Notes under the pieces: model-generated
Database searches by the model: none
What the model was told of the DNA's origin: nothing
Seen by the model: only the letters and a program-made list of their open reading frames with translations
In this document: one piece after another, positions 1 through 20,765 of the stretch
Position numbering within the stretch: position 1 is the first letter of the stretch
Layout: each line of letters begins with the position of its first letter
Position numbers and translations under genes: made by a program
Source: a virus
Length of the DNA stretch: 20,765 bases
IMG/VR virus record: IMGVR_UViG_3300021138_000207
Coordinates: 1 to 20,765 of that record
Direction: 5' to 3' (one strand)

Positions 1-15
1 GGGGGGGGGGGGGGG
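1..15. other. Poly-G run at the left end
   Basis: Fifteen consecutive G begin the window. In the minus-strand methyltransferase frame they would encode a Pro run directly after a normal-looking sequence, so they are probably a sequencing or assembly artefact at the contig end and not natural coding sequence. The true downstream part of the methyltransferase is therefore missing. Confidence 0.8.
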
Positions 16-516
16 TGAGTTATTTCTTGTTCCGAGAATCCATATACGATCTCTTTGATGGTTTGCGCCAACATCTGCTGCTCCCAGCACACACCATCTT
101 GCATCAAACCCCAACGAGGCCAAATCTCCAAGTACAAATCCGAGTCCTCTAGCAGTGAGCATTGGGCTGTTTTCCACAAAAACGTATTGGGGTCGAACTT
201 CGCAAACCACCCTTGCCATTTCTGCCCATAAAGAAGATTTTGTTCCTGAAATTCCCGCTCCTTTTCCGGCTGATGAAATGTCTTGACAAGGAAACCCTCC
301 AGATACCACGTCAACAATTCCTCGCCATGGTTTTCCGTCAAAGGTTTGTACGTCATCCCAAATCGGGAAAGGCGAGAGTACTTTGTCATTTTGTCGGGCG
401 CACAATACGCTTGCGGGGTAGGGTTCCCACTCAACTGCGCACACTGTTCTCCATCCAAGCAATTTGCCTCCAAGTATTCCTCCACCAGCGCCCGCGAATA
501 AAGCCAGCTCATTCAT
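1..516 (-). CDS. DNA (cytosine-5) methyltransferase, 3' end missing
   Basis: This frame is open from ATG at 516 to the window edge (172 codons, no stop seen). The product would transfer a methyl group from S-adenosylmethionine to C5 of cytosine in DNA. Family motifs appear in the right order: motif I FAGAGGG at residues 7-13 (SAM binding), motif IV GGFPCQDIS at 73-81 with catalytic Cys77, motif VI VENSP at 114-118 with Glu115, and motif VIII QRDRIW at 154-159. The target-recognition domain and motifs IX-X lie beyond the end, so specificity cannot be judged. The start is supported by GAGGA a few bases upstream. The gene diverges from the recombination genes. No restriction endonuclease is visible, so an orphan phage methylase protecting phage DNA is the likely role (inference). 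The final five Pro codons come from the terminal G run and are probably not real. Confidence 0.93.
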   Translation of the reverse strand, partial: MNELALFAGAGGGILGGKLLGWRTVCAVEWEPYPASVLCARQNDKVLSPFPIWDDVQTFDGKPWRGIVDVVSGGFPCQDISSAGKGAGISGTKSSLWAEMARVVCEVRPQYVFVENSPMLTARGLGFVLGDLASLGFDARWCVLGAADVGANHQRDRIWILGTRNNSPPPPP

Positions 517-548
517 CGTTTCCTCAAACTATCTTTCTTGATAATTCG

Positions 549-576
549 ATACTACACACATATGCGTTAAATGCAA
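549..576 (-). promoter_or_regulatory. Possible sigma70-type promoter for the methyltransferase
   Basis: On the minus strand TTGCAT (576-571) is followed after 16 bases by TAGTAT (554-549), each matching 4 of 6 consensus positions, about 33 bases before the ATG at 516. The 517-654 intergenic region must hold divergent promoters. On the plus side only a -10-like TGTAAT (614-619) without a good -35 was seen. Confidence 0.3.
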
Positions 577-654
577 AATGTTTCTTGCTTATGCGAATTG
601 TTGCGTGTAGAGTTGTAATTGTTGTACACACTCTTAACCACCAAGGAACCCATC

Positions 655-1233
655 ATGCAAGATTTAATCAAGGCATTGATCACTGCGCGTCAGCGATCTG
701 AGAATGCCAAAAAGAATGCAACCAATCCCGATTATAAGAACCGTTATGCTGATATAGCTGCTGTTATTGATGCAGTAAATTCTGCTTGTGAAGGTTTAGG
801 TTTGGCGTTTGTGCAGGACTGTCACTCTGATTCAGACAACATTACGGTTGTAACCCGCATATTGCATGAATCAGGCCAGGTCATGGATTTGGCCCCATTG
901 ACCATGCCGATTGCACAGAAAACACCGCAGGGTTATGGATCGGCATTGACCTATGGACGGCGGTATTCATTACAAACCGCTTTTGGTATTGCAGCGGAAC
1001 TGGATGACGATGGCAATGCTGCATCTCTTCGTGCCGCAGCAAAAACACTTCCCTCACCCGCGAATAAGAATCCCGATGTAATTGATGCAATTAAAAACTG
1101 TGTTGAATACGAAGAACTTGTTTCTTTATACAACGGTTTGTCGGCTGAATCTCGCACCTTATACATGGAAGAAGTGAAGGATAAGAAGGCAAAACTTAAA
1201 GAACTTGAGCGGCAAAATGGAAAAGTCGTATGA
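655..1233 (+). CDS. erf: ERF-family single-strand annealing protein
   Basis: The 192-aa product is an ERF-type recombinase, which anneals complementary single strands during phage recombination and repair. Family signatures are NPDYKNRYADIAAVIDAV (24-41) and, further on, GYGSALTYGRRYSLQTAFGI (93-112) followed by the acidic ELDDDGN (115-121). The C-terminal third is charged and variable, as usual in the family. The in-frame TTG at 619 would add 12 residues, but ATG 655 has AAGGA at 643-647 and begins the conserved part, so it is preferred. It is the first gene of the plus-strand cluster and is followed within 600 bp by a YqaJ-type exonuclease and an SSB, the usual partners of an annealing protein. 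Confidence 0.9.
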   Translation: MQDLIKALITARQRSENAKKNATNPDYKNRYADIAAVIDAVNSACEGLGLAFVQDCHSDSDNITVVTRILHESGQVMDLAPLTMPIAQKTPQGYGSALTYGRRYSLQTAFGIAAELDDDGNAASLRAAAKTLPSPANKNPDVIDAIKNCVEYEELVSLYNGLSAESRTLYMEEVKDKKAKLKELERQNGKVV

Positions 1234-1516
1234 GGAACGTAAACGCGATTGGTGGCGTTGGCATACTGATAATCCAGAGGTGTGGCAATACTTTGAACGG
1301 TTTGCGTTTGAAGCCGTTTCAAAGGGCCGCACTCGAATCAGTCACTGGCTCATCATTAATCGCATTCGTTGGGAAGTGAGCATTATGACCAAGGGCACGG
1401 ATTTTAAGATTTCTAACGAGTACATCGCCTTTTATGCGCGTTTATGGCGTGCTAAACATCCTGCTCATAAAGAGTTATTCAACATTAAACGAATGATAGG
1501 TGAACCCCATGAATGA
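1217..1516 (+). CDS. Conserved phage protein of unknown function, Trp-rich N-terminus
   Basis: This 99-aa protein overlaps the end of the ERF gene by 17 bases. The N-terminal part is rich in aromatic and basic residues (DWWRWHTDNPEVWQYFERFA), followed by SHWLIINRIRWEV and a segment FKISNEYIAFYARLW. This pattern resembles small unannotated proteins I have seen in phage recombination and replication regions, but I know no assigned function. ATG 1217 is chosen. An upstream TTG at 1205 is possible but has no better ribosome binding site. Its place between the annealing protein and the exonuclease suggests a DNA-metabolism accessory role (inference only). Confidence 0.75.
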   Translation: MEKSYEERKRDWWRWHTDNPEVWQYFERFAFEAVSKGRTRISHWLIINRIRWEVSIMTKGTDFKISNEYIAFYARLWRAKHPAHKELFNIKRMIGEPHE

Positions 1517-1625
1517 TTTTTGGAGTGTCGTATTTGCAGTAATGATTGGTTGTTGGTTGTTTGATTTATCGTATTTTTTAGTTGAGCGGTTCTTTTATTT
1601 TTTGTTTCGTTACTTGGATAAATAA
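1509..1625 (+). CDS. Small single-span membrane protein, 38 aa
   Basis: A short frame starts with ATG at 1509, overlapping the previous stop by 8 bases, with AGGTGA about six bases upstream. The predicted product, starting MNDFWSVVFAVMIGCWLFDL, is almost wholly hydrophobic and aromatic (about residues 4-34) and ends RYLDK, so it would be a one-span membrane peptide. No family is recognised. Support is the ribosome binding site, the tight coupling to both neighbours and the membrane-like composition. It could be a chance frame. Confidence 0.5.
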   Translation: MNDFWSVVFAVMIGCWLFDLSYFLVERFFYFLFRYLDK

Positions 1626-1627
1626 TC

Positions 1628-1807
1628 ATGAACATTGTAGATAGCATCTTATCCTTGCTGTTTCGTGTAGATAACACCGTGATGGAAATTGAAAACCAAA
1701 ACGTAATCCTGCGCGAAGTCATTTTATCCTTACATCGTGAATCTTTAGAGGCCAATGTCATCCTTGAATCCGTTCACGATATTTTAGAAAAAAAGGTCAC
1801 TACATGA
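1628..1807 (+). CDS. Small helical protein of unknown function, 59 aa
   Basis: ATG at 1628 begins two bases after the preceding stop, and the frame ends in an ATGA overlap with the exonuclease gene (TGA 1805-1807, next ATG 1804). The sequence is rich in Leu, Ile, Val and Glu with hydrophobic residues at heptad-like spacing (for example ENQNVILREVILSLHRES), so an amphipathic or coiled-coil helix is likely. No known family is recognised. The precise translational coupling to the exonuclease is the best evidence that it is expressed. Confidence 0.6.
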   Translation: MNIVDSILSLLFRVDNTVMEIENQNVILREVILSLHRESLEANVILESVHDILEKKVTT

Positions 1808-2460
1808 ATGAGTTAGATCATATTCCTTCCGAACAAGTTGAACAGCGATCCGCACAATGGTTTCTTGAGCGGTTGGGCCGCGCAACGGGTAGCAAGTTTA
1901 AAGATGTAATGGCTGTCACTAAAACCGGTGAATCGGCTTATCGCAAGAAATATAAGATTCAATTGGTTGCAGAGCGTTTAACAGGTGTTGCTACCACCTT
2001 CTTCGTTAATTCAGCGATGCAGTGGGGCACAGATCACGAAGATGAAGCGGCTGAACAATTCAGCATTAAAACGGGTTTATTGCTCGATGAAATCGGTTTT
2101 GTTAAACACCCCACGCTTATGTGTGGCGTTTCCCCTGATCGCGTCATCCAAACACCCGATGGCCCTGTGGTGTTAGAAATCAAATGTCCTGAGACTGCCA
2201 CGCATGTTGAATGGATGTTGGATGGCGTTTTGCCAGACCAGCATAAGCCACAAGTGATGGGCCAGATGTGGTTGATGAATTGCCCTTATGCCTATTTTTG
2301 TTCCTACGATCCGCGTATGCCTGGCAATGCTCAATTGTTTATCGTCAAAGTGGAACGTGATGATGTTTATATTGAAAAGTTAAAAGCTGAAATCATCAAG
2401 TTTTTAAGTGAAGTAGATGAAATGCAAAACACATTAACAAATTATTCAGCGTCATTTTAA
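1804..2460 (+). CDS. YqaJ/lambda-Exo-like viral recombinase (5'-3' exonuclease)
   Basis: The 218-aa product fits the YqaJ viral recombinase family of PD-(D/E)xK nucleases, which resect double-strand ends to give single strands for annealing. Visible motifs are QRSAQWFLERLGRATGSKF (14-32), the Trp-Gly-x-x-x-Glu box QWGTDHEDEAAEQF (73-86), and the catalytic core GVSPDRVI...VVLEIKCP (108-129) with Asp112, Glu125 and Lys127 as metal-binding and catalytic residues. The KPQVMGQMWLMN segment (148-159) supplies the conserved Gln residues. The length matches lambda exonuclease (226 aa). It is translationally coupled to the small gene upstream and is followed by SSB, completing an annealase, exonuclease and SSB set with the ERF protein. 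Confidence 0.92.
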   Translation: MNELDHIPSEQVEQRSAQWFLERLGRATGSKFKDVMAVTKTGESAYRKKYKIQLVAERLTGVATTFFVNSAMQWGTDHEDEAAEQFSIKTGLLLDEIGFVKHPTLMCGVSPDRVIQTPDGPVVLEIKCPETATHVEWMLDGVLPDQHKPQVMGQMWLMNCPYAYFCSYDPRMPGNAQLFIVKVERDDVYIEKLKAEIIKFLSEVDEMQNTLTNYSASF

Positions 2461-2472
2461 GGAGAAATAACC

Positions 2473-2886
2473 ATGCAATTAATTGGATTAGCACGTTTAA
2501 CCGCCGAACCTGAGTTGTCTTACACCCAATCCCAAACCGCAGTGTTGCGCCTTCGCCTGGTGTATAGCTATGGTCAAAAGGCCAAAGGGGATCAATATAA
2601 GCCTAGCCAGTTTGTGCAAGCTACTTTATTTGGTTCACGCGCTGAATCGCTGCAACCGTATTTAAAAAAGGGCAGCATGGTTTGTGTGACGCTGGATCAA
2701 GTGAATGTGCGCACCTATAACAAATCCCGTGGTAGCCAGGGCGTTTCCCTCGAGGGGATCGTGGGCGCATTAGAGTTTGCGGGTAGCGTAGAACAAGCAG
2801 AAGAACATCACACCCCCGCACATCGGCCTGCTGCAAAACCACCCGCCGATCCTTTTGCTGAATTAGAAGATAATATTCCTTTTTAA
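2473..2886 (+). CDS. ssb: Single-stranded DNA-binding protein
   Basis: The 137-aa product has an N-terminal OB-fold (about residues 1-107) of bacterial or phage SSB type. It starts MQLIGLARLTAEPELSYTQS, contains VQATLFGSRAESLQPYLKKG (48-67), typical of the SSB core, and continues with a strand VCVTLDQVNVRTY. A Pro/Ala-rich linker follows and the protein ends in the acidic tip AELEDNIPF, equivalent to the DDDIPF tail through which SSBs recruit partner proteins. A strong ribosome binding site (AAGGAG) lies 8 bases before the ATG. It protects single strands produced by the exonuclease next door and probably serves phage replication too. Confidence 0.93.
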   Translation: MQLIGLARLTAEPELSYTQSQTAVLRLRLVYSYGQKAKGDQYKPSQFVQATLFGSRAESLQPYLKKGSMVCVTLDQVNVRTYNKSRGSQGVSLEGIVGALEFAGSVEQAEEHHTPAHRPAAKPPADPFAELEDNIPF

Positions 2887-2895
2887 TTGTTGAAA

Positions 2896-2914
2896 TGTGT
2901 TGACGTATCACACA
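2896..2914. promoter_or_regulatory. Inverted repeat over the -35 element, possible operator
   Basis: TGTGT (2896-2900) and ACACA (2910-2914) form a 19-bp interrupted palindrome that overlaps the TTGACG element at 2900-2905. A repressor bound here would block the promoter of the ribbon-helix-helix gene. Autoregulation by that protein is a natural guess but unproven. Confidence 0.35.
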
Positions 2915-2928
2915 ATTAAGTATATATT
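2900..2928 (+). promoter_or_regulatory. Sigma70-type promoter for the ribbon-helix-helix gene
   Basis: TTGACG (2900-2905), a 17-base spacer and TATATT (2923-2928) give a near-consensus housekeeping promoter. It lies in the 65-base gap after the SSB gene, 24 bases before the next ATG. This is the best promoter in the window and suggests that the following small genes can be transcribed independently of the recombination module. Confidence 0.7.
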
Positions 2929-2951
2929 TATAACCGTAGTAAGGAGATGCC

Positions 2952-3119
2952 ATGCCAAAGAAACGCGAAGCCGTACCCAATGATGCAACTAAAATTTGGG
3001 TCACAGTTCGATTGGATGGTTTGACGTATAACCAGATTATTGATTTTGCAAAGAATCAAAATCGCACGATTAGCAGTCAAATCAGACAATTTATTTTAGA
3101 AGGTTTAAAACTTAAATAA
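2952..3119 (+). CDS. Ribbon-helix-helix (Arc/CopG-like) DNA-binding protein, 55 aa
   Basis: A short gene with AAGGAG seven bases before its ATG. The sequence has a basic start MPKKREAV, one beta-strand KIWVTVRLDG (14-23), helix TYNQIIDFAKNQNR, then TISSQIRQFILEGLKL. This is the layout of ribbon-helix-helix repressors: a short strand forming an intertwined dimer, then two helices with a turn before the second. Such proteins bind palindromic operators as dimers. Its own strong promoter, overlapped by an inverted repeat, supports a regulatory role, possibly controlling the early genes. An antitoxin role is less likely because no toxin-like partner is recognised next to it. Confidence 0.72.
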   Translation: MPKKREAVPNDATKIWVTVRLDGLTYNQIIDFAKNQNRTISSQIRQFILEGLKLK

Positions 3120-3131
3120 GGACTAACAACT

Positions 3132-3428
3132 ATGTGTACCACCACGCTAGATGCTGCACAAAGGAAATACGACAATATGTCCCCCGCTGATGATCTTGAT
3201 GTATTAGAAGGCATCAGTGATTTTGAGTACCGTAAACTGCAACGTAAACTCGCCCGCCTATGCTGGGAAAGCATCATTGCTGACGTGTTAGAACAAGTGG
3301 ATTTGCTACCCGCATTTGAAGCAGGGCCAGTGTCGTTAGGTAGCTTGTTCCATGCAGCGATTGGTGAACAACTTAATGATCGCATCGTGGCTCATATCCA
3401 AGACGAACAATTTAAGAGGGGTGAATGA
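3132..3428 (+). CDS. Hypothetical protein, 98 aa
   Basis: ATG 3132 follows AAGGA at 3118-3122. The predicted protein is soluble, acidic and mainly helical, with charged stretches such as FEYRKLQRKLARLCWESII (31-49) and a C-terminus LNDRIVAHIQDEQFKRGE. No family is recognised. It follows the ribbon-helix-helix gene by 12 bases and overlaps the next ORF by an ATGA junction, so it probably belongs to the same transcript. An internal ATG at residue 16 is an alternative start. Confidence 0.7.
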   Translation: MCTTTLDAAQRKYDNMSPADDLDVLEGISDFEYRKLQRKLARLCWESIIADVLEQVDLLPAFEAGPVSLGSLFHAAIGEQLNDRIVAHIQDEQFKRGE

Positions 3429-3547
3429 TGCAAGATTACCGCCCAAATTACCGCCAATATGAGATGCCCATCATCGCTCAGGTTGGCTTGTCAATGGTCA
3501 CACTGTTTGCCATCTGGTTTGCAATAAGCGTACTGTTTAGTTTTTAA
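3425..3547 (+). CDS. Small single-span membrane protein, 40 aa
   Basis: The ATG at 3425 overlaps the previous stop (TGA 3426-3428), and AAGAGGGG lies a few bases upstream. The product has a polar, Tyr/Gln-rich start (MMQDYRPNYRQYEMP) and then one continuous hydrophobic segment of about 24 residues (IIAQVGLSMVTLFAIWFAIS), ending VLFSF. That is the profile of a tiny one-span membrane protein. No family is recognised. Confidence 0.55.
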   Translation: MMQDYRPNYRQYEMPIIAQVGLSMVTLFAIWFAISVLFSF

Positions 3548-3562
3548 GACAGAGATATTCCC

Positions 3563-3757
3563 ATGAAACTATCACATCGCTTATTAGACGGCATGCCTTA
3601 CACCCCATCAGCTAAGACTGATATTACAAAGACTTGGGCTAAATATGGATGGGTTCCACCATCACGTTTAAGGGAGAGTACAGAATGCAGTACCTATTCG
3701 GAATCATTATCGCCATCGGTTGTGCAGTTTGCATCGCCGAAGAAAAAAAGACGTTAG
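3563..3757 (+). CDS. Hypothetical protein, 64 aa, overlapping the next gene
   Basis: The N-terminal half (LLDGMPYTPSAKTDITKTWA, then KYGWVPPSRL) resembles short phage proteins with a PYTP...TDI...T(W/F)..(Y/F)GW.PPS pattern that I have seen but that have no assigned function. The second half runs in another frame over the start of the 3685 gene (73-base overlap), is Ser-rich and ends KKKRR. The upstream GAGAT is a weak ribosome binding site. The conserved-looking N-terminus argues that it is real, and the tail may simply be read-through of the neighbour's coding sequence. Confidence 0.5.
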   Translation: MKLSHRLLDGMPYTPSAKTDITKTWAKYGWVPPSRLRESTECSTYSESLSPSVVQFASPKKKRR

Positions 3758-3900
3758 ACGCTGAGATCGTTGCTTTAAAACAGCAGGTTGAGGCAACACA
3801 AGAAGAGAAGGCGGCATCAATTAGTTATATTGCTCGATTGACTGCTTTAATGGAACACAACAATGAATGTTTAGGAGAAATTGAAGATGGAAAACCTTGA
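3685..3900 (+). CDS. Membrane-anchored coiled-coil protein, 71 aa (possible i-spanin-like)
   Basis: ATG 3685 has AGGGAG at 3671-3676, so it is preferred over an in-frame ATG at 3649. The product begins with a hydrophobic segment MQYLFGIIIAIGCAVCIAEE, a signal anchor or uncleaved signal. A charged coiled-coil helix follows, with many Glu/Gln (KKTLDAEIVALKQQVEATQE) and another helix up to IARLTALMEHNN. An N-terminal anchor with a periplasmic coiled coil is the shape of Rz-type inner-membrane spanins, but the gene lies in the early plus-strand cluster, away from the lysis cassette, and the sequence alone does not prove that function. Confidence 0.65.
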   Translation: MQYLFGIIIAIGCAVCIAEEKKTLDAEIVALKQQVEATQEEKAASISYIARLTALMEHNNECLGEIEDGKP

Positions 3901-4114
3901 AGTTATTGATGCAGAACTTGTAGAACAACACGATGAACCCGTGCAAAAACCTGCACGCCAATTTGCTGGTTACATTGTGTTTTATCCAAACACTGATGGC
4001 GAGGATTTACCCGAACCCATGATTGGTGTATTCAAGAAACCCACCGCTGCCCAAATTAAAAAACTGGTTGCAATGGGTTGGGCGTGGCGCGATGCAGAAC
4101 CCGAAACATTTTAA
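3887..4114 (+). CDS. Hypothetical protein, 75 aa
   Basis: The frame can start at TTG 3881, but AGGAG (3873-3877) is correctly spaced only for ATG 3887. It overlaps the end of the preceding gene by 14 bases in another frame. The product is acidic at the N-terminus (MENLEVIDAELVEQHDE). A globular-looking part follows: FAGYIVFYPNTDGEDLPEPM, then IGVFKKPTAAQIKKLVAMGW and a C-terminal AWRDAEPETF. No known family is recognised. Confidence 0.65.
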   Translation: MENLEVIDAELVEQHDEPVQKPARQFAGYIVFYPNTDGEDLPEPMIGVFKKPTAAQIKKLVAMGWAWRDAEPETF

Positions 4115-4142
4115 TTAATACTTTCATAAGGAAACCACCTCC

Positions 4143-4388
4143 ATGAAAACCATTACATCTTTATTGATCTTAACCGCACTGGCTTTATCTGGCTGTGCAT
4201 CTTCACCTAAAAATACTGAAATCCAAGGCTATCGCGGCTTGGTTCAGTTATCCCAGCAACAAGTGATCCAGCAATCGTTAAGCTGCACTCAGGCACACAT
4301 GCGTGCCTCAGTTGAGTATATTCAACAGCAATACAACAATGGATCGGTATCAGTACCTGTGCAAGTTAATTGCTACCCTGGGAGATAA
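4143..4388 (+). CDS. Small predicted lipoprotein, 81 aa
   Basis: The N-terminus MKTITSLLILTALALSGC is a clear lipoprotein signal peptide with lipobox LSGC, and Cys18 is the lipidation site. The residue after it is Ala, which by the usual +2 rule favours outer-membrane sorting in Gram-negative hosts. The mature part is Gln/Ser-rich (VQLSQQQVIQQSLSC) and holds two further Cys that could form a disulphide (residues 48 and 77). AAGGAAACC precedes the ATG. It might be an outer-membrane spanin or a surface-exclusion lipoprotein, but it is not Pro-rich like Rz1 and is not in the lysis cassette, so its function is open. Confidence 0.78.
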   Translation: MKTITSLLILTALALSGCASSPKNTEIQGYRGLVQLSQQQVIQQSLSCTQAHMRASVEYIQQQYNNGSVSVPVQVNCYPGR

Positions 4389-4391
4389 GTC

Positions 4392-4640
4392 ATGTTAGAT
4401 TTCTTACATAAAATATTTGCTCGGCCCGATACCGAAGCGCCTTCCATTGGTTCAATTAAATTAACCGATGAACATGGCGTGACCTGGGTATTCAACCCAC
4501 AAATTGACATTACTCCGCTTGAAATAGCGAAGTTAATGCCTTTGTTTTCCATGCTGCCATTATGTTTAAAAACAGGGTTGAACTGGCAAGGGTATGTGGA
4601 TAAGTACGGATTATGGCGGCATTTTGAGGTTAAACAATGA
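4392..4640 (+). CDS. Hypothetical protein, 82 aa
   Basis: ATG 4392 lies three bases after the lipoprotein stop, with GGGAGA upstream. The product starts MLDFLHKIFARPDTEAPSIG, followed by a strand-rich part (IKLTDEHGVTWVFNPQIDIT). Next comes a helix of hydrophobic residues, PLEIAKLMPLFSMLPLCLKT, and a polar end (WQGYVDKYGLWRHFEVKQ). The sequence from TPLEIAKL resembles a short soluble alpha/beta protein. No family is recognised. It overlaps the next start by an ATGA junction. Confidence 0.65.
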   Translation: MLDFLHKIFARPDTEAPSIGSIKLTDEHGVTWVFNPQIDITPLEIAKLMPLFSMLPLCLKTGLNWQGYVDKYGLWRHFEVKQ

Positions 4641-4822
4641 CACGCGAAGCGATGATTATGGCGTTAGATGCATTGCAAAATGTGACTTTCTATGCAACCA
4701 ACACCGATGGTACAGTCACGATGCCTTACAAAGTGGATGGTGATGATACTGAAGCCAAAGAATGTGACAAAGCCATTCGCGCTTTATTGGAAGCGTTAAA
4801 CTCAAGTGGGATTTTACAATGA
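4637..4822 (+). CDS. Short phage protein with MTREAM...MALDAL pattern, 61 aa
   Basis: The start overlaps the previous stop (ATGA at 4637-4640). The pattern MTREAMIMALDALQN, then ECDKAIRALLEALNSSG, matches a widespread class of tiny phage and prophage proteins: a first helix MTR.eAl.mAL.aLe, a variable loop, then C..AI.aLreAL. These form two-helix units with no assigned function. It is coupled to the following gene by another 4-base overlap. Confidence 0.65.
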   Translation: MTREAMIMALDALQNVTFYATNTDGTVTMPYKVDGDDTEAKECDKAIRALLEALNSSGILQ

Positions 4823-5025
4823 TTCAATATAATGAACCTGATGCAGAAATAAAAGAATTGTGGAATAAAGCACATAGCAATTATTATGTGTTTGCTCAAT
4901 TATTGGTTGAGCGAATGAATAAAAAAGCGTTGTCTGATGAACAATTAACAGAATTGTGGAAGGCTGCACGCACTTATTTGGCCTATGGACGTATGATAGA
5001 ACAGGTGCATCAAATTAGTGAATGA
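4819..5025 (+). CDS. Hypothetical protein, 68 aa
   Basis: The gene is coupled to the previous one by an ATGA overlap (4819-4822). The product is a soluble, mainly helical protein: IKELWNKAHSNYYVFAQLLV, then KKALSDEQLTELWKAARTYL and YGRMIEQVHQISE. The two ELW.KA segments may be related helical units. No family is recognised. It ends one base before the start of the next ORF. Confidence 0.62.
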   Translation: MIQYNEPDAEIKELWNKAHSNYYVFAQLLVERMNKKALSDEQLTELWKAARTYLAYGRMIEQVHQISE

Positions 5026-5205
5026 ATGGATATTGATTTAGATAAGTTCTGTTTAGATGGAAAACCGCATACCTGGTGGAAAGACATGGATGGGGATTTG
5101 GAGTGCCTTAAGTGTGGAGAAATTCAAGAGAAAAAGACCCCGCCTAAGCGGGGGAAGGATCGTCAACCAAGGAGAGTGGGCTTTGACGATCAGGGGGAAA
5201 TTTAA
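5026..5205 (+). CDS. Small zinc-ribbon-like protein, 59 aa
   Basis: The frame begins at ATG 5026, immediately after the preceding TGA. An upstream ATG at 5022 is in a frame that stops at once. Cys9, His15 and the knuckle CLKCG (27-31), set in HTWWKDMDGDLECLKCGE, look like the short phage zinc-ribbon proteins with an H.W...DG...C..CG pattern. The C-terminal 20 residues are basic and low-complexity. That part of the gene contains two hairpins, one of them the terminator of the opposing operon, so its sequence may be constrained by RNA function more than by protein. It is the last plus-strand gene and lies two bases from the stop of the convergent holin gene. Confidence 0.6.
   Translation: MDIDLDKFCLDGKPHTWWKDMDGDLECLKCGEIQEKKTPPKRGKDRQPRRVGFDDQGEI
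5131..5153 (-). terminator. Rho-independent terminator of the lysis/tail operon
   Basis: On the minus strand CCCCGC-TTAG-GCGGGG (positions 5153-5138) is followed at once by TCTTTTT (5137-5131), a six-pair GC stem with a T-tract. It lies 55 bases beyond the holin stop. On the plus strand the hairpin has no T-tract after it, so it acts only on minus-strand transcription. It lies inside the zinc-ribbon ORF. Confidence 0.8.
5158..5191. repeat. 9-bp perfect inverted repeat at the convergent junction
   Basis: GATCGTCAA (5158-5166) and TTGACGATC (5183-5191) are perfect inverted arms around a 16-base loop, 5 bases past the GC terminator hairpin. No T-tract follows, so its role (RNA structure, protein site or transcript 3' end protection) is unknown. 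Confidence 0.55.
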
Positions 5206-5207
5206 CA

Positions 5208-5714
5208 TTACTGATTTAATTTTGCTTGAATCGCTGCATCTTTTGCTTGCGATCCTGCACTACTTCCAAAATAAAAAGCAATTATTCCTGTCCAGGCGGT
5301 TCCCAAAGAACCCAACATAATATCTACTTCAGCGGCTTGTTCAATTTTGCCTGACATTAACGCTACTAATATTCCAAAAAAGCCAACAGTCACTGATGCA
5401 GCCAAAAATGGAGGTATCCACGATTTCACATTTTTTTGCATATCTCTTGCACTGGCTCGATCATCGTTGCTCAATTTAGCAAAGTCTAATCCAAGTTCTT
5501 GCGCTTTTGCTTTAAGCGCAATCTCGGCCTGTTGGATCGCTGCCACTTGCTCAGCAGTAAGTTTATTTGTTTCAATAGTTTTTTGAATATCATCACCAGA
5601 CATTCCAAGCGCTGATTCCAATGCTCCAACAGCCATTCCAGCTACAGGACTACCAAGCGCTGAAGCAACAGTGGGCGCTAACTTCGCTACCGTATCAATC
5701 CAAGAATCGCTCAT
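5208..5714 (-). CDS. Holin of the 3TM (gene-transfer-agent holin-like) type
   Basis: The 168-aa product fits the 3TM holin family (GTA_holin_3TM-like). There is a weakly hydrophobic Ala/Gly-rich N-terminal segment (12-36) and a charged helical middle with KLTAEQVAAIQQAEIALKAK and the typical NDDRASAR...MQK. Two strong membrane helices follow (102-120 and 132-150) and the tail FYFGSSAGSQAKD is characteristic. Holins open the inner membrane at a set time so that the cytoplasmic endolysin reaches the wall, which fits the GH24 enzyme nearby that has no signal sequence. It is the last gene of the minus operon and overlaps the upstream gene by four bases. Confidence 0.85.
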   Translation of the reverse strand: MSDSWIDTVAKLAPTVASALGSPVAGMAVGALESALGMSGDDIQKTIETNKLTAEQVAAIQQAEIALKAKAQELGLDFAKLSNDDRASARDMQKNVKSWIPPFLAASVTVGFFGILVALMSGKIEQAAEVDIMLGSLGTAWTGIIAFYFGSSAGSQAKDAAIQAKLNQ

Positions 5715-6031
5715 TTAATTTTGTCCTTTAATGTTTGTTCAATTACACTAATTTCTCTTCTGTTTTCTAATATCATGTTTCTATTGTCTTGGATTTCGTG
5801 CTCAAGGTCTTGGCGAAGTTTTTCTCTAGCCAACTCTGCTGCTGAATTTGTAGCTTGTTTATTATCAGAAGTAACTACCAAGCTAACTTTTCCGTTTAAA
5901 ACAGTGACCTCTTGGCTTAATGTAGACAAAGTTGTCATTAAATAGACCACACATGCAAATAACATTGGAAGCACTGCAAACGCAACTTTCTCTATTAATG
6001 CGCTTTTAGCATGGGCTTCTTCTAAACTCAT
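5711..6031 (-). CDS. Membrane-anchored coiled-coil protein, 106 aa (possible i-spanin)
   Basis: One membrane helix near the N-terminus (about residues 15-33, VAFAVLPMLFACVVYLMTTL) is followed by a long, charged region predicted as helix or coiled coil, including REKLRQDLEHEIQDNRNMIL. The short N-tail contains EEAHAKSALIEK. This topology, between holin and endolysin, is what an inner-membrane spanin needs, but no separate Rz1-like lipoprotein frame was recognised inside or beside it. An accessory holin or membrane adaptor is the alternative. It is coupled by overlaps to the holin downstream and the 54-aa gene upstream. Confidence 0.75.
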   Translation of the reverse strand: MSLEEAHAKSALIEKVAFAVLPMLFACVVYLMTTLSTLSQEVTVLNGKVSLVVTSDNKQATNSAAELAREKLRQDLEHEIQDNRNMILENRREISVIEQTLKDKIK

Positions 6032-6195
6032 CAGTCTTTACCTTTATCAATGTGATGATTCCAAAGTTCAAAGAGACTTTTTACTTTATCTTCAATAGTG
6101 GTTATACGCGCATCCATTTTTGCCAACACAATAACTAAAGTGACAAAACCAACAGCAATGGGCCATATTTTAGAAACAAGGTCTACAATATCCAT
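6031..6195 (-). CDS. Small single-span membrane protein of the lysis cassette, 54 aa
   Basis: ATG at 6195 opens a 54-codon frame whose TGA (6033-6031) shares one base with the next ATG. The product has one hydrophobic helix, WPIAVGFVTLVIVLAKMDAR (11-30), followed by an amphipathic helix TTIEDKVKSLFELWNHHID. The topology is like that of its neighbours on both sides. No named family is recognised. Its tight packing between membrane genes makes it a likely real gene, perhaps an accessory holin or antiholin. Confidence 0.7.
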   Translation of the reverse strand: MDIVDLVSKIWPIAVGFVTLVIVLAKMDARITTIEDKVKSLFELWNHHIDKGKD

Positions 6196-6209
6196 AGGCT
6201 ACCTATAAA

Positions 6210-6431
6210 TTATTTGTCGGCCTTAGAATCTAACTTTTCAAAAATCTGATCTAATTTCGTCAAAATTTTATCAATGTCGCGCCGGTAATCTTCTTTGTTG
6301 ACGTATTTCTCTGGCATGTTGTTCATCTTATCTTCAATCTTAATAATTGAAGACGAAATGTTGTTTAGAATCCACCCGCCAAAAAATCCGGCTATTCCAA
6401 ATCCAACATTAATGAGCGTTTGTGTATCCAT
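6210..6431 (-). CDS. Conserved small membrane protein next to endolysin, 73 aa
   Basis: The N-terminus MDTQTLINVGFGIAGFFGGW plus ILNNISSSI carries one Gly/Phe-rich membrane helix (about 6-23). A short charged linker (KMNNMPEKYVNKEDYRRD) and a heptad-patterned helix ending KLDQIFEKLDSKADK follow. I recognise this NVGFGIAGFFGGW...EDYRRDID layout from unassigned phage proteins found near lysis genes. Haemolysin XhlA-like or i-spanin-like function is possible. It begins one base after the endolysin stop and is probably co-translated with it. Confidence 0.75.
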   Translation of the reverse strand: MDTQTLINVGFGIAGFFGGWILNNISSSIIKIEDKMNNMPEKYVNKEDYRRDIDKILTKLDQIFEKLDSKADK

Positions 6432-6432
6432 T

Positions 6433-6876
6433 TCAACCCTGCGCGAATAGTTTTGCCTCGTTTAGCCTACGTGTTGTCAATCCTGCCAACACGCGCCCAC
6501 CTGCTTTGTTCCATTTTTCAAATTCATCATGCGCTGCTTCAAAATTGCCTTGATTGATTAACTTAAGCAAGGTGGAGTGCTGTAAGTTACCTGCGCCACA
6601 ATTAAAGCAAAAATCTACTAAGGCATCATATTGGTGCTGTGTTAATTCTACCGTGACAAATGTTTTTACCATCTTTTCAGCATGCTGCAAATCGTGTTTT
6701 AAGCGATCCACTGCTTGTTCCTCTGTGATGGTCATGCCTTGAATCACATCAGCACCAGTGCTTCCAAAACCAATCGTCCAAATACCCGCTGGACATTGAT
6801 ACGAAGTGAGTTTGCAACCTTCAGAGAGTTTAACTAGATCAATCCCATCGTGATCAAATTGTAAATTCTCATTCAT
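6433..6876 (-). CDS. Endolysin, GH24 lysozyme (T4/P21 type)
   Basis: The 147-aa product is a phage lysozyme that hydrolyses the beta-1,4 bond of peptidoglycan. The catalytic triad pattern E-8x-(D/C)-5x-T is present as Glu19, Cys28 and Thr34 in LSEGCKLTSYQCPAGIWTIG. Cys in place of the middle Asp is found in many members. GFGSTG follows, and later LTQHQYDALVDFCFNCGAGN and GLTTRRLNEAKLF complete the family pattern. There is no signal peptide or signal-arrest-release helix, so export must depend on the holin. The first eight bases overlap the end of the degenerate paralogue upstream, and the two clearly arose by duplication. Confidence 0.95.
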   Translation of the reverse strand: MNENLQFDHDGIDLVKLSEGCKLTSYQCPAGIWTIGFGSTGADVIQGMTITEEQAVDRLKHDLQHAEKMVKTFVTVELTQHQYDALVDFCFNCGAGNLQHSTLLKLINQGNFEAAHDEFEKWNKAGGRVLAGLTTRRLNEAKLFAQG

Positions 6877-7399
6877 TTACTTGCTCGGCGGTTGCTTGAT
6901 CAACAAGTTCACTACTGTCTGCTTTAATTGTTTCAACCACTGGAGTATTAGATTCATTGTTTTTTACCTCAAAAAAAGGTTGATTTTGCAACTTTTGTGC
7001 AATTAATCCTTGCATTCTTCGTTTACCGTTTTTAATCCAATTTGCATATATGACGTTTGCATCTTGACGCAAACCTGCATTTATTAAAGACGCTATGGAA
7101 TGAGCGCAAAAATCATGGTGGCCCATGTTTAAACACATATCCATCAGTTGATTAAATTGTGCTTGGGTTAAATCAACTTGTACCAGCAATCGAATGGTTG
7201 CCTCTGCATGACGTATATCATGTTCTAAACGTGCTTTAGCCTGGGCTATGTCAAACTGCATTTCTGGAACAATATCTGGCCCGCTGCTGTTATAACCAAT
7301 TTTCCATTCAGCGCCATCTTGATAGCTACCTAGCTTTCTGCATTCATCTAGCTTAGTAAAGTTAATGGTGGCACGATCAAATTTTAATTGTTCATTCAT
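6869..7399 (-). CDS. Catalytically degenerate GH24 lysozyme paralogue
   Basis: The 176-aa product aligns along its first ~145 residues with the endolysin encoded just downstream: MNEQLKFD against MNENLQFD, KLDECRKLGSYQ against KLSEGCKLTSYQ, RLEHDIRHAEATIR against RLKHDLQHAEKMVK, VDLTQAQFNQLMDMC against VELTQHQYDALVDFC. Glu19 remains, the middle residue aligns as Asp28, but one residue is deleted after it and catalytic Thr is replaced by Lys33. GFG becomes GYN, GAGN becomes GHHD and the GLTTRR box becomes GLIAQK. A roughly 35-residue acidic C-terminal tail (from about 142) is added. It is therefore likely inactive as a lysozyme. It might bind peptidoglycan, inhibit or chaperone the active enzyme, or be a virion component, since it sits directly between fibre and lysis genes. 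Confidence 0.85.
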   Translation of the reverse strand: MNEQLKFDRATINFTKLDECRKLGSYQDGAEWKIGYNSSGPDIVPEMQFDIAQAKARLEHDIRHAEATIRLLVQVDLTQAQFNQLMDMCLNMGHHDFCAHSIASLINAGLRQDANVIYANWIKNGKRRMQGLIAQKLQNQPFFEVKNNESNTPVVETIKADSSELVDQATAEQVNE

Positions 7400-7401
7400 A
7401 A

Positions 7402-9084
7402 TTAAGTCTTAATAATGAAGTAGATAGCTAAATAAGGGCTAATAGTGCTAATTGCTGTGCCCGATCCAGTATTGCCAATTGTGGTGCTGGTTGTTGTACC
7501 AGTTGTCGTTGCGGTATTGGTTGTTGTTGCTGTCGTGGTATTGGTTGTAGTTGCGGTAGATAATGTTAAAGATGTGGTTGTGCTGGTGGCAGTGCTTAAT
7601 GCCAAAGTGGTATTTGTTGTTGTGTGGGTGCTTAATGCCAATGAAGTGCTGGTATTAGTGGTTGTTCCCAAACCTTGCAGTTGCGTATTGGTGGTTGTAA
7701 ACACCGAACCCGAAGGCGTACCACCAGTTGCCCCTACGATTGAAATGCCCGTTTGAGCATTGTTAATTGTGATTAAACCTTCTTGCACTGTGCTGCCACC
7801 GGCTAGTGCTGAACCGCCACCACTCTTGGCTAAAATGATTCCACGCCCTGCTTGCTGCTGATTTGTCCAAGTATGGAAGTGACCAGGATCACTCACACTA
7901 TGAACGTGAGTGGGCAATGCATTACCCGAAAAAGTGGAAGATGAAGAAGATGCAGCCGATCCAGTGGTGTTTGAACTTGATGTAGATATTGCGCTACCAG
8001 TGGTGGTGCTCACCGATGTAGAAGTTGCAGTTCCAGTAGGAGTAGAAACTGATGTTGAAGTTGCTGTGCCAGTGGGTGTTGATGTTGAAGTTGAATTGCT
8101 GACTGAATTAGATGTGCTTATTGAATTACTGGTTGAACTTGATGTTGATACCGCTGAATGATTATGCGATGGCAAGTTCGCTGTGGATAAAGTTGTGCTT
8201 GCACTACCGCCCGTTGCCGCAGCACCATAAATACCACCCGCACCAATCGGCATCAGATTGGTATAGTTGGGCACATTAAATGTTGAACTGCCATCACCTG
8301 TGCCAAAAGTTAAACCAATGATGCTAAACAACGCACTGTAGGCTGAACGGGATAATGCTTGCCCATTACATAACACCCAGCCATTTGGTGCTGTAGCCGT
8401 AGGCCACATTGTTATACTGCCCGTTGGCATAGAGTAAGTTGAAGGCAACGGACTAGTTGCCGGATTCAATAAAATGAATGCCGGATAATTGTTGATCAAA
8501 TTATATGCAAAGGTGAGGGTTGCTCCCGCGGTAATATCGCCGGTTGCCAGCGGTACACCATTGCCTTTAAATATTAAAAATGGGCCAATACCCGTTGTGC
8601 CTAACACCAAAGTCATGGTGGGCGAATTGGTAATATTATTAAAGTCCGCTGTTAGCGTAAATGTCATGCCAACATTCGCAACAGTCAATGTGCTGATTAG
8701 CGTAGCGGTAATTGCATCTGACGTACCGCTTACCGCAGCATAGCCATAGGTGTTTTGCTGTGATTGTTCCACCGGCAAAAAGGCAGTTAATGTGCCACTC
8801 GTCATCAAGTTGGCAACATAATCGCCCGCTGTCCATCCCTGTGCGGTTGTGCCTTCTTGTCCACGCACCACTGTAAGAGTGTCATTTGTGCGATTGGTAC
8901 ACAACATAATTTCATGCTGTAGTTTGGTAGCAGCATCAGTAAGGCTAACTTTAAATGCCTGACCTGCCGTTGGGCTTGGGAAAATGTTACCTGTTCCAGC
9001 AGCTACAGAAATCGTTGTAGTTGTGGAATTAATGGATGCCAGCAACGTGCTCGATGCATTATTGGATGCAATGATGATAGACAT
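7402..9084 (-). CDS. Tail fibre protein with phage tail collar domain
   Basis: The 560-aa protein has three parts. Residues 1-212 are homologous to the whole upstream 216-aa protein (AAGTGNIFPSPTAGQAF, LCTNRTNDTLTVVRGQEGTT). Residues 217-282 form a tail collar domain (MPTGSITMWPTATAPNGWVL, DGSSTFNVPNYTNLMPIGAG). The C-terminal part starts with LPSHNHS and contains THVHS and GHFHTW, His-x-His motifs that in T4 gp12-type fibres bind metal along the trimer axis, and ends ISPYLAIYFIIKT, typical of collar proteins. Two Ser/Thr-rich tandem-repeat tracts interrupt it (310-388 and 474-537, period 12). It is probably a trimeric receptor-binding or short tail fibre. Its repeat tracts have biased composition unlike the neighbours. 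Confidence 0.88.
   Translation of the reverse strand: MSIIIASNNASSTLLASINSTTTTISVAAGTGNIFPSPTAGQAFKVSLTDAATKLQHEIMLCTNRTNDTLTVVRGQEGTTAQGWTAGDYVANLMTSGTLTAFLPVEQSQQNTYGYAAVSGTSDAITATLISTLTVANVGMTFTLTADFNNITNSPTMTLVLGTTGIGPFLIFKGNGVPLATGDITAGATLTFAYNLINNYPAFILLNPATSPLPSTYSMPTGSITMWPTATAPNGWVLCNGQALSRSAYSALFSIIGLTFGTGDGSSTFNVPNYTNLMPIGAGGIYGAAATGGSASTTLSTANLPSHNHSAVSTSSSTSNSISTSNSVSNSTSTSTPTGTATSTSVSTPTGTATSTSVSTTTGSAISTSSSNTTGSAASSSSSTFSGNALPTHVHSVSDPGHFHTWTNQQQAGRGIILAKSGGGSALAGGSTVQEGLITINNAQTGISIVGATGGTPSGSVFTTTNTQLQGLGTTTNTSTSLALSTHTTTNTTLALSTATSTTTSLTLSTATTTNTTTATTTNTATTTGTTTSTTIGNTGSGTAISTISPYLAIYFIIKT
7474..7665. repeat. Thr-rich tandem repeat within the collar fibre gene
   Basis: Residues 474-537 of the collar protein consist of imperfect 12-residue (36-bp) units of Thr/Ser with recurring L(A/T)LST: TTTNTSTSLALS, THTTTNTTLALS, TATSTTTSLTLS, TATTTNTTTATT, TNTATTTGTTTS. 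The phase is kept in frame. Confidence 0.7.
7903..8082. repeat. Ser/Thr-rich 36-bp tandem repeat within the collar fibre gene
   Basis: Residues 335-394 are five 12-residue units: STPTGTATSTSV twice, STTTGSAISTSS, SNTTGSAASSSS and STFSGNALPTHV. The two identical peptide units differ at several synonymous DNA positions, so the protein repeat is maintained by selection or is old. Confidence 0.75.
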
Positions 9085-9734
9085 TAGAAAGAACCTCCCG
9101 CCACATCAGTGATTGGATTCATCATCACCCAAGCGTTAAACACGGTGTTATAAACCACATTCAAGATCATGCCTGGCTGAATGTCACCCACCAGCAAATT
9201 AAGATTATCACCTTTTACAATCACCAATGGTGTTGTTGCAGTGCTGCCCAATTCAAGTTCAAGTGTAGGCACTGTGGTTGTGTTTGCATACAAAGCGCGG
9301 AATGAAAAACTCATTCCATCGGTCAACGCCGTTAGCATTGATGGCACTGACAATACAATCGCATCAGCCGAACCCGCAGAAACGTTGTAGGTATAAGCAT
9401 TAGATTGCAATGTGTCTGGTTGGATCACATAAGAATTCACCAATCCAGCAGAAATCAAGTTTGCAATTACATCGCCTGTCACCCAAGATCGCGTTAAAGT
9501 GCCTTCTTGCCCACGAACCACAATTAAAGTATCACCCGTTCTATTGGTGCATAAACAAATTTCATGCTCTACTTGTGTCGCAATATCTGTCAGCGTAATC
9601 AGAAAACCTTGCCCAGCAGCAGGTGATGGGAATATTTGGCCCGTACCGGCGGCAACAGTGATAGTCGTGCCAGTAGGCGATAAAGGCGCCGCCAATGTCG
9701 TAGTTGCTGCGTTAGATGCAAGTAGAACGGTCAT
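9084..9734 (-). CDS. Tail protein, paralogue of the collar fibre N-terminal region
   Basis: The 216-aa product matches residues 1-212 of the collar fibre encoded next: VAAGTGQIFPSPAAGQGF against VAAGTGNIFPSPTAGQAF, and LCTNRTGDTLIVVRGQEGT against LCTNRTNDTLTVVRGQEGT. The second halves also align (TPLVIVKGDNLNLLVGDI against GPFLIFKGNGVPLATGDI). This type of N-terminal module, NIFPSP...TDAAT...VVRGQEGT, is common in tail-fibre genes of aquatic phages and probably attaches the fibre to the baseplate. Here it stands alone without a distal domain, so it may be an adaptor. It shares one base with the next gene start. Confidence 0.8.
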   Translation of the reverse strand: MTVLLASNAATTTLAAPLSPTGTTITVAAGTGQIFPSPAAGQGFLITLTDIATQVEHEICLCTNRTGDTLIVVRGQEGTLTRSWVTGDVIANLISAGLVNSYVIQPDTLQSNAYTYNVSAGSADAIVLSVPSMLTALTDGMSFSFRALYANTTTVPTLELELGSTATTPLVIVKGDNLNLLVGDIQPGMILNVVYNTVFNAWVMMNPITDVAGGSF

Positions 9735-10489
9735 ATAATGTTCACTATATCAACATGGAAGGTATAGCCAAACGGCAAGTTTACTGCACCACTTTCAATG
9801 ACTTCTTTAAGCTGTTCCGCTTCCAACAAAGAAAACTGATACTGTGCATCTTTCAAGCCAAGCGTTGTGTCATTATAAACAGGAACATCGTATTTTGACT
9901 GATCATAAGCCCCTACTTCAGAGGTAATTACTTTCTTGCTGGTATTAATGGTTATCGTAACAACATTTGTACCAGGATGGGCTACTGTATTAAACGCCAC
10001 ACTGATTGGATAGGTTTCTTGAATAAATGGTGCAAATCCATTAGTGCCAATTAGAAATCGAATGCATCGACGTTTTAGCCAAGAAATATTAAATTGCTTG
10101 CCATCGCCCTTGTATAAATTCCACGTCAATACCCGTTTATAAATATCATCAGTGGTTTCAAAAAATTGTCCAACATTGACGGTATTGTAAAAGTTAAAGT
10201 TTTCAGAGTTATAGGGATCAGTATTATAAGGGCCATCAGCAATCACATTGCCCACTAACAAAACAGGCCGAGGATTGCCATACAACCCCGTTGCCACCCA
10301 ATCCAATAAATAATCAACGATCTTTGGTGCTGACCAATTAGGCAAATTGATGGTGTTAAACGCATCTATATAACTTTGTGAAACAACATTGTAAGCAGAA
10401 AAAAACGCGCCAATATTTTTGTCATCGTTATATTGAACGTATGGATACGATGGAATCGTAACTTGACGTGTTGTGTTCAAAATAGCCAT
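9731..10489 (-). CDS. Phage tail protein, position of P2 gpI-like baseplate protein
   Basis: The 252-aa product lies directly after baseplate J and before fibre genes, the place of tail protein I in P2-like baseplates. Its N-terminus (PYVQYNDDKNIGAFFSAYNV) runs into a helical segment with PNWSAPKIVDYLLDWVATGL and NPRPVL, then DDIYKRVLTWNLYKGDGKQF and SWLKRRCIRFLIG. This resembles the DUF2612-type tail proteins of phages, but the match is from memory of pattern and gene order. It would be a baseplate wedge component linking fibres. It overlaps the J gene by one base and the next start by four. Confidence 0.65.
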   Translation of the reverse strand: MAILNTTRQVTIPSYPYVQYNDDKNIGAFFSAYNVVSQSYIDAFNTINLPNWSAPKIVDYLLDWVATGLYGNPRPVLLVGNVIADGPYNTDPYNSENFNFYNTVNVGQFFETTDDIYKRVLTWNLYKGDGKQFNISWLKRRCIRFLIGTNGFAPFIQETYPISVAFNTVAHPGTNVVTITINTSKKVITSEVGAYDQSKYDVPVYNDTTLGLKDAQYQFSLLEAEQLKEVIESGAVNLPFGYTFHVDIVNII

Positions 10490-11907
10490 TAAATTTGCGT
10501 AACCGTAACTTGGCTTAATGTTGTTTCAAAATAACTTTGGGCATCGCCATAGATTAAACCTGTGCCGGTGGCTGGAGTTAATTGCACACCGTTGACAGTC
10601 ACCGTGATATTAATCACGCTGACTAAACTTGGGTTTAGGATTGGGGCCACCGCGTTTAAAAATACAGTTTGAATTTCAAACACGTTGACGGGCTGGCCTA
10701 CAGGGATTGTGTTGATGTAATTCACAATCGGCTGACCTGCTAATGTAGACACCGCACTGGCTGAAACAAAGTTCACTGCAATCGTATTCCAATTCACCAC
10801 AACTGACGTTTGTTGGAAAAATGGAATAACCAATGGAATCGTATACACATCAGGCACATCTTCAATATTGATGCTCTGATTTCGTAGATTGGGTGTGACT
10901 ACTCCACCGCCCGTATACGTGCCGCTTGAGGTTGTATTCGTGCCAATGCTAAATGTGGTAGGCGATAAAACGGTGATCGTCAATGGCGTGTTGTTAATGC
11001 CTGTCATGCCGGTGACACCAGTAACATTGATAATTTGACCTGTCTGAAAGCCATGCGTCAAACTGGTTGTCATTACACCAGGATTAGCATTAGTGATGCC
11101 GGTTACATTTAATGATGATGGAACCAGTTGATTAATATCAAATAAACCTTGAAATACAGCATAAGCCATCAAATATGGATCGCCACCCGCGCACATCACC
11201 ATCCAACCACCACCAGAAACCTGAGTAAGAGAAATCAATCGAGTTTGCACACCAGGAACTTTGGCTAACAATGTTTTAAGAAATGTCGGCATTCCTTGTG
11301 CGCTGGCTTGCCCTGCTTGCAAGACTCGCGCACGATATTGCTCTGTGGTTTCTGCTGCCTGAGAAGGTGTGCCCGCTGTAGGGTTGGTGACGTTTAATAC
11401 AACCGTGTTAGGTACTGAGGTAATTAATATGGTGACCGTATTAATTGGAACTGCCCACGATCCAGTGCTGGTTGCTACCGCAAATAGCTGTGCGCTTTGC
11501 TGGCTTGTGCCAATGATGCCGCCATCTTGTACAACATATTGATATACGCCATCTGATACCGTGAAACCTTTGGCAATCGTAAAACCTGGTGTTCCACTAA
11601 ACACTAAATAAACACTGGTATTGGATGCAGCCCCAGGGCGCACACCATAAAGAATACCTAGTTGGTTGAGGATATAAGCATTCGCGCCATAAGGTGTGAC
11701 ACTGTTTAATAGTTCAACATAGGCTTGATCGCAGAGGCTTGCGGCTGCGGTTGCGGTCGATGACATATCTTCAACCAAAGAGCCAGGCAAATTTGCTGTT
11801 AGCCCTGGGGATAAACCTTGTGCAATCGTAATGATTTCAGAATTGAGTGTGCTCGGCGGTGTTGGTTGTGCGCCTGCAATCGACAATACTGTTGGTATAG
11901 TTGCCAT
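10489..11907 (-). CDS. Baseplate J-like protein with an inserted FCCH-like module
   Basis: The 472-aa protein has the J family layout: an N-terminal part with LPGSLVEDMSSTATAAASLCD (40-60) and YGANAYILNQLGILYGVRPG (73-92), then the beta-rich core with VYLVFSGTPGFTIAKGF (99-115), the conserved AETTEQYRARVLQ (185-197) and AKVPGVQTRLISL (215-227), and a C-terminal region beginning with VPDVYTIPLVIPFFQQTSVV. Residues about 266-340 (THGFQTGQIINVTGVTGMTG, GTYTGGG) look like a separate module of the E1 FCCH-like type placed in the loop before the VPDVYTIP segment. J proteins build the baseplate wedge of contractile tails. A terminator lies just upstream of the start, so transcription probably begins anew or reads through. 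Confidence 0.85.
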   Translation of the reverse strand: MATIPTVLSIAGAQPTPPSTLNSEIITIAQGLSPGLTANLPGSLVEDMSSTATAAASLCDQAYVELLNSVTPYGANAYILNQLGILYGVRPGAASNTSVYLVFSGTPGFTIAKGFTVSDGVYQYVVQDGGIIGTSQQSAQLFAVATSTGSWAVPINTVTILITSVPNTVVLNVTNPTAGTPSQAAETTEQYRARVLQAGQASAQGMPTFLKTLLAKVPGVQTRLISLTQVSGGGWMVMCAGGDPYLMAYAVFQGLFDINQLVPSSLNVTGITNANPGVMTTSLTHGFQTGQIINVTGVTGMTGINNTPLTITVLSPTTFSIGTNTTSSGTYTGGGVVTPNLRNQSINIEDVPDVYTIPLVIPFFQQTSVVVNWNTIAVNFVSASAVSTLAGQPIVNYINTIPVGQPVNVFEIQTVFLNAVAPILNPSLVSVINITVTVNGVQLTPATGTGLIYGDAQSYFETTLSQVTVTQI

Positions 11908-11932
11908 AGAATCCCCCTAGCACGATTGTAGC

Positions 11933-11959
11933 AAAAAGGGGCCGTTAAGCCCCTTTTTT
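11933..11959. terminator. Bidirectional rho-independent terminator
   Basis: AAAAAGGGGC-CGTTAA-GCCCCTTTTTT: a five-pair GC stem extended by A/T pairs, with T-tracts on both strands. It lies between the octapeptide-repeat gene and the baseplate J gene, both on the minus strand, and so would end or attenuate transcription from the upstream genes. Confidence 0.85.
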
Positions 11960-11984
11960 ATTGCATACTAAAACAGGTTTTGTT

Positions 11985-12359
11985 TTATGCAGCCGGTGCA
12001 GCGTTTAATGCAGCCATTTGCTCAGCGGTCAATCCTGCGGTTTGATCGGCAGATAAAACAGCAGCCTGGTCTGAATTCATCATCAACAATTGATCTGCAC
12101 TCATTGCAGCCAATTGTTCAGGCGATAATGCTGACACTGCTTCAGTAGACATAGTGGGCACTTGCTCACTAGGAATAGCAGCAACTTGCTCAGTGGTCAT
12201 GGCTTGCACGGTTTCTGTTTCACTCACAACAGGCACTTGTGGCTGTGCAATGGTTTTGATGTTGTTGATCACATCATAAACATCTTTGGCCTTGCATTCG
12301 CCTAACGCTAACAATGCTGCATTGACCAACTCAATGGGTAAGCTAATATTAATAGACAT
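11985..12359 (-). CDS. Octapeptide-repeat protein, 124 aa
   Basis: The N-terminal part (ISLPIELVNAALLALGECKA, then KDVYDVINNIKTIAQ) looks like a short phage domain with LP.ELVNA.L..LG...Y..V...I..I, which I have seen in unassigned tail-region proteins. After a linker, residues 53-124 are nine 8-residue units of the form x-(M/L)-(S/T)-x-(E/D)-Q-x-x, such as ALSPEQLA, AMSADQLL, VLSADQTA and GLTAEQMA. The units are likely short helices or turns stacked as a rod or binding strip. The ribosome binding site GAGGA precedes the ATG. It is flanked by terminators on both sides, so it may be a separate transcript with its own promoter, not identified here. Confidence 0.75.
   Translation of the reverse strand: MSINISLPIELVNAALLALGECKAKDVYDVINNIKTIAQPQVPVVSETETVQAMTTEQVAAIPSEQVPTMSTEAVSALSPEQLAAMSADQLLMMNSDQAAVLSADQTAGLTAEQMAALNAAPAA
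11988..12203. repeat. 24-bp tandem repeat encoding octapeptides
   Basis: Nine in-frame 24-bp units code for residues 53-124 of the 124-aa protein. The consensus peptide is A-L-S-x-E-Q-x-A, and the last unit is degenerate (ALNAAPAA). The DNA copies have drifted but the frame and period are exact. Confidence 0.8.
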
Positions 12360-12410
12360 GGTATCCTCAAAATTGTCACCGGCGGTGTTACCGGAAACAA
12401 TAGTTTAACT

Positions 12411-12437
12411 TAAAAAAACTGATATTTTAAGTCAGTT
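12411..12437 (-). terminator. Probable terminator after the 140-aa structural gene
   Basis: On the minus strand AACTGA-N9-TCAGTT (12437-12417) is followed by a T-run complementary to the A at 12412-12418. The stem is short and AT-rich, but the T-tract is strong. It overlaps the stop codon of the gene ending at 12436. Confidence 0.5.
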
Positions 12438-12858
12438 AAATTTGTGCGGTTGTAGCTGCACCTATCATGCCAGGCATTGCAACCCATTTCTTTGTCTTTT
12501 CATCCCAAGAATATGAGCCGCCATCAGTAGGCATAGGAGTGGGTGCTTGCCATTGCCAAGTTGGGCCTGCAATCGTCCAAGAAGGAAAAGGTTGGGGTGA
12601 ATAAAACACATCATTGGTAGGATCGTAGGTGTAGCCAATACCAGCATAGTTGCCGCGCAATGCCGAGCCGCCTGAAGTATGCACTCCACCAATGGTGTTA
12701 TAGCTAGTCTTTATCCATGTGCCACCCAAAAGGCGCTCACAAAATGCCACGCCGATAGATTCTTTTTCTACGCCATTGGCATCTGAAGAATCTTTAGTAT
12801 CAACAACAATAACTTGAATCACCTTGTTGTCAGAATCAATTTGTGCAAAATGTGCCAT
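12436..12858 (-). CDS. Conserved phage virion-associated protein, 140 aa
   Basis: The sequence starts MAHFAQIDSDNKVIQVIVVD and contains NGVEKESIGVAFCERLLGGT, RGNYAGIGYTYD and WQWQAPTPMPTDGGSYSWDE. I recognise this pattern from proteins shared by many cyanophage and marine phage tail regions, where it is annotated as hypothetical or structural. It has a mostly beta character with many Trp and Gly. Exact function is unknown. Its neighbour is the 2OG oxygenase, with which such genes are commonly found. AGGGGC lies upstream of the ATG, and a terminator-like hairpin overlaps its stop. Confidence 0.75.
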   Translation of the reverse strand: MAHFAQIDSDNKVIQVIVVDTKDSSDANGVEKESIGVAFCERLLGGTWIKTSYNTIGGVHTSGGSALRGNYAGIGYTYDPTNDVFYSPQPFPSWTIAGPTWQWQAPTPMPTDGGSYSWDEKTKKWVAMPGMIGAATTAQI

Positions 12859-12859
12859 C

Positions 12860-13465
12860 TTATGCCCCTAAATGTAAACCTGTTAAATCAAGATCGTTTC
12901 CAATATAACCTTTTAGAAACGTGTTAAAAGAAATGCTAATGCGTGTTTCATCTGTTTCCACCGTTTGAACCATGTGGGTTAAATGCGATGGAAACAATAC
13001 TAATTGTCCTGTTGTTGCTGGCAACCACCAAGAATCAGAATTGTACAAATTAAAGGTTTCAGCAGGTAACTTTATTTGGCTGTAGCCATCTTTGTAAAAA
13101 TAGATTTTATCTATATCTTTCTGCGCTTGAACATAAAACACCCCACTGATAAAACTATTAGGGTGCTGGTGCTTATGATGCCATTGACCTTTATCTGTGA
13201 AGTTTGCCCATGATTGCGTGATATAGGGCGCAACATCAAACTTTGGTGAATACACTTCTTTATAATATTCAGCCAATGATTCTTCACAAAACCGTGCAAT
13301 TTCTGCAAGTTCTGCGGTTTCAAACAAAGTGTTATTCACACTTGTTTTATTCCCATCATTGTTGCGCTGTTCTAAATTCTTTATAAAATTTAATTCAACT
13401 TCTGTTAAATCTGATCCAAATTCAAAATAGCTTACTGCGGTGGGAAAAAGGTTGTGGGTTATCAT
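12860..13465 (-). CDS. 2OG-Fe(II) oxygenase superfamily protein
   Basis: The 201-aa product matches the phage-type 2-oxoglutarate/iron dioxygenases (TIGR02466/2OG-FeII_Oxy_5-like), which hydroxylate an unknown substrate. The iron-binding region is QWHHKHQHPNSFISGVFYVQ (94-113), with His99 and His101 as candidate ligands, and FPSHLTHMV (158-166) with the distal His164. Arg175 in ETRISISFN (173-181) would bind the 2-oxoglutarate carboxylate. In phages these enzymes are common among tail and structural genes and may modify host or virion molecules, but no substrate is known. It overlaps the upstream 84-aa gene by four bases. Confidence 0.85.
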   Translation of the reverse strand: MITHNLFPTAVSYFEFGSDLTEVELNFIKNLEQRNNDGNKTSVNNTLFETAELAEIARFCEESLAEYYKEVYSPKFDVAPYITQSWANFTDKGQWHHKHQHPNSFISGVFYVQAQKDIDKIYFYKDGYSQIKLPAETFNLYNSDSWWLPATTGQLVLFPSHLTHMVQTVETDETRISISFNTFLKGYIGNDLDLTGLHLGA

Positions 13466-13716
13466 GCCACCGCCTTTTCAAAATCCTCTTCTTGCTGACG
13501 TAGTGCTTTTAACTGTTCTGCTGTCCATAATGTTGGGATTGAATCCTCAAACGCTTTGATCTTCTCCATCACGTCATTGACTTCTTCAACGCTAGGAACA
13601 GGGCGTTCATCATCCCATTTGGTAAATTGATGACCGTTATATTCCCATTTTGCGCCTGGGCGTAAAAGTTCAACTGCAACATTGATACCGTACAGTTTAT
13701 AAAGTTTGCTACTCAC
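13462..13716 (-). CDS. Conserved phage protein beside the oxygenase, GTG start, 84 aa
   Basis: The frame begins at GTG 13716, chosen because AAGGAG lies six bases upstream. The nearer ATG at 13720 is in a frame that stops after three codons. The product has LRPGAKWEYNGHQFTKWDDE (18-37), RPVPSVEEVNDVMEKIKAFE (38-57) and WTAEQLKALRQQEEDFEKAV. This set resembles a small protein of cyanophage-like tail clusters; function unknown. It is coupled to the oxygenase gene by a 4-base overlap. Secondary structure is a beta-hairpin followed by helices. Confidence 0.75.
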   Translation of the reverse strand: MSSKLYKLYGINVAVELLRPGAKWEYNGHQFTKWDDERPVPSVEEVNDVMEKIKAFEDSIPTLWTAEQLKALRQQEEDFEKAVA

Positions 13717-13726
13717 GCATTTCTCC

Positions 13727-16132
13727 TTAGTTATGGAATTTGAGAATTACTATACCACTACCACCAGATGCACCTGCTAGTCCACCTGCTGCATTCGTTC
13801 CTCCACCACCTCCACCACCAGTATTTGGACTGCCTGCAACGGCTGCTGATCCTAATCCTCCATTACCGCCTCCACCTGAGCCACCTGGTGCGGTTGATGG
13901 AGCGGATGAATTACCGCCTCCACCACCTCCCCCTGCGTATGGCGTGCTTACGCCGGATAATGATGAAGATGATCCGTTTCCACCGGAACCGCCGTTGCTA
14001 TTCGTTACAGCAGCACCTCCAACTACTGATGCACCTCCACCACCACCGCCAGCACCAGATGCTCCATTACCGCCATTGTTACCTTGTGATGGCGTTGTTG
14101 AAGGTGTGTTACCTGAACCACCAGAACCTGCCGCAGCATTGTAACCACTTCCTCCACCACCGGAACCGCCGTTTCCTCCAGATTGTCCTGATAGTGTTGC
14201 ACCTCCACCACCACCCGCTGCACTTATTGTGCTAAAACTTGATGCATTTCCTGCGCCACCTGTTGTACTTGCTGAACCGCCATTACCACCTGCGCCAACA
14301 ACAACAGTTAATGTGCCTCCACTTGATACAGGGAAATTGGTTCCAGCTAAAAATCCTCCTGCACCACCTCCACCACCATTACTTTGACCAGAAACACCAC
14401 CTGCACCACCTGCACCACCTGCAACTACTAGATAATCAACAAGTGTGAATCCTTGTGGAACGGTAACCATTGTTGTGCCGGTTGCTGTGATGATTTGTGT
14501 GGTGTTTAGCTGAATGATGACAATACCAGAGCCGCCTGCGCCGCCTTTGACCTCACTTGCTGATCCTCCACCGCCTCCACCGCCTCCAGTATTGACAGTT
14601 CCAGAACCCCCTGGGCTACCGCCGTTAGGTGAATTACAGCCATTTCCACCACCACCGCTGCCTCCTGTTCCACCAGTTCCGGTTCCAATATATGCACCAC
14701 CACCACCACCACCTGCATACGTTACAGATGAACCAGAAATTGTAGATGTTGAACCAGCACCACCATTTCCAGGTGTTGTGCTGTTTGGAGAATTAGAACC
14801 TACTGCGCTTGCTCCACCACCACCCCCGCTGGGATATGGTGATGAAGTAAAACCGCCATTTGTTCCCCCGTTATTGCCTTGTGAAGGCGTAGTTGACGGG
14901 GTGTTACCAGAACCTCCAGCAGAAGTTCCCCCTCCGTTTGCTGCTCCACCACCTCCAGAACCACCATTACCACCGATTTGGGTTCCACCGGCTTGACCTC
15001 CATTACCTCCACCTGCCGCTGTGATTGTACTGAAAGTTGAGCTACCACCTTGTGATGCACCTGTTCCACTGCCGAAATCACACCACCCTGCCGTACCACC
15101 CGCTCCTACGGTCACGGTATATGACGTTCCGGCAGTAACGGCTAAATTTGTGCCTGTTAAATATCCACCTGCTCCACCGCCACCGGATGCCGCACCGCCA
15201 CCGCCTCCAACTACTAAATAAGATGCAGATGAATAGCCAGTGGGCACGGTGAATGAGCCAGAGCCTGTGAAATTGTATGTGGGAGTTGTGCGAGTGTAGG
15301 AGAGGATGACAACACCGCTGCCGCCTGCACCGCCATTTCCTCCAGTACCTCCACCTCCACCACCTCCACCACCTGTATTTGTAGTTCCAGCAGTTCCTGT
15401 TTGACCTGGGTTATATCCACCGTTACCCCCAACACCTGAACCTCCTGGTGCTAAACCCCCTTGAGAACCACCACCACCACCACCACCAGAATAAAAAACA
15501 GTTGTACCTGATATTGTAGATGATAAACCTGTTCCACCTGCGCCACCTTGATTAGTAGGGCTACCAAATGGGTCTCCCGAACCGCCCGCAGAATAAGCCC
15601 CGCCACCGCCACCACCACCAACTTTTCCTATTCCTGTTCCTCCATTTGTTCCTTGAGCATTAGGGGTTGTGGCAGGAGTATTTCCTAAACCGTTAGCACT
15701 TGAACTTGCGCCTGAGCCACCACCACCACTTCCTCCGTTCTGTCCTGCTAAGGATGAATTTGTACCTCCACCTCCACCGCCTGTTGCCGTGACTGTACTA
15801 AATATTGAATTTCCACCGTTTCCACCTAATGCTGCGGGCGATGTAGTTCCAGCAATACCACCTGCTCCAACAGTTATGGTATAGGTTGTTCCTGCCGTAA
15901 CAGATAAAGAATTGCCTTGAAGAAAACCTCCTGCCCCGCCACCGCCACCATTTGAACTACCAGAAATTCCACCACCACCGCCACCACCACCAGCAACCAC
16001 TAAATAATTAACAGACGTAACACCGGTGGGTGCTGTCCAATTACTTGTGGCATTAAATGTTTCAATAATGGTAATGCCAGTTGAACCAGCAGCAACCAAT
16101 GAACCAAGAAGAATCTGTAAAATTCCACTCAT
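13727..16132 (-). CDS. Glycine-rich adhesin-like tail protein with three domain copies
   Basis: The 801-aa protein starts with a short hydrophobic segment (MSGILQILLGSLVAAGSTGI), which may be an attachment segment. Then come three homologous glycine-rich copies (about 22-278, 284-541, 546-800). Each opens with a beta-strand like APTGVTSVNYLVVAGGGGGG, has a conserved GGAGG(F/Y)L.G and an YT(I/V)TVGAGG or similar, long Gly tracts and a closing GGSG(I/V)VIL or similar. Such Gly-rich sheets resemble the polyglycine-II sandwiches of phage adhesins such as S16 gp38, so a distal host-receptor role is likely. The plus strand is full of Pro-rich reading frames that are merely antisense to GGN codons. 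The gene overlaps the upstream fibre gene by an ATGA junction. Confidence 0.8.
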   Translation of the reverse strand: MSGILQILLGSLVAAGSTGITIIETFNATSNWTAPTGVTSVNYLVVAGGGGGGGGISGSSNGGGGGAGGFLQGNSLSVTAGTTYTITVGAGGIAGTTSPAALGGNGGNSIFSTVTATGGGGGGTNSSLAGQNGGSGGGGSGASSSANGLGNTPATTPNAQGTNGGTGIGKVGGGGGGGAYSAGGSGDPFGSPTNQGGAGGTGLSSTISGTTVFYSGGGGGGGSQGGLAPGGSGVGGNGGYNPGQTGTAGTTNTGGGGGGGGGTGGNGGAGGSGVVILSYTRTTPTYNFTGSGSFTVPTGYSSASYLVVGGGGGAASGGGGAGGYLTGTNLAVTAGTSYTVTVGAGGTAGWCDFGSGTGASQGGSSTFSTITAAGGGNGGQAGGTQIGGNGGSGGGGAANGGGTSAGGSGNTPSTTPSQGNNGGTNGGFTSSPYPSGGGGGASAVGSNSPNSTTPGNGGAGSTSTISGSSVTYAGGGGGGAYIGTGTGGTGGSGGGGNGCNSPNGGSPGGSGTVNTGGGGGGGGSASEVKGGAGGSGIVIIQLNTTQIITATGTTMVTVPQGFTLVDYLVVAGGAGGAGGVSGQSNGGGGGAGGFLAGTNFPVSSGGTLTVVVGAGGNGGSASTTGGAGNASSFSTISAAGGGGGATLSGQSGGNGGSGGGGSGYNAAAGSGGSGNTPSTTPSQGNNGGNGASGAGGGGGGASVVGGAAVTNSNGGSGGNGSSSSLSGVSTPYAGGGGGGGNSSAPSTAPGGSGGGGNGGLGSAAVAGSPNTGGGGGGGTNAAGGLAGASGGSGIVILKFHN
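13733..16069. repeat. Three ~770-bp repeats within the Gly-rich adhesin gene
   Basis: Copy 1 spans about 15299-16069, copy 2 about 14510-15283 and copy 3 about 13733-14497, defined by the shared start (VPTG/APTG...YLVV.GG) and end (GGSG.VIL). Copies are related at protein level but clearly diverged, particularly in the inserts between Gly tracts. Confidence 0.75.
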
Positions 16133-16980
16133 GTTAAGGCAACTCCACTAATGATCCAGGTGGTGCTTAAAATTTTGGTTGCAGTTGCAACGCCATATTG
16201 TGCCAAAGTGCGGCTACCAGTCGAACCGGTTGAAGCCAAATAAAGCGTGTCTGAAGTAATCGCGATGGTCACCGAAGCGGTTGCCATATTAATAAAGGTA
16301 ATTGCGGTTCCAATTGGATAAGCCACACTTGCATTTGCAGGAATGGTATAGGTTGCAGCCGATGCACCAGATGCGTGATAAATCTGTTTACCAGAATCAG
16401 ATAGCACCAACGTGTATGAACCGGTTTGTGCATTCTGCGGAATGTTTAGGAAACCAACAGAGTTAGTTCCATCAGCGGTACAGTTTGTTAAGTTACCGCT
16501 TGCAGGGGTTCCCAATACAGGAGTAGTCAACGATGGGCTGGTTGCCAATACCACTGATCCACTACCTGTGGATGAAGTCAGCGAAGGTGCTTGAGCCGCT
16601 GATCCAGTACCTGTTGAGGTATAAAAATTAGGTGTGGTTGCTGTGTTGCCAGCTAGAAATACGGTAGTTGATGCTCCTGATTGGTAAGGAACCGATCCAG
16701 TTGCGCCACCAGAAATATTGGTTGCGTTGGTAGCGGAAACGGCTGCCCACGAAGCCGTTGTGCCGTTACTCGTCAACACATAACCCGATGTGCCAATACC
16801 TAATCGAGTAGAACTATTCGTTCCATTACCGATAATTAAATCACCAGTAGAAGTAACAGGCGATAAGGCATTAAACGCTGCGGTTGCAGTGATCGCACCT
16901 GTTCCACCATTGGTTAAGGCTAATACGCCCGATGTACTTGCACCTTCAGCTAAAATAGATAGATTACGTGGGATAGTCAT
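16129..16980 (-). CDS. Tail fibre protein with one NGGTG module and a conserved tip
   Basis: The 283-aa product starts MTIPRNLSILAEGASTSG and carries one copy of the module ALTNGGTGAITATAAFNALS-P...GYVLTSNGTTASW (21-79), which is repeated many times in the larger fibre upstream. The C-terminal half (YTLVLSDSGKQIYH, YTIPANASVAYPIGTAITFI, TLYLASTGSTGSRTLAQYGV, TTWIISGVALT) is a well-known tail-fibre tip module. It is probably a fibre that forms a trimer and presents the tip to the host. An upstream GGAG at about eight bases from ATG supports the start. It is separated by 56 bases from the fibre upstream and overlaps the adhesin gene. Confidence 0.85.
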   Translation of the reverse strand: MTIPRNLSILAEGASTSGVLALTNGGTGAITATAAFNALSPVTSTGDLIIGNGTNSSTRLGIGTSGYVLTSNGTTASWAAVSATNATNISGGATGSVPYQSGASTTVFLAGNTATTPNFYTSTGTGSAAQAPSLTSSTGSGSVVLATSPSLTTPVLGTPASGNLTNCTADGTNSVGFLNIPQNAQTGSYTLVLSDSGKQIYHASGASAATYTIPANASVAYPIGTAITFINMATASVTIAITSDTLYLASTGSTGSRTLAQYGVATATKILSTTWIISGVALT

Positions 16981-17036
16981 TTACATGCTCCATTTGGCTA
17001 AAAGTGCCGTTAAGAAATTCTACCATTATTCATTCA

Positions 17037-20000
17037 TTAAAATTGAATCTGCGAAGCCAATACGGTATAGGTTGCATTGGCGGTTTTTGTTACCACATAC
17101 GTGTACTGATCAATCTGATTTGCGTGACCGGTTGATGGTGCAGAACCACCTTGCCAATAGGTTGTCACACCCGTTGACGTTCCATCAATCGTCAATGTTC
17201 CATTCATATAGTAAGGCGTTGATCCCATCGTAGCCCAAACCGTCATGGTGATGGTTTGACCTGCGGATAAGAAACTGTTTAATGTGGTTGTACTGTTAAA
17301 CGCAATGTTTTGCGTCCAGTTAGCCGTTGCATTTCCAGTAAACAATTGTGAAACGCCATTTGCTAAATAAATCGTTGCATTACCGTTTGCCGTTCCACTT
17401 GCAGGTACATACGTGGTTTGCACGTTTGTTGCCACGTTAATGACGTTAAATGCAACCACTTCAACAATATCACCCGTTGCCGCACCCACTGCCAATACAA
17501 CAGTTGTACCTGTTGTTGCAGTGTAATCCGAGCCATTCAAGAACACACCATTCAAGAAAACTTGAATATAACCAACGGTGTAACTTACAGTGAATGACGT
17601 TTGACCTGATGTTGCGGTAAAACTGGTACGGGTATAAGCCGTTGGAGTGCTGGTTGCATTAATGGTGACTGCACCCGTTCCACCCGCAGGTGAAATGGTG
17701 ATGTTGGTTCCAGCCACAATTTGCGTGACAGTGCTTGACCATGCCGGTACACCCGATACGACACTAAGAACTTGACCAGTAGAACCAATGCCTAAACGTG
17801 CAGCAGTGTTTGTGCCGGATTCATAAATAATGTCACCGGTGGTTGTCATAGGATTAAGCGCATTAAATGCCGCTGCTGCCGTTGTCTGACCTGTACCACC
17901 ATAACTAATACCAAGCGTGCCATAAGCAGGTGCCGCACCTGATCCACCAGACAATAAAGGCTGACCAGATGTGCCCGATGCCGTTGCTGCGGGTGCAGCA
18001 CCCGCTCCACCACCATACACCACGCCATATTGAGTAAGTGCAGCCGATGATGCCCAAGCGCTTGATGAACTAAAATAAACAATACCGCCTGATGTGCCCG
18101 CAACGGTCAATGCTGGTGTGGTTGATGCCGTTGCTACACTAATTAAGCCACCAGTAAATGATACTGATGTAACGGTTCCCGCATTATTTGCTGCCCAAGA
18201 TGCTGTGGTTCCATTGGATGTAAGAACATATCCATTAGTACCAATAGCCAATCTTGAAGCGGTGTTAACACCTGTACCTATGATTAAATCACCGGTTGAT
18301 GTGATTGGGCTTAATGCATTAAATCCTGCACTTGCTGTTGTAGCACCAGTTCCACCATTTGCAATCGCAAGCGTTCCACCTAGTACAACCGCGCCGGTTG
18401 TAGCCGAATTGGGTGTTAAACCTGTAGTCCCCGCACTAAACGATGACACACCACTGGATGTTGCTGCTTGCCACGATGCAGTGGTTCCATTAGAAGTCAG
18501 CACATAACCTGTTGTGCCAATACCCAAGCGTGTAGCGGAATTGCTGCCATTACCGATAATTAGGTCACCGGTATTTGCGATGGGAGATAAAGCATTAAAT
18601 GCGGCTGTTGATGTTGTTGCACCCGTGCCGCCATAGCTGATACCTAATGTGCCAAAGGCCGGTGAACTTGTACCGCCAGACAATAAAGGCTGACCGGTTG
18701 TGCCTGGGCTTGTGAATCCTGTAGCTCCTGATGCAGATTGATATACAACTGCACCGGCAGTTCCACCCACTAAATTATTGGCACTGGTGCTGCTAATCGT
18801 GATTGCGCTATAAGCAATTGTTTCAACAATGTCACCCGTTGAGGCGCCTACCGCCAATACGACCGAAGTACCATTGGTTGCTGTGTAATCAGAACCGTTA
18901 AGAAATACACCGTTTAAGAATACTTCAACATATCCAACAGTATAAGAAACCGTGAAAGTGGTTTGACCTGAAGTTGCCGTAAAGCTCGTTCGTGTATACG
19001 TTGCGGTAGGTACTGTGGCATTGATCGTGACTGCACCCGTACCACCTGACGGCGAAACGGTAATGTTAGTACCCGCTATGATCTGAGTAACTGCACCTGT
19101 TGGATTTGCCCATGCAGGCACGCCAGATACAACTGTTAATACTTGCCCTGTGGTTCCAACAGGTAAACGTGAAGCAGTATTGGTGGCTGATTCGTAAATC
19201 AAATCACCAGTAGTGGTCATGGGATTTAAAGCGTTAAATGCTGCCGCTGCCGTTGTAGTACCCGTTCCACCCGCTGCAATTCCAAGCGTTCCATAGAGGG
19301 GCGAAGAACTAGCACCACCAGATAGCAATGCTTGTCCTGCGGTTCCTGTGGTTGTAGCCTGGGGTGCTGATCCTGCACCACCGCCATACATCACACCATA
19401 CTGCGTTAGAACACCAGATGATGCCCATGCATTTGATGATGAAAAGAACACCACGCCACCAGAGGTTCCAGCAACAGTTAATGCAGGTGTTGTGGTTGGT
19501 GTTGCTACAGAAATTAAACCACCTGAAAATGAAACTGAGGTTACCGTTCCTTGAACTGCATCAGCCCACGAAGGAATGCTGCCCACAACCGTTAGAACTT
19601 GGCCTGCGGTTCCTAATGCTAAACGCGCAGCAACCCCTGCGGAAGATTCATAAATAATGTCTCCCGCTGTAGTCATTGGGTTTAGTGCATTAAATGCGGC
19701 TGCTGCGGTAGTGGCTCCTGTACCGCCATTCGCAATATTTAATGTACCACTTAAGGTAATACTGCCGGTAGAACCCGTTGATGGGCTAAATCCGGTGGTT
19801 CCTGCGCTAAATGACGTTACACCACCAGATGCAGCAGCCTGCCAAGAAGCTGTCGTGCCATCAGAGGTCAAAACGTAACCGCTTGAACCAATACCTAATC
19901 GTGTTGCACTGTTAGTGCCATTACCAAGAATCAAGTCACCGGTTGAAGTGATCGGTGATAAAGCGTTAAAGCCCGCACTTTTACTGGTAGCACCTGTACC

Positions 20001-20765
20001 GCCTGCTGTAATCGCAAGCGTGCCCCAGGTTGGGCTACCAGTTCCACCAGATAACAATGCTTGTCCTGATGTACCCACACCTGTAAAGCCAGTTGAATTG
20101 GCTCCTGTTTGGTATAAAAGCTCACCAGAAGCACCACCAACAATATTATCGGCATTTGTATTTACAACTGTTTGCGTATTGTACGCAACGGTTTCAACTA
20201 TATCGCCCGCAGTACAACCCACTGCCAATTGCATGGATGTGCCATTGGTTGCGGTGTAATCGCTGCCATTTAAGAACACACCGTTTAAGAATACTTCCAA
20301 ATATCCAACGGTATATACCACTGAGAATGTGGTTTGCCCTGCTGAAGCGGTGAAACTTGTGCGCGTGTATGCTGCATTCAATCCAGCAGCATTAATGGTC
20401 ACAACACCTGTGCCGCCTGAGGGCGAGATGGTGACGTTTGTGCCCGCAACAATTTGCGTAACACCACCCGTTGATGCTTGCCAGGATGCGGTTGTGCCAT
20501 TTGAGGTTAATACATAACCATTTGAACCAATTGCTAAACGCCCAGCAGTATTGGTTCCAGTACCTAAAATTAAATCGCCCGCAGTAGTGATGGGTGACAA
20601 AGCATTAAATGCAGCCGATGCAGTTGATGCTCCAGTACCTCCATTTGCAATTCCAACACTGCCCCATGATGGCGCACTGCCACCATTAGAAACTAATACT
20701 TGGCCTGTTGTTCCTGCTGCGGTCACCGCAATTGCTGATCCAGTGCCATAAGCCACACCGCCCAA
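17037..20765 (-). CDS. Large repetitive tail fibre protein, 5' end outside the window
   Basis: The frame is open to the right window edge (1242 residues visible), so the N-terminus is missing. The visible part is a chain of ~58-residue modules of the form (I/L)xxGGTGxTTAxAAFNALxP(I/M)T..GD(L/I)I...(Y/Q)VLT, with GGTG at residues 42, 255, 347, 499, 712, 803 and 957. A second module, YTRTSFTA..GQT.F.V.YTV, then EVFLNGVFLNGSDYTAT, appears at 133, 590 and 1044. The order of modules repeats every ~455 residues. The last ~125 residues (1118-1242) form a different, non-repeated tip with WTQNIAF and TMTVWATMGSTPYYMNGT. It is a probable trimeric long fibre or spike shaft. A frameshift is not seen. Confidence 0.88.
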   Translation of the reverse strand: MGGVAYGTGSAIAVTAAGTTGQVLVSNGGSAPSWGSVGIANGGTGASTASAAFNALSPITTAGDLILGTGTNTAGRLAIGSNGYVLTSNGTTASWQASTGGVTQIVAGTNVTISPSGGTGVVTINAAGLNAAYTRTSFTASAGQTTFSVVYTVGYLEVFLNGVFLNGSDYTATNGTSMQLAVGCTAGDIVETVAYNTQTVVNTNADNIVGGASGELLYQTGANSTGFTGVGTSGQALLSGGTGSPTWGTLAITAGGTGATSKSAGFNALSPITSTGDLILGNGTNSATRLGIGSSGYVLTSDGTTASWQAAASGGVTSFSAGTTGFSPSTGSTGSITLSGTLNIANGGTGATTAAAAFNALNPMTTAGDIIYESSAGVAARLALGTAGQVLTVVGSIPSWADAVQGTVTSVSFSGGLISVATPTTTPALTVAGTSGGVVFFSSSNAWASSGVLTQYGVMYGGGAGSAPQATTTGTAGQALLSGGASSSPLYGTLGIAAGGTGTTTAAAAFNALNPMTTTGDLIYESATNTASRLPVGTTGQVLTVVSGVPAWANPTGAVTQIIAGTNITVSPSGGTGAVTINATVPTATYTRTSFTATSGQTTFTVSYTVGYVEVFLNGVFLNGSDYTATNGTSVVLAVGASTGDIVETIAYSAITISSTSANNLVGGTAGAVVYQSASGATGFTSPGTTGQPLLSGGTSSPAFGTLGISYGGTGATTSTAAFNALSPIANTGDLIIGNGSNSATRLGIGTTGYVLTSNGTTASWQAATSSGVSSFSAGTTGLTPNSATTGAVVLGGTLAIANGGTGATTASAGFNALSPITSTGDLIIGTGVNTASRLAIGTNGYVLTSNGTTASWAANNAGTVTSVSFTGGLISVATASTTPALTVAGTSGGIVYFSSSSAWASSAALTQYGVVYGGGAGAAPAATASGTSGQPLLSGGSGAAPAYGTLGISYGGTGQTTAAAAFNALNPMTTTGDIIYESGTNTAARLGIGSTGQVLSVVSGVPAWSSTVTQIVAGTNITISPAGGTGAVTINATSTPTAYTRTSFTATSGQTSFTVSYTVGYIQVFLNGVFLNGSDYTATTGTTVVLAVGAATGDIVEVVAFNVINVATNVQTTYVPASGTANGNATIYLANGVSQLFTGNATANWTQNIAFNSTTTLNSFLSAGQTITMTVWATMGSTPYYMNGTLTIDGTSTGVTTYWQGGSAPSTGHANQIDQYTYVVTKTANATYTVLASQIQF
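17421..20648. repeat. ~1.37-kb super-repeat in the long fibre gene
   Basis: Equivalent residues recur at 457- and 454-residue spacing: GGTG 42/499/957, 255/712 and 347/803, YTRTSF 133/590/1044. In DNA one matching site lies at 20286, 18915 and 17553, spaced 1371 and 1362 bp. Two full copies (about 20648-19278, 19277-17904) and a partial third (17903-17421) are visible. Confidence 0.85.

Follow-up and report, generated by a model that had tools for sequence, protein, structure and literature searches.

A rare, remodelled lysozyme duplicate beside an ordinary endolysin gene in one small phage lineage

The lysozyme gene pair and its surroundings

The window analysed here is the whole stretch of 20,765 nucleotides from IMG/VR record IMGVR_UViG_3300021138_000207. 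It carries two adjacent GH24 lysozyme genes on the same strand, an upstream member (copy 1) and a downstream member (copy 2), which lie between a tail collar/fibre gene and the gene of a small conserved protein, arranged as follows.

7402..9084, (-): tail collar/fibre protein gene, upstream of copy 1, assigned by profile matches
6869..7399, (-): copy 1, putative GH24 pseudolysozyme of 176 aa (ORF, PF00959, alignment and AlphaFold2 model)
6872..6961, (-): C-terminal extension of copy 1 (residues 147-176), acidic and modelled with low confidence
6869..6876, (-): 8-nt overlap between the end of copy 1 and the start of copy 2, ATGAATGA, from the ORF coordinates
6433..6876, (-): copy 2, canonical GH24 endolysin of 147 aa (ORF, PF00959 and motif Glu19-X8-Cys28-X5-Thr34)
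6210..6431, (-): conserved small protein of 73 aa (phrog_462), directly after copy 2 and in the same place after the single lysozyme of relatives
5208..5714, (-): protein of 168 aa (phrog_1544), a holin candidate with two apparent transmembrane stretches (topology by eye)

A preliminary description, made from the letters of the window, had reported an adjacent GH24 pair that aligns over almost its whole length, and this is confirmed at the coordinates above. BLASTP aligned copy 1 with copy 2 at 56 of 144 identical residues (39%) and 80 positive ones with one gap, and the E value of 1e-33 excludes a chance resemblance. Both proteins match the PF00959 profile above its curated cut-off of 22.3 bits (163.8 bits for copy 2 and 65.4 bits for copy 1), and both match the endolysin family PHROG 7. 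Over the aligned codons the DNA of the two genes is 50% identical, with 37% identity at third positions. Copy 1 starts 2 nt past the end of the collar/fibre gene, and a strong Shine-Dalgarno sequence is absent before both lysozyme genes. The 8-nt overlap is expected to couple translation of copy 1 and copy 2, and since it is combined with the lack of a strong Shine-Dalgarno sequence at either start, the two proteins are probably made in step.

The extra C-terminal tail of copy 1 comprises about 30 residues with a net charge of -6 and had no match among the sequences searched. This extension was also compared with the ALTTAQ-repeat protein (PF20080, 124 aa) whose gene lies at 11985-12359 (-) amid the tail genes, and the apparent resemblance was discarded. 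Neither a hydrophobic signal at the N-terminus of copy 1 nor a membrane stretch is visible. Charge complementarity, considered as a possible hint of a heterodimer, found no support either, both copies being acidic (pI 5.4 for copy 1 and pI 5.4 for copy 2).

Among the tail genes, 12860-13465 (-) codes for a member of the 2OG-Fe(II) oxygenase family (PF13759, E 1e-22), and two very large Gly/Ser/Thr-rich repetitive tail proteins with many repeated modules are encoded at 13727-16132 (-) and 17037-20765 (-), the first of them containing PF21722.

Active site and predicted fold of copy 1

The motif Glu-X8-(Asp/Cys)-X5-Thr is reported to occur in every published structure of this endolysin family (PMC8228626). 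Copy 2 contains it in full and with canonical spacing (E19, C28 and T34). The corresponding residues of copy 1 read Glu19-X8-Asp28-X4-Lys33, which departs from the full motif in that Thr34 is replaced by Lys33 and one residue has been lost from the active-site loop. In addition, GFG is changed to GYN and GLTTRR to GLIAQK, Gly38, Arg136, Arg137 and Glu140 are replaced, and the RR/E of the last helix has become QK/N. The preliminary description had listed the Thr to Lys replacement, the one-residue loop deletion, the altered GFG and GLTTRR motifs and the acidic tail, all of which are present in the alignment. Two points were absent from it: copy 1 retains the general-acid Glu19 together with an acid, Asp28, where copy 2 has Cys28; and it has lost Glu140, which is strictly conserved in the family.

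GH24 frames were gathered from related IMG/VR loci and aligned, yielding 67 distinct sequences in a close set and 148 in a wider one, in which one fragment that did not cover the Thr and Gly columns was set aside. Within the close set, the Thr/Ser, the second Gly of GxG and Arg136-Arg137...Glu140 are missing from the two copy 1 alleles alone, and these alleles are likewise the only sequences of the wider set without the Thr/Ser or the second Gly. All other GH24 sequences covering these positions keep the Glu, the Asp/Cys and the Thr/Ser, and no other GH24 pair with one altered member was found among 329 sequences. At 25 positions the same residue occurs in at least 85% of the family; copy 1 shares 12 of these residues, among them Glu19, Tyr26, Asn92, Gly94, Trp122 and Leu133, and has lost 13; its changes extend beyond the active site alone.

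Copy 1 was modelled with AlphaFold2 from 40 aligned sequences. The best of five models (mean pLDDT 77.6, compared with 67.8-72.3 for the other four) adopts a lysozyme fold with a block of pLDDT 85-95 over residues 21-120, a short and uncertain last helix, and a tail of pLDDT <50 from residue 149. Structural comparison with VIA-align gave the GH24 lysozyme PHAb11 as the top match (9kbs, Z 13.1, rmsd 3.0 Å over 129 residues), and the muramidase domain of SpmX (6h9d, Z 12.1) was among the closest solved matches. The model of copy 2 (pLDDT 89.6) matched 9kbs with a Z of 24.7 and an rmsd of 1.0 Å over 143 residues, although the difference between the two models may partly reflect a lack of data, because the alignment for copy 1 held no sequence between 39% and 98% identity to it. 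Taking the models as they are, we read copy 1 as a loosened or remodelled lysozyme fold, with most of the alteration around the hairpin and last helix. The earlier statement that the fold-determining residues are kept therefore stands for the overall fold and not for all of the residues, because copy 1 departs from the family at 13 of the 25 conserved positions and its last helix is modelled with little confidence.

Because the Thr is missing and the hairpin is changed, canonical inverting hydrolysis by copy 1 should be lost or very weak, and weak residual activity is possible because the catalytic Glu19 and the acid Asp28 are retained. Of the proposal that copy 1 is inactivated, the disrupted active site is thus upheld; with Glu19 and Asp28 still in place, inactivation is a judgement from sequence, and the product is better described as one whose activity is probably absent or strongly reduced.

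Origin, distribution and possible constraint

Eight related contigs (L005 and L006-L012) carry a single active lysozyme each, which is 79% identical to copy 2 in L005 and about 66% identical in L006-L012. In the three contigs inspected in full (L005, L006 and L012), this lysozyme gene directly follows the collar gene and precedes the 73-aa gene, as in the window. Since relatives have one lysozyme at that site between the same flanking genes, copy 1 is a lineage-specific tandem duplicate made in place. Phylogenetic analysis placed copy 1 in a nine-row clade (support 100/99) formed by the endolysins that the phage group itself encodes; the copy 1 branch, at 2.12 substitutions per site, is more than ten times as long as that of copy 2 (0.17). 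A branch of this length makes the exact placement unsafe, and both the gene position and the N-terminus agree with the tree, the MNEQLKFD of copy 1 resembling the N-terminal extension of the clade (MNENLQFD, MNENLKFD and MHEDLHFD). The tree tests are compatible with a duplication on either side of the L005 split.

The pair had been thought worth seeking in related phages, and it was found in one other record only, the near sibling IMGVR_UViG_3300010885_035075 (L003, L004, L090, L169 and L328 are parts of this record); relatives beyond it carry one lysozyme each, and copy 1 is known from two records. DNA identity between the sibling and the window is 97.7% over the shared late block. The sibling is a different virus, because elsewhere it lacks about 430 bp of the window and a further 3 kb shows 89% identity. 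When viral contigs were searched with a DNA pattern for the diagnostic EWKIGYNS of copy 1, only the sibling contig was recovered, and peptide patterns detected no close relatives of copy 1 in bacteria (84,980 species genomes). Compared with isolated phages, copy 1 was below 60% identity in all places, and the best identities among the matches listed were 26-32%, mostly to annotated endolysins. Copy 1 is a real, rare remodelled lysozyme duplicate known from one small phage lineage.

The segment that the sibling lacks corresponds to 5600-6029 of the window (about 3346-3460 in L003). A 106-aa gene at 5711-6031 within this region has an inner-membrane-spanin-like layout, and the window and the sibling also differ at the N-terminal end of the holin candidate of 168 aa. 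Other variation was seen elsewhere among the collected GH24 frames. A single in-frame TAG interrupts the frame at L245:6511-7050 beyond the active-site loop, in a region where homologues carry Gln; it would represent a nonsense mutation, a sequencing error or amber recoding. The lysozymes at L015:4983-5693, L020:3286-3996 and L056:5001-5792 are extended at the C-terminus by a long segment that closes with a hydrophobic, membrane-type stretch.

In a neutral simulation that started from copy 2 and drifted to the observed protein identity of copy 1, about 6 in-frame stops were expected on average and only 0.3% of runs had no stop (P 0.003); copy 1 contains none. This supports the preliminary view that the intact frame is not that of an ordinary decaying pseudogene. 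The copy 1 alleles of the window and the sibling differ by 3 amino-acid-changing and 4 silent substitutions (NG86 dN/dS about 0.18), and for this one allele pair the probability of at most 3 amino-acid changes out of 7 under neutrality is 0.03-0.09. Together, the stop-free frame and the allele comparison favour selection on the copy 1 protein, the evidence from one allele pair being thin. It is correspondingly improbable that copy 1 is a transient decaying duplicate, free of constraint and with a frame left open by luck or recency. Such decay would agree with the very long branch, with the existence of just two near-identical known alleles, and with the 13 lost family-conserved positions and the poorly formed last helix of the model, but it is at odds with the absence of stops at 39% identity, with the excess of silent over amino-acid changes between the alleles, and with the retention of helical body residues and Glu19.

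Possible role of copy 1 and comparison with known systems

The explanation that we prefer, and to which we assign roughly an even chance, is that the tandem endolysin duplicate copy 1 is a remodelled pseudolysozyme, made with active copy 2 and tuning lysis. The phage endolysin gene was duplicated in tandem, after which the downstream copy 2 remained a normal muramidase and rapid change in the upstream copy 1 probably broke canonical catalysis, through the Thr to Lys replacement, the shorter hairpin loop, and the loss of the GxG Gly and the last-helix Arg-Arg...Glu. Throughout, copy 1 has retained an uninterrupted reading frame, the catalytic Glu and the helices that make up the body of the lysozyme fold. 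Produced in step with copy 2 via the overlapping genes, it would engage the substrate of copy 2 but leave it uncut, and its most likely use would be to bind this substrate or copy 2 without efficient cutting: after holin opening, copy 1 may bind peptidoglycan strands or the endolysin, and lysis would be tuned as a result. In a variant of this scheme, copy 1 would be wall-binding on the virion.

A more specialised role, in which copy 1 has lost catalysis and serves solely as the phage's own inhibitor or pacemaker of its endolysin, holding back or steering copy 2 at lysis, has in our estimate a fairly small probability. Copy 1 could instead be an attenuated or altered muramidase that cuts slowly or with another specificity, using Glu19, much as the phage-derived domain of SpmX reportedly retains weakened activity, and we regard this as unlikely while granting it some weight. 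The retained Glu19 and the acid at the Asp/Cys position agree with such an enzyme, as does the close structural match to the SpmX domain 6h9d, in which the Glu is also kept and the Thr is absent (Met); yet copy 1 has substitutions at the Thr, the GxG Gly, Arg136/137 and Glu140 as well as an altered loop spacing, and these occur together in no other of the 148 sequences. Quite unlikely in our view is a virion-associated wall-binding protein, made with the tail genes and binding peptidoglycan at entry. The start of copy 1 immediately after the collar gene, in tail-gene orientation, would suit such a protein, and its extra C-terminal tail could serve for attachment, but the tail matched nothing found, and the gene position is uninformative on virion location because the ordinary endolysin of relatives sits at the same place after the collar gene.

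Copy 2 is a typical representative of the GH24 endolysins of the P22, P21 and PHAb11 group (PF00959, PHROG 7). Copy 1 shares their fold and ancestry and differs from them in lacking the Thr, the loop spacing, the GxG and the Arg-Arg...Glu. Two GH24 genes also lie side by side in L171, L173, L174, L175 and L178, which have the phrog_462 gene in common with the window; unlike copy 1 and copy 2, both enzymes of these pairs have the full catalytic motif and are far apart in the tree. The only other complete GH24 pairs found among the 329 sequences consist of two active-motif enzymes. In the pair shared by L171, L173, L174, L175 and L178 (7515-7961 and 8070-8612 in L174), the second lysozyme has a signal-like or lipoprotein-like N-terminus.

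T4 Spackle (gp61.3), a small phage protein inhibiting the gp5 tail lysozyme, is a precedent showing that phages can encode proteins which bind and regulate lysozymes of their own kind (PMC7677548). Spackle is a periplasmic early protein unrelated to lysozyme, whereas copy 1 is a GH24 homologue and lysozyme paralogue whose N-terminus shows no hydrophobic signal sequence, and its gene adjoins tail and lysis genes. In the literature searched, with subscription papers outside its scope, we found neither a precedent for an inactive endolysin paralogue nor a description of a phage that carries a non-catalytic paralogue next to an active endolysin of its own. Should copy 1 be inert and bind the wall or the enzyme, it would represent a lysis-control part built from lysozyme itself, and its lineage, with single-copy relatives and a duplicated sibling, would offer a small natural system for watching an enzyme turn into a pseudoenzyme.

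By analogy, the nearest model for copy 1 is SpmX. In this protein of the Caulobacterales, a phage-type GH24 domain has reportedly been turned to non-lytic use, and Randich et al. are said to have described in 2019 that the phage-derived domain has reduced activity and a new role. The printed sequence of the SpmX muramidase domain (6h9d) keeps the Glu and has Met at the Thr position, and SpmX thus resembles copy 1 as a phage-type GH24 protein with the catalytic Glu and without the Thr. The two differ in that SpmX is a bacterial membrane protein acting in development, with further membrane domains at its C-terminus, whereas copy 1 is the 176-aa product of a free-standing phage gene adjoining an active endolysin, with a low-confidence tail and without a visible membrane stretch, and in that the substitutions of copy 1 are different and its loop is shortened. 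The SpmX study (Randich et al. 2019) is cited in PMC8228626 and PMC10045481. As an analogue, SpmX cautions against calling copy 1 dead; in SpmX, bacteria have tamed a phage lysozyme for purposes of their own, whereas copy 1 is a phage's own paralogue beside its active endolysin.

Follow-up and report, generated by a model that had tools for sequence, protein, structure and literature searches.

The glycine-rich gene in this window, by which we mean the whole 20,765-base virus record that was analyzed, encodes a known kind of phage adhesin, and the class assigned to it in an earlier note on this DNA was right. The most interesting part is the exchange of domain cores between fixed ends, which was found in relatives of the gene. 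The adhesin gene, its parts, and its neighbors are as follows.

13727-16132, minus strand: adhesin gene, 801 aa, with a leader and three TNF-like/glycine-rich (PF21722) domains (ORF call and Pfam)
16070-16132, minus strand: hydrophobic 21-residue leader of the MSGI type, proposed to dock on the upstream fiber (leaders of relatives; upstream fiber gene in 63/63)
15290-16069, minus strand: copy 1, residues 22-281 (Pfam and copy alignment)
14492-15289, minus strand: copy 2, residues 282-547 (Pfam and copy alignment)
13730-14491, minus strand: copy 3, residues 548-801, of which 549-801 are the predicted structure, pLDDT 95.9 (copy alignment and prediction)
13462-13716, minus strand: 84-aa protein (phrog_21526, with a weak likeness to XkdW) that may serve the glycine-rich domains as partner or chaperone
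12860-13465, minus strand: 2OG-Fe(II) oxygenase (PF13759, phrog_81), next in the gene block
12436-12858, minus strand: 140-aa protein (phrog_7759), same conserved block
16129-16980, minus strand: tail-fiber-like protein, 283 aa, relatives of whose C-terminal domain precede MSGI-type adhesins (profile comparison)
17037-20765, minus strand: long fiber-like protein that runs off the end of the window and carries the repeat type also present in 16129-16980

The domain identity was computed directly. Pfam PF21722 (Gly_rich_2) matched three stretches of the 801-aa ORF by hmmscan (E 1.3e-70, 238.3 bits compared to a curated cut-off of 24.3), which places the protein in this family and bears out the earlier reading of three tandem glycine-rich copies in one chain. 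The accompanying estimate by eye of ~40% Gly was right about the richness in glycine, but the measured values are slightly lower, with 37% for the whole chain and 38.5%, 36.5%, and 37.4% for copies 1, 2, and 3, which are ~260, 266, and 254 aa long. The copies can be aligned end to end and share the non-Gly anchors YLVV, NTP-TP, and IVIL, indicating that they are truly homologous beyond mere composition. Their cores have 50-54% mutual identity, and the best identities to copies from other phages are 0.55-0.59. Since the mutual identity is no higher than that to other phages' copies, a recent duplication is excluded. NCBIfam gave no match for the adhesin, and searches by sequence for a solved relative, with the single protein and with a 120-row profile, returned only chance-level matches. 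A tblastn search of phage records with the adhesin also gave no match; the low-complexity filter is likely responsible and, thus, this result is no evidence of absence. Opposite-strand ORFs within the gene were regarded as by-products of the Gly codons.

Copy 3 (residues 549-801) was predicted with pLDDT 95.9 and pTM 0.91 from an alignment of 120 sequences, namely copy 3 and 119 others, of which two came from the window and 117 from relatives' loci, the latter drawn from 158 non-redundant copies. The prediction of the full chain from 11 sequences was poor (pLDDT 58.5, pTM 0.42). The best solved matches to the copy 3 model by Foldseek were Bxb1 tail-tip chains and the Pam3 fiber, followed by ALK/LTK. 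With VIA-align, the model matched the Pam3 fiber 7ypx_A with Z 16.5 (183 of 253 residues aligned, 2.5 Å), the Bxb1 tail tip 9d93_Qb with Z 16.0 over 181 residues, and ALK/LTK with Z 6.6-8.3. The structural match to a TNF-like/glycine-rich fold as in Pam3 gp24 covers most of the predicted domain. The copy 3 model and its solved matches support the compact glycine-rich adhesin-type fold that had been proposed. Disorder or a collagen-like fold, named in the same note as the contrary outcome, is unsupported because the model is confident and matches the Pam3 and Bxb1 folds. Also, 237 predicted viral proteins in BFVD match the model at E 0.001 or better and, therefore, the domain is widespread. S16 gp38 had been named as the known example, but the best matches are the Pam3 gp24 domain and the Bxb1 tail-tip chain. 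S16 gp38 (6F45) was absent among the fold matches listed, which neither proves nor excludes a polyglycine-II fold.

Several known systems can be compared with the adhesin. The Pam3 gp24 tail fiber (PDB 7ypx, 7yfw) likewise has a TNF-like beta-sandwich with long glycine-rich loops, and its glycine-rich domain contains 39% Gly according to PMC9608196. It is a homotrimer with one domain after a long helix and a 162-residue chaperone. The window adhesin instead joins three domains in a single chain behind a short hydrophobic leader, and its neighbor is an 84-aa protein. The Bxb1 tail-tip chain (9d93 Qa/Qb) is similar over its 181 aligned residues, but it belongs to the tail tip of a mycobacteriophage siphovirus. 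The S16/PP01 gp38 fiber-tip adhesin also has a glycine-rich lattice with variable loops at the fiber tip, and in PP01 the loops on the polyglycine lattice contact OmpC, as described in PMC12892980. It differs in having one domain, built as a beta-helix plus polyglycine-II sandwich. The TNF-like plus glycine-rich (TG) domain of ALK/LTK is alike in its general fold, but it is the ligand-binding region of animal receptor kinases, and the likeness is one of fold with no claim of sequence membership. Tandem PF21722 proteins of uncultured phages belong to the same domain family. One of them, BFVD entry A0A6J5SA97, has a similar length (808 aa) and 52% identity over one copy, and that of DSL-LC04 (561 aa) has two copies.

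The window's tail genes include baseplate J-like, tail collar, and fiber-like proteins, and the stop of the fiber-like gene at 16129-16980 overlaps the adhesin start (ATGA). The gene upstream was classified with a profile of the C-terminal part of 16129-16980. A fiber C-terminal-domain gene was found directly upstream in 63/63 distinct genes with an MSGI-type leader and readable upstream sequence, a count that most likely includes the window since it was in the input. Such a gene was upstream in 0/55 with a GIW-type leader and 5/67 with other leaders; all these counts exclude genes that run off the contig start or have <800 bases before the first copy. The leader type tracks the upstream fiber gene, and the two together suggest, by analogy, a fiber tip like that of gp37-gp38. 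The gp38 gene of S16/PP01 likewise lies behind the fiber gene.

On the other side, the 84-aa gene starts ten bases past the adhesin. Gene order was read directly from the loci, and the 84-aa family stood behind a glycine-rich gene in 104/104 readable distinct places, with five more too close to the contig start. When loci were fetched only through the 84-aa family, using the 80 most similar of 594 candidates, a set that does not reach far relatives, the figure was 66/66 (71 places, five unreadable). Seen from the adhesin, the 84-aa gene was next in 132 and absent in 23 of the 155 readable genes that had no further glycine-rich gene behind them. The search for a chaperone-like partner suggested in the earlier note thus gave a candidate directly downstream, but no match to a tail-fiber-assembly family was found among 33 members of the 84-aa family, the best being a weak match to XkdW (3/33 members, best E 0.0002). 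The 84-aa protein probably helps the glycine-rich domains to fold or assemble.

The oxygenase follows in 56/59 and 36/38 readable places in two overlapping locus sets. Thirteen phage records matched the 84-aa protein, and six of these were examined for gene order. DSL-LC04 has two copies and then the same three genes in the same order as the window. Five cyanomyoviruses have one copy ~3 kb upstream of an 84-aa-like gene, so these two genes are not adjacent there, and the oxygenase and 140-aa-like genes lie in the same block. In most relatives, as in the cyanomyoviruses, the oxygenase gene (12860-13465, minus strand) is linked to the genes for the adhesin and the 84-aa protein. We considered hydroxylation of the conserved NTP/PSQG motif by the oxygenase and rejected it. 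The motif occurred in 29/41 copies without the oxygenase and 84-aa gene compared to 176/254 with both, by a pattern that was too narrow in both groups (variants such as PSQGS were missed). Since it is equally common with or without the oxygenase, the co-occurrence lends no support to this idea.

The number of copies was counted directly in 181 complete distinct ORFs (at least 200 aa, >15% Gly, window included) from loci fetched by similarity to the adhesins or the 84-aa family, which are not random samples. One copy was found in 22, two in 134, three in 18, and four in 7. An earlier count with fewer loci gave 19, 111, 12, and 4 of 146. Two copies are far commoner than three and four also occur and, therefore, three is no rule. 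The special role once suggested for the triplication is unsupported in that form, and the triple copy is one state of a fluid copy number. Also, several glycine-rich genes with one to four copies each were seen side by side in one phage (L002, L009, L024, L032, L054, and others).

Exchange of cores between positions was seen in the relatives. The comparison covered 338 copies from the 181 ORFs, with the core defined as profile columns 28-240 and the N-terminal strand as the first 20 columns, and all the data on shuffling come from metagenome contigs. At a core identity of at least 0.75 there were 55 pairs, 33 with the same position label and 22 with different labels, which are not mutually independent since several share a member. 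The N-terminal strand was less alike than the core by at least 0.15 in 18/22 different-position pairs compared to 4/33 same-position pairs. First/last pairs had a mean identity of 0.84 in the core and 0.51 in the first strand, and the values for last/last pairs were 0.90 and 0.90. A smaller earlier set of 21 same-position and 11 different-position pairs gave the same picture. The clearest case is copy 1 of 4 in L008 and copy 2 of 4 in L034, which are 100% identical in core DNA and 58% identical in the ends. L034 and L058 have two cores in common at exchanged positions (4 and 2, 1 and 3), and some pairs link different genes, such as copy 2 of 4 in L185 and the second copy of a two-copy gene in L008. 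This mosaic, computed directly from the aligned copies, is read as recombination of cores (cassette shuffling) inside position-specific ends in these relatives.

Assembly chimeras were considered as a source of the mosaic. They are disfavored since they would not yield the 65-95% identity in core DNA that was found for 21 of the 22 cross-position pairs. The L008 arrangement also recurs on two more contigs (L041, L174), with unchanged match figures. A chimeric origin keeps some probability for the single 100% pair (L008/L034). First and last copies were classified correctly in 188/192 cases with the ends and in 140/192 after removing them, suggesting that the positional signal resides mainly in the ends. 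Separate deep lineages of first and last copies, strong with the ends and weak without them, were rejected. For window copy 2 the classifiers disagree, with first copies as its neighbors in the tree and a last type by the end-weighted profile. The best identity of any core in the window is 0.59, which leaves these cores without a close partner and, therefore, we infer shuffling for the window from the relatives in which it was seen. We found no account in the literature of PF21722 copies shuffling between positions, including under the Pfam name, within a coverage of subscription papers that was thin.

The differing inserts between the Gly tracts that the earlier note pointed out are borne out. 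Eight runs of high-entropy columns, picked by eye from the entropy table, are flanked by conserved Gly or strand blocks, which fits loop tips. Hypervariability by selection was not seen. In 18 independent close copy pairs, many of which join copies at different positions and so blur the test, amino-acid differences amounted to 10.5% and dN/dS to 0.16 in the variable blocks compared to 10.0% and 0.13 for the rest. Indels were scarcer in the variable blocks, with 5 events in 1776 residues compared to 23 in 2775 for the rest. Therefore, neither dN/dS nor indels in these pairs showed positive selection or excess change in the variable blocks.

The likely explanation as a whole is a fiber-tip receptor-binding protein with a docking leader, TNF-like copies, exchangeable cores, and an 84-aa helper, in which the tip location and receptor binding are what we infer from the leader, fold, and neighboring genes. 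The hydrophobic leader would dock on the C-terminal end of the upstream-encoded fiber, like gp38 on gp37 in T-even-like phages. Each copy would fold as a TNF-like beta-sandwich, with its long glycine-rich loops stacked into a lattice and the variable tips facing the host surface. The terminal strands would be particular to each position along the chain and make up the junctions between copies, and the loop-bearing core would be exchangeable, having apparently moved between positions, genes, and phages in related phages. The 84-aa protein from the next gene would aid folding or assembly of the glycine-rich domain.

Other arrangements of the copies were weighed against this explanation. A serious contender, only just short of probable, is a multivalent or multispecific bouquet, in which the copies point outward independently and putatively bind host glycans or proteins, either shared or differing from copy to copy. 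The three cores are only 50-54% identical with differing loop sequences, and copy number is fluid, both of which fit such an arrangement. The copies of one chain could also pack round a three-fold axis as a pseudo-trimer, mimicking the homotrimer of one-copy fibers such as Pam3 gp24. Among solved folds with a described assembly, the closest is trimeric (PMC9608196), linkers in relatives are mostly ~4-12 residues, and strands of neighboring copies are ~2 residues apart in the low-confidence full-chain model. However, two copies are far commoner (134/181), four occur (7/181), and the full-chain pTM is only 0.42, which makes the pseudo-trimer unlikely. We consider it similarly improbable that the protein is a non-specific brush, a sticky glycine-rich decoration for loose adhesion without receptor specificity, as proposed for some siphophage brush domains. 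The Bxb1 tail-tip chain is among the two best fold matches, and PMC13243795 discusses brush or polyglycine-rich domains as antireceptors that encounter lipid-rich walls. The conserved leader-fiber arrangement, the partner gene, and the core exchange suggest a selected binding role instead, although none of them proves specificity.

The receptor-binding explanation can be taken further, tentatively and with some doubt, to a combinatorial adhesin. One to four TNF-like/glycine-rich domains would have terminal strands as fixed position-specific sockets and loop-bearing cores as interchangeable cassettes that move between positions, neighboring genes, and phages, so that the tip shows changing specificities, while the leader is matched to the fiber and all of these chains share a dedicated 84-aa partner. 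Glycine-rich fiber tips set host range in well-studied phages. If several domains per chain do have only their cores swapped between fixed sockets, this would be a simple natural system of combinatorial host recognition in aquatic phages, and the position-specific ends would reveal the natural cutting points of recombination. With the two genes so tightly paired, a chaperone or partner role of the 84-aa protein is directly testable.

Other features of the window were observed. The tail collar protein (7402-9084, minus strand) has a long Ser/Thr-rich repetitive stretch, and a protein with ALTTAQ-like repeats (PF20080) is encoded at 11985-12359 (minus strand) within the tail gene block. Two neighboring lysozyme-like proteins of similar sequence are encoded at 6433-6876 and 6869-7399 (minus strand), and the one at 6869-7399 presumably lost part of the usual motif, as judged by eye. 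Close similarity at the DNA level was found for one part of the window only, 67-524, with 82.6% identity to an annotated cytosine-specific methyltransferase gene in two Manatee Spring phage records.
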